Source: Patescibacteria group bacterium (GTDB lineage: Bacteria; Patescibacteriota; UBA1384; UBA12157; JAENIV01). From it: DNA of 51,245 nucleotides. This document shows, piece by piece, positions 1 through 51,245 of this stretch (within the stretch, counting starts at the first letter, position 1; each line of letters starts with the position of its first letter). A model generated the notes under the pieces. The model saw only the letters and a program-made list of their open reading frames with translations, searched no databases and was not told the origin of the DNA. The translations under genes were made by a program, and so were the position numbers. The DNA lies in NCBI GenBank assembly GCA_023485405.1, contig JAMCZU010000002.1, positions 1 through 51,245 of the forward strand. Direction: 5' to 3'.

Positions 1-34
1 TCAAAAAGGGGAAAAAGAAGTATAATAAACATAT

Positions 35-129
<95 letters not shown>

Positions 130-143
130 ATATAAAGGATAAG

Positions 144-608
144 ATGAAAAAGACCTGGCAAGAAAAATTAAAAGACAGTAAAGATTTACCGAAAGTAGTT
201 ACGCTCAAAAAAGAAGCCCAAGCTCACTGGCATGGTAAAACAATGGCCATCCCCGCTCCTTTAGAAGTAAATAAAATTATGGCCAGCGTTCCTAAAGGCA
301 AATTGATTACCATTGATGTCATTCGTCAGAAAATTGCCCAAAAACATAAAACAGATATTGGCTGTCCTCTCACTACCGGTATTTTTTCTTGGATTGCCGC
401 TCATGCTGCCGAAGAGGCGAAAGTGGAAGGAAAAAAACAAATCACGCCTTGGTGGCGAACATTGAAATCCGACGGTTCTTTAAATGAAAAATATCCTGGT
501 GGGGCTGAAAATCAAGGGAAATTACTCCAAAAAGAGGGTCATCAAATAATTCAAAAGGGTAAAAAAGTTAAAGTTCTCAATTTCGAAAAAGCTTTAGCTA
601 AGGTATAA
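144..608 (+). CDS. MGMT/alkyltransferase-like (ATL-type) protein without the PCHR cysteine motif
   Basis: CPLTTGIFSWIAAHAAEE...TPWWRTLKSDGSLNEKYPGG; PWWR where MGMT has PCHR. Confidence 0.65.
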   Translation: MKKTWQEKLKDSKDLPKVVTLKKEAQAHWHGKTMAIPAPLEVNKIMASVPKGKLITIDVIRQKIAQKHKTDIGCPLTTGIFSWIAAHAAEEAKVEGKKQITPWWRTLKSDGSLNEKYPGGAENQGKLLQKEGHQIIQKGKKVKVLNFEKALAKV

Positions 609-638
609 TCCGAAATATTTAATTATTTCTTTTGACTT

Positions 639-662
639 CCGCTTCGAGAAGCGGTATTTTTA
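639..662 (+). terminator. intrinsic terminator
   Basis: CCGCTT-cgag-AAGCGG followed by a T-rich tract. Confidence 0.7.
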
Positions 663-700
663 TATCATCACCCTTCGCTAAAGCTTCGGAGTGACAAGTC

Positions 701-1588
701 ATGAAATTTCCCCAAAATAAAAAATTTGCCTTGACAATCATTGATGACACTGACGGGGCAACTATTGAAAATGTTAAACCGGTTTATGATTTTTTATATA
801 AGCTAGGTTTTAAAACGACTAAAACTATTTGGACCTTCCCGTCAAAAGATAAATTTAAGGGACTTTTTTTACAGGATTATCGTTATCGTCAATTTATCAA
901 TAAGCTTCAGCGACAAGGGTTCGAGATTGCCTTGCACTCTGTTGGTTCGGGAAAATTTAATCGTCAAGACACCCTTGATGGTTTGGAAATATTTAAACAA
1001 TTTATTGGCCATTACCCAAAGATGCAAATTAACCATGCTCAAAATCCCGACAATCTTTATTGGGGGATAAAGAGATTATCTTTTTTAAAACCTTTTTGGC
1101 GCTGGTCAAAATTTTCCGGCGACAATCAAAAATCAACCTATTTTTGGGGCGATTATGCTAAAAAAAATATCAAATATATTCGTAACTTTAGTTTTAATTA
1201 TTTAAACACTTTAAAAGTTGATTCTTTGATGCCTTATAAAGATTCTTTAAAACCATATACAAATTATTGGTTCAGTGCGTCAAATGCACCCGATATTTCA
1301 TCTTTCTTAAAAATTACTTCCTATCAAAATATTGATAAATTAGCGGAAGAAGGTGGAGCCGCTATTATTTACACTCATTTTGCTTCTGGTTTTGTGAAAA
1401 ATGGTCAGCTAAACGCTGGATTTCAGAAAAATATGACTTATATTGCTCAAAAGGGTGGTTATTTTGTGCCGGGAAGTATTCTTTTAGATTATCTCTTAAC
1501 CCAGAAAAAACAAAAAAATACTTCAACTTCGGAAATTCGAAAATTAGAACTCAAGTGGTGTTTTGATAAAATAAAATCAAAATTTTAA
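701..1588 (+). CDS. polysaccharide deacetylase-like hypothetical protein
   Basis: ORF; DDTDGAT near the N-terminus and EIALHSVGSG, similar to NodB-fold motifs. Confidence 0.5.
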   Translation: MKFPQNKKFALTIIDDTDGATIENVKPVYDFLYKLGFKTTKTIWTFPSKDKFKGLFLQDYRYRQFINKLQRQGFEIALHSVGSGKFNRQDTLDGLEIFKQFIGHYPKMQINHAQNPDNLYWGIKRLSFLKPFWRWSKFSGDNQKSTYFWGDYAKKNIKYIRNFSFNYLNTLKVDSLMPYKDSLKPYTNYWFSASNAPDISSFLKITSYQNIDKLAEEGGAAIIYTHFASGFVKNGQLNAGFQKNMTYIAQKGGYFVPGSILLDYLLTQKKQKNTSTSEIRKLELKWCFDKIKSKF

Positions 1589-2373
1589 TAACGCTTGCTC
1601 ACAATAATTTTGGTTGATGGACCAGTTTGACTATTCAAGGTTAATAGTAGTTCAAATGGATAAAGAAGTGGGCCAAGAATATAACCTAAAAAATTTAATT
1701 TAATGAGACTGTTAACCAGTATAAACCAATGAAATCGAGATAGGAGATTTGTTGAGCAAAGTGGCGCATTCATTAGGAAAAAAACTGGTCTGATTTTTTT
1801 AATTTTGAAACGAAATTTGTCTAAAAGAGAAAATATTGTTTTTTGATCTCGACTGACTTGATGTCGAGCTCTTTGAGTTTTTAGAGGCAAATTTTCTGAA
1901 AAAATAAAAATACCATTTGGTTTTAAAAGTTTGCGAATGTTTTTAATCGCTTGGTTGTATTTTTTATCATCAACAATGTGATAAAGAATATCGAAAGCTG
2001 AAATAATATCAAATTTTCCCAAATTATTTGGCAGTGGTGTAGTGATATCTAACTCAAGTGTCTTAGCATTTCGAAAAGTTTTTTTAATTTGTTTTAAGGC
2101 GTTAGGGCTAAAATCGGAAGCGGTAATATTTTTAACGCCTAAATTTTGCCATCCTTTAATATAAAAGCCACTGCCAGAACCTATATCTAAAACTTTAACT
2201 TTTTTTAAATCAACTTCTTCTGATAGGACAATCTTGTTGAAGACTTTTTCTCTAACACGGTACATCCAATAGTTAAAAGGTAACCCTAAACCAATATAAC
2301 CGACAGTAGATAAGTCGGTTTTTTGATGTCTTTCTTGCCAATAAGCCGTCGCGTTAAAATTTTTATTTGTCAT
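1585..2373 (-). CDS. class I SAM-dependent methyltransferase
   Basis: VLDIGSGSGFYIKGW motif I, FDIISAFDILYHI. Confidence 0.85.
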   Translation of the reverse strand: MTNKNFNATAYWQERHQKTDLSTVGYIGLGLPFNYWMYRVREKVFNKIVLSEEVDLKKVKVLDIGSGSGFYIKGWQNLGVKNITASDFSPNALKQIKKTFRNAKTLELDITTPLPNNLGKFDIISAFDILYHIVDDKKYNQAIKNIRKLLKPNGIFIFSENLPLKTQRARHQVSRDQKTIFSLLDKFRFKIKKIRPVFFLMNAPLCSTNLLSRFHWFILVNSLIKLNFLGYILGPLLYPFELLLTLNSQTGPSTKIIVSKRY

Positions 2374-2493
2374 CTTAATAGAAAAATTATACTACTAATC
2401 TTGAAAAATTGGCAATAATTTGGTAAATTTATGGGGAGAAAAAAATGCGCCCGTAAGCCTTTTGCTTTCAGCAAAGCTACGATCGCTAAATTC

Positions 2494-2569
2494 GCGCCCG
2501 TAGCTCAGTGGATAGAGCGCAAGATTGCGGATCTTGAGGTCGGAGGTTCAAATCCTCCCGGGCGCACCA
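2494..2569 (+). tRNA. tRNA-Arg (anticodon GCG)
   Basis: GCGCCCG...CGGGCGC acceptor stem, anticodon stem CAAGA/TCTTG, loop TTGCGGA, GGTTCAAATCC T-arm, encoded CCA. Confidence 0.95.
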
Positions 2570-2592
2570 AATTAAATATAAAGGAGCTTTAT

Positions 2593-2955
2593 ATGGGTGA
2601 AAAATTTGGACCATGTATTGAGAAAAAATGTTCTCGATGTTGCGATCCAGTAAAAGTTGCTCGTTTTTTCCCTGAAGAGAAAATTCCTATTGATAAAGAG
2701 GGAGAAAAACTTTGGCAAGAGCGACCAGAGCTTTTAGTATCCGAAAAACATACTGAAAGACCTTTTAAAGCTTACGATTGTCGAAATTTCGATTCTGAAA
2801 CCGGCCATTGCAAAGATTATGATAATCGGCCGGAAATCTGTCAAAATACCAGTTGTATTGATAAAAATTCGTCCTTAACTGTTGACGAACAGCATCAACG
2901 AGTTTTGGAAGAAAAATTTATTTCAATCCCTACTAAGAAAAAAGAGGAAAAATGA
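2593..2955 (+). CDS. small cysteine-rich protein, YkgJ-like zinc/iron chelating domain
   Basis: CSRCCDP...DCRNFDSETGHCKDYDNRPEIC; RBS AAGGAG just upstream of ATG at 2593. The tracked ORF start at 2431 reads through the tRNA and is not credible. Confidence 0.65.
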   Translation: MGEKFGPCIEKKCSRCCDPVKVARFFPEEKIPIDKEGEKLWQERPELLVSEKHTERPFKAYDCRNFDSETGHCKDYDNRPEICQNTSCIDKNSSLTVDEQHQRVLEEKFISIPTKKKEEK

Positions 2956-4025
2956 AAAAAATACGAGTAGGAATTATTTTTGGAGGAAAATCAGTAGAAC
3001 ATGAAGTTTCTCTACAATCAGCCAAAAATATTTATGCTGCCATCGATCGTGAAAAATATGAACCTATGTTAATCGGTGTAGATAAAAAAGGTAAGTGGTT
3101 AGTTTTGAATTCTCAAAAATTTTTAATTGATGAAAATAACCCTAAAAATATTACTATTAACAATCAAAAAAGTTACGAAATTATTCCTTCAGAGATCTGT
3201 CATGGAAGTTCGTCAATTGATGTCGCCTTTCCGGTAATTCATGGGCCTTATGGTGAAGATGGCACGTTGCAAGGTCTTTTAAAATTAGCAGATATACCGT
3301 TTGTTGGTGCGGGAGTGCTTGGCTCGGCTATTGGGATGGACAAAGACATTACAAAAAGGTTACTTCGCGAATCAGGAATTCCAATTGGTAATTTCTTAGT
3401 TTTTCATCAAGGAAAAGAAAAACCAACTTTTGAGTTTGTTAAAGAAAAACTTGGTTTACCTTTTTTTCTAAAACCAGCCAATACTGGCTCGTCAGTTGGT
3501 ATTAATAAAGTTCATTCGAAAGAAGAATTTGATAAGGCTTATGAAAATGCCCTCCAATACGACAATAAAATTATGGCTGAAGAATATATTCAAGGTAAGG
3601 AATTGGAATGTTCAGTTTTGGGTAATGACAAACCAATCGCATCTGTTGTGGGTGAAGTCATTCCTCGGCATGAGTTTTATTCTTATGAAGCTAAATATCT
3701 TGATGAAAATGGTGCATTTCTAGAAATACCTGCTAAAATATCCAAAGAGTTATCTAATCAAGTAAAAAAAACAGCTGTTCAAGTCTTTGAATTTCTTGAA
3801 TGCGAAGGTATGGCACGGGTTGACTTCTTTTTAAGAAAAGATAGTAAGATTTTTGTTAATGAAATTAATACGATTCCTGGTTTCACTTCTATTAGTATGT
3901 ATCCTCGACTCTGGGAAGCCAGCGGTGTTTCTCTTAAGGAACTTATTAGTCAACTTATTAAGCTAGCCATTGAAAGACATGGAAAAGAAAGAAAGATAAA
4001 AACTGATTATCTTATGTTAAAATAG
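2952..4025 (+). CDS. ddl: D-alanine--D-alanine ligase
   Basis: GGKSVEHEVSLQSA, HGPYGEDGTLQG, FLKPANTGSSVG, VNEINTIPGFT. Confidence 0.95.
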   Translation: MKKIRVGIIFGGKSVEHEVSLQSAKNIYAAIDREKYEPMLIGVDKKGKWLVLNSQKFLIDENNPKNITINNQKSYEIIPSEICHGSSSIDVAFPVIHGPYGEDGTLQGLLKLADIPFVGAGVLGSAIGMDKDITKRLLRESGIPIGNFLVFHQGKEKPTFEFVKEKLGLPFFLKPANTGSSVGINKVHSKEEFDKAYENALQYDNKIMAEEYIQGKELECSVLGNDKPIASVVGEVIPRHEFYSYEAKYLDENGAFLEIPAKISKELSNQVKKTAVQVFEFLECEGMARVDFFLRKDSKIFVNEINTIPGFTSISMYPRLWEASGVSLKELISQLIKLAIERHGKERKIKTDYLMLK

Positions 4026-4045
4026 GTAGGTTTTAAAATTTATTT

Positions 4046-5500
4046 ATGTCTTTAACCAGAAAAGTTGCTCACAATACCATCGTTCAAATTGTTGGCAAGG
4101 TGATTACCACCTTGATTTCTTTATTTTTAGTTGCCGCCTTGACTCGTTATTTAGGGGTTTCGAGCTATGGTCAATATACAACTATTTTTGCCTATACCCA
4201 ATTTTTTGCAGTCTTGGCTGATTTTGGCTTTTTCTGGTTTTTAGTCAGAGAAATTGCCAAACCCGATGTTGATAGTGATAAAATTACCAATAATGTCTTA
4301 ACTTTTCGAAGTATTATCGCTCTTAGTATTTTTGCTTTATCGTTTTTAATCGCTCTTTTAATCCCTCAATATCATGATATCCGTTTAGGTATTGGGATTA
4401 TTGCCGCGGCCACTTTTTGGATGACTTTAAATGGGACTTATGTTGGTATTTTCCAAAACAAATTACGGATGGATAAAGCGGCCATCACTGATATTATCGG
4501 TCGCTTAGTTATTTTTGCTCTTATTCTTTACCAAATTAAAAGTAACGCTTCGCTTGATCTTATTTTATGGTCATATTTTTTGGGTAATATGGCTAATTTC
4601 TTTGCTAGTGCTTATCTAGGCCGAGCTTATCTTCATTTTAAGTTAGCTTTTGACTTTAATCTTTGGAAAAAGATTTTTTGGGAGTGTTTGCCAATTTCGG
4701 TGGTGACAATTCTGGCGATGATTTATTTTAAAGTTGATACAATTATGCTTTCACTTCTTCGTAGTTCGACTGATGTTGGTATCTATGGTCCGCCTTATAA
4801 AGTGGTTGAAATTTTGCTTTTGCTTCCTTCGATTTTTATGGGTAATGTTTTTCCAATTATTACTCGTTATATTTATGAGAAAAATGATCAAGTGCAAAAG
4901 ATTTTTCAAAAAGCCTTTGATTTTCTAATAGTTATCGCTGTCCCCATCGTAGTCGGAGTAATTTTTACCGCGCCTCGGATTATTGAAATTATTGCCGGCA
5001 GCGATTTTACAACCATTCACACTATTGGTCCGGTTTGGGGTATTCCGGCAACTTCTGGTTTTGCTTTACAAATACTGATTGTGGCGGTGGGTATTTCTTT
5101 TTTATCTCATCTTTTTGGCTACACGGTTATTTCTTTGGGCCAACAAAAGAAACTAGTCTGGCCTAATTTGGTTTTAGTCTTTTTTAATATTAGTTTAAAC
5201 CTGATTTTAATTCCTAAAATATCATATATTGGCGCGGCGATTACTACGGTGCTGACAGAAATGCTGGTTGTTTTACTTTATTTTGCGGTGATGCGGCGCT
5301 TCTTTGATCAGAAAATTCATCTTCAAATCTTGTGGAAGGTGATCTTTTCTGGTATAGTCTTAGGTTTAGTTTTAAAATTCCTAAGCTTTTTAGCGTTATG
5401 GTATTTAGTACCACTTGGTGGGCTAGTTTACTTTTTAAGTCTGTATTTAGTTAAAGGAATATCAAAAGAAACGATAACCGAGGTTATTAAAGTAAAATGA
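4046..5500 (+). CDS. flippase / polysaccharide biosynthesis protein (Wzx/MATE-like)
   Basis: Polytopic membrane protein, SLTRKVAHNTIVQIVGKV...LTRYLGVSSYGQY. Confidence 0.85.
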   Translation: MSLTRKVAHNTIVQIVGKVITTLISLFLVAALTRYLGVSSYGQYTTIFAYTQFFAVLADFGFFWFLVREIAKPDVDSDKITNNVLTFRSIIALSIFALSFLIALLIPQYHDIRLGIGIIAAATFWMTLNGTYVGIFQNKLRMDKAAITDIIGRLVIFALILYQIKSNASLDLILWSYFLGNMANFFASAYLGRAYLHFKLAFDFNLWKKIFWECLPISVVTILAMIYFKVDTIMLSLLRSSTDVGIYGPPYKVVEILLLLPSIFMGNVFPIITRYIYEKNDQVQKIFQKAFDFLIVIAVPIVVGVIFTAPRIIEIIAGSDFTTIHTIGPVWGIPATSGFALQILIVAVGISFLSHLFGYTVISLGQQKKLVWPNLVLVFFNISLNLILIPKISYIGAAITTVLTEMLVVLLYFAVMRRFFDQKIHLQILWKVIFSGIVLGLVLKFLSFLALWYLVPLGGLVYFLSLYLVKGISKETITEVIKVK

Positions 5501-5513
5501 ATGAGATAAAACA

Positions 5514-6593
5514 ATGAAGATAGCAATAGACGCACAAACGACACTTGGTCAAAAGACTGGTTTTGGTTTTTATGTTAAAAATTTAGTCGAAGCTTTGGCT
5601 AAGGTTGACCCTGAAAATCAATATATTTTAATTAAACCTAAAACAGAGACAGATTTTCCGACTTGGAAAAGATTTTGGTGGGACCAAGTGGCTTTTCCTT
5701 GGAAATCTCGTCGGGCAAAAGTTGATTTAATCCATCAACCCTGTTTTTCGGCTCCACTTTTTTATCCAGGCAAAGTGATTGCTACTTGTCACGATTTAAT
5801 TTCTGTCTTCTTTCCGGAAAATTTACCTTTGGCTTCTCGACTTTTTTATTCCCGCTGGATGCCATTTTCTTACCGAAAAGCCTTAATGCTCATTGCTGAC
5901 AGCGAACACACTAAAAGAGATATTATATCGCTTTTAAAAATCCCGTCATCACAAATTAGAGTAGTTCATTTAGCAGTTTCGCCTGATTTTAAACCAGTTG
6001 AAAGTAAATCAAAAATTACTAAAATTGGACAAAAATATCAAACCGGTCCAAAGTATTTATTACATGTGGGGACACTGGAACCGCGTAAAAATTTAGAATT
6101 TTTAGTGCGAACTTTTGCTTTGGCGGTGCGTGAAGGAATTTCCGAGAACTTGGTTATTACCGGTAAAAAAGGTTGGTATTATGATGGACTTTTTAAGTTG
6201 GTTAAAAAATTAAATCTTGAAAAAAAAGTCATTTTTACTGGTTATGTTGAGGAAAATGACTTGCCAGCCCTTTACTCTGGGGCAACGGTTTTTTTGTTTC
6301 CGTCTTTATATGAAGGTTTTGGCCTGCCGCCACTGGAGGCAATGGCCTGTGGTACGCCAGTTATTTCTTCAAACACCTCTTCTTTGCCAGAGGTAGTAGG
6401 CCGTGCTGGTCTTCTACTGCCACCGCGGGACGAAAGATTATGGGCCAGGAATATTTTAAAGGTCATTAAAGATAAAGGTTTAGCTGAAACTTTAAAGAAG
6501 TTGGGCCCAAGACAAGCGGCCAAATTTACTTGGGAAAATACCGCTCGTCAGACCATTGAAGTTTATAAAGAAGCGATGGGGAAAAAATTATGA
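5514..6593 (+). CDS. glycosyltransferase family 4 (GT-B)
   Basis: HVGTLEPRKNLEFLV, FPSLYEGFGLPPLEAMACGTPV. Confidence 0.92.
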   Translation: MKIAIDAQTTLGQKTGFGFYVKNLVEALAKVDPENQYILIKPKTETDFPTWKRFWWDQVAFPWKSRRAKVDLIHQPCFSAPLFYPGKVIATCHDLISVFFPENLPLASRLFYSRWMPFSYRKALMLIADSEHTKRDIISLLKIPSSQIRVVHLAVSPDFKPVESKSKITKIGQKYQTGPKYLLHVGTLEPRKNLEFLVRTFALAVREGISENLVITGKKGWYYDGLFKLVKKLNLEKKVIFTGYVEENDLPALYSGATVFLFPSLYEGFGLPPLEAMACGTPVISSNTSSLPEVVGRAGLLLPPRDERLWARNILKVIKDKGLAETLKKLGPRQAAKFTWENTARQTIEVYKEAMGKKL

Positions 6594-7729
6594 AAATTGC
6601 CATTGATGCTTCAAGGGCAATTAATGAAAAAGCGGGGATTGGCCGATATACTTTGGAGTTGACTCGTCAGTTACTTAAAAGTGATTCAAAAAATACTTAT
6701 CTTTTACTTTTTAGTTTTATGAGGAGCAGTAGTCGTAAAGAAAAAATCATTAAAGAATTTCGTACTTATAAAAATGTGGAAGTAAAAATTTTAAGAATTC
6801 CTGGAAATTTGAAAGAAAAAGTTTGGGGTTGGAAATTACCATGGTTTAAAAGTCTTTTAAAAGATGCGGACATTTTTTACGCTCCCAGTTTTTTAGAAGT
6901 GAATTTAGGTTTAAATTTGCCCCAAGTAGTCACCATTTATGATTTAACCACTTTTCTTTTTCCCGAGCATCTTGGTAAAAAGATGTCGGATTTTTTTAAT
7001 TTAAAAACCCAGCAGGCTTGTTCGAAAGCCTCTAAAATCATTGCGATCTCAAAGTCTACTAAAAATGATTTAGAAAAAATCTTAAAAATTAAGGAATCAA
7101 AAATTACGGTTATTTATCCAGGTCGAAATTTAATAGGTACCATGGCCAAAAATTTACCATCATTTTTAAAAGCAAAATCATATATTTTAGCGGTGGGTAC
7201 GATTGAACCAAGAAAAAATCTAATTAGTCTTTTTAAGGCTTATGCGATCTTACCGCCACGACTCCAAGAACAATACCCTTTAGTTGTTGTTGGTGCCAAG
7301 GGTTGGAATACGGGAAAAATTTTTGATATTTTAAATCATTTGAAATTAGAAAATAAAGTAAAATTTTTGGGTTTCGTGCCTGATGCGATGTTGGGGAAAC
7401 TCTATAAAGAAGCGGCTGTTTTTGTTTATCCTAGTTTGTATGAAGGTTTTGGCTTTCCGGTTTTAGAAGCTCTTTCTTTTGGTACACCAGTGGTGACATC
7501 CAGCATTTCTTCTTTGCCGGAAGTGGCAGGTAAGGCCGCTATTCTTATTGACCCGCAAGATCCAAAATCAATTTCGAGTGGTCTTCAGAAATTATTAGAA
7601 CACAAAGAAGAGATAGCACTCTTGAAGGGAAACGCTCGTATTCAGGCTAATAAATTTTCTTGGAGCACGGCCGCACGTGAGACTTTAGTAGTTTTTGACG
7701 AGGTAGTAAAAAAGGTTCATGAAGATTAA
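6590..7729 (+). CDS. glycosyltransferase family 4 (GT-B)
   Basis: AVGTIEPRKNL, YPSLYEGFGFPVLEALSFGTPV. Confidence 0.92.
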   Translation: MKIAIDASRAINEKAGIGRYTLELTRQLLKSDSKNTYLLLFSFMRSSSRKEKIIKEFRTYKNVEVKILRIPGNLKEKVWGWKLPWFKSLLKDADIFYAPSFLEVNLGLNLPQVVTIYDLTTFLFPEHLGKKMSDFFNLKTQQACSKASKIIAISKSTKNDLEKILKIKESKITVIYPGRNLIGTMAKNLPSFLKAKSYILAVGTIEPRKNLISLFKAYAILPPRLQEQYPLVVVGAKGWNTGKIFDILNHLKLENKVKFLGFVPDAMLGKLYKEAAVFVYPSLYEGFGFPVLEALSFGTPVVTSSISSLPEVAGKAAILIDPQDPKSISSGLQKLLEHKEEIALLKGNARIQANKFSWSTAARETLVVFDEVVKKVHED

Positions 7730-9383
7730 TTTTCTCCAAAAATTATTAATAGCCTGGGGTATATTTTGGGGTGTCTTAGGGATAGGTCTCTATTTTTTGG
7801 GACTTTTGGGTTTATTTTATCAGAATATAGTAATTGCTTACGGTTTAATCTGTTTTGTTGTTCTAGTATATTTTTTATTTAAGCAAAGTCCGCCAGCTGG
7901 CGAGTTCTCTGCAATCAAAAAAGATTGGGTTGTTGGTGTAATTTTAATTGGTTTTTTGGCTTTTGCCGTTTTAAATTTTCTAATTCTACTGGCACCGGAA
8001 GTTGGTTTTGATGCGCTCTGGTATCACTTAACTTTGCCAAAAATTTATCTGATGACGTACCATGTTTCTTATCTTCCTGGTGGACTACTTTATTACTCAG
8101 TCATGCCGCGACTAGCCGAAATGATCTATGGTTTTGGTCTGAGTTTGGATCATACGGGGATGTTGCCAAAAATTATTCATTATTTGTTTGGTTTTGCCTG
8201 GGCGGCGTCAACATATCTTTTCGCGCGTTTATTTTTAGGAAGAAAACATGCGTTACTCGTGTCTTTAATTTGTTATGGGACATATCTTACAACTTGGCTC
8301 TCACAGACTGCTTATATTGATTTAATTGTCGCTTTTTATTCGGCAATGGCACTTTGGGGAACATTTAAATATTTAGAAAATCGTCATCCAAATTATCTTT
8401 ATCTTTCGGCGATTTTTATGGGTTTAACTTTAGCGAGTAAACTTTATGGATTGATTTTGTTATTAGTGATCTTTGGTGTTTTAATTTCAAAGGCTAATTG
8501 GAAAATGACCATTCGTTTTACCGGAATTGCGATTGCGATTGTTTTACCATTTTATCTTCAAGCGTATTTTTCGACTGGTAATCCTTTTTATCCGGTCTTT
8601 TCAGTGCAGGAATCGGCTTTAACAATGTACACCGGTGGTTATACTAACTTAAGAGATTGGTATCTTGAAGGTTGGTGGCAGCATCTGCCCAATCTTTTTT
8701 GGGAAATGGTGGTTTATCGTTTCACCCCCATTTTTAGTTTAGTCTTTTTGGTTTTTTTCGCGAAAAATTGGCAAAAAATGTTGCCACTGCTAATTGTTTT
8801 TTTGAGTTTCTTTTTTCTCTGGTCTCTTAATCCTGTTCAGGAGCCTCGTTATTTTATTGTCATTTTGCCGGTGATAGCTACTATTTCAATCTATGTTCTA
8901 GCTAGTATCGAATGGAAAATATTTAAAGTGATCGCCATTGTTTTAGCATTAGTCGGTCTGATTTTTAATTTTTCTTATACTAAGAGCCAATTTAAGGAAA
9001 CACTAGAAGAAATTTTTGGCAAAAATCCACGTCAAAACTATCTTCAAGCAAGATTGACTCCACCGCGAAATTTTTATGATTTTTCAGGAACTTTTTCTCA
9101 AGAAATACAAGATAAAAAAGTCTTAACGGTTAATATTCACAATCTTTTTTATCTTAATTTTAATTTTTGGGATTGGAGCTTTATTGAAGATAAGTATGAC
9201 CCTAATGCGTCGGCGGTGACCATGGCTTCCGAGCTAAAAAATAATGGTTATAATTTTGTCTTAATTGGTCATTTAAGCGCTGCGCAGTGGTTAGGGTTAC
9301 CGTCGGACGAAGTAGACAAAAATTTTAAACTGATTCTTAAAGAAAACGATTTTTCGCTTTACAAAATTGGAGAAAATAAATGA
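7719..9383 (+). CDS. polytopic glycosyltransferase, GT39/PMT-like
   Basis: Multi-TM ORF with an early acidic/aromatic loop (APEVGFDALWYHLTLP) in a glycan cluster. Confidence 0.7.
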   Translation: MKINFLQKLLIAWGIFWGVLGIGLYFLGLLGLFYQNIVIAYGLICFVVLVYFLFKQSPPAGEFSAIKKDWVVGVILIGFLAFAVLNFLILLAPEVGFDALWYHLTLPKIYLMTYHVSYLPGGLLYYSVMPRLAEMIYGFGLSLDHTGMLPKIIHYLFGFAWAASTYLFARLFLGRKHALLVSLICYGTYLTTWLSQTAYIDLIVAFYSAMALWGTFKYLENRHPNYLYLSAIFMGLTLASKLYGLILLLVIFGVLISKANWKMTIRFTGIAIAIVLPFYLQAYFSTGNPFYPVFSVQESALTMYTGGYTNLRDWYLEGWWQHLPNLFWEMVVYRFTPIFSLVFLVFFAKNWQKMLPLLIVFLSFFFLWSLNPVQEPRYFIVILPVIATISIYVLASIEWKIFKVIAIVLALVGLIFNFSYTKSQFKETLEEIFGKNPRQNYLQARLTPPRNFYDFSGTFSQEIQDKKVLTVNIHNLFYLNFNFWDWSFIEDKYDPNASAVTMASELKNNGYNFVLIGHLSAAQWLGLPSDEVDKNFKLILKENDFSLYKIGENK

Positions 9384-10066
9384 AATTATCAATCATCATC
9401 CCGGTTTTTAACGAAGAAAAGAATATTAGAGAAGTAATTTCCCAGGTTAAAAATATTCCAATTAGTATGCAAAAAGAAATTATTATTGTTGATGACGGTT
9501 CAAAAGACAAAACAAGAGAAATCCTTCAAAGTTATAGTAAAGATCCGTCCGTTAAAACTATCTTTCAAGATAAAAATTTAGGTAAAGGTTCGGCCATTCG
9601 TCGGGGTTTGGAAGAAGCAAAAGGCGATTTTATTGTGATTCAAGATGCTGATATGGAATATTCGGTGGCAGATTATCCCAAACTTTTGAAACCATTTTTA
9701 TTGGAAAAAGCTCAAGTTGTTTATGGCTCAAGATTTTTAGGAAAAATTTCGGGGATGCGCTGGCAAAATCGGCTGGCAAATAAAATTTTAACAACTACTG
9801 TTAATCTATTGTATGGTATTAGAATTACTGATGAGGCCACGGCTTACAAAGCTTTTCGTCGCGATTTGATTCAGAAGATACCCTTAAAATGTCAAAGATT
9901 TGAATTTTGCCCGGAGGTAACGGCTAAAATTGCCAAAAGAGGCTACAAGATTTTTGAAGTGCCTATTACTTACCGGGGTCGCACGAGTAAAGATGGTAAA
10001 AAAATCAAATTGCAAGATGCTTTTGAGGCTTTTTGGACGCTCATAAAGTATCGTTTTAGAAATTAA
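9380..10066 (+). CDS. glycosyltransferase family 2
   Basis: SIIIPVFNEEKNI, IIVDDGSKDKT, VIQDADMEY. Confidence 0.92.
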   Translation: MKLSIIIPVFNEEKNIREVISQVKNIPISMQKEIIIVDDGSKDKTREILQSYSKDPSVKTIFQDKNLGKGSAIRRGLEEAKGDFIVIQDADMEYSVADYPKLLKPFLLEKAQVVYGSRFLGKISGMRWQNRLANKILTTTVNLLYGIRITDEATAYKAFRRDLIQKIPLKCQRFEFCPEVTAKIAKRGYKIFEVPITYRGRTSKDGKKIKLQDAFEAFWTLIKYRFRN

Positions 10067-10070
10067 TAAT

Positions 10071-10619
10071 ATGAAAATTTTCCGAAAAATTATTTTAATT
10101 TTTATCCCCATTTTTGTTTTAGCCTGTTTTGTAGTTTATTGGATCCAACCAAAATTTAGTCTCTGGCAGATGGACAAATCGATTATTTTAAAAAAACAAG
10201 AATTACCTCTTTTAACGATGTTTTTGCCAGCGCGTCAAAATAATATTTTTTTGGTTGAGAGTGGCTTGCCGCAGTTTGCGTTTGCGGGGCCCAAGTTGAC
10301 ACTTTTTAATGGACAATACCAGTATAAATTAAAAATTATCCCATCTTGTAGTAATAAGGATTTAGGCTTTATGGATGTGACCCGAAAAAATGGCAATCTT
10401 GGGCTAGGGGCGAAAGAAATTATCGCACAGAAACAAGGTGAAACACAGGTAGAATCACTTAATTTTGAAGCCGATAATGCCTCTGATTATGAATTTCGGC
10501 TGTACTCTAAAGGTGAGTGTTCATTTGAGATTAAAAAAATTTGGCTTGAACGTCAAAAAGTTGATTTTCGAGCTTTTTTTCAAACAGTTTGGCAAAAAGC
10601 CCAAAGTATTATAAAATAG
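10071..10619 (+). CDS. hypothetical protein with N-terminal TM
   Basis: ORF between GT2 and glycosidase-like gene; hydrophobic N-terminus. Confidence 0.6.
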   Translation: MKIFRKIILIFIPIFVLACFVVYWIQPKFSLWQMDKSIILKKQELPLLTMFLPARQNNIFLVESGLPQFAFAGPKLTLFNGQYQYKLKIIPSCSNKDLGFMDVTRKNGNLGLGAKEIIAQKQGETQVESLNFEADNASDYEFRLYSKGECSFEIKKIWLERQKVDFRAFFQTVWQKAQSIIK

Positions 10620-10644
10620 ATGAGTAATAATTGAGGAGGTTTAA

Positions 10645-11661
10645 TTGAAAAAGTTTTTCATTATTTTTTTTGCTCTCGCAATTGGTATCGGAGGGGGATA
10701 TTTTGCCTATAGGTATTGGGGTAACAGTCATCGAAAAGAGCCATTTATGTGGGGTGTGACGATGGGTCCGTCGGATTTAGGTAATTATAAAGCCGAAATT
10801 TGGAATAAACAGGCTAAAGTGGCTAAAAACTTGGGAGTTGGTTGGATTAGGCTCAGATTTGATTCAGAAAATATCGATCCTTTTGGGCGTAACGATGAGG
10901 AAATTACTATTTTAGAATCTTATGGTTTACAGACAGTTCTGATTATTGAGCAAGATGTGCGTAATAAAGGCGGCGATAATTATAAGGATGGTTATAAAGA
11001 TGGCTCGACAATTGCCGCGCATTATAAAGGGAAAATCAAGTATTATCAAATCGCCAATGAGGGTGGTGGTGAGTCAATTAAGCAGCCAACAATGAATGGT
11101 CAGGATGAATCTCAGTTTGACCAAACCAAATATCAAAAAATAGCCGACTACATCCGAGGAGCCTCAGAAGGGATCGCTTCAGCTGATCCTGGCGCCAAAA
11201 GAATTGTTAATTTGGGTTGGACCCACGTAGGTTATTTAGATAAATTAGTTAAAGATAAAATTCCTTTTGATATGATTGGGATTGATTGGTATGGTTGGAT
11301 GGGACCAATTGGTGAGAAGAAGTTGGAAAATGGCCAATTATTGGTAGATAGACTAAAAAGCTATAATAAACCTTTAATTTTTATGGAAGTTAACGCTGAC
11401 TCTCAGGGCAAAACGGTTTACGAAGAAAAACAATCGGAGTTTATTTCACAGATTGGTAAATGGGCCTATGAAAATCGAAGTTTCGTCAAAGGATTTTTTG
11501 TTTTGTCACTTTTTGACGGAGTTAACAATCCTAATGATAACGCTGAATATTTTGGTATTGTTCAAGCTAAAAAGAGTTCTGGTGGGACAATGGTACCTGG
11601 CGATCCTCGTAAGTCGTACTATACTTATCAGGAATTAATTAAAAAATATTCTGGACTATAA
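10645..11661 (+). CDS. signal-anchored glycoside hydrolase-like (TIM-barrel) protein
   Basis: TTG start after GGAGG; KYYQIANEGGG, DMIGIDWYGWMGP, LIFMEVNADSQG resemble GH clan A strands. Confidence 0.6.
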   Translation: MKKFFIIFFALAIGIGGGYFAYRYWGNSHRKEPFMWGVTMGPSDLGNYKAEIWNKQAKVAKNLGVGWIRLRFDSENIDPFGRNDEEITILESYGLQTVLIIEQDVRNKGGDNYKDGYKDGSTIAAHYKGKIKYYQIANEGGGESIKQPTMNGQDESQFDQTKYQKIADYIRGASEGIASADPGAKRIVNLGWTHVGYLDKLVKDKIPFDMIGIDWYGWMGPIGEKKLENGQLLVDRLKSYNKPLIFMEVNADSQGKTVYEEKQSEFISQIGKWAYENRSFVKGFFVLSLFDGVNNPNDNAEYFGIVQAKKSSGGTMVPGDPRKSYYTYQELIKKYSGL

Positions 11662-12540
11662 AAATATTTTTCGCTCTAATAATTTTTTCCCGCGATTAAA
11701 TATACCAGATATTTCCTCTTGGGTTAATAGTTCTGAGAGAGTGTTTCGTAATGTTTTTTCGTTGTCTCTTAATATTTCTAATTTTGCCTGTAATTCTTTT
11801 GGCAAAGGAATGTTTTTAAGAGTTGGTGGATCGGCAGAGTTATCGTAAGCAATCATAAGTCTTGGACCTTTGATAGCAAATTGTGAAGCAAATTCTTCAT
11901 CAAAAAAAGTTAAAGAATGGTCAATTGCTTTTAGTCGTCTTTCTTTGACATTTTCTTCCCAAACAAGATTAGATTTTCGTCGATCGAGATTTTGAATAAT
12001 ATAGTCAAAAAGAGCAAGTTCTTCTAATGTTTTTTGGTTACTAAGTGCTTGGTCAGTTTCTTCGTCTGAAAGTGATTCTAACGATTCTCCCCAAATAAAT
12101 GGTCGGACTGACCCTTCTCCTTCGCCTAATGATCTAATAACTACTGGCATAGCAATATGATTTAATTCCAAGCTTTTAGCGACTTCCCATGTTGCAGCTT
12201 CTTTTTTCATGTAAGGGCTCGACTTTTCTGGTAATTGAGGTAAAAGACTTTTGTCTGTGCCTTTACTGATGCCACTTTCAGGTTTGTAAACGACTAATAG
12301 TTTTTTATTTTCTCCAGGAATAGCAATTTCAACTTCTAAGAGCAAATCATGATGTGCTTCTCCTATTAAGACGCGATCGGCATGTTTTGGTATTTTGGCA
12401 AAATGTTCTTCAATCGGTCGAACGTTTAAAATTTCTCCTTCTTTCATAATTTTTTCAAGTGAAGTTGGTTCAACTTTTTCCGGATTAAGATATTGTTCAT
12501 TAGTAATTTCCTCTTCTGAAGGTTGTAATTCTGGATTCAT
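11656..12540 (-). CDS. PI3/4-kinase-like / SCO1664-type atypical kinase-fold protein
   Basis: LLVVYKPESG, YMKKEAATWEVAKSLEL, LEELALFDYIIQNLDRRKSNLVW, LKAIDHSLTFF. Confidence 0.55.
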   Translation of the reverse strand: MNPELQPSEEEITNEQYLNPEKVEPTSLEKIMKEGEILNVRPIEEHFAKIPKHADRVLIGEAHHDLLLEVEIAIPGENKKLLVVYKPESGISKGTDKSLLPQLPEKSSPYMKKEAATWEVAKSLELNHIAMPVVIRSLGEGEGSVRPFIWGESLESLSDEETDQALSNQKTLEELALFDYIIQNLDRRKSNLVWEENVKERRLKAIDHSLTFFDEEFASQFAIKGPRLMIAYDNSADPPTLKNIPLPKELQAKLEILRDNEKTLRNTLSELLTQEEISGIFNRGKKLLERKIFL

Positions 12541-12619
12541 TTTTTCCTTTCTTGTTTTAGTTTAATTAAAAATTAACTAATCTTCAAATTCAACTTATTA
12601 TCTGGTATACTCAAATCAG

Positions 12620-14062
12620 ATGAAAGATCAATTTTCAAGAAATTTTTTGATTGCATTATTTGGCGCTCTTTTGGCAGTCGCCGTGGGTTTTTTAATTGCT
12701 AAAACCGCTTTTTTGGGGTTATTAATTATTCCTCTGGCAGTTATCGCTCTAATTATTGTTTATCTGGTTGTTCGGTCGCCTGAACTTGGTTGGCTTTTGA
12801 TTGTTTTCTTTTTACCCTTTGAAAGAGTACCTTCCTATGAAATAGGGGGAATTAATCTTAAAATCAACACCTTTTTGGGATTTCTAACCTTAATTGCCTG
12901 GATTTTAGCGTTAATGTTCAAAGGTAAAAAATACAAAGTTCAACCAAATTTTCTCAGCATTCCACTGTTTTTATTTGTCATGGCATTATTGCTTTCACTT
13001 GCTCAAGCAGTTAATTTTTCTCGAGCTGTTTCAGTTTTAATCTTTACTATATTTACAATTATTCTTTCAATTATGGCGGTTAATATGGTTTATTCAAAGG
13101 AAACTTTGCGTAAAACGATTTTAGTTTTATTTTTTTCGGCGTTAGTAGTGAGTCTTTTTGGATTGTTTCAGTTTGGCGGTGATGTGGTAGGATTGCCACA
13201 ATCCTTAACCCTTTTAAAAGAAGGATACACTTCCGTTGTTTTCGGGTTTCCCAGGGTGCAGGCTTTTTCAATGGAACCCTTATACTTTGCTAATTATCTT
13301 TTAATCCCCATTAGTGTTGGTTTAGCTCTTTTTATCAATCGAGTGGAGCCAATCAAACGATGGTGGATGGCTGGTTTAATCGGTTTAATCTTATTGAATT
13401 TCATTTTAACTGTTTCACGAGGTGGTTATTTGGGATTAATCGGCTCATTTTTAGTTTTAGGATTTTTGCTTTTTAAAAAGCTATTTAATTGGAAAACAAT
13501 TTTAATTGGCTTAGTGACAGTGATTATTGTTATTTACGGGGTGGCTTTTGCTCTGTCAAAAGGCGAAACTCGTGCCACAATTGAATTTTTAGGTCATATT
13601 CAGCTTCAAGATATAAATAATGGAGAATCGGTCGCGGGTAGATTGATTACCTTTAAACAAGGAATGCAAGCTTTTTACACCAGTCCTATTTTTGGCATTG
13701 GCCCGGGCAATTATGGTCCGTGGGCGACATTTTACCCGGACGCACGACCAATAACTGGTTGGCCGATCGTTAATAATGAATTTATCGAAATTTTGGCTGA
13801 AACTGGGCTGGTTGGGATGATTACTTTTTCTTTATTGATCTTATTTTTGAGTGTCAGGACTTTTATGGCTTTAAAATACGCCCATGATGTTTTTCTAAGA
13901 TCCGTCTTAATTGGACTTTTCGCCGCTTTTGTTGGAATCTTAATTCAGTATAATTTTATGTCAACTCTTTATATAATCCATGTATGGGTGTTGATAGGAT
14001 TATTGGTAGCGGTGCAGAATATTATATTAAAATCAAAAATTAAAAATCAAATATCAAAATGA
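12620..14062 (+). CDS. O-antigen ligase/polymerase-like membrane protein
   Basis: Multi-TM; GRLITFKQGMQAFYTSPIFGIGPGNYG. Confidence 0.8.
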   Translation: MKDQFSRNFLIALFGALLAVAVGFLIAKTAFLGLLIIPLAVIALIIVYLVVRSPELGWLLIVFFLPFERVPSYEIGGINLKINTFLGFLTLIAWILALMFKGKKYKVQPNFLSIPLFLFVMALLLSLAQAVNFSRAVSVLIFTIFTIILSIMAVNMVYSKETLRKTILVLFFSALVVSLFGLFQFGGDVVGLPQSLTLLKEGYTSVVFGFPRVQAFSMEPLYFANYLLIPISVGLALFINRVEPIKRWWMAGLIGLILLNFILTVSRGGYLGLIGSFLVLGFLLFKKLFNWKTILIGLVTVIIVIYGVAFALSKGETRATIEFLGHIQLQDINNGESVAGRLITFKQGMQAFYTSPIFGIGPGNYGPWATFYPDARPITGWPIVNNEFIEILAETGLVGMITFSLLILFLSVRTFMALKYAHDVFLRSVLIGLFAAFVGILIQYNFMSTLYIIHVWVLIGLLVAVQNIILKSKIKNQISK

Positions 14063-14116
14063 AAATTTAAAATTCAAAAATAATTCTTTTTACATTATTC
14101 TTTGTCATTTTGATTT

Positions 14117-15325
14117 TTGATATTTGCATTTTGCATTAACATTATGATTTATTTAATTTCTTTAATCTTACTATTACTGCCGACTTACTTAATTCGTTTT
14201 TCGATATTTAATATTCCAACGACTTTTTTGGAAATTTTAATATACATTATTTTTATTTATGGTCTTTTTAGGGCTCGAAAGACAGGTTTTAGAGCGATTT
14301 CCTTAAAAATTATTTTGCCAATCGTGCTTTTAATTATTGCCTTGACTATTTCAACTGTTGTTTCCCCTGATAAAAGAGCGGCTTTAGGTGAATTTAAAGG
14401 TTTTTTTATTGATCCTATTTTGGTTTTCTGGCTTATTTTTCAATTTGTCAAAGAAAAAGATTTACCTAAAGTTTTTTGGAGTTTAATTTTTTCTGGAACT
14501 TTTGTGGCGGTTCACACCATTATTCAGAAATTATTAGGCAATACTACTTCTGATGGGCGGGTAATTGGCATTTTTGGCTATTCACCAAACTTTGTGGCTT
14601 TATTTTTGGCACCAATTACGGTTTTAGTTGCGGCTTATGGATTTCAATTCATGATTCAAAAACGGTGGTTTTTAAGTATTAGTGCTTGGTTATTAGTTAT
14701 TTTAAATTTTATTGCCATTTATTTTTCTGGGAGTCGTGGAGGAATTTTGGCCATTGCTGCCGGCCTTGGTATTTATGTAATTTTAAACTTTTGGAGCTGG
14801 ATTAAAACGCGACTTTCGGCCCAAATTATGATTGGTATTTTAATTATTATGGCTATTTATACTTCATGGATATTATTTCGGCCAGATTTTACGGTGACCC
14901 AAACTTCCGGTGGTCGGGTAGCAACTTCTAATAATTTACGTTGGCAGATTTGGGAGACTTCTTTAGAAATGATTAAAAATCACCCGATTTTAGGAGTAGG
15001 TTTGGGTAATTTTCAAAATGCTTTTTCGGAATTGACCAAGAATCGAGGTAATTTTCCGGAATATATTACCCCGCAGGCGGCTACGCCACACAATATTTTT
15101 CTGATGTTTTACCTTGCAACCGGTATTTTGGGTCTAGTTGCTTTTCTTTGGCTCTTGGTTTTATTTTTCCGCGAAGGCTTAAAAAAACTAAATTCAAAAT
15201 CGGTCGTGATTATGTTGGCGGTCCTTTTTTCAATCATTGCCTACGGTTTAATTGAATCTTCTATTTGGAAGAATGATCTAAGTATTATTTTTTGGACAAT
15301 GGGGGGACTAATTTGGATTATTTAA
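14117..15325 (+). CDS. O-antigen ligase-like membrane protein
   Basis: Multi-TM; SGSRGGILAIAAG, LRWQIWETSLEMIKNHPILGVGLGNF. Confidence 0.8.
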   Translation: MIFAFCINIMIYLISLILLLLPTYLIRFSIFNIPTTFLEILIYIIFIYGLFRARKTGFRAISLKIILPIVLLIIALTISTVVSPDKRAALGEFKGFFIDPILVFWLIFQFVKEKDLPKVFWSLIFSGTFVAVHTIIQKLLGNTTSDGRVIGIFGYSPNFVALFLAPITVLVAAYGFQFMIQKRWFLSISAWLLVILNFIAIYFSGSRGGILAIAAGLGIYVILNFWSWIKTRLSAQIMIGILIIMAIYTSWILFRPDFTVTQTSGGRVATSNNLRWQIWETSLEMIKNHPILGVGLGNFQNAFSELTKNRGNFPEYITPQAATPHNIFLMFYLATGILGLVAFLWLLVLFFREGLKKLNSKSVVIMLAVLFSIIAYGLIESSIWKNDLSIIFWTMGGLIWII

Positions 15326-16986
15326 AACAAAACTTTGAAAAATTTGCTTTAGTTTTTATTCTTCTTATCTCTTTAACCCTGATGATTTTTTCGAGTGCTT
15401 CAGATTCCCTGACTGTTGATGAAAAAGTTCATATTTCGGCGGGTTATCTTCACACTTGGAAGGGAAATTATCTTTTTAACAGCGAGCATCCACCGCTTTT
15501 AAATGATTTGGCAGGGTTTTTTGCTCGGGCGGCTAAGCCAAATGTACCAGCCGTGCCAGCAAATTTTACTGGTGGAGACCAGTGGGAATATGGCGACATG
15601 TTTTTTTATTTGTCGGGCAATAACATTGATAAGCTTATTTTCTGGGCCCGCCTACCTTTTATTTTCTTAACTTTAGGTTTAATTTATCTGGTTTTTTTAT
15701 GGGCAAAAACGCTTTTTGGCGCGAAAGCAGGCTTGGTAGCGGCCACTTTAACTGCTTTTTCACCCAATATCTTAGCCCACGGTCGTTTGGCTACCACCGA
15801 TATTGGAGTGACTTTTTTCTTTCTTTTAACCTGCTGGGCCATACGTAAATATTACCTAAAACCAAATGTTAAAAACGCCGTATTTTTAGGACTAGCTGTG
15901 GCTTTAGTTTTACTTTCAAAGTTTTCTGGTTTAGTTATTTTGCCAATTGTTTTTTTAAGTCTTATGCTTTTGTGGTTTTTGAAAAAACCAAAATTTACTA
16001 CTTCTTTAGGTCAATTTCTTTTGATTTTAGCAATTCCATTAGTTTTGGTTTGGGGAACTTACGCCTTTTCGATGCGTTCCGATTTAATTTCTTTGCCACC
16101 GGTCTATATTACATCTAAAATATTAGGTTACAAGAATCTTTCTTCTCCATTGTCAAAGTGGTTAATTGTTCCTTATGACAAAGCTATTCAAGGTTTCGAA
16201 ATTCTTTCTGACCACAATACCTCTGGTCATTGGGCCTATCTTAACGGCGAGGTGGGTTACAATGGTTGGTGGTACTATTTTCCCTTGGTGATGCTTTACA
16301 AATTACCTTTGACGGAAATTATTTTATTAGCTTTAACGATATTTATATTTTGGAAAGTAAAGCTTCGTCCACCAGGCAGTTGGTTTGATTATTTTATCCT
16401 CTTTTTCCCACCCTTATTATTTTTGGCTATCTCGATGATTGGTCGAATTGACATTGGGATTCGTCATATTTTACCCATTTTGCCATTTTTCTATATTTTT
16501 ATAAGTAGCCTAGCTAATTTTAAAAATAAGATTTTTCAAAAATTAATATTTGTTTTGGTGGGAATCGAAGTAATAATTTGTATTCTAGCCTTTCCCAATT
16601 ATCTAACCTATTTTAATCAGATTGCCGGCGGAGCAAAAGGTGGAATTAAGCATCTTTCTGATTCAAATTTAGACTGGAATCAGAATATGAAAAGATTTGG
16701 GATTTATGCCAAAGAAAACAATATTAAAAAAGTTTATGAACTTTGTTGGGATGGGTATAGTTTTTCTGCTCAAGGGGTTCAAGCGGAAATTTTACCTGCC
16801 TCGCCTGACGCGAGTCAAGGCGGGCCTAATTCGCCGGTTAAAGGTGTGGTGGTCATTTGCGCTCAACAGATGGTGGTGCCGCCGGATGATTTTGACTTTG
16901 GGTGGGTTACAAAACATCCGCCGGATACGGTGGTGGGGAACGCGATGTATGTTTGGCGGTTTGATAAAATGCCTGATATAAATTAA
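15292..16986 (+). CDS. GT39/PMT-type glycosyltransferase, copy 1
   Basis: DEKVHISAGYLHTWKGNYLFNSEHPPLLNDLAG; paralogue of 17079-18674. Confidence 0.85.
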   Translation: MDNGGTNLDYLKQNFEKFALVFILLISLTLMIFSSASDSLTVDEKVHISAGYLHTWKGNYLFNSEHPPLLNDLAGFFARAAKPNVPAVPANFTGGDQWEYGDMFFYLSGNNIDKLIFWARLPFIFLTLGLIYLVFLWAKTLFGAKAGLVAATLTAFSPNILAHGRLATTDIGVTFFFLLTCWAIRKYYLKPNVKNAVFLGLAVALVLLSKFSGLVILPIVFLSLMLLWFLKKPKFTTSLGQFLLILAIPLVLVWGTYAFSMRSDLISLPPVYITSKILGYKNLSSPLSKWLIVPYDKAIQGFEILSDHNTSGHWAYLNGEVGYNGWWYYFPLVMLYKLPLTEIILLALTIFIFWKVKLRPPGSWFDYFILFFPPLLFLAISMIGRIDIGIRHILPILPFFYIFISSLANFKNKIFQKLIFVLVGIEVIICILAFPNYLTYFNQIAGGAKGGIKHLSDSNLDWNQNMKRFGIYAKENNIKKVYELCWDGYSFSAQGVQAEILPASPDASQGGPNSPVKGVVVICAQQMVVPPDDFDFGWVTKHPPDTVVGNAMYVWRFDKMPDIN

Positions 16987-17078
16987 TAATTTTCAATTTT
17001 AAATTTCAAATCAATTTTAAAATTCGAATTTCGAATTTGAATTAAAATTCTAAATTTAAAATTTGAAATTTATATTAT

Positions 17079-18674
17079 ATGATCTTAAATTTTCTAAAAA
17101 AATATTGGATTGCTGGAGTACTAGGTATAATTATCCTTGTCTCATTTTTGTTAATGTTTTTTTCTGCCAAATCAGACTCGGTTACCAATGATGAAAAAGT
17201 ACACATCACAGCTGGTTATTTGCACGTTTGGAAAGGCAATTACCTTTTTAATAGCGAGCATCCACCTTTACTTAATGATTTGGCAGGCCTTTTTGCAAAA
17301 TTAGCTAGACCAAATTTACCAGAAAAACCGCTTTCTTCTTTTAATTCCGGGGCTGATCAATGGGAGCTTGCTGATCTTTTCTTTTATAACTCGGGAAATA
17401 ATGTTGATAAAATTGTTTTTTTTGCGAGATTACCTTTTATTTTCTTAACTTTAGGTTTAATTTATCTGGTTTTTTTATGGGCAAAAACGCTTTTTGGTGC
17501 AAAAGCAGGCCTGGTAGCGGCCACTTTAACTGCTTTTTCACCCAATATTTTAGCGCACGGTCGTTTGGCCACCACCGATATTGGGGTGACTTTTTTCTTT
17601 CTTTTGACTTGTTGGTTACTCAGAAAATATTATTTGAAATCAACTTGGCAAAATGCTTTATGGCTAAGTTTAGGTATTAGCTTTGTGCTTTTAGCCAAAT
17701 TTTCTGGAGTAATTATTTTGCCGGTGATTTTTTTAGGGTTGATATTTCTTTGGATTAATAAAAGACCAAAACTTCTTCTATTTTTAGGACAAATTTTTAT
17801 TTTAATCATTTTGCCAATTATGATGATTTGGGCTCTTTATATTTTTTCCTCGCGAGAAAACTTAATAAATTCCTCAGCACTAATAATGCCTTTTAAACAG
17901 TTTGTTATCGGTTTAAAAACAATCATAAATCATAATAGCCAAGGACATCTGACTTATCTTAATGGCAAGTTAAGTAATCAAGGTTGGTGGTATTATTTTC
18001 CCTTAGTTCTATGGTATAAAATGACTTTGCCAGAACTAACATTATTGAGTTTTTCAATTGCTACTTTCTTCTTGATTGAAAAACCCAGAATCAATTCTTT
18101 TGACGAATTTTTAATTATTTTCCCACCCTTATTGTTTTTAGCTGTTTCAATGATTGGGCATATTGATATTGGCATTCGCCATATTTTAGTTCTTTTGCCG
18201 TTTTTTTATATTTTCATTAGCTATTTGGTTAACAATCAAGATCGTTCTTTGAAATTAATATTGCCAATATTAATTAGTGCTCAAGTAATAATTTGTATTC
18301 TAGCCTTTCCGAATTATATTGCTTATTTTAATCAAATTGCCGGTGGAGCAAAAGGTGGAATTAAGCATCTTTCTGATTCAAACTTGGATTGGGATCAAAA
18401 CATGAAAAGATTTAAAAAATATGTTCAAGAAAATAAAATCGAAAAAGTGTATGAAGATTTTTATAATGGCAATTCTTTAACTTATTATGGGATAAATTAC
18501 GACGATGTACCCAAAAAACCGATTAATGGTGTTGTGGCAATTTCGGCGCAATGGCTAGTAGTTTCCCGAGATAGATTCGATATTGGTTGGGTGAAGAAAT
18601 ATCCGCCTGATGAGATTATTTCTAATGGCATTTATATTTGGCGATTTGATCTAAAACCGGTAGAATTAAGATAG
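17079..18674 (+). CDS. GT39/PMT-type glycosyltransferase, copy 2
   Basis: DEKVHITAGYLHVWKGNYLFNSEHPPLLNDLAG. Confidence 0.85.
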   Translation: MILNFLKKYWIAGVLGIIILVSFLLMFFSAKSDSVTNDEKVHITAGYLHVWKGNYLFNSEHPPLLNDLAGLFAKLARPNLPEKPLSSFNSGADQWELADLFFYNSGNNVDKIVFFARLPFIFLTLGLIYLVFLWAKTLFGAKAGLVAATLTAFSPNILAHGRLATTDIGVTFFFLLTCWLLRKYYLKSTWQNALWLSLGISFVLLAKFSGVIILPVIFLGLIFLWINKRPKLLLFLGQIFILIILPIMMIWALYIFSSRENLINSSALIMPFKQFVIGLKTIINHNSQGHLTYLNGKLSNQGWWYYFPLVLWYKMTLPELTLLSFSIATFFLIEKPRINSFDEFLIIFPPLLFLAVSMIGHIDIGIRHILVLLPFFYIFISYLVNNQDRSLKLILPILISAQVIICILAFPNYIAYFNQIAGGAKGGIKHLSDSNLDWDQNMKRFKKYVQENKIEKVYEDFYNGNSLTYYGINYDDVPKKPINGVVAISAQWLVVSRDRFDIGWVKKYPPDEIISNGIYIWRFDLKPVELR

Positions 18675-18681
18675 GTTAAAT

Positions 18682-19473
18682 ATGTTTTTATCGGTTATTA
18701 TCCCGGCTTACAATGAGGAAAAGCGACTTCCAGCTACTTTGCAAAAAGTTCGGGATTATTTAGACCACCAAAATATCACCTACGAGGTGATAGTGGTTAA
18801 CGATGGTTCAACCGATGACACTTCCAAGGTGTCAGTGAGGTTAATTAAGGATTGGCCAAATTTTCGATTGATTGATAATAAAAAAAATCGGGGGAAAGGG
18901 GCGGTGGTAAAACTTGGGATACTTGAGGCCAAAGGTGATTGGCGGCTGTTTATGGATGCGGATGGGTCAACAGAAATATCAGAATTGGATAAATTCTGGC
19001 CATATGTTAAAAATTTCAAATTTCAAATTTCAAATTTCAAATCAATTTCAAAATTAGAATTTCAAAATTCGAGTTTGAATGAAAATTTATCATTTGAAAT
19101 CATCATAGGTTCAAGATATCTGGATAAAGATTCGATTAAAATTAAACAACCACTGAACCGAAGAATTGTTTCGCGGCTGGGCAATTTATTAGTGCGAATT
19201 TTATTGGGGATCAAGTCGGTTGATACTCAATGCGGGTTTAAATTGTTTTCGGCGCGCGCGACTGAAAAGATTTTCCCATTACAAACGATTACGCGTTGGG
19301 GTTTTGATATAGAAATTTTAGCCATTGCCATCAAAAAAGGTTATAAAATTAAAGAAGTGCCGGTTGATTGGCGCGATGCCGCAGGCTCACAAGTTAAAAA
19401 ATCCGCCGCTTTTAAGACTTTAAAAGAACTCATACAAATAAAGTGGAATATGTTAAAAGGGAAATACAAATAA
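18682..19473 (+). CDS. GT2, dolichyl-phosphate glucosyltransferase-like, with internal repeat-derived segment
   Basis: SVIIPAYNEEKRLPATL, VVNDGSTDDT, DADGSTE, IIIGSRYL. Confidence 0.9.
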   Translation: MFLSVIIPAYNEEKRLPATLQKVRDYLDHQNITYEVIVVNDGSTDDTSKVSVRLIKDWPNFRLIDNKKNRGKGAVVKLGILEAKGDWRLFMDADGSTEISELDKFWPYVKNFKFQISNFKSISKLEFQNSSLNENLSFEIIIGSRYLDKDSIKIKQPLNRRIVSRLGNLLVRILLGIKSVDTQCGFKLFSARATEKIFPLQTITRWGFDIEILAIAIKKGYKIKEVPVDWRDAAGSQVKKSAAFKTLKELIQIKWNMLKGKYK

Positions 19474-19483
19474 AATTTGGTAT

Positions 19484-19515
19484 AAAAAAAGCCCCCGGGA
19501 TAGAATCCTGGGGGC
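19484..19515 (-). terminator. intrinsic terminator of the PEP-CTERM gene
   Basis: Minus strand GCCCCCAGGA...TCCCGGGGGC followed by TTTTTTT. Confidence 0.9.
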
Positions 19516-19536
19516 TTGTAAGAATGTGTAATATTT

Positions 19537-20433
19537 CTATTGGCGGCGTCGAAGGCCGAAGCCAATGAGGCCGACGAGGCCACTTGCGAGCGCCAGCAAA
19601 CTGCCGGGCTCAGGGACAGGCGATGCTTTCCAATACAAGTCTCCTTGTTGGAAGATCGCACCAGAACCATCGGCTCCGATGAGATCCCAATCGCCGCCGT
19701 GGCCGATGACATACGGCGTATCGAGCTTTCCATTCGAGACTTTCGAGGCATAAGCTGTTATGCCATCGAACGCTACGCCCCACATCCAACCGCCACCATA
19801 GGCTATTTCTGAAAAGGCAAAATTCGTGTCTTTCCAATTACCATTGCCGGTGCCGCTATAGACATGGTAGCCTTGGTTAAGATAATCTCTGGTATTTTGG
19901 CCCACAACGAAAATATTATTGTTGGGTCCAAACGTGGCGCCAGTGATCCACCATGGTCCGGATACGCCCGCGAATGGGATATATCCTTCGGTTGTACCAT
20001 CGTGGTTAGCGCGCAGGAGGAAGCTAACTTGCATATTTCCGAACAGTACGTCGCCCGCGCTGTTTCCCGTCGGTCGGATAAGAGGGTTAATAAACTGTGC
20101 CGCTTCAGTTACATGCGTGATTGAACTGCCGTTCCAGATCGAGGCAAATCCTTGTTCGTCGTAAAACGCAACTTTGCCTCCGGCATAGTAAGGATTGCGA
20201 CCCTTGATACCGTAGGTATTCCAAGAGCCGTCGTAAGCAACTTCGCCGATGACACCACTTTTGGTGGCAAGCCATCGGGAGTTAGCGTAACTGCTGGACA
20301 TGTAGTCCAGCCCAGTTGGCGCTGTTAAAGGCGACAACTTGAACAGATTGCTTTCGCGGCCGGCGCTGGTGGTACTAGCCACCATAAGTGTCGATAAGAA
20401 CGCCAGAACTACCAGAGAAAATACCTTTTTCAT
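19537..20433 (-). CDS. PEP-CTERM sorting-signal secreted protein
   Basis: Signal peptide MKKVFSLVVLAFLSTLMVASTTSAG and C-terminus SPVPEPGSLLALASGLVGLIGFGLRRRQ. Confidence 0.88.
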   Translation of the reverse strand: MKKVFSLVVLAFLSTLMVASTTSAGRESNLFKLSPLTAPTGLDYMSSSYANSRWLATKSGVIGEVAYDGSWNTYGIKGRNPYYAGGKVAFYDEQGFASIWNGSSITHVTEAAQFINPLIRPTGNSAGDVLFGNMQVSFLLRANHDGTTEGYIPFAGVSGPWWITGATFGPNNNIFVVGQNTRDYLNQGYHVYSGTGNGNWKDTNFAFSEIAYGGGWMWGVAFDGITAYASKVSNGKLDTPYVIGHGGDWDLIGADGSGAIFQQGDLYWKASPVPEPGSLLALASGLVGLIGFGLRRRQ

Positions 20434-20520
20434 TGTAAATGTGCCTCCTTAGCACTTGGAACAGATATAGCCTCCTTTCAGCCCGATTGCTGAAAGAAAG
20501 CTAGCCTATTCCAAGGCAAC
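20434..20520 (-). promoter_or_regulatory. structured 5' leader of the PEP-CTERM gene
   Basis: Minus strand CTTGGAA...TTCCAAG outer stem, CTTTCAG...CTGAAAG inner hairpin, and GTGC-taaggag-GCAC around the SD. Confidence 0.55.
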
Positions 20521-20526
20521 TAAAAT

Positions 20527-20555
20527 ATTATACCTTAAATTAAGGCATTTGTCAA
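20527..20555 (-). promoter_or_regulatory. sigma70-type promoter
   Basis: TTGACA-17 nt-TATAAT, exact consensus. Confidence 0.9.
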
Positions 20556-20587
20556 GGAGTATGTATGAGTATGGAGGGCTAAAAATA

Positions 20588-21286
20588 TTATCTAATTTTC
20601 ATTGAATTAATTACAATATCGTAAGCGCTACTTTCTGTAGAATCTGTTTTTAAATCAATGGTGACGATATCTTTGCTCGTGTTTTGAATGGCAGTATGAT
20701 TTCTACCACTCTTTACCCATTGAATTGCTGGTGAACCATTTAAAGTTAGCGAGTTGTAGTCCGAAATATTGTTTCTTAAAGCATAGTTTTTCAAATCTTC
20801 GTAAGGCGGAGTAGCACATGTGACAGGTGAATAATCAGTATGAACATCAGCGCTACCAGCGCTAATAATAATGGAATTATCTGAACTGTATGCTCCTTCT
20901 GTGTAGACCTCTAACCATGTAGCACCGCCTACCATAGGTGTTCCGCCCGTTCTTCTGACTAATAAATTGGAAGGATACTTAAAAGAAATTGTGATATTAC
21001 AGTCTAAGCTTCCTGTATTAGTGGAAGGAATAGTAGCTTCAAAACTTTTAGTTTCTACTGCTGGTGTTGAAGTTGCCGATGGTGTTTGATTGCCTGTCGG
21101 TGTTGTTGTCGTCCTTGCTGATGTCGACGGTGAAACTGTAGCTGATTTAGTTGGTGTTGGGCTAGTGGTGGGTGAAACAATACTTTTGTTTCCTTTGTTG
21201 TACCAATAAGTAAAGCCGCCACCCAAAACTAAAACAGTGGCTAGCACGACCCAAAGCCAAGTTCGAACTTTAATTTCGGTAGTCAT
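20588..21286 (-). CDS. hypothetical protein, N-terminal TM and Ser/Thr/Pro-rich linker
   Basis: WLWVVLATVLVLGGGFTYW then SPTTSPTPTKSATVSPSTSARTTTTPTG. Confidence 0.65.
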   Translation of the reverse strand: MTTEIKVRTWLWVVLATVLVLGGGFTYWYNKGNKSIVSPTTSPTPTKSATVSPSTSARTTTTPTGNQTPSATSTPAVETKSFEATIPSTNTGSLDCNITISFKYPSNLLVRRTGGTPMVGGATWLEVYTEGAYSSDNSIIISAGSADVHTDYSPVTCATPPYEDLKNYALRNNISDYNSLTLNGSPAIQWVKSGRNHTAIQNTSKDIVTIDLKTDSTESSAYDIVINSMKIR

Positions 21287-21341
21287 ATTTTTCCTCCTCT
21301 TAAGATTAGAATACTATATATATATATCGCTTACAAGTAAT

Positions 21342-21578
21342 CTATTGTTTTCTAAGTAATTTCGTAAAATCTTCCGGTGAAATTTTAAAATCCCTGAGAA
21401 TTTGTCTTAAAAGACCTTTGCCGATATTTTCTCCCGAATGAAATGGAATAGTTGTCCAACGTCCATCAGGATGTTTCCAGACTTGATGACTACCTTTTTG
21501 TCGGTAAAAAGAAAAACCACATTTTCTAATAATTTTTGTTAGATCTTTGGCAGTTAAAGATGGTAATTTGGGAGCCAT
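21342..21578 (-). CDS. hicA: HicA-like toxin
   Basis: LTAKDLTKIIRKCGFSFYRQKGSHQVWKHPDGRWTTIPFHSGENIGKGLLRQILRD. Confidence 0.9.
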   Translation of the reverse strand: MAPKLPSLTAKDLTKIIRKCGFSFYRQKGSHQVWKHPDGRWTTIPFHSGENIGKGLLRQILRDFKISPEDFTKLLRKQ

Positions 21579-21579
21579 T

Positions 21580-21783
21580 TTAAACTTTTAATTTATCTTG
21601 GGAGATAAAATCAATTCTAATTTTACGAGCTTCTAAATGAAGTTCGATTGCTTCTTGAATACGTTCTAAAGCTTCTTTGTAGGTTTTACCTTGAGTATAA
21701 CAACCTTGAATGATGGGTGTAGAAGCAACATAAAATCCGTCTTCATCTTTTTCAATAATAATAGGAAAATTATAATTAGCCAT
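21580..21783 (-). CDS. hicB: HicB-like antitoxin
   Basis: FPIIIEKDEDGFYVASTPIIQGCYTQGKTYKEALERIQEAIELHLEA. Confidence 0.9.
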   Translation of the reverse strand: MANYNFPIIIEKDEDGFYVASTPIIQGCYTQGKTYKEALERIQEAIELHLEARKIRIDFISQDKLKV

Positions 21784-21875
21784 TTTTATCTTTCTTGATT
21801 TTATTATATCGTAATTTTGCTATTTGTAAACATTATTATATTGAACTTTTATCTTTTTTAAGGTATATTTAGATT

Positions 21876-22283
21876 ATGGAAAAATTATTTCGTCGTCGCG
21901 GAGTGCGACAATTTATTAAATTTGGTATTGTTGGCGCCTCTTCGACGGTGATTGATTGGGGGATATTTTATTTTTTAAATTTAACTTTCGGCATTTATTA
22001 TTTAACAGCTAAAGTTTTATCTTTTTCGATTGCTGTTTTTAATTCTTTTATTTGGAACCGACGCTGGACATTTCGGTCAACTGATCCTAGTCACGGTAAA
22101 GAATTTACAAAATTTCTGATTATTGCCTTAGTTGGTCTATCTCTAAATGCTTTAATAATGTATTTAGCAGTTTCAATTTTCCATACCAGAAAAATTTTTG
22201 GTTTAGCTTTTGCGACAGGAATTGTGACTTTTTGGAATTTTCTGGCTAATAAATTTTATACGTTTAAACACTCACAAGCATGA
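21876..22283 (+). CDS. GtrA-family membrane protein
   Basis: RQFIKFGIVGASSTVIDWGIFYFLN, FNSFIWNRRWTF, FWNFLANKFYTF. Confidence 0.88.
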   Translation: MEKLFRRRGVRQFIKFGIVGASSTVIDWGIFYFLNLTFGIYYLTAKVLSFSIAVFNSFIWNRRWTFRSTDPSHGKEFTKFLIIALVGLSLNALIMYLAVSIFHTRKIFGLAFATGIVTFWNFLANKFYTFKHSQA

Positions 22284-23386
22284 AAATAGGTATTGACGCC
22301 CGGATGTATCGGTCAACAGTGGCTGGCATCGGGCGCTATTCGCAAAATTTAATCAAGAATCTTTTAGCTCTCGATAAAAATAACGAGTATATTTTATTTA
22401 TGACTTTGGCTGATAAAAAAGAGTTTGAAAATTATTTCATTGAAAATTCATTGAAAATTGAAAATTATAAATTGAAAATTGTCGTAGTTGATATTCCACA
22501 CTTTAGCCTGGCTGAGCAGACCAAATTGCCGAAAATTTTAGAAAAAGAAAATTTAGATTTAATGCATTTTTTAAATTTTAATTATCCGATGCGATACAAA
22601 GGTAAGTTTATTACGACGATTCATGATTTAACTTTACTTTTTTATCCCCAAGCCGCCAAGGATATGAATTTGATTAAACATTTGGGGTTTCGTCTGGTGA
22701 TGAAAAAAGCTTGTCAAAATGCGACCAAAATTATTGCAGTTTCTAAAACGACCAAAAAAGATATTATTAAAAAATTTAAAGTGCCAAACGAAAAAATCGC
22801 AGTCATTTACGAAGCCGCTGACGACCCCACTTCGCTCCGCCATGTGGCGGAGCTACGAGGGGCAAGCAAAAAAAATGCTGACAAGCCAATTATTCTCTAC
22901 GTTGGTCAATTTCGTCGCCATAAAAATTTAAAAGGCTTAATCGAAGCTTATCAAATTCTAAAACAAGAATTGCCTTGTAAGTTAGTGATTTTAGGAAAGA
23001 AAGAAAACTTGAATCTTGACATTTCTTCTTTAAAAGATGATATTGTAATGCCGGGCTTTGTGTCAGATGAAGATTTAAAAATGTGGTATAAAACGGCTTC
23101 GGTTTTTGTGATGCCAAGTTTTTACGAAGGTTTTGGTTTGCCGGGGCTGGAAGCGATGATGGCTGGGACGCCGGTGGTGGCCTCTCGAACGGGATCTTTG
23201 CCAGAAATTTATCAAGATGCTGCTTTATATTTTGACCCCTTTAATTCAAGAGATATTGCTGCTAAAATTAAAGAGGTTATTATAAATAAGAATTTACATG
23301 ATAAATTAATTCAAAATGGTTTGCGAATTTCGCGTGTTTACAGTTGGAAAAAGACAGCTGAAGAAACACTCAAGCTGTACAAATAG
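22280..23386 (+). CDS. glycosyltransferase family 4 with two repeat-derived segments
   Basis: IGIDARMYRSTVAGIGRYSQNL, PSFYEGFGLPGLEAMMAGTPVV. Confidence 0.9.
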   Translation: MKIGIDARMYRSTVAGIGRYSQNLIKNLLALDKNNEYILFMTLADKKEFENYFIENSLKIENYKLKIVVVDIPHFSLAEQTKLPKILEKENLDLMHFLNFNYPMRYKGKFITTIHDLTLLFYPQAAKDMNLIKHLGFRLVMKKACQNATKIIAVSKTTKKDIIKKFKVPNEKIAVIYEAADDPTSLRHVAELRGASKKNADKPIILYVGQFRRHKNLKGLIEAYQILKQELPCKLVILGKKENLNLDISSLKDDIVMPGFVSDEDLKMWYKTASVFVMPSFYEGFGLPGLEAMMAGTPVVASRTGSLPEIYQDAALYFDPFNSRDIAAKIKEVIINKNLHDKLIQNGLRISRVYSWKKTAEETLKLYK

Positions 23387-23418
23387 CTTGAAAATTATTA
23401 ATATTTACGGAGGTTAAA

Positions 23419-25413
23419 ATGCCTATCGAGTCTTTATCTTATCTTATTGCTTTGGGGTCAGCCGGTTTGGCAATTATCTATGGTCTTATTTTAACTTGGC
23501 AAATTTTAAAGTCTGATCCAGGCAGTTCCCAGATGCAAGAAATTGCGGCGGCGATTCAGCAAGGAGCTAAAGCTTATCTTAATCGTCAATACAAAACCGT
23601 TGCTTGGATTGCTTTAGGGCTAGCGATTGTTTTGTATTTTGCTTTAGGTCTTAAAACAGCCACCGGTTTTTTAATTGGGGCGGTTTTATCAGCTTCAGCC
23701 GGTTATATTGGTATGAATGTGGCAGTCAGAGCCAACGTTCGGACCGCTCAAGCGGCTTCTAAAGGTTTATCGGCTGCTCTTTCAATGGCTTTTCGAGGTG
23801 GAGCGGTCACCGGTCTTTTTGTGGTTGGTTTAGGTTTGATTGGTGTCGCTGGTTTTTATCTTGTCACCAAAGATGTTTCGGCTTTAATTGGCTTAGGGTT
23901 TGGGGCATCACTTATTTCTATTTTTGCTCGTTTGGGTGGAGGAATTTATACGAAAGCGGCCGATGTCGGAGCGGATTTAGTGGGTAAAGTAGAGGCAGGT
24001 ATTCCCGAGGATGATCCTCGTAACCCAGCGGTGATTGCTGATAATGTCGGTGATAATGTTGGTGACTGTGCGGGAATGGCGGCTGATCTTTTTGAAACTT
24101 ATGCGGTGACAGCCATTGCGGTGATGCTTTTAGGATCATTAACATTTTCTTCCGATAAAGCTATTTTGTATCCTTTAGTTTTAGGTGGCGTCGCCATTTC
24201 CTCTTCAATTTTGGGAACATTTTTTGTACGATTGTCAGGCAAAAAGATCATGAATGCTTTATATAAGGGTTTATTTGCCTCAGCTATCTTGGCCGCCATT
24301 GGTTTTTATTTTGTGACAACTTATTTTATGACTGGTATTGTTGGTAGCGTCTGGAATTTATATTACGCCAGCCTGATAGGCATTGGTGTCACTTTAGGTA
24401 TGGTGGTGATTACCGAATATTATACTTCTACTAAATATCATCCAGTCAAAGCAGTGGCAGAGGCCTCCCAAAGTGGTCATGGTACTAATATTATTGCGGG
24501 ATTAGCCCTTTCAATGAAAGCAACAACCTGGCCAGTTATTTTGATCTGCGCGGCAATTTTAACTGCTTATGCTTTGGCGGGCCTTTATGGGATTGCTATT
24601 GCCGCTTTTTCGATGCTTTCAATGACTGGTATTATTGTGGCGATTGATTCTTATGGTCCGATTACCGATAACGCTGGTGGTATTGCCGAAATGGCCAAAT
24701 TACCCGAAAGCGTGCGCGCGGTGACTGACCCATTGGATGCGGTTGGCAATACGACTAAGGCTATTACTAAAGGTTATGCGATTGCTTCAGCGGGATTAGC
24801 GGCCTTAGTTCTTTTTGCTTCATACATTCAAGATTTAACCCAAACTCACGGAACGCTACCTTTTGAACTTTCAAATCCTCGTTTGCTAGTTGGTTTAATT
24901 ATTGGTGGGTTGCTGCCTTATCTTTTTGCGGCCTTTTCGATGGAAGCAGTTGGGCATGCGGCCGGTGCCGTGGTAGTCGAAGTTCGTCGTCAATTTAAGG
25001 AAATTAAAGGTTTAATGCAGGGTAATGCCAAACCTGATTATTCTAAAGCCGTTGATATTGTGACGAAATCAGCTTTAAGGCAAATGATTGTACCAGCGTT
25101 ATTACCTGTTTTGGCACCGATTGCGGTTGGGTTTATTTTAGGTCCAGTGGCTTTAGGTGGTCTTTTGGTTGGCTCGATTGTAACAGGATTATTTGTGGCT
25201 ATTTCGATGACCACGGGTGGCGCGGCTTGGGATAATGCCAAGAAATATATTGAAGAAGGAAATCTGGGTGGTAAAGGAAGTCTTGCTCATCAAGCCGCGG
25301 TTACTGGTGATACGGTCGGTGATCCTTATAAAGATACCGCTGGTCCCGCTATTAACCCAATGATTAAGATTTTAAACATCGTCGCTTTATTGATTGTTAA
25401 ATTTCTTAAATAG
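23419..25413 (+). CDS. hppA: membrane-bound H+/Na+-translocating pyrophosphatase
   Basis: [45 protein letters not shown]. Confidence 0.97.
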
Positions 25414-25423
25414 CTTAAAGAAT

Positions 25424-25639
25424 ATGTCAAAAGGAATTGAAGCCAGAATTAGAGAAATAGGAGAGGAAAAGACTTTGCTTGAAATTGAAAATCAGAGATT
25501 GGTTTTAAGTTCTAAGTGTCTCCCAGAAAAATCTTTAAAAGGTGGAAAACTGAAGTTATATTTGTTAAATTCTGAAGAGGGAGTTTCGGAAAAAAAATTA
25601 GCTAAAATAATTTTAGAAGAAATTTTAAATGGCAAATAA
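25424..25639 (+). CDS. small hypothetical protein
   Basis: MSKGIEARIREIGEEKTLLE...; ATG at 25424 favoured over the track start. Confidence 0.5.
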   Translation: MSKGIEARIREIGEEKTLLEIENQRLVLSSKCLPEKSLKGGKLKLYLLNSEEGVSEKKLAKIILEEILNGK

Positions 25640-25647
25640 AGGGGATA

Positions 25648-27588
25648 ATGCTCAAAAAAATATTAAAAAAAGACGTTAAGAAGATTTGGCAAAATATTAA
25701 ATTTCGTCGAATTTGTCTTGCTAGTGGTCTAGTAGTTGTTGCGATAGCAGCTGTCTTTTTTTTATTTAATTTAATTTATCAAGATAAAGTATTTCCCCAT
25801 ACTTATATTGGCGAAGTCAATTTTGGTGGCCAGACACGCGATGAGGCTAAAGAAAATCTTAATGGAATAATTGCAAGGTCGCAAAACAGTCAATTGAACT
25901 ACATGTGGGGAGAAAAAACATACAGCACCGATCTTAACAATCTAGAAGTAAATTTTTCTAATTCCAGTGATAAAACAGTTGATCGGCTCATGGCAGTGGG
26001 TCGAACGGGTATGCTTGGTAAAATACTAGCCGAAACGGGTCGCGCAATTATTTCGAAAAATATTGTTTATGCTCAATTTGGTTTTAATGAAGAAAAATTA
26101 AACGACTATTTAACAAATATTACTAAAGATATTGATAAACTGGAAAAAGATGCCACCATTGAAATTCGAAGTGATGGTCCGGTGGTGATTCCTGAAGAAA
26201 TCGGTCAGAAATTCGAGATGGCTGTCAACAAACAAATTATTTTTGATCTCCTTGGCAGTTTTGATTTTCCGGCTAATTTACCATTTAAGGTTTCCAAACT
26301 GGTGCCAAAGATTGATTCCAAAATTGCTCAAATGGCTTTACCTGAGACAAAAGATCTAATGAAAAGACAGTTAATAATGAAAGCGGCTAATAAAACTTTT
26401 GAGCTTCACAGCGATGATATTGTTGGTTTAATTGAATTTGTGGCTCGTCCCGCCAAAAAAAATATTTTAAGCACACCCCAAAATTCGGTCAGTCTTTATG
26501 TTTTATCCCCAGAAATATCGGCGGCAAAACTTTCGCCCTTTGTTGAAAAAATTGCTCAAGAAATTTACCAAGAGCCAAAAGATCCAAAATTTCAAGTGAC
26601 TGATGATCGGGTCGCCGCTTTTCAATTAGAGCAAACTGGTTACGAACTGGAAAAAGAAAATGCAACAGCGCAAATCATTGAGGCGATTGGTAATGATAAA
26701 AGCACTTTAGATCTGCCGGTTAAGATTACAAAGTCAAAAGTCTCTTCCGATAATCCGGAAAAATTGGGGCTCAAAGAGCTAATTGGTGAGGGTAGAACTT
26801 CATGGAGAGGTTCGCCACCAAACAGAATTCATAATCTAACCCTTGGTGCTAACAATATTTCCGGTACGATTGTTAATCCGGGTGAAGAATTCTCTACTGT
26901 CAAAACTATTGGTGCCATTGATGCAGCAGCTGGCTTTTTACCGGAATTAGTTATTAAAAATAGCACCCAAGTCACGCCGGAAATTGGTGGTGGTTTGTGC
27001 CAGGTTTCGACGACTTTATTTCGAGCAGTTTTAAATTCGGGCTTAAAAATTACTGATCGAAGTGCTCATTCTTTTCGGGTGAGTTATTACGAACCGCCGG
27101 TGGGAATGGATGCAACGATTTATGATCCGGCGCCTGATTTTAAATTTGTTAACAATATGTCGACACCAATTTTTATTTGGGCGATTGCTGGTAATAACAG
27201 TTTAAGTTTTCAGATTTATGGCACTAAAGACGGACGTAAAGCGGAAATTTCCGATCCAGTTCTTTATGATTATGTTTCACCCGGGGAAGCGGTTTACACC
27301 CAATCGGATTCAATGGCCGCGGGAGCAATTAGACAAACGGAAAGAGCGACCTCTGGTGTATCGGCTAGTTTTAAATATAAAGTGACAAGTGCCAACGGTG
27401 AAGTTTTACAAGAAGAAACTTATATGAGCAAATATGTCCCTATTCCTGATAGTTATTTATATGGTCCAGGGACTGAAGGCATTCCAAACCAAAATCCGGC
27501 GCCAGCCCAAGTAGAAGCAACATCCGTGCCAGCGCCTGCTCCTACATCGGCACCAACAGTTCAGGGAAATACTAAAAAGAAGAACTAA
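25648..27588 (+). CDS. VanW-family protein with putative peptidoglycan-binding repeats
   Basis: VNPGEEFSTVKTIG...EIGGGLCQVSTTLFRAVLNSGL. Confidence 0.92.
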   Translation: MLKKILKKDVKKIWQNIKFRRICLASGLVVVAIAAVFFLFNLIYQDKVFPHTYIGEVNFGGQTRDEAKENLNGIIARSQNSQLNYMWGEKTYSTDLNNLEVNFSNSSDKTVDRLMAVGRTGMLGKILAETGRAIISKNIVYAQFGFNEEKLNDYLTNITKDIDKLEKDATIEIRSDGPVVIPEEIGQKFEMAVNKQIIFDLLGSFDFPANLPFKVSKLVPKIDSKIAQMALPETKDLMKRQLIMKAANKTFELHSDDIVGLIEFVARPAKKNILSTPQNSVSLYVLSPEISAAKLSPFVEKIAQEIYQEPKDPKFQVTDDRVAAFQLEQTGYELEKENATAQIIEAIGNDKSTLDLPVKITKSKVSSDNPEKLGLKELIGEGRTSWRGSPPNRIHNLTLGANNISGTIVNPGEEFSTVKTIGAIDAAAGFLPELVIKNSTQVTPEIGGGLCQVSTTLFRAVLNSGLKITDRSAHSFRVSYYEPPVGMDATIYDPAPDFKFVNNMSTPIFIWAIAGNNSLSFQIYGTKDGRKAEISDPVLYDYVSPGEAVYTQSDSMAAGAIRQTERATSGVSASFKYKVTSANGEVLQEETYMSKYVPIPDSYLYGPGTEGIPNQNPAPAQVEATSVPAPAPTSAPTVQGNTKKKN

Positions 27589-29204
27589 TTTTTAAGTGCT
27601 GTTTTCACAAATTCCACAAATAGTGGATGAGGAGAAAGAGGTCGTGATTTAAACTCTGGGTGGAATTGAGTGGCGATAAAAAATGGATGATTTTTAAGTT
27701 CAATTATTTCCACTAAATGATTATCAGGCGAAGTGCCGGCGATAACTAAGCCTTTTTGTTCTAAAATTTCACGATATTGATTATTAAATTCGTAGCGGTG
27801 ACGATGCCGTTCGAAAATAGATTCTTTTTTGTAGCATTGATAAGTTTTAGATTTTTTATTTAGCTTACAGGGATATGCACCTAGTCGCATTGAACCACCA
27901 TAATTGTGTTCCAGCATCTTTTTCTCTTGGTCAGGCATGATGTGGATCACAGGATGTGGGGTTTTGGGATTAATTTCAGTCGTGTTAGCACTTTTTAAAT
28001 TAGCCACGTTTCTCGTAAACTCAATGGTGGCTAGTTGCATGCCATAGCAAAGTCCTAAGAATGGAATTTTGTGCTTGCGGGCGTATTCGATGGCTAAAAT
28101 TTTTCCTTCAATTCCACGGCTGCCAAAGCCTCCTGGTACACAAATGGCGTCGTATTCTTTCATTATTTTAGCAATTTCTTGTTTTGAAGATTTTTCTAAC
28201 TGTTCGGCATCAATCCAACCGAGTTCTAATTTAACATTTTGCCAAATGGCAGCAATTTTAAGACTTTCAGTGACCGAAAAATAAGTATCTTTCATAGCCA
28301 TATATTTACCAACCAGGCCAATTTTAATGGTCTTTTTTGGGGAAGTATCAATTTTTTGGATAAATTTTGACCATTCTTTGTTGCTCTGATTTTTAAGTTT
28401 TAATTTAAGTTTGCGGCTGACAATTTGGTCAAGATGATATTTTTCTAAAATCAGTGGCACTTTGTAAATAGTATTTACGGTTTCAAGAGGAATGACAGCT
28501 TCTTCTTCAACGCCGGTAAAAAGAGCGATTTTTTTAACCATTGAGGGTTTGACGGGATGATCAGAGCGACAGATTAAAACATCGGGTTGAATCCCCATTG
28601 CTTGCAGATCATGGACACTAAATTGCATTGGTCGGCCTTTGAGTTCTTGGGAGGCGCCAAGATAAGGTAAAAAACCAACGTGAACATAAAGGACATTGTC
28701 TTCACCAACATCATGTTTCATCTGACGAATGGCTTCTACAAAATGAGTGCCTTCGTAATCACCAATCGTGCCGCCAATTTCAGTAATTAAAACATCACAT
28801 TTTGAATCAACAGCTGCTTTAAAAATTCGAGATTTAACTTCATCAGTTACATGGGGAATCATTTGAATGGTTTTGCCTAAATATTTGCCAGAACGTTCTT
28901 TTTCTAAAATAGCTTGATAAATCTGACCCGACATAACAGAAGATGTTTTATCTAAAGAAGTATCAATAAATCTTTCATAATGACCTAAATCTAAATCTGT
29001 TTCTGAACCATCATCTAAAACAAAAACTTCGCCGTGCTCTTCAGGATTTAAAGTGCCGGCGTCAATATTTAAGTATTGGTCAAATTTTTGCATCCAAATT
29101 TTAAAACCATGAGACTTCAAAATATTACCGATCGAAGCCGCGGTCACGCCTTTTCCTAGGCCGGAAAGAACTCCTCCAGTTACAAAGATAAATTTTGTTT
29201 GCAT
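27585..29204 (-). CDS. pyrG: CTP synthase
   Basis: MQTKFIFVTGGVLSGLGKGVTAASIG; GLCYGMQLA glutaminase motif; start at 29204. Confidence 0.97.
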   Translation of the reverse strand: MQTKFIFVTGGVLSGLGKGVTAASIGNILKSHGFKIWMQKFDQYLNIDAGTLNPEEHGEVFVLDDGSETDLDLGHYERFIDTSLDKTSSVMSGQIYQAILEKERSGKYLGKTIQMIPHVTDEVKSRIFKAAVDSKCDVLITEIGGTIGDYEGTHFVEAIRQMKHDVGEDNVLYVHVGFLPYLGASQELKGRPMQFSVHDLQAMGIQPDVLICRSDHPVKPSMVKKIALFTGVEEEAVIPLETVNTIYKVPLILEKYHLDQIVSRKLKLKLKNQSNKEWSKFIQKIDTSPKKTIKIGLVGKYMAMKDTYFSVTESLKIAAIWQNVKLELGWIDAEQLEKSSKQEIAKIMKEYDAICVPGGFGSRGIEGKILAIEYARKHKIPFLGLCYGMQLATIEFTRNVANLKSANTTEINPKTPHPVIHIMPDQEKKMLEHNYGGSMRLGAYPCKLNKKSKTYQCYKKESIFERHRHRYEFNNQYREILEQKGLVIAGTSPDNHLVEIIELKNHPFFIATQFHPEFKSRPLSPHPLFVEFVKTALKN

Positions 29205-29272
29205 AATCTTATCTTTAAAGTAACAGCTAGGGGTAAAAGTTGTCAAATTTTATAATAAATTCTAGAATAAAA

Positions 29273-30637
29273 ATGACGGAGGTAAAAATAAATAAAGAAA
29301 TTTTTAAGGCATACGACATTCGGGGAGTTTATCCCGAGGAAATCAACGAGGATTTAATTTATAAAATTGGTCAAGCTTATGCTAAAGTGGTAAAACCTAA
29401 AGGCAAAGTGGCAGTGGGTCACGACGTTCGGACTCATTCACCGCAATTAGCTAAAGCTTTAATTCAAGGTTTAACTGATGCTGGTGTCGATATAGTGGAT
29501 ATTGGTTTAATCTCGACCGAAATGCTTTATTTTGCGGTTGGCAGTTACGGTTTTGCCGGCGGACTACAAGTAACTGCTTCTCACAACCCGGCTGAATATA
29601 ACGGTTTAAAAATGGTGCGCGACGAGGCAAAGCCTGTTTCTTCTGATACCGGTATTTATGAAATTAGAGATTTAGTGGCAGATAATCAAGAAAAAGTGTC
29701 TGCTACTAGAATTGGCGAGATTGAGCAAAAAGATGTTTTAGAGGATTTTGCGAAGTTTTGTTTAGGTTTTATTGATATTAATGTCTTAAAACCATTAAAA
29801 CTTGTTTATAATCCGAACTTTGGTTTTGAGGGCGTTGTTTTAAAAAAGATTATTGAATTAGGTAGTTTGCCTTTAAATATAATTGGGTTAAATGATAAAC
29901 CCGATGGTACTTTTCCTAAAGGTCGTCCTGATCCTTTTCGTCCAGAGAATCGGCCGGAATTTATCCAAAAAGTAAAATCAGAACAAGCTGATTTAGGTGT
30001 AGCGTGGGATGCGGATGCGGATCGGGTGTTTTTTTGTACTAAAAATGACCATTTTGTCGAACCATATTATATGAATGCGCTACTGATTAAAATTGCTTTA
30101 GAGAAAAATCCAAAATCAAATATTGTCTATGATCCCCGCTATACATGGGCATTAATTGATTCGGCAAAAGAAAATGGTGGTCAGGCGGTGATTTCCCGAG
30201 TTGGGCATTCATTTATTAAAGAAAAAATGCGCGAGGTTGATGGAGTTTTCTGCGGTGAGTCGAGTGGTCATTTGTATTTTAAAGATTTTTGGTATGCCGA
30301 CTCAGGAATGATCCCATTACTTTTAATTTTGGAACTAATTTCTAAAGAAGGGGATTTGGATATTTTGCTAAAGCCGTATTTTGATAAATATTTTATTTCT
30401 GGTGAAATAAATACCGAAGTGGCTGATGGTGAAGCTAAAATTGCCCAGTTAAAAGAAAAATATGCTGATGGAAAAATAGATGAACTTGATGGTCTTTCGG
30501 TTGAGTACGATCGTGATTGGCGATTCAATGTTCGAACTTCCAACACTGAACCATTACTTCGCTTAAATGTCGAAGCCAAAACCAAAGAACTAATGGAACA
30601 AAAAAGAGACGAACTTTTGGCTCTAATCCGCACTTAA
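29273..30637 (+). CDS. phosphomannomutase/phosphoglucomutase
   Basis: KAYDIRGVYP, TASHNPAEYNGLK, DADADRVFF, GESSGH. Confidence 0.94.
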   Translation: MTEVKINKEIFKAYDIRGVYPEEINEDLIYKIGQAYAKVVKPKGKVAVGHDVRTHSPQLAKALIQGLTDAGVDIVDIGLISTEMLYFAVGSYGFAGGLQVTASHNPAEYNGLKMVRDEAKPVSSDTGIYEIRDLVADNQEKVSATRIGEIEQKDVLEDFAKFCLGFIDINVLKPLKLVYNPNFGFEGVVLKKIIELGSLPLNIIGLNDKPDGTFPKGRPDPFRPENRPEFIQKVKSEQADLGVAWDADADRVFFCTKNDHFVEPYYMNALLIKIALEKNPKSNIVYDPRYTWALIDSAKENGGQAVISRVGHSFIKEKMREVDGVFCGESSGHLYFKDFWYADSGMIPLLLILELISKEGDLDILLKPYFDKYFISGEINTEVADGEAKIAQLKEKYADGKIDELDGLSVEYDRDWRFNVRTSNTEPLLRLNVEAKTKELMEQKRDELLALIRT

Positions 30638-30651
30638 AAGAGCTAAATTTA

Positions 30652-31188
30652 TTATTTGAGTGGAGGAAAAGTAGGAGCTGGATTTATATTATTTGATTTC
30701 ATTCCTTCTCCAAAAGTACATGTTCCGGTGCTCGATTCGTTTGTGCTAATTGGGCCGACACAAAATAATTTGCCCGATGAGGGTAATTTAGCGTAACCGA
30801 TAAAATTGTCCTTTGTAATAGTTTGAAATATTAGTTCTGAATTGTATTGTTTGACTGAATTTTGGATATTGATGATTTTAGGGTCTTTTTCCAATCCGAT
30901 AAGTGTTCCGTTATCATCGTAATAAACTGCCGCAGCAGCTTCAACAGATAATAATTGACTTTTAATCTGAGCATCTTTAGCCTTATCTTTAGCGCTGTTG
31001 AGATTAACCACAACAGTTGCAGCTAAAATGCCTCCGACAATCAAGATAAAGCCTAAAATAACAGCTATAACTATAATAATCAGTTTTTTATTAGAATTTC
31101 CTTGTGGTGTTGTTTGTTGAGTTGATTGTTGCTGGGGAATTGGTGATGTCATTTGTGGTGCAGGTGGTGTTGATTGATTTTGGTTCAT
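30652..31188 (-). CDS. hypothetical membrane-anchored protein, Pro/Gln-rich N-terminus
   Basis: QQQSTQQTTPQG then KLIIIVIAVILGFILIVGGILAATVVV. Confidence 0.6.
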   Translation of the reverse strand: MNQNQSTPPAPQMTSPIPQQQSTQQTTPQGNSNKKLIIIVIAVILGFILIVGGILAATVVVNLNSAKDKAKDAQIKSQLLSVEAAAAVYYDDNGTLIGLEKDPKIINIQNSVKQYNSELIFQTITKDNFIGYAKLPSSGKLFCVGPISTNESSTGTCTFGEGMKSNNINPAPTFPPLK

Positions 31189-31207
31189 TAGCCCTCCTTT
31201 GGAACGA

Positions 31208-31636
31208 TTAACTTAATTCTATCCTGTTTTTATTATAATCCATCATAACTTTAAACATATCAAAAAAGCCTTTTTGTCCTAAAATTCCGTAAGGCATTCT
31301 ATGCGCTGTAAAATCAGGCGCAAAACCACAATAACACTCTTTGTTGTTACCACCAATATTTAGGGTGACATTATGAAAATAAGATATTTTCTTGTCGCCC
31401 GTAACTCCAAAGAATTCTAATTTTCTGCCGCTTTTAATATCTATTCCTAAATATTCGCCAATTTCGCTATGAAAAATACAAAAATCAGCACCAGAATCAA
31501 TCAGAGTAAGGTAGTCAATCTTTTTGTCTTTATACTTAATAGTAATTGGTATAACCGGGCGTTGAGCGCTTTTATGGTTTGGAAAAGCTTCGTTTGGATC
31601 GGAGGGGAATTTTTTATAAGAGAATTTCAGTGGCAT
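31208..31636 (-). CDS. retropepsin-like aspartic protease
   Basis: LIDSGADFCIF (D-S-G), YGILGQKGFFDMFKV. Confidence 0.7.
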   Translation of the reverse strand: MPLKFSYKKFPSDPNEAFPNHKSAQRPVIPITIKYKDKKIDYLTLIDSGADFCIFHSEIGEYLGIDIKSGRKLEFFGVTGDKKISYFHNVTLNIGGNNKECYCGFAPDFTAHRMPYGILGQKGFFDMFKVMMDYNKNRIELS

Positions 31637-31843
31637 TTAGAATCCTAAAACATAATTGCCATAATCTTTAGGTACTCGTGTAACAATAGGTTTGGGTTCA
31701 CCTCTTTCTTTGGCTTCTTTTATAACATCAGGTAAAGATTTACCGTGACTGATAACTTTTTTTTCATCAAAAGAAAGTGCGATCCATTCATTCGAGTATT
31801 TTTTTAAAATTTTAGATAAATTTTCTTCTTTTAATACCAACAT
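31637..31843 (-). CDS. DUF5678-like small protein
   Basis: NEWIALSFDEKKVISHGKSLPDVIKEAKERGE; immediately upstream of the protease gene. Confidence 0.65.
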   Translation of the reverse strand: MLVLKEENLSKILKKYSNEWIALSFDEKKVISHGKSLPDVIKEAKERGEPKPIVTRVPKDYGNYVLGF

Positions 31844-31922
31844 TTTATCATCGTTTATATTGTAACATTTTTTAAAAATCTTTTAAACCTTTGATTAACC
31901 TACGAGGTTTATTAAAATTGGT

Positions 31923-32576
31923 TTAATTAAAGCTTATAGAAGATAACATTTGGTTAACTATATTAGAATCTACTTTTGAGGAAGTGCTTAACTGAATTAC
32001 TTGTTGACCATTAGAAATATAATAGCTATAGTCTATTTGAGCCATCTCATATCCTTGAGATGTTTTTCCTAAATCTTTGACCGAGATTGATTGAGGGTGA
32101 AGCGTTGTCAAGTATGCAGTCAGACTAGTTTCAGCTGTCTTTGGAGGATATTGAGATAATGTAATTGAATTTCCTTGTTCATTGGTAACAATTATAGTAG
32201 AACTGTTATCTTTTACATTCCAACCCGTAGGATAAGAAAAAGCGATACCTAAAGTGATTGACGGATAGATTATATATCCTGTAGTTGTATTATTTTGTTG
32301 ATTATTATTTGCGGATGCAGCAGTAGAAGGAAACGTAGTTGGTGGAGTGTAAGACCCATTCTTATTAGGTGACGATCGGTAGTGTGAAAAGACATAAAGA
32401 ACTATCATTCCTAATATCGCTAATATCGGCAAGCCGACAAAAATATAAAAGACAACCCGGGCAATAACGATTGCGGGGTCTTTTGATTTCCAAAAAGAAA
32501 CATTTTGAGCTGGCTGTTATGTTTGTGATGATTGTTGAGATTGATTGGTTTGATTGCTAGGGTTTGATTGGTTCAC
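31923..32576 (-). pseudogene. membrane-anchored hypothetical protein interrupted by in-frame TAA
   Basis: GTG at 32576 after AGGAGGT: MNQSNPSNQTNQSQQSSQT*QPAQNVSFWKSKDPAIVIARVVFYIFVGLPILAILG...; TAA at 32519-32517. Confidence 0.65.
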
Positions 32577-32614
32577 CTTGACCTCCTATATCTATTAACA
32601 TTTAAAAAGATAAA

Positions 32615-33706
32615 TTATAGGCTTGCTTGATATCTTTGAGATTTTGCGATTAAATAATCTCTTAATTTATCCGCATTTATCTGAGAAAGTCCAGGTATAT
32701 TTAATGCAACTGATGATTTTTCTCCAGCTGTTTCAATCGATAATGAATAAAGACCAAATAGTCGGTCAGTTATACCTTGTCTAACATTAACATTTTGAAT
32801 CCTATTGTAATACAAAAAAGAAGAAGACTGTCCAATAACCTTGGTTCTTATTTCTGCTTTATCTTTGCCAAAATAAAAATAAAAGTTTTTATACCAGATA
32901 AAATTGATCATCAAAGAACCGGCCACGACGATAAAAATGAAAAGGAAAAAAATTAGATTAAAATTAGCTGGTTCCGGTATTGCATAGCCACGAGGTAAAA
33001 TACCTCCAAGAACGGCTAAAATAATAATTATAAATAAAATAGACATTCTTAAAGTTCCAGTAAAAATAAGTATAGATGAGATAGGACAGTTTTCTCTTGA
33101 AATATCAACTGTAGTGGTGTTGTCCTGATTTTTTTGTGGTTCTTGTGTTACTGTCGTTTGCTGTTGAATATTTTCTGGGTGTGAAGGACCATTTTCAGGA
33201 TTGGCAATTCGATTATTTAAAAATTCCACTAGTTTGTCTGAATTGATTTTATTTAATCCGTCAACATGCGAGTAAAACCCCGAAGTTTCTCCAGCTGTCT
33301 CGTAATGAACATCGTATAAACCAAACATTCTATCCAAAACGTCTTGATCGACATATATATTTTGCAATCTCTCATATCTAACATGGCCAGTTGCAACACT
33401 GACAACTCCTTTTTTAATTTCGGCATTATTTTCTTCGAATGAATAATAGTAGAATTTATAATAAAGATATTCAAATATACATATACCTACAATTAAAAAT
33501 AATGCACCCAAATTTACAGTCCAATTCATCCAAATTATCCCTGTTGTTGTTGCCTCGGTTATGGGTCCCGCATCCGTTACTGTAGATATAAATAATCGAC
33601 GCAGTAAAAAATATCCTATCCAGAAAATTATTATCGTAATTATTCCTGGTAATGATTTCTTGATGGGTTTAAGAGAACTTAAAGGTAAATTGTTTGAATC
33701 ATACAT
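32615..33706 (-). CDS. tandem bacterial-PH (YdbS/bPH2-like) membrane protein
   Basis: Two repeats: VRYERLQNIYVDQDVLDRMFGLYDVHYETAGE and LYYNRIQNVNVRQGITDRLFGLYSLSIETAGE. Confidence 0.85.
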   Translation of the reverse strand: MYDSNNLPLSSLKPIKKSLPGIITIIIFWIGYFLLRRLFISTVTDAGPITEATTTGIIWMNWTVNLGALFLIVGICIFEYLYYKFYYYSFEENNAEIKKGVVSVATGHVRYERLQNIYVDQDVLDRMFGLYDVHYETAGETSGFYSHVDGLNKINSDKLVEFLNNRIANPENGPSHPENIQQQTTVTQEPQKNQDNTTTVDISRENCPISSILIFTGTLRMSILFIIIILAVLGGILPRGYAIPEPANFNLIFFLFIFIVVAGSLMINFIWYKNFYFYFGKDKAEIRTKVIGQSSSFLYYNRIQNVNVRQGITDRLFGLYSLSIETAGEKSSVALNIPGLSQINADKLRDYLIAKSQRYQASL

Positions 33707-33719
33707 ATAATCCTCCTTT

Positions 33720-34679
33720 TTAGATCACCAACCCCATTTTTTCTTTGACTTCTTTAATAGTTTCTTGAGCGAAAGGACGCAGTTTTTCGGCGCCGGAAGC
33801 TAAGATTTTTTTGACTTCTTCGTCGGTAATTTCATCGCGACGTTTTTGAAATGGCTCAAGTTCTTTGATAATTGCTTCGGCAAAAAGGGGTTTAAATTCA
33901 CTGTATTTAATTGTACCGGCTTTTCTTTGTTCTAAAAATTTATTGGCTTCTTCGGTGCCAACAAATTCACCATAAAGATTAATTAAATTTAAAGTAGCGG
34001 GTGAAATTTCTGATTGATGGCCGTCATCAGTGGTCGCGCCAGCAATTTTTTGACGAATTGTCTCGGGATCATCGGTTAAAGCAACATAAGTATTGACAGC
34101 GTCAGATTTAGACATTTTACCTTCACCCGAGAGAGAACCAACTCGTTTTGCTTCGGTTAAAAGAGCTTTTGGTTCGGGAAATATTTGTCCAAATTTAGTG
34201 TTAAAACGGCGCGCTAAATCACGGGTTAATTCCACATGTTGGACTTGATCTTCGCCGACGGGCACACCCTCGGCTTTGTAAAGTAAAATATCGGCCGCCA
34301 TCAGCACTGGATAATCAAAAAGACCAACTCTTTCTTCATTTTTGGCCGCTTTTTCCTTATATTGTGTCATCCGGGTTAATTCGCCCATTGTCGTAATGGT
34401 ATTTAAAAGCCAAGCTAGTTCGGTGTGTTCTTTAACATCTGATTGTAGAAATAAAGTGGATTTTTCTGGATCAATGCCAGAGGCTAAAACATCTTTAGCG
34501 GCGGAAATAATTCTTTGGGGTAATTCTTCTTTAGGATAATTAACAGTAATAGCATGATAATCCACAATACAAAAAATTGTTTCATTTTCTGCTTGGAGTT
34601 TAGCCCAATTTTTCATCGCGCCTAAATAATTACCTAAATGGACAACACCGGAAGGTTGGATTCCTGAAAAAATTTTCAT
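33720..34679 (-). CDS. trpS: tryptophanyl-tRNA synthetase
   Basis: FSGIQPSGVVHLGNYLGA, GEGKMSKSD. Confidence 0.96.
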   Translation of the reverse strand: MKIFSGIQPSGVVHLGNYLGAMKNWAKLQAENETIFCIVDYHAITVNYPKEELPQRIISAAKDVLASGIDPEKSTLFLQSDVKEHTELAWLLNTITTMGELTRMTQYKEKAAKNEERVGLFDYPVLMAADILLYKAEGVPVGEDQVQHVELTRDLARRFNTKFGQIFPEPKALLTEAKRVGSLSGEGKMSKSDAVNTYVALTDDPETIRQKIAGATTDDGHQSEISPATLNLINLYGEFVGTEEANKFLEQRKAGTIKYSEFKPLFAEAIIKELEPFQKRRDEITDEEVKKILASGAEKLRPFAQETIKEVKEKMGLVI

Positions 34680-34752
34680 AATAACTCCTAATTTTATTCT
34701 ACCAGTATTTATCTCTTGTTTTCAAGGGAGACTTGTTGTAGTATAACAGGTT

Positions 34753-35649
34753 ATGACTAAAATAGAAAAAGCCATTCTTCAAACTTTAGCCTTTTTTGAT
34801 ATCTTTAAACGGCCTTTGACCTTGGAAGAGTTATGGCACAATTTATATCGGACAAAAACAAGTAAAATCCAGATCTTATTTGCTCTTCGTGCTTTGCAAA
34901 AGAAGAAAATAGTTGTTGAGAAAGATTCATATTTTTTGCTGAATGAACCGCGGAAAAACTTTGCTATTTTTGAAAGGCAAAAACAAATCTGTCAAAAACG
35001 TTGGTTAAAGATTCAGCGTATAATTAAATTTCTTCGCTACGCGCCATTTGTTAAAAATATTTCGGTCATTAATTCACTGGCTTTTAATGCTTCAAATGAA
35101 AATTCTGATATTGATATTTTTATTATCACCCAGAAAAATCGTCTTTGGACAGCCAGAGCAGCCGTAGTAATGATTTTGGAATTTTTGGGTCAAAATAAAA
35201 ATAAATGGTATCAAGCGAACAAATTTTGTTTAGGTTTTGCTTTAACGGTAGAAAAATTAAATTTAGAAAATTTGCGTTTAAAAAAAGATATTTATTTTAC
35301 CTATTGGTTGGCTATGCTTATGCCGATTTTAGATCGAAAAATGTATCAGAAATTTATTTTAGAAAATGCTTGGATTTTGAAAGAATTACCCAATTGGCAA
35401 GAGAAAAATATTGAAAGTTTCCCGGAAAAAAAGACAAAGTTAGAAAAAATTTTATCAGGACGGTTTGGTGAAGCGCTAGAAAGTTTCTTAGGTCATCTCC
35501 AAATTAAAAAAATATGGCTGGCAAAGGAAAATCATCGTCTAGGTGCATCGGTGGTGGCTGACTTTCAAATGATGAAATTGCATGCTTATGATCGTCGTAA
35601 TTTTTATCAAATACAGTGGCAAGAAAAACTAAAAGCTTTAAAAATATAG
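34753..35649 (+). CDS. nucleotidyltransferase-like protein
   Basis: INSLAFNASNENSDIDIFIIT, a DxD NTase-type motif. Confidence 0.5.
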   Translation: MTKIEKAILQTLAFFDIFKRPLTLEELWHNLYRTKTSKIQILFALRALQKKKIVVEKDSYFLLNEPRKNFAIFERQKQICQKRWLKIQRIIKFLRYAPFVKNISVINSLAFNASNENSDIDIFIITQKNRLWTARAAVVMILEFLGQNKNKWYQANKFCLGFALTVEKLNLENLRLKKDIYFTYWLAMLMPILDRKMYQKFILENAWILKELPNWQEKNIESFPEKKTKLEKILSGRFGEALESFLGHLQIKKIWLAKENHRLGASVVADFQMMKLHAYDRRNFYQIQWQEKLKALKI

Positions 35650-35651
35650 GG

Positions 35652-35740
35652 GTTGACCCCGCCAGAATTCCTTTCTGCAAAACGGACTACGTCCTGTTAT
35701 TGCAGAAGCGTCATCTGCGGGGGTCTGCGGACTGACGTCC
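35652..35740. repeat. cluster of nested palindromes (REP/BIME-like)
   Basis: TTCTGCAA...TTGCAGAA, GGACtacGTCC, GGACtgacGTCC within an imperfect GACCCCGCCAGA/TCTGCGGGGGTC outer pair. Confidence 0.6.
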
Positions 35741-35770
35741 TTGACAAAATTGGTCTTTTTTGGCTAAAAT
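35741..35770 (+). promoter_or_regulatory. promoter upstream of groES
   Basis: TTGACA-18 nt-TAAAAT. Confidence 0.75.
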
Positions 35771-35774
35771 AATG

Positions 35775-35838
35775 GTTGATGGGAGTCGGTTATCCCCCTT
35801 CCGGCTTCCATCAACTTCGGAGGAAACCCCGAATTTTT
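35775..35838 (+). ncRNA. candidate small RNA or attenuator-like leader upstream of groESL
   Basis: GTTGATGG...CCATCAAC long hairpin, then TTCGG...CCGAA-TTTTT. Confidence 0.5.
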
Positions 35839-35875
35839 AAACTCAGAAAATTAATATATTAAAGAAAGGAATAAA

Positions 35876-36160
35876 ATGAAAATTAAACCATTGGCGGACC
35901 GTGTAGTTGTCAAACCTCTTGAGGAAGAATCGAAAACCAAATCTGGAATTATTATTCCCGATACCGCCAAAGAAAAATCTCATCGTGGCGAAATTATTGC
36001 CACGGGACCGGGCAAATATGACGATGGCAAATTAATCGCCCTAAATGTTAAAATTGGCGACAAGATTTTATACAAAGAATATAGTGGTGACGAGTTTAAA
36101 CTTGACGGCATTACAGTTATTATTTTAAAAGAAGAAGACATAATCGCCATCATCGAATGA
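35876..36160 (+). CDS. groES: co-chaperonin GroES
   Basis: IKPLADRVVVKPLEEESKTKSGIIIPDTAKEK. Confidence 0.97.
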   Translation: MKIKPLADRVVVKPLEEESKTKSGIIIPDTAKEKSHRGEIIATGPGKYDDGKLIALNVKIGDKILYKEYSGDEFKLDGITVIILKEEDIIAIIE

Positions 36161-36256
36161 TGGCTCAAATTTTCAATGATCAATTTTCAATCAAATCCTA
36201 ATGTTTAAAAATTAAATCATTTAAAATTCAATAAAAATTTAAAATTAGAAATTTAA

Positions 36257-37915
<1,659 letters not shown>

Positions 37916-37977
37916 GAAGGGCGAAGAAATTAAGTACGAATTACGAAGTAATTGTAAAAGAAAAATATGGAATAAAA

Positions 37978-38006
37978 AAAGACCGGTCCGCAAGGGTCGG
38001 TCTTTT
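37978..38006 (+). terminator. intrinsic terminator after groEL
   Basis: AAAGACCG...CGGTCTTTT. Confidence 0.85.
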
Positions 38007-38025
38007 GAGCTAATTTAACCTCATG

Positions 38026-38046
38026 CTGACACTTCCAAGGTGTCAG
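38026..38046. repeat. palindromic repeat CTGACACTTCCAAGGTGTCAG
   Basis: TGACACTTCCAAGGTGTCAGTG recurs exactly at 18816-18837. Confidence 0.75.
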
Positions 38047-38088
38047 TGGGTGTATTTTTATAATTTTGTCAAAAATTTCCGCGCGAAG

Positions 38089-38400
38089 CTATAATCTTAT
38101 CTTATGATTGATAATTGTATGGCCTTCAAGTGCGAGGATTTTTTCTTTTTCCTTTTGGCCGAGAGCATAACCACCAACTATTCCATTGGAACGAATAACA
38201 CGGTGGCAAGGTACTGGTTCGAATTCCTCAAAAGGTAGTTGTTTTTCTCTACCGTGATAGTTGCGATTTAAAATAGAACCAACCGCACGATAAGCTTTGG
38301 GTGATCCCGCTTTAATGGCCACTTCTTGGTAAGTCATCAATTTACCACGGGGAATTTTACCAACAACTTCCAAGACTTTTTTAGTGAAAATTTTAATCAT
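38089..38400 (-). CDS. MGMT (methylated-DNA--protein-cysteine methyltransferase)
   Basis: IPRGKLMTYQEVA, PCHRVIRSNGIVGGYALG. Confidence 0.92.
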   Translation of the reverse strand: MIKIFTKKVLEVVGKIPRGKLMTYQEVAIKAGSPKAYRAVGSILNRNYHGREKQLPFEEFEPVPCHRVIRSNGIVGGYALGQKEKEKILALEGHTIINHKIRL

Positions 38401-38910
38401 TTAAGCTATTTCTGAACCAACAGCCCCAGATGGTGGTTCAACCACATCATCGGTAAAAATAATCGCCTTGTCAATGCGCGAAACTTTATCCGATGTAAGG
38501 ATGCGAGATTTGCCCAAGAGATCTTTAAGATAATATTTAGTTACGCTTTGCGTGTTAGTGTCAATTAAGAAATTTTCCACTTCGCCCAAACCGATATCTG
38601 ACTCGGTTTTAGCTTTCATCCCTAAGAGATAAATTTTCTTATCAATCAATGTTTTTAAACGGATGATTTCCGAAGGATCAACTAAGTTATCAACTGATGC
38701 TGTCACTAAACCAACAGGATCCCAGTCAATGACATCAATAATTGAAAGCGCTTTTTGAGGGGAGAAAAAACCCTCAAGTTGCACTAAAAAACCCAGTAGT
38801 TGTCCATTTTGAGGGTCAACTAAAATTTGGCGAACCACACCCGCCTTTACTTGATCATCTCGAGCCGCCACTGGTAGTCCAATTAGTTTAGTTGCTTCAA
38901 TAAACATCAC
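38401..38910 (-). CDS. PRC-barrel domain protein
   Basis: GLPVAARDDQVKAGVVRQILVDPQNGQLLGFLVQ; second repeat after residue 85. Confidence 0.8.
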   Translation of the reverse strand: MMFIEATKLIGLPVAARDDQVKAGVVRQILVDPQNGQLLGFLVQLEGFFSPQKALSIIDVIDWDPVGLVTASVDNLVDPSEIIRLKTLIDKKIYLLGMKAKTESDIGLGEVENFLIDTNTQSVTKYYLKDLLGKSRILTSDKVSRIDKAIIFTDDVVEPPSGAVGSEIA

Positions 38911-39079
38911 CGTTATTATAGCATGAATGCGCGGAAATTTCTGACGAAATTATAGCATAATAACGGAATTTTAAATTCTAAATTTTTAATTTTAAATCAA
39001 TTTATAATGACTTAATTTTAAAACATTAAATCATTTGAAATTCAATTGAAATTTTAAATTTGAAATTGAAAATTAAAAA

Positions 39080-39637
39080 CTAGGCTCGTTCGACGTATGC
39101 ACCAGTGCGAGTGTCAATGACAATTTTGTCACCATCTTTAATAAATAAAGGCACATTAATTTGTGCCCCGGTCTCTAGAGTCGCCGGTTTGAGCACAGTT
39201 GAGGCCGTGTTGCCCTTAAAACCTGGTTCAGTGTAAGTAATCTCTAGTGTAATTTTAATAGGTAGTTGGATATTAATTGGCTTATTTTGAAAATATAAAA
39301 TATCCACTTCAGCCCCTTCTTTAAGAAAATTAGCCATTTTGCCAATTTGGGTCAAAGAAATTGAAAATTGTTCAAAGTTTGCGGCGTCCATAAAGTAAAA
39401 ATTTTCAGCATCTTTGTAAAGATATTGGGCTTTTTTGGTTTCAAGTTCTGCTTCTTGAATTTTTTCGGCACCAGCAAAAGTTTTTTCAAGCGTCGCGCCA
39501 GAGATTAAATTTTTTATTTTTGTTCGCAAAATCCCACCACCACGACCGAGTTTAGAGTGCTCAGTATAAATTACTTGATGTGGTTCGGAATTAAAAATAA
39601 TTTTTGTGCCAATTTTTAGATCATTAATTGAAAACAT
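39080..39637 (-). CDS. efp: elongation factor P
   Basis: FSINDLKIGTKIIFNSEPHQVIYTEHSKLGRGGGILRTKIKNL. Confidence 0.95.
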   Translation of the reverse strand: MFSINDLKIGTKIIFNSEPHQVIYTEHSKLGRGGGILRTKIKNLISGATLEKTFAGAEKIQEAELETKKAQYLYKDAENFYFMDAANFEQFSISLTQIGKMANFLKEGAEVDILYFQNKPINIQLPIKITLEITYTEPGFKGNTASTVLKPATLETGAQINVPLFIKDGDKIVIDTRTGAYVERA

Positions 39638-39647
39638 TGTTTGAGAT

Positions 39648-39872
39648 TTATTTCTTGACGTATGGTAAAAGGGCTAAAAATCTAGCTCGTTTGATTGCTT
39701 CAGAAAGCATTCGTTGATGTTTGGCACAAGTGCCAGTATCACGAGCAGATTTCATTTTTGTCCAAGGTGTTAAATATTTTATTAAAACACTTGAATCTTT
39801 GTAATCAATATAATCAATTTTCTTGCGGCAAAAATTACATTGTTTTCTTGATGGGCTAAATCTTCTGGGCAT
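39648..39872 (-). CDS. rpsR: 30S ribosomal protein S18
   Basis: CNFCRKKIDYIDYKDSSVLIKYLTPWTKMKSARDTGTCAKHQRMLSEAIKRARFLALLPY. Confidence 0.97.
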   Translation of the reverse strand: MPRRFSPSRKQCNFCRKKIDYIDYKDSSVLIKYLTPWTKMKSARDTGTCAKHQRMLSEAIKRARFLALLPYVKK

Positions 39873-39881
39873 TATTTTCTC

Positions 39882-40388
39882 CTAAAATGGGATTTCGTCT
39901 AAATTAATTTCGCCTTCGTCGGACGGTTCTTCTTTTTCTTTAGTAACTTTTTTGGGCTCAGCTTTTTCTTTTGATTTATTTTCTTCTTTTTCAATCGAAG
40001 GGGAAAATTCTTTGATATCTTCACCTAAATTAGGTGAGGATTCTGTGCCACTGACTCCTTTCGGTGTTAAAAAGACAAAATCTTCCATCACGATTTCGGT
40101 GCGATTTCTTTTGCCGCCATCTTGTCCTTCCCACGTGCGGGTTTGCAGTCGGCCTTCAATGTATATTTTATGGCCTTTTTTAACATATTGGGCAATAATT
40201 TCGGCGACTTTGCCCCAAGCAACCACGTTGTGGAATTCGGTTTGTTCCTGATTATTACCGTCTTTGTCACGCCAACGACGATTAGTGGCCACTGAAAAAG
40301 AACAGACTGCTTGGCCATTAGGGGTATAACGCATTTCTGGGTCTCGGGTGACATTGCCGACAAGTTGAGCACGATTTAGAGAATACAT
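39882..40388 (-). CDS. ssb: single-stranded DNA-binding protein
   Basis: NRAQLVGNVTRDPEMRYTPNGQAVCSFSVATNR, C-terminal acidic tail EIPF. Confidence 0.97.
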   Translation of the reverse strand: MYSLNRAQLVGNVTRDPEMRYTPNGQAVCSFSVATNRRWRDKDGNNQEQTEFHNVVAWGKVAEIIAQYVKKGHKIYIEGRLQTRTWEGQDGGKRNRTEIVMEDFVFLTPKGVSGTESSPNLGEDIKEFSPSIEKEENKSKEKAEPKKVTKEKEEPSDEGEINLDEIPF

Positions 40389-40389
40389 T

Positions 40390-40914
40390 TTACTCCTTTA
40401 AAAGCTCATCGAGCTTTTCGTCTAAAGCCTTGAGACGTTCTTCTTCACCTAATTCAATTTCTGGTTTTTCTACTTTCTTAGGTTTAACAGCAGGAATTTG
40501 AACTTTCTTTGGTGTTTTTATTTCTTTTTTTGCTTTTTCTGTTTCGACTTCTTTTTCAATTTCAGTTATTTTCTTTTCTTCTTCTGGTTTTGGTTTTTCC
40601 TCAGTTGGTAATTCTTCTTTTTTTGTTATTTTCGTTGAAGTTTCTTTTTTCTTAAAAATAACAATTAAGTGTCTTAAAATTTCATCTTTAAGATTAAGCT
40701 TGCGGTTAAGTTCAATGATTTTTTCCGGGTCTATCTCAAGAACAACGGTAGTAAAATAAGCTTCTTTTTCTTTTTGAATTTTATAAGAAAGCTGTTTTTG
40801 ACCCAATGTTGAGGTAGAAATAATTTTTCCATCCAAAGCTTCAATTTCTTTTGAGACTGGTTTTTCTTTTAAATCTTCCTTTGTGAGGAAGGTAATTTCA
40901 TATTGTTTATTCAT
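40390..40914 (-). CDS. rpsF: 30S ribosomal protein S6 with K/E-rich C-terminal extension
   Basis: YEITFLTKEDL...LGQKQLSYKIQKEKEAYFTTVVLE; operon rpsF-ssb-rpsR. Confidence 0.9.
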   Translation of the reverse strand: MNKQYEITFLTKEDLKEKPVSKEIEALDGKIISTSTLGQKQLSYKIQKEKEAYFTTVVLEIDPEKIIELNRKLNLKDEILRHLIVIFKKKETSTKITKKEELPTEEKPKPEEEKKITEIEKEVETEKAKKEIKTPKKVQIPAVKPKKVEKPEIELGEEERLKALDEKLDELLKE

Positions 40915-40962
40915 TGCTTTTTAAATATACCAGAGAAAAGTTTATTTTGCAAGGGTTTACTC

Positions 40963-40991
40963 TTGAAAAAAATAACCAGTTATGATATAAA
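40963..40991 (+). promoter_or_regulatory. promoter of 41037 cassette
   Basis: TTGAAA-17 nt-TATAAA. Confidence 0.6.
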
Positions 40992-41036
40992 TCTATTAGA
41001 TATATCATTTCTCTATTAATCCAGGGGGATGACGAG

Positions 41037-41222
41037 ATGAAAAAGGTGACAGTTGATCTTGAGAAAACAAGAATTAATCATCTTATAGAGATGATATACA
41101 AGGAAAATGATATTAAATCTGAGGATAGCGAGTCCGATCTTGAGATTGAATTGGGTCATATTATGGGGGATATTAACGTACTAAGCGAGGTCTGGATGTC
41201 TTATCCTACCAGATCATGGTAG
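41037..41222 (+). CDS. small acidic hypothetical protein
   Basis: RBS AGGGGG, own promoter and terminator, 61 aa. Confidence 0.6.
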   Translation: MKKVTVDLEKTRINHLIEMIYKENDIKSEDSESDLEIELGHIMGDINVLSEVWMSYPTRSW

Positions 41223-41250
41223 CGGGCTGTTTTAGATAGTCCGCTTTTTT
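41221..41250 (+). terminator. intrinsic terminator
   Basis: AGCGGGCT...AGTCCGCT-TTTTT. Confidence 0.8.
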
Positions 41251-42353
41251 TAAACATTAAATCTAAAGAGCATTACATCGCCGTCTTGGGCGATATAAGT
41301 TTTGCCTTCGGTTTTAATCAGGCCTTTTTCTTTGCAATTTTGCCAGCCTTGATGCTCAACAAAATCATTATACTTTATTACATCGGCGGCAATAAATCCG
41401 CGTTCAAAATCGGTGTGAATTTTGCCGGCCGCTTGCGGCGCGGTCGAATTTTTGACAATGGTCCAAGCACGAGTTTCTTTTTCACCGGAAGTAAAAAAAG
41501 TAATCAGTCCCAGTGTAACATAGGCGGCCGAAATTAAGCGATTAAGGCCGCTTTCTTTCAAATTTAAAGATTCTAAAAATTCTTTTTGGTCGGCGTCATT
41601 TAATTCACCAAGCTCTGATTCAATTTTAGCCGAAATGGGGATTAGAGCCTCGGGATTTTTAATTAGTTCACCTAAATGATATTTTTCAATTAATTCTTCG
41701 GGTTTTGCGGTGGCCATTTCTTCTGAAACATTGGCAATATATAAAACCGGTTTTGAAGTAATAAATTGAAATTCACAAATTGGTTCTAGATCTTCACTGT
41801 TAGGAAAAATAGCCCAAATAGGCATTTCTTCTTCGAGTCCAGCTTTAATTTTTTCTAAAATTGCTATTTTCTTTTTGGTTTCGTTATCCCCGGGTTTGAG
41901 ATTCTTTTGCATTCTCTCTAGTGTTTTTTCAGCCAGGGCCAAGTCGGCCAGAATTAATTCAAGATTAATGGTTTTTATATCTTCGGCCGGGTTAATTTGA
42001 CCGCCGACATGAATAATATCAGGGTTTTCAAAAAATCTAATCACCATCGCAATTGCGTCTGTTTCTTTGATGTGGCTGAGAAATTGGTTACCTAAACCCT
42101 CGCCTTTGTGAGCGCCTTTGACGAGTCCGGCGATATCAATAAAATCAATGGTGGTGGGGACAGTTTTTTGGCTTTTAGAGATTTCTGTTAATTTTTCCAA
42201 CCGAACGTCGGGTACTTCAACCACGCCGACATTGGGGTCAATGGTGCAAAAAGGATAATTACTTGCTTCAGCTTGGGCGTTTTTAACCAAAGCATTAAAT
42301 AATGTCGATTTCCCCACATTTGGTAATCCCACAATTCCAATACTTAAACTCAT
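41250..42353 (-). CDS. ychF: redox-regulated ATPase/GTPase YchF
   Basis: GIVGLPNVGKSTLFNALVKNAQAEASNYPFCTIDPNVGVVEVPD. Confidence 0.97.
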   Translation of the reverse strand: MSLSIGIVGLPNVGKSTLFNALVKNAQAEASNYPFCTIDPNVGVVEVPDVRLEKLTEISKSQKTVPTTIDFIDIAGLVKGAHKGEGLGNQFLSHIKETDAIAMVIRFFENPDIIHVGGQINPAEDIKTINLELILADLALAEKTLERMQKNLKPGDNETKKKIAILEKIKAGLEEEMPIWAIFPNSEDLEPICEFQFITSKPVLYIANVSEEMATAKPEELIEKYHLGELIKNPEALIPISAKIESELGELNDADQKEFLESLNLKESGLNRLISAAYVTLGLITFFTSGEKETRAWTIVKNSTAPQAAGKIHTDFERGFIAADVIKYNDFVEHQGWQNCKEKGLIKTEGKTYIAQDGDVMLFRFNV

Positions 42354-42426
42354 AATTAATATTTCCACGTTAAATTTATTGTTATAAATTTAACTATACC
42401 TTAAATTATTCTATTTGACCAGTAAT

Positions 42427-42447
42427 ACATCACCTATGAGGTGATGT
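42427..42447. repeat. perfect palindrome ACATCACCTatgAGGTGATGT
   Basis: 9-bp arms, 3-nt loop. Confidence 0.7.
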
Positions 42448-42468
42448 GTGATACGAAAAAATTTTTTC

Positions 42469-42498
42469 TTGCAAGAATTAACTAAATAATAGTATAAT
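42469..42498 (+). promoter_or_regulatory. promoter of 42557 gene
   Basis: TTGCAA-18 nt-TATAAT. Confidence 0.65.
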
Positions 42499-42556
42499 TA
42501 AAGCGTCTTTTAACCATGGCAATGTTGGAATGTTGGTGAGTTAGGAGGACAAGAGA

Positions 42557-43042
42557 ATGTCTGTCAAGCAGATTCTCAACATTGGCGAGTCAAGACAGGT
42601 AAAAAACGTCCAAGAAAGTGGACGAATCTTAAGAAGAGTGGTAGACAGTAATCGCACCAAGAGTGTACACGATTTGAGGCAAGAATTGGGTGGAAAACTT
42701 GAAACACTGGACTTTATTAATGAAGATCAACAGAATACTCTCAAATTGATCCTTGGTGAAGCATTAACAAATGCTTGCTGTTATACCCTGGACCAACGGC
42801 CAATTGAGATCGCTTGGGAGAGTTCTCCTTCTGATCTTCAGTTGAGGATTACTAATTCGAATAGGAACCACAAGAGTCAATTAGTAGCTCTTCCTGAAGA
42901 TTGTCTATCGGAGCATGGTCGAGGGATAGTCTTAATCGAAGAGTTGGCCAAGTGCCTAGTAGGTGAGGCAGGGCTTCATACCGGCTGCAGCTTATGCAGT
43001 AGTTTTAATCGGACGGTATTCCGAATAAATATTGGTTTTTAG
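42557..43042 (+). CDS. HATPase_c-like (RsbW/anti-sigma regulatory factor type) protein
   Basis: LILGEALTNACCYTLDQRPIEI (N-box-like), LSEHGRGIVLIEEL (G-box-like). Confidence 0.75.
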   Translation: MSVKQILNIGESRQVKNVQESGRILRRVVDSNRTKSVHDLRQELGGKLETLDFINEDQQNTLKLILGEALTNACCYTLDQRPIEIAWESSPSDLQLRITNSNRNHKSQLVALPEDCLSEHGRGIVLIEELAKCLVGEAGLHTGCSLCSSFNRTVFRINIGF

Positions 43043-43989
43043 CGCTCATTAGCTCCGTCGTCTTGGCGGGGCTTTCTATTTCTTAGCCCATGAAAAGCTT
43101 GGTGAACTTCATATAAATTTTTATCGGTGACGTGAGTATAAATTTGGGTCGTCGCAATATTTTCATGGCCAAGTAATGACTGAACAGCCCGCAAATCAGA
43201 ACCAGAAAAAAGTAAATCGGTGGCGAAAGTATGTCTTAACGAATGCGGCGTAATTATTTTTGTAATCCCGCTTGCTTTGGCATATTTTCTGATCATTCGC
43301 TGAACAGAGCGCGGAGTTATGCCTTTTGCTTGGTGTTTAATATCAATTTCTGATTTATTAGTATGCCCATAAGAGACGAAAAGATATTCCGATTGATCGG
43401 TTCGAATATTTAAATATTTTTGCAGCGATAATTTAGCGTTCTCATCTAAAAAGACTACTCGGATTTTTCCTCCCTTTCCTTTAATTGAAAATTCTGGTTT
43501 TTTAAGATTAATGTCATCTTTTTTAAGACTGCAAAGTTCTGAAACACGAAGGCCGGTTGAAAAAAATAAGTCTAGGATAGCTTTGTCTCGTAATCCTTGA
43601 ATAGTTTTCAAATCGGGTTGATTTAATAACACATCCAGTTCATCGTCGGTGAGAAAAATTAATTCTTTTTGACTGGTTTTAGCTAATTCTATTCTTTCGG
43701 CGGCCAAGACATTGATATTTTTCCTATTTTGTAAAAAAGTTAAAAAGGACCTTAAAGCAATTAAATAATAATTTTGGGTGCTCTTAGAAATATTTGTTCT
43801 GTTAAGCGCTAAGCGAAATTTTCTGATTAAATCTAAATCGATTTTTTCCGGATTTTCGATTTGGTTTTCTTTAGCAAAAACGCTAAATGTTCGTAGATAA
43901 CGATCGTAATTTTTAGTACTAGCAATAGTGCGGCCTTTTTCAACCTCCATATATTCTAAAAAATCGGTAATCAGAGAATTTATTGACAT
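43039..43989 (-). CDS. tyrosine recombinase, XerC/XerD-type
   Basis: FFSTGLRVSELCSL, HSLRHTFATDLL, LLGHENIATTQIYTHV. Confidence 0.93.
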   Translation of the reverse strand: MSINSLITDFLEYMEVEKGRTIASTKNYDRYLRTFSVFAKENQIENPEKIDLDLIRKFRLALNRTNISKSTQNYYLIALRSFLTFLQNRKNINVLAAERIELAKTSQKELIFLTDDELDVLLNQPDLKTIQGLRDKAILDLFFSTGLRVSELCSLKKDDINLKKPEFSIKGKGGKIRVVFLDENAKLSLQKYLNIRTDQSEYLFVSYGHTNKSEIDIKHQAKGITPRSVQRMIRKYAKASGITKIITPHSLRHTFATDLLFSGSDLRAVQSLLGHENIATTQIYTHVTDKNLYEVHQAFHGLRNRKPRQDDGANER

Positions 43990-44071
43990 AATTAAATTTT
44001 ACGACGCATTTTCTTTATTGTCAAAAAGAAATAATTCTGATAAGTTTAGAAGAGAAAGAAAGGTATTAAAA

Positions 44072-44644
44072 ATGATCCATCAAATAACTGCCATTGACGA
44101 AAGAATTGTTTTAAGTTTAAACTCTTTTTTTGCCAAGCATAGTAACACAATTATTGATAAATTTTTTGCGGAGTACCTGATTTATTCTTTACCGGTTATT
44201 TTACTTGTTTTATGGTTTTACTCAAAGGATTCAAAAAAAGTCACACTACGAGCTTTGTTTTCGGTTATTTTGGCTTGGCCGATTTTGGCTTATACGATTG
44301 GCAATTTAATTAACCGACCCCGGCCTTTTGAGATCACCGGGATTCAAGAATTGGTTTTTCATCGGCCGGATTATTCTTTTCCTTCAGATCATGCTAGCGC
44401 TCTTTTTGCCGTCGCTTTTTCTTTGTGGTTTTCTGGGTATAAGAAATTGGCTTGGGCAATATTAGCTATGGCGATTGTCGTTTCTTTCTTTAGGGTGGCC
44501 ACAGCGATTCATTTCCCAACTGATATTTTAGGTGGATTGGCCATTGGACTGCTTTCTGCTTATTTAATTGATCTTTTTGACAAGCCATTAAATATTATTT
44601 ACAGTTTTATTTTAAAAATTTGTCGAGTTTTGCATTTAGCCTAA
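44072..44644 (+). CDS. PAP2-family phosphatase
   Basis: NRPRPFE, PSDHASALFAVA, FFRVATAIHFPTDILGG. Confidence 0.9.
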   Translation: MIHQITAIDERIVLSLNSFFAKHSNTIIDKFFAEYLIYSLPVILLVLWFYSKDSKKVTLRALFSVILAWPILAYTIGNLINRPRPFEITGIQELVFHRPDYSFPSDHASALFAVAFSLWFSGYKKLAWAILAMAIVVSFFRVATAIHFPTDILGGLAIGLLSAYLIDLFDKPLNIIYSFILKICRVLHLA

Positions 44645-44656
44645 AAAGGCGGTTTT

Positions 44657-45262
44657 ATTAACAAAAATGTTCATAAATTTATTGATTACGTAGCTTTTGT
44701 CATCTCGGCCTTTTTTAGTCCTTATGTTACAGCCCTAGTTTTTATTATTTTAATTAGCTATCACTATTCTCGTAATTTAAGTCAGTTTTTACCTTGGATG
44801 ATCACATTTTTACTATTTGCGATCATTATCCCTGGTTTTTATGTTTTATGGCTATTGGAATCTCGGCAGATTCGCGATCTTCATATTTCTGATAAAAATG
44901 ATCGAAAAATCCCTTTTCTTTTAGCCGGTGTTTCGTCAGTGATTGGTGCTTTCTTACTTTTTATTTTAGGCGCGGCCAAACCCGTGACAGTAATCGGCGC
45001 GGCTTATGCGATTAATGTTGTCGGAGTGGCACTTCTGACTCAAGTGTGGAAAGTGAGTATTCATACGGCTCTTTTTTCAGCAATTGCGACGATTTCGGTT
45101 ATTCTTTTTGGCATTCATCTATGGTGGTTGTATTTGTTTTTAATCCCTTTAGCGTGGTCGAGGATTCATCGGAAACGGCATACTATCTGGCAAGCGGTGG
45201 CGGGATCTTTAATCGCTTTCGTTTTAACGGCCGCTACTTTTTGGTTTTTCGGCTACCTTTAA
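44657..45262 (+). CDS. membrane protein related to the PAP2 superfamily; start uncertain
   Basis: Track ORF starts at 44798, but protein-like sequence in the same frame (INKNVHKFIDYVAFVISAFFSPYVTALVFIILISYHYSRNLSQFLPW) precedes it without ATG/GTG/TTG. Confidence 0.6.
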   Translation: MNKNVHKFIDYVAFVISAFFSPYVTALVFIILISYHYSRNLSQFLPWMITFLLFAIIIPGFYVLWLLESRQIRDLHISDKNDRKIPFLLAGVSSVIGAFLLFILGAAKPVTVIGAAYAINVVGVALLTQVWKVSIHTALFSAIATISVILFGIHLWWLYLFLIPLAWSRIHRKRHTIWQAVAGSLIAFVLTAATFWFFGYL

Positions 45263-45269
45263 TATCCAC

Positions 45270-45355
45270 ACTAATAACTAATTAAAACTAATAACGAATA
45301 TCGAATTATCAATGATGTAGAACAGTATTAGTTATTAGTTAAGATTCGTTATTAG
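45270..45355. repeat. interleaved AT-rich inverted repeat
   Basis: CTAATAACTAAT/ATTAGTTATTAG and CTAATAACGAAT/ATTCGTTATTAG. Confidence 0.75.
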
Positions 45356-45364
45356 CGAGGTAAT

Positions 45365-45985
45365 ATGGCAAGTATTATTTTATCCACAATTGCATCTTGG
45401 ATTATGGGGGTAATTAGTACCCTTGGCTATGGTGGAGTAGCTCTTTTAATGGCGATTGAATCAGCTAATATTCCACTACCTTCAGAAATAATTATGCCTT
45501 TTTCTGGATTTTTAGTGGCCAAAGGTGAACTGAATCTTTGGTTAGTGGGACTCTCTGGTGCTATTGGCTGTGTGATTGGTTCAATTTTTTCTTATTGGTT
45601 GGGAGCGTGGGGTGGTAGACCATTAATCGAAAAATATGGTAAATATATTTTTATTTCTCATCACGATTTGGATTTAGCGGATAAATGGTTTAAAAAACAT
45701 GGTGAAGTCACCGTTTTTGTGGGAAGACTTTTACCAGTAATTAGAACATTTATTTCTTTTCCGGCAGGCATTGCCAGAATGAATTTTTGGCGATTTGTGG
45801 TTTATTCTTTTTTAGGGTCTTTACCGTGGTCGCTGGCTTTGGCTTTTATTGGTCAAAAATTAGGCGAAAACTGGGAAAGCCTGCGTCGCTATTTTCATGG
45901 ATTTGATTGGGTTATTCTAGGACTAATAGTGATTGGTATTATTTGGTGGATCAGAAGACATCTAAAGCAAAATTCTAAGCACTAA
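45365..45985 (+). CDS. DedA-family membrane protein
   Basis: ESANIPLPSEIIMPFSGFLV, VFVGRLLPVIRTFISFPAGIARM. Confidence 0.93.
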   Translation: MASIILSTIASWIMGVISTLGYGGVALLMAIESANIPLPSEIIMPFSGFLVAKGELNLWLVGLSGAIGCVIGSIFSYWLGAWGGRPLIEKYGKYIFISHHDLDLADKWFKKHGEVTVFVGRLLPVIRTFISFPAGIARMNFWRFVVYSFLGSLPWSLALAFIGQKLGENWESLRRYFHGFDWVILGLIVIGIIWWIRRHLKQNSKH

Positions 45986-46626
45986 TCAATGGACATATCT
46001 TCAGGTTCTTCTTCTTTGCCGTCATATTGGCTTGGAGCAGTTTTATCATCTGGTGATTTAAAACGATCTTCATTTTTTGACTTATCTTCTACTGGTGGTT
46101 CTTGGGAAAATTGAACATCAATTTTATCACCTTGGGGTGACGGTGTTGGTGTGGTTTTGGATGGTACAGGATTACTAGGAGGTGGCGTGGATGTTTGGCT
46201 GGCAATAGCCACTGGAGCAGGGTTCTGAACAGAAGGTTTAGGTGGTTGTGGTGCGGCAAACCCAGCTGGTTTGGGTGATTCAGCTTTAGTTAGTGGTGCT
46301 ACTGGTGGTTTCGGTGGAGGTGGAGGAGTGGTTTGAATTGGTGGTGTCGGATTCGGCGTCACAGGTTTTGAATGTTCGACCATTGGTGGTAAGCCCACTT
46401 TTTCCGGCGCCTTTTTAATTTCTTCTTTCACATTTTCAACTTTTGCTTCACCGCCAGTGATATGTTCTAAATATTTTACATCAACAATCGCCACGGCTGG
46501 TTTGCCGCCTTTGGTGAGAACATAGAGTTTGTCTTTTTGGACTTCGTTAACAATTTGAGAAAAATGATCACGTGCCTCAGTTAGGGGAATGATATTCTCT
46601 AATGAAACCTTGAGTGGATTTTCCAT
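45982..46626 (-). CDS. Phd/YefM-like N-terminal domain with long Pro-rich tail
   Basis: IIPLTEARDHFSQIVNEVQKDKLYVLTKGGKPAVAIVDVKYLEHI then Pro-rich, disordered C-terminus. Confidence 0.75.
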   Translation of the reverse strand: MENPLKVSLENIIPLTEARDHFSQIVNEVQKDKLYVLTKGGKPAVAIVDVKYLEHITGGEAKVENVKEEIKKAPEKVGLPPMVEHSKPVTPNPTPPIQTTPPPPPKPPVAPLTKAESPKPAGFAAPQPPKPSVQNPAPVAIASQTSTPPPSNPVPSKTTPTPSPQGDKIDVQFSQEPPVEDKSKNEDRFKSPDDKTAPSQYDGKEEEPEDMSID

Positions 46627-46724
46627 AAAAACCTCCTTTTAAATGGTCATTTTAATCATATAATGTGATTGATTTTTCGTCAAGATTATTCTAGAATAAA
46701 GAAGGGTCTTTTGAGGTCAAGGCC

Positions 46725-46753
46725 TTGACAAATCACCACTTTTGTGGTATAGT
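46725..46753 (+). promoter_or_regulatory. promoter of 46806 cassette
   Basis: TTGACA-17 nt-TATAGT. Confidence 0.85.
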
Positions 46754-46805
46754 ATATGGTTCGAAAGAAAATCAGATACTCTGTACAGGGAGGTAAGAGA
46801 TAATT

Positions 46806-47102
46806 ATGGGAAAGATAGCTTTGGTGGTTCTGGTTGTAATAGCGGTATTTTTTGGCCTGGCTTGGGTTGTCAACGGTTATCCGGTTTGGCGGCTCGAGTA
46901 TCTGCAGCCAACTGGTCATTGGGACTTTGGGAACTTGCTCTTAATGTATTCGTATCTTATTTTCATAGTCCATGACTGGTTAACTTGCACAATTGTGGGA
47001 GTGATGGTAATTATTGCCGGGGCTTTAGTCTGGCATTATGGTCGTTCTGATAAACCATCTCCGCCCCCGAGTTACAGATTTAAAACATTCTTAGACGGCT
47101 AG
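46806..47102 (+). CDS. small membrane protein of unknown function
   Basis: RBS GGGAGG; two or more hydrophobic helices; own promoter and terminator. Confidence 0.7.
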   Translation: MGKIALVVLVVIAVFFGLAWVVNGYPVWRLEYLQPTGHWDFGNLLLMYSYLIFIVHDWLTCTIVGVMVIIAGALVWHYGRSDKPSPPPSYRFKTFLDG

Positions 47103-47134
47103 TAAAGCCGCGTGTTTTTTCTTCTTTCATTGGG

Positions 47135-47165
47135 GCCCCGGCATTATGTCCGGGGTCTTTTTTTA
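47135..47165 (+). terminator. intrinsic terminator
   Basis: CCCCGG-cattatgt-CCGGGG-TC-TTTTTTT. Confidence 0.9.
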
Positions 47166-47286
47166 AATAAAATAATGGCCCAGTGGTAGTCAGCCTGTCT
47201 GGGCCAAAGAGATAGATCCCGGCCTCACTTGGGAGACAGTATTAGTCTGGAAGCAAGGTTAGACGCGGGATATTGGGTATAAACCC
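47165..47286 (-). ncRNA. candidate structured small RNA
   Basis: Minus strand: promoter at 47320-47293, 5' hairpin GGGTTTATACCC, long-range ATCCCG/CGGGAT, terminal GGCCCAG...CTGGGCC followed by ATTATTTTATTT. Confidence 0.5.
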
Positions 47287-47292
47287 TTTTTC

Positions 47293-47320
47293 ATTGTAAG
47301 AGTCAATTATATCTTGTCAA
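47293..47320 (-). promoter_or_regulatory. minus-strand promoter
   Basis: TTGACA-16 nt-TACAAT. Confidence 0.6.
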
Positions 47321-47366
47321 CATTCAAAAATTTGAAATTTAAAAAATTTTCAGGTATATTTAACAT

Positions 47367-48641
47367 ATGTTAAATCATAAATTAACTATTCTTTCTAATG
47401 GCTTAAGACTTATTACAGCACCACTGGAAAATACCAAAGCAGTGACTGTACTCTTTTTAGTGGGCGTTGGTTCTCGTTATGAAACGAAAGATCTTAATGG
47501 TATCTCTCATTTTTTAGAACATATGTTTTTTAAGGGAACGGCTAAGCGTCCAAAAACCATTGATATTGCTAAAGCGCTTGATGCCGTCGGCGCCAGTTAC
47601 AATGCTTTTACTTCTGAAGAAAACACTGGTTTTTTTGTGAGAGCCGCCTCCGAACATTTTGAACTCGCTTTAGATATTTTGTTTGATATGCTTTATAACT
47701 CTACTTTTAAAGATGAAGAAATCGAACGCGAAAAAGGAGTAATTATTGAAGAGATTAATATGTATCAAGATCTGCCTCAAAGTTATATTTCAGAGGTGGC
47801 TAAACAGCTTTTTTATGGTGATCAACCTTTGGGTTGGCAAACAACGGGTCTTAAAGAAACGGTCCAAAAATTTTCAAGAAAAGATTTCGTCAATTATCGT
47901 GATAAATTTTATACGCCAGAGAATATGATTGTAGCGATTGCCGGCGGGAAAAATAGTGTGCCTTGGCAAGAAAAAATTCAAGAATTTTTTCAAAAAGTCG
48001 AGTCAAAAAAGAAGGCAGATTATATTAAAATTGAAGAAAATCAAACAAAACCAGGGTTAAAAATCCATTTTAAAAAAACTGATCAAGCTCATTTAATTTT
48101 AGGTTTTCGCACTATTGCGCGAACTAGTCCAGAGCGTCCGGTTTTAAGAGTTTTAAATAATATTTTTGGTGAAACAATGTCTTCCAGGCTCTTTACGGAA
48201 GTGCGAGAACGAAGAGGCCTCGCTTATTATGTTTCTTCAGAGATGGCCGATTTTCAAGATGCGGGTGTTTTTGGCGCAGCAGCCGGAGTGGATATTTCCC
48301 GGGCCGAAGAAGCGGTTAAAGTTATCTTAGAAGAATTTAATAGATTAAAGAAAGAAGAAGTGGCATTTGAAGAACTTCAAAGAGCTAAAGAAAATCTTAA
48401 AGGACGAATGTATTTGAGTCTGGAAGAGTCTTTTGCGGTGGCGGAATTTCTAGCCGAGCAGAAACTCTTTTGGGATAAAATTGAGCAACCAGAAGATTTA
48501 ATTAAAAAATATGAAAAAGTAACTGCTTCAGATATTAAAAAATTTGCTAATGATTATTTTGTAGGAAAAAACTTAAATTTAGCGATGATTGGTCCGTTTC
48601 AAGACAAGGCCAATTTTCAAAAATTACTAGAAAGATTCTAA
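47367..48641 (+). CDS. M16 family zinc metallopeptidase
   Basis: HFLEHMFFKGTAKR (HxxEH), downstream EEIERE. Confidence 0.95.
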   Translation: MLNHKLTILSNGLRLITAPLENTKAVTVLFLVGVGSRYETKDLNGISHFLEHMFFKGTAKRPKTIDIAKALDAVGASYNAFTSEENTGFFVRAASEHFELALDILFDMLYNSTFKDEEIEREKGVIIEEINMYQDLPQSYISEVAKQLFYGDQPLGWQTTGLKETVQKFSRKDFVNYRDKFYTPENMIVAIAGGKNSVPWQEKIQEFFQKVESKKKADYIKIEENQTKPGLKIHFKKTDQAHLILGFRTIARTSPERPVLRVLNNIFGETMSSRLFTEVRERRGLAYYVSSEMADFQDAGVFGAAAGVDISRAEEAVKVILEEFNRLKKEEVAFEELQRAKENLKGRMYLSLEESFAVAEFLAEQKLFWDKIEQPEDLIKKYEKVTASDIKKFANDYFVGKNLNLAMIGPFQDKANFQKLLERF

Positions 48642-49235
48642 ATGCCTAAAGAAAGAACTTTAATTGCGATTAAGCCGGAATCAATCCAAAGACATCTTAT
48701 TGGTGAATTTATCTCCAAATTTGAGAAGCGAGGTTTGAAGCTAGTTGCTTGTAAAATGATTGCGCCGACAAAAGAACAAGTTGGCAAGCATTATCCGGAT
48801 GATGAGGAATGGTATGTTTCTAATGGTACTAAAACTTATGAAAACTATAAATCAAAAGGTATTGATCCTGGTATGGGTCCGATTGATTTAGCGAAACTTA
48901 CTCGGAGTCGGCTAATGGAACATTTAACTGATCGTCCGGTAATATTTATGGTTTGGCAAGGTCCTCATGCCTGTGCTTTAGGACGTAAAACTGCCGGTGC
49001 GACTAATCCACTGGTGGCTGATATTGGCTCTATCCGTGGAGACTATTCCATGGAAAGTTACGAATTATCCGATGGTTTGGGCCGAGTAATTCATACTTTA
49101 ATTCATGCTTCCGGCTCACCCGAAGAAGCCGAAAAAGAAATTGCGATTTGGTTTAAAAAAGAAGAAATCCTTGATTACGATTTAGTGATGGAAGATGTTT
49201 TATACACTAAAAATTGGGGCAAAATTAAAAAATGA
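48642..49235 (+). CDS. ndk: nucleoside-diphosphate kinase with internal insertion
   Basis: RTLIAIKPESIQRHLIGEFISKFEKRGLKLVACKM, TLIHASGSPEEAEKEIAIWF. Confidence 0.9.
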   Translation: MPKERTLIAIKPESIQRHLIGEFISKFEKRGLKLVACKMIAPTKEQVGKHYPDDEEWYVSNGTKTYENYKSKGIDPGMGPIDLAKLTRSRLMEHLTDRPVIFMVWQGPHACALGRKTAGATNPLVADIGSIRGDYSMESYELSDGLGRVIHTLIHASGSPEEAEKEIAIWFKKEEILDYDLVMEDVLYTKNWGKIKK

Positions 49236-50323
49236 TCCGTGCTTATTTACCATCTTTTGTCATTAGTGCTTTAATTTGCGGGGGCCTGACTTTTTATGTC
49301 AGGCTTATTGCTCAAAAATTAAAATTATTTGATCAACCTTCGCCTCGAAAAATCCATCCCTATCCTTTACCGCGGTTAGGCGGGGTGGCCATTGTGATTA
49401 CTTTTCTAATTATGACCGTTGGCTATATTTTTGCTTCCCGCCGGCTTAATTTTGGCGAGCATCTGTGGTTTGCTGATCAAAAATTAATGGGGGTGATCTT
49501 AGGACTCATTGTTTTGTTAATCGTTGGTATTTTAGATGATATTCGTGGTGTTGCACCTTTAAAGAAATTATTTTGGCAACTTACAGCTGCTGTTATTGTT
49601 GTTTCTTTTGGTGTTTCAATCAGTTTTCTTCGTTTGCCTTTTGGTAGTCACGTTGATTTGACCAACCCACAAATTTATTTTACTTTGTTTGGCCACGGCT
49701 TTAATATTGAAATTCTCGGAGATTTTATCTCGGTTTTTTGGATTCTTCTGTTGATTAATACCTTTAATTTTTTAGATGGTTTAGATGGTTTGGCTACTGG
49801 CATCTCTTTAATTTCAGCGATTGTCATTTTCTTTTTAAGTATTAGTTTAGGACAAGATGCTAGTGCGCTACTTGCAGCCGTTATTGCGGGGACGGCGTTG
49901 GGATTTTTACCTTGGAATTTTAATCCGGCGCGGATCTTTTTGGGTGATTCCGGCAGTATGGCTTTGGGCTATCTGATTGGGGTGTTAGCGATGATTTCCG
50001 GAGGAAAACTGGCCACTTCTTTTTTGGTTTTAGGAATACCGGTTTTAGATGTGGGTTGGGTGGTTTTACGGCGCCTATTTAAAGGGAAATCACCTTTTTT
50101 GGCCGATCGGCGTCATTTGCATCATCGTCTTTTGACCGCCGGGTTAACGCAAAAGCAATCAGTTATCCTTTTGTATATTATTTCAATGATTTTTGGCACG
50201 GTGGCGATTATTTCTAAAACCCAAGAAAAGATAACTGCTTTATTAATCCTTATTGGTCTAATGATTGCTTTAGCTTTAATGCTAGTTATATTAGAATTAA
50301 GAAAGAGAACTCGAAATGGATAA
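49232..50323 (+). CDS. WecA/MraY-family glycosyl-1-phosphate transferase
   Basis: PSPRKIHPYPLPRLGGVAI, FNFLDGLDGLATG, FLGDSGSMALGYLIG, RRHLHHRLL. Confidence 0.93.
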   Translation: MIRAYLPSFVISALICGGLTFYVRLIAQKLKLFDQPSPRKIHPYPLPRLGGVAIVITFLIMTVGYIFASRRLNFGEHLWFADQKLMGVILGLIVLLIVGILDDIRGVAPLKKLFWQLTAAVIVVSFGVSISFLRLPFGSHVDLTNPQIYFTLFGHGFNIEILGDFISVFWILLLINTFNFLDGLDGLATGISLISAIVIFFLSISLGQDASALLAAVIAGTALGFLPWNFNPARIFLGDSGSMALGYLIGVLAMISGGKLATSFLVLGIPVLDVGWVVLRRLFKGKSPFLADRRHLHHRLLTAGLTQKQSVILLYIISMIFGTVAIISKTQEKITALLILIGLMIALALMLVILELRKRTRNG

Positions 50324-50414
50324 GAAATCCTGCATTAGAATCATTTTAATTATTGTCGTTATTTTGGTTGCTTTAGGGATGATTGCGCCATTTGTGACTA
50401 GACTTTGGCGATAA
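50316..50414 (+). CDS. 32-aa single-TM small protein
   Basis: MDKKSCIRIILIIVVILVALGMIAPFVTRLWR; overlaps previous CDS end; below track size cut-off. Confidence 0.45.
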   Translation: MDKKSCIRIILIIVVILVALGMIAPFVTRLWR

Positions 50415-50418
50415 AAAT

Positions 50419-50985
50419 ATGACTCAAAAACTTTATTGTTATGTTGATGAAACGGGCCAGGACACTAAAGGCGAGATTTTTATCGTTTCAATTGTTGTTA
50501 CCAAAGATAACAGATACGAAATAGAAAAATTACTTGAGAAAATAGAAACTGAGACAGGTAAACTAAAAACAAAGTGGTCCAAAAGTAAGCGAGAGTTGCA
50601 GTCCGCTTACATTGAACGGGTTTTTGATACAGTAGTTTTTAAAAACTCTATTTTTTACTCTTTAACAAAGAATAGCAAAACATATAAAGATACAATGTTA
50701 GTGACAATTGCCACTGCTGTAAATATGGTTAAGACCAAAGAAAAAACAAAAGCATCAGTTTTTATAGATGGGTTAGAACGAAAAGAAATTTTAATGGTTA
50801 AAACCGGGTTAAGACGAATTGGATTAAATACAGAAAAGGTGAGAGGTATAAAAGACGAAAGCAATGCAATTATAAGGTTAGCAGATGCAATAGCAGGTTT
50901 AGTCAGGAAAAAAGTTAAAGGTGCTCCGTATGCTGAGAAACTTTATTTGATTGGTATTAAAAAGGAAGTTTTGAGGCCTCTTTAA
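50419..50985 (+). CDS. DUF3800-like protein (RNase H-like fold candidate)
   Basis: YCYVDETGQDTKGEIFIVSIVV, AIIRLADAIAGLVRKK. Confidence 0.8.
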   Translation: MTQKLYCYVDETGQDTKGEIFIVSIVVTKDNRYEIEKLLEKIETETGKLKTKWSKSKRELQSAYIERVFDTVVFKNSIFYSLTKNSKTYKDTMLVTIATAVNMVKTKEKTKASVFIDGLERKEILMVKTGLRRIGLNTEKVRGIKDESNAIIRLADAIAGLVRKKVKGAPYAEKLYLIGIKKEVLRPL

Positions 50986-51079
50986 AACAAAAAACCCTCT
51001 TGATGGTGAACCACCAGAGGAGGGAACAACCTATTCCTTGCGGACACCCACCCATACGGGCAGTATTCAGTTGCGATTT
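50986..51079 (-). ncRNA. candidate small RNA with own promoter and terminator
   Basis: Promoter 51114-51086; branched fold including TCC-GCAA-GGA; terminator CCCTC...GAGGG-TTTTTTG. Confidence 0.55.
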
Positions 51080-51085
51080 AATTAT

Positions 51086-51114
51086 AGTATATTACAATAT
51101 ATTATAATTGTCAA
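51086..51114 (-). promoter_or_regulatory. minus-strand promoter overlapping transposase stop codon
   Basis: TTGACA-17 nt-TATACT. Confidence 0.7.
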
Positions 51115-51245
51115 GTTTTGTACAGTATCATAGTTCTTTTGACATTGATATTCTGTCTGTTATCGTTAATATATTTTCTAAGTTGCATATAAGGGATGCG
51201 ACCATCCATGCCTAAGCCAAAGTGTGGTCGGTGATAATTATAGAA
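51111..51245 (-). mobile_element. 3' end of DDE integrase/transposase ORF, truncated by window edge
   Basis: Reverse strand FYNYHRPHFGLGMDGRIPYMQLRKYINDNRQNINVKRTMILYKT*; YNYHRPHxGLG is the integrase-core C-terminal motif. Confidence 0.85.

Follow-up and report, generated by a model that had tools for sequence, protein, structure and literature searches.

The Rickettsia palindromic elements (RPE; Ogata et al. 2000, 2002) are repeats of around 150 bp that are fused in frame to unrelated genes, as summarised in a 2024 review (PMC10969869). Shorter intragenic repeats have been described by Di Nocera et al. (2013, PMC3733652): the GTAG/CGTC-tagged REPs, which include RPE-4 and RPE-6, are imperfect palindromes of 20-40 bp, some of them located within DNA-repair and tRNA-synthetase genes, and the CGTC REPs have no known transposase. 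According to the same work most REPs are intergenic, and transposases of the RAYT class (REP-associated tyrosine transposases) have been reported to act on imperfect single-stranded hairpins. These transposases belong to the RAYT/TIRYT transposons (REPtrons/TIRtrons, PMC3733652).

The element analysed here is a 30-bp palindrome located inside a glycosyltransferase gene, and its closest precedents, by analogy, are the RPE group and the shorter intragenic GTAG/CGTC REPs. As in RPE, near-identical palindromes are inserted in several unrelated protein genes, the insertion is in frame with a recurring peptide, and several families are present per genome. The two systems, compared by description, differ in length (around 150 bp in Rickettsia and 21-42 bp here), and the copies found here are few per genome, with one near-identical subtype extending across many CPR (Candidate Phyla Radiation) lineages and Omnitrophota records. 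Short imperfect palindromes, some of them intragenic, are also found among the GTAG/CGTC REPs, and the CGTC REPs resemble the element in having no known transposase; however, the element ends are CCTGCC and GGC[AG]GG, with no GTAG or CGTC tag at either of them, which places it outside that group, and most of the 30-mers are intragenic whereas most REPs are not. RAYT/TIRYT transposons are present in the same genomes and share hairpin ends and HUH/Y1 transposases, but in the examined genomes each of their genes has specific ends, which show no sequence relation to the element. Membership among RAYT-borne REPs (REPtrons) was also rejected, as the palindrome flanks no examined RAYT gene. No description of such elements in CPR bacteria was found in the open-access literature.

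The element, its host gene and the polarity of the insertion

The element (CCTGCCTCGCCTGACGCGAGTCAAGGCGGG) occupies positions 16795-16824 on the plus strand of the window (the whole stretch of DNA analysed, 51,245 nucleotides), where it is read in frame as PASPDASQGG. Its G+C content is 73%, versus 36% for the window. The host gene (15292-16986, plus strand; ORF list and Pfam) encodes 564 amino acids counted from the first TTG, and the true start may be slightly downstream. The Pfam matches PF13231 (E 7.6e-13) and PF02366 (E 1.7e-6), of the PMT_2/PMT type, support a predicted GT39-like membrane glycosyltransferase. The adjacent paralogue (17079-18674, plus strand; ORF list), with 62% identity, lacks the element, and its empty site is located by alignment at about 18504-18512. 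The earlier note had named both copies GT39, and Pfam supports this for the first.

The element folds as GCC-(T)-CGCCTGAC-GCGA-GTC-(A)-AGGCGGGC, that is, an imperfect hairpin with bulges and a GCGA loop. This pairing is close to the one drawn in the earlier note, in which the start at 16795 was exact, the end at 16826 was two bases too far, and the hairpin was considered strong. The folding energy of the 61 nt around the element (-22.2 kcal/mol, z -1.76 against shuffles) is only modestly unusual, so hairpin strength alone is weak proof, and the statistical support for the element comes from its recurrence instead. The element occurs once in the window and is absent from shuffled windows.

Alignment of the two paralogues leaves a gap of exactly ten residues, with EILPASPDASQGGPNSPVKGVVVIC in the first copy against DDV----------PKKPINGVVAIS in the second. 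As long as only these two copies were known the polarity was open, and the second copy could have lost an ancestral loop for which the palindrome was the original coding sequence. Homologues of the host protein are present in 36 of the 61 genomes searched; 29 of them, from genomes elsewhere in the same class or phylum, were aligned, and the ten residues are absent from all 28 that span the site. Because none of these 28 has the residues, the paralogue, as judged from the alignment, preserves the ancestral state here, and it is the window gene that has gained an insertion. Loss in the second copy is thus refuted by the homologues, and it retains hardly any probability given that unrelated genes contain the same 30-mer. 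The in-frame insertion of about 30 bp in one copy and its lack in the other, as proposed from the window sequence, are therefore borne out, and the equivalent loop in most orthologues that would have reversed the polarity was seen in none of the 28. At the nucleotide level no empty site was obtained in very close relatives, the flanks in genus-mates being multi-copy or broken by contig ends.

Another repeat, which is A+T-rich (AATTTCAAATTTCAAATC...), was noted at window 19005-19100, 16985-17080 and 14025-14130 and at L002 1760-1856. It is scattered between genes and is also present in frame inside the GT2 gene at 18682-19473 (KNFKFQISNFKSISKLEFQNSSLNEN), and the best solved homologue of this gene matches only on either side of the repeat.

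Copies in the same genome and in other lineages

The genome search suggested in the earlier note yielded a second copy of the 30-mer, with one mismatch, on contig C1, where the C-terminal tail of a VirB4-like ATPase contains it in frame (MNPASTDASQGGPEE). In the same gene, 12 bases further on, there is the palindrome CCTGCCCGCAATGCTTCGCAAAGCGATGCAGGCGGG, which encodes PARNASQSDAGG. The pattern CCTGCC-N(8-30)-GGC[AG]GG is found at 10 places in the 832-kb genome versus one for the reversed control pattern; these counts come from pattern-based searches, in which copies outside the searched patterns are uncounted and diverged members are missed. Beyond the two 30-mers there are eight further palindromes with the same ends and a variable centre. 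Serine hydroxymethyltransferase (SHMT) hosts the insert PASTRGGSSTRGG between DK and WHANVQPYSGSPAN, and the two best-matching solved SHMT chains show a gap exactly there. In guanylate kinase (Gmk), where the insertion is also seen directly, an antisense palindrome is read as PPAGEAG; a GlmU N-domain protein hosts one read as PASPAGG, and another is located in a short ORF without recognised family. The members of 23 and 31 bp are outside genes or just 5' of a likely start codon.

Besides, in a 5' tRNA remnant with an intact tRNA-Val nearby, a 36-bp member (L007 1501-1536, contig C27) occupies the D-loop position (GGGTGGTTAGCTCAGTTGG, element, TAGAGCGCC). The disruption of a tRNA gene was considered for this place and rejected: the host is only a 5' remnant, and the flanks joined by script gave no tRNA call.

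In genome_contigs, 14 contigs of other species contain a slightly degenerate form of the 30-mer, where about 3e-5 to 3e-4 would be expected by chance from base composition at 50-70% G+C. Three of these contigs are labelled Omnitrophota, one comes from an uncultured bacterium and one from a member of Patescibacteria; the others bear the names Nomura-, Howlett-, Davies-, Giovannoni-, Curtiss-, Levy- and Doudnabacteria. Metagenome bins are among the host records, and the Omnitrophota label could reflect mis-binning. In a sample of the phylum the 30-mer is present in 7 of 379 genomes (control 0), with 1-4 copies per genome, and the wider class with variable centre in 17 of 143 (control nearly zero). 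The search for phage or viral carriage gave no match to the 30-mer in the IMG/VR viral contigs. Short quasi-palindromes can form by slippage or templated duplication, and the modest folding z-score alone would be compatible with a hairpin that arose locally, with no mobile family behind it. This origin is refuted by the recurrence of near-identical 30-mers at different sites (14 contigs against roughly 1e-4 expected) and by the one-mismatch copy in an unrelated gene of the same genome, and its likelihood is considered negligible. The insertion claimed in the earlier note therefore belongs to a family of protein-coding palindromes dispersed far beyond the genome, a fact that was not visible to its reader.

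Several related arrangements have been observed in these genomes. Five relatives (G005, G027, G035, G036 and G048) contain 30-114 CCTGCC-N-GGCRGG matches against 0-2 for the control, that is, they have their own palindrome families in high copy number; in these tallies a palindrome with GGCAGG ends is counted on each strand. In genome G111 (L110, L126, L132, L135) a 28-bp member is enclosed by a larger repeat (TGGATTCCGGATCAAG...TCCGGAATGAC), whose loop it occupies; one palindromic repeat thus appears to be nested inside another. The ORF of an Omnitrophota record (L198 1480-1570) contains the element and two other in-frame palindromes, CACCTCCGAGGTG before it and CCCTCCGTAGCTTCAGCGAAGGAGGG after it.

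Reading frame, length and encoded peptide

The hosts of the 30-mer with a recognised family (Pfam/NCBIfam) are GT39, VirB4, ValRS, RpsB, DnaK, trigger factor, a Wzy_C ligase, UbiB, TopA, RplS, a CBM96 protein, HisRS, RpoA, an LTD/PKD protein and TPI. The subtype is strongly biased towards one strand and one frame: 14 of these 15 hosts read it in sense phase 0, as PASPDASQGG or close variants, TPI being the sole exception (sense phase 2, LPRLTRVKAG). Four of the six frames of the 30-mer are stop-free, and if each frame is given a chance of 1/4, 14 or more of the 15 hosts would share a given frame with a probability of 4e-8 (2e-6 at 1/3); six further phase-0 cases, in ORFs without recognised family, were left out of the 14/15 count. 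Most of the 30-mers found are inside genes, and eight copies are seemingly intergenic. The 21-bp subtype is less strict, since PASPAGG, PPAGEAG and LPRRQAG have all been seen.

All the counted in-gene members have a length divisible by three. When the 30-mers, of fixed length, are excluded, this holds for 14 of 14 members in genes versus 7 of 13 outside (probability about 0.006); both lists result from manual curation, few members make up the outside set, and one 28-bp member (L121), in an open frame without recognised family, was left out. The 28-bp forms of G111 are outside recognised genes, like the 23- and 31-bp forms mentioned above. Related to the peptide itself, the disfavoured open frames of the 30-mer encode basic peptides (LPRLTRVKAG, PALTRVRRGR, RLDSRQARQ) and the preferred frame a hydrophilic one, rich in Pro, Ala, Ser, Asp and Gly.

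The insert forms part of an N-terminal extension in RpsB and of the C-terminal tail in DnaK and RplS; in RpoA it is placed between the N- and C-terminal domains, and in TopA, another host in which the insertion is seen directly, the alignment locates it in a loop. Where they can be judged the sites are tails, linkers and loops, with surface placement suggested by sequence context and homologue gaps.

Origin and mobilisation of the family

Very probably, the 30-mer represents one copy of a selfish REP/RPE-like repeat, dispersed and non-autonomous, that inserts into CPR chromosomes and is filtered by selection. The ends of the family are constant and slightly asymmetric (CCTGCC...GGC[AG]GG), and the palindromic centre is variable. 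Copies would land at many sites and in many orientations, and those persisting in genes would be the ones with a length multiple of three and a frame that yields a hydrophilic flexible peptide, such as PASPDASQGG, PASPAGG, PARNASQSDAGG or PPAGEAG. This peptide would be accommodated in a surface loop, an inter-domain linker or a tail, so that the function of the protein would survive. The number of 30-mers per genome argues against selfish mobility, as it is low for an active selfish element. The flanks of the 30-mer copies are non-conserved, and no consistent target-site duplication was found in them.

CPR bacteria presumably depend on DNA uptake. This dependence could favour a palindrome kept as a functional signal (a DNA-uptake sequence, a protein-binding site or an RNA control element) whose coding copies are tolerated by-products, and a terminator-like hairpin (L100/L105) holds one copy in its loop. 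Nevertheless, the scarce 30-mers of each genome and the ten or so members of the wider class in the genome studied are much fewer than the copies of known uptake sequences, conservation does not extend to the centre, and copies are found in the middle of essential genes with one frame preferred, which makes such a signal improbable.

As regards the copying step of the selfish repeat, it would be carried out in trans by a transposase acting on a single-stranded-DNA hairpin. The likeliest kind of enzyme may be, tentatively, an HUH/Y1 transposase of the RAYT class, and mobilisation by the RAYT/TIRYT of the same genomes is a possible but rather doubtful part of this explanation. There are approximately nine REP-type tyrosine transposase genes in the genome studied, the two proteins examined match NCBIfam REP_Tyr_transpos (that of the genome studied scores under the curated cut-off), and the element, an imperfect hairpin with bulges, is of the kind on which the class acts (PMC3733652). 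On the other hand, the hairpins that flank these genes are gene-specific, several of them with TAACC...GGTTA outer ends, and none of those inspected in the genome studied and in relatives rich in the element is CCTGCC...GGCGGG. Besides, no Y1_Tnp match was obtained in G036 (genome 86% complete), in which related palindromes abound. RAYT ends were accordingly rejected as the source of the element in these genomes: each of the REP-type genes examined has either hairpin ends of its own, unlike those of the element, or none, and no cognate transposase was linked to the element ends. With regard to the features of a MITE, the whole element is itself an inverted repeat, and an autonomous partner with matching ends was not found among the Y1 transposases examined.

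Two observations concern the transposase genes themselves. Those of the genome studied (L078-L085) bear in most cases a private hairpin pair on both sides, and they constitute a set of diversified RAYT/TIRYT units in a single 832-kb genome. A REP-type transposase of another genome, G145 (L141 1884-1925), itself bears CCCGCC...GGCAGG palindromes in an unusually long open frame of 306 amino acids.

It could also be, with somewhat less than an even chance, that very short protein-coding palindromes move between distant ultra-small lineages (many CPR groups and Omnitrophota) by a new mobilisation route, repeatedly adding the same disordered peptide to essential proteins. Rickettsia is the best-known source of protein-coding palindromes, and the 2024 review considered the same route of protein change conceivable in other prokaryotes (PMC10969869). 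Here they are found in CPR bacteria, where the targets include ribosomal proteins, the RNA polymerase alpha subunit, chaperones and tRNA synthetases. The inserts constitute a natural catalogue of sites in essential proteins that tolerate an identical ten-residue insert, and a warning for the annotation and structure prediction of CPR proteins. The element is, in addition, a possible marker of DNA exchange among uncultured lineages.

Follow-up and report, generated by a model that had tools for sequence, protein, structure and literature searches.

The palindromic element at 22825-22862 of the DNA analysed here is probably a member of a REP-like family of palindromic repeats that extends across the phylum; it would have landed in a GT4 glycosyltransferase gene, where it now encodes the flexible link between the enzyme's two domains. 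The whole stretch analysed (hereafter the window) is 51,245 nucleotides long and represents the entire contig C8 of an 832,514-base, 37-contig genome of a Patescibacteria group bacterium. In plain terms, a gene for sugar transfer contains a mirror-image repeat, about 43 letters long in all, that is translated as part of the protein. The features concerned are as follows.

666..700, plus strand: possible second copy with a short stem, CACCCTTCGCTAAAGCTTCGGAGTGACAAG, between genes; a weak match (26 bits; E 8.8e-4 in the window, 0.014 in the genome)
22280..23386, plus strand: host gene, a GT4 (GT-B fold) glycosyltransferase of 368 aa, in which the element codes for residues ~182-195
22825..22862, plus strand: palindromic element, consisting of a CCCC outer arm, CTTCG foot, 8-bp stem, ATGT loop, CTACG foot and GGGG outer arm
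22834-22841 / 22846-22853, plus strand: the two arms of the 8-bp stem, with the ATGT loop between them
22853..22856, minus strand: GTAG tag directly 5' of the hairpin on that strand, read from the sequence
22863..22867, plus strand: CAAGC tail, with which many family members end on the 3' side

The element, CCCCACTTCGCTCCGCCATGTGGCGGAGCTACGAGGGG, is located at 22825-22862 on the plus strand and is translated in frame within the 368-residue open reading frame 22280-23386. The first-pass annotation was right about its sequence and position, the 8-bp stem with CCCC/GGGG outer pairs and the translation, and also in calling it a GC-rich element in an AT-rich gene (71% GC vs 34% in the remainder of the GT4 gene). 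The inverted repeat 22825-22842 / 22845-22862 showed 83% complementarity, and the minus strand of 22825-22862 can be written as CGTAG-hairpin-CGAAG. The RNA fold of the element reached -27.2 kcal/mol, where shuffled sequences averaged -16 (z = -4.15), and none of 200 shuffles did as well. With up to three mismatches allowed, the stem pattern occurred once in the window vs 0.05 expected, and the only perfect GC-rich stem of at least 8 bp within these 51 kb was that of the element.

The first clue to a family was a near-identical element, with feet and tail shared, in pheS of another family of Patescibacteria/CPR. A covariance model (R1) was built from 11 aligned seed copies, the window copy among them; of the 380 Patescibacteria/CPR genomes searched with it, 110 gave one or more copies. 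A second model (R2) was built from 73 copies with the window copy excluded; it gave the window copy a score of 65 bits (E = 1.2e-12), feet and tail being included in the match, in a leave-out test that is only partly independent because the 73 copies had been collected with R1. The family consensus is CCCNNCTTCG-[variable stem-loop]-CTACGNNGGGCAAGC, and copies differ in their inner stem, which may be only a few pairs or long. The CTACG foot was present in all 11 seed copies and in 87 of 158 separate places, with CTTCG in 35 further places. Both inner and outer stem covaried, with 109 cells changed on both sides vs 25 in shuffles, although such pairing counts are favoured by alignments that were fitted to the structure. 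G-U pairs made up 21 of ~1,700 standard pairs (~1%), which favours palindromy at the DNA level. Most copies were intergenic, they occurred in both orientations relative to genes, and there were usually one or few per genome, with up to ~17 R2 matches per genome in relatives such as G015 and G010. Judged from these matches, the window hairpin is neither a chance product nor private to the GT4 gene, and the comparisons establish a family with fixed feet and a covarying stem.

Other collections were also searched. When 84,980 genomes were scanned for exact matches, a narrow pattern gave none and a wider one gave two, both in CPR (Candidatus Nealsonbacteria and Candidatus Berkelbacteria). The DNA surrounding the element is the same at the Berkelbacteria locus (L061) and at locus L010 of G045, a genome of the window's class, which points to Patescibacteria as the phylum of the window. 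Blastn against plasmid and phage collections returned no match, a result of little weight with a 56-base query. A copy was seen in frame within a 169-codon ORF at L231 5585-5612, on a contig classed as viral (IMGVR_UViG_3300002172_000059). Rfam 15 gave no match at the window element and no credible match at the copies in five other loci. No report of the family was found in the open-access literature, subscription papers and preprints being outside the scope of that search.

When in-gene status was made to require at least 250 open codons, 40 of them on each side, as a guard against chance ORFs, 21 of the 158 places were within long ORFs and 24 were at ORF ends. Ten host proteins were confirmed by Pfam, and the confirmed hosts of in-frame copies include PheS, DnaX, FtsK, GyrB, YchF, SecA, a glycosyltransferase, MutM and ComEC, which shows that conserved genes hold copies in frame. 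For example, in MutM of two species of one genus the element was present in both with the same feet and different stems, and the segment was absent from MutM of three more distant relatives (G112, G190 and G095). YchF carried a short-stem copy in G195 and none in G085, whose protein is 91% identical, so that empty mutM and ychF sites are on record in some relatives. Between two congeneric species the dnaX stems (CCGCTGAATAGCGG vs CCACTGCATAGTGG) differed by paired changes, both of which, as read from the sequence, are synonymous codon changes. The PheS linker was of equal length with and without the element. Unrelated palindromes were also observed in frame at such places, namely CCCTCACCC...CCCCATATGGGG... 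in ychF of G064 (L221), at the loop where G195 has the element, and CTGCCTGCCGGCAGGCAG in pheS of G132 (L075), at the element's PheS loop. Sister species have either this element or no palindrome at these loops, so landing sites seem to be common to several palindrome families.

In the window, Pfam placed PF13439 at residues 15-181 and PF00534 at residues 191-347 of the host protein, and the element-coded stretch lies between the two domains, as had been proposed. The proposed alignment with homologues bore out that the element-coded residues are unique to the window GT4, being absent from its homologues, but not that the protein was lengthened. Counted from the printed sequences, the linker has 21 residues in the window GT4 vs 23, 23 and 24 in its three nearest homologues (G001, G002 and G003), which contradicts the idea of an added linker-like segment and resembles the situation in PheS. 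Because linker length is conserved, a simple insertion is ruled out, or was later offset by a deletion. The AlphaFold2 model of the window GT4 had a mean pLDDT of 89.7, and its sole stretch below 50 was residues 187-199; the element-coded segment is predicted to be disordered. At the same place the nearest homologue (64% identical) has a confident ten-residue helix, with blocks at pLDDT 86-88. Based on these models, the element seems to have displaced an ancestral linker helix, with the predicted fold left intact and no net length added.

No second full-length copy was found in the genome of the window by the searches on which the own-genome counts rest, including that with R2. Besides the window copy, R2 matched its reverse strand and, weakly (26 bits), 666-700. 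Other stem-like matches in this genome (up to three mismatches) were rejected as copies by eye, their feet being missing. Without a second full-length copy, recent movement in this genome is unsupported. The first-pass annotation had expected a further copy in the source genome and would have been given up if no other existed; this holds for full-length copies, but the test is too narrow because the family is phylum-wide.

Signs of duplication were found in other genomes. Close pairs of copies were inverted in 15 of 23 cases, with the CAAGC ends inward; the window copy is single, with no dimer partner. In G064 a 116-bp inverted-dimer unit occurred twice at L152 (~2310-2425 and ~2858-2973), the two being identical, inverted to each other and both within one 450-codon glycosyltransferase ORF, the frame of which was kept open. 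The identity of the 116-bp dimers shows that copying in G064 was recent. Four identical short copies were present within 9 kb at L266 of G005 (944-977, 4703-4736, 6322-6355 and 7236-7269), with ~60 bp in common, flanks included, which is a sign of recent spread. Identical duplicates in some genomes are accordingly a matter of record. At two loci (L272 and L273), where paired elements, inverted or direct, enclose possible cargo, no obvious transposase was seen among the ORFs between them.

Known palindromic repeats offer several points of comparison. The first-pass annotation had suggested an analogue of Rickettsia palindromic elements (RPEs), and the likeness stands as far as a dispersed palindromic family tolerated in frame is concerned: palindromic copies were found in frame in many unrelated protein genes, essential ones included, as in RPEs. 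However, RPEs as described belong to another phylum and have a different, shorter consensus. The structure is closer to that of GTAG-tagged REPs, BIMEs and REPINs (PMC3733652, PMC8266576, PMC3116915), with a palindrome of 20-50 nt and an unpaired GTAG at one foot. GTAG directly before the hairpin is the hallmark of REP repeats recognised by TnpA-REP (PMC8266576), and intragenic REPs are known, many of them in replication and repair genes (PMC3733652). Like GTAG REPs, the family has an imperfect stem, covarying subfamilies and inverted dimers (the last in the family, not in the window copy), and it is mainly intergenic, with some copies in frame in genes including those for replication and repair. 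In contrast, GTAG REPs reach hundreds of copies per genome, and the family here has one or few (in the window's own genome, one full-length copy and one weak short match); moreover, its stem varies widely in length and sequence while the CTTCG/CTACG feet and outer stem are kept. Patescibacteria are not named in the searched part of the REP survey text. The ends of IS200/IS605 elements, which TnpA recognises, form imperfect hairpins in single strands, preceded on the 5' side by a guide tetranucleotide (PMC8266576). They share with the element an imperfect hairpin and a tetranucleotide in that position, but the element was not beside the IS200-type Y1 genes examined. By analogy, the closer structural relative of the element is the GTAG-tagged REP class rather than the RPE.

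Given these likenesses, the element could be a strict GTAG REP, spread by a Y1-family RAYT (TnpA-REP) of the same genome. The GTAG by an imperfect hairpin, the inverted dimers and the intragenic copies are all REP traits (PMC3733652, PMC8266576), about nine Y1 genes are present in the window's own genome, and Y1 genes were found in 69 of 110 element-bearing genomes vs 108 of 270 others (odds ratio 2.5). However, this association may reflect genome size or kinship, and no element-flanked RAYT gene (REPtron) was found in the 38 Y1 loci examined, which are part of those in the phylum, and where the one match (20 bits) was away from the gene; RAYT genes can also be lost. PF01797 had no match in the copy-rich genomes G371, G064, G181, G125 and G015. 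Moreover, the Y1 genes of the window's own genome are flanked by other, private palindromes. Seven of them, with 226-242 codons (L045-L051, on contigs C37, C7, C25, C29, C31 and C16), were inspected, and in six a palindrome private to the gene was seen on both sides, its two copies identical or nearly so and differing between genes, an arrangement resembling the TIR- or REP-flanked transposases of PMC3733652. The best-scoring Y1 match of the genome (L044, C13:13707-14052) is broken by in-frame stops and is probably a dead Y1 copy. With no flanking copy in the 38 loci, private palindromes in the window's own genome and several copy-rich genomes giving no Y1 match, Y1 transposases are not supported as the source of the element, and spread by a RAYT of the same genome is considered unlikely.

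A structured RNA motif, under selection in mRNAs as, for instance, a hairpin for protein binding or processing and translated only incidentally, would account for the strong conserved hairpin, the fixed internal-loop sequences, the covariation and the intergenic majority. We regard it as quite improbable, since the G-U share is low for a selected RNA, the copies lie in both orientations relative to genes, no Rfam family matched, and copies within one genome can be identical, spacers included. A palindrome arising by chance in an ordinary linker that evolves fast would fit the one full-length copy in the genome and a linker as long as in homologues, but the score given by a model trained without the window copy, with feet and tail included, the near-identical element in pheS of another family and the absence of the residues from protein homologues leave it hardly any credit.

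The phylum-wide REP-like family would have spread as DNA, most likely by way of single-stranded hairpins; their feet (GTAG plus hairpin) would be recognised, and an HUH-type or similar enzyme acting in trans would process them. Such a single-strand DNA mechanism is the best guess because the GTAG-hairpin layout is that of REPs and intragenic REPs are known. Copies that keep the frame in surface loops or linkers would survive, being nearly neutral, and the window copy would have displaced the ancestral linker helix rather than added length. There was no indication of a function of the element-coded peptide itself, and none is needed for this explanation; proteins appear to tolerate in-frame copies in their loops and linkers. 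It is conceivable, and put forward here only tentatively, that no RAYT is involved in copying the family, whose members would time and again remodel loops and linkers of essential proteins without breaking the frame. Stems would change and feet would not, which would leave sister species with different hairpins at orthologous insertions.

The phylum-wide family is of more interest than the single copy in the window. Patescibacteria have very small genomes, from which one would expect repeats to be purged. If a family persists in the genes for DNA gyrase, SecA, DNA polymerase III and phenylalanyl-tRNA synthetase, it would supply new protein segments, and such in-gene repeats would amount to a natural test of how far proteins tolerate inserts. 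They are also a warning for annotation, as poorly conserved stretches of CPR proteins may be translated repeats.
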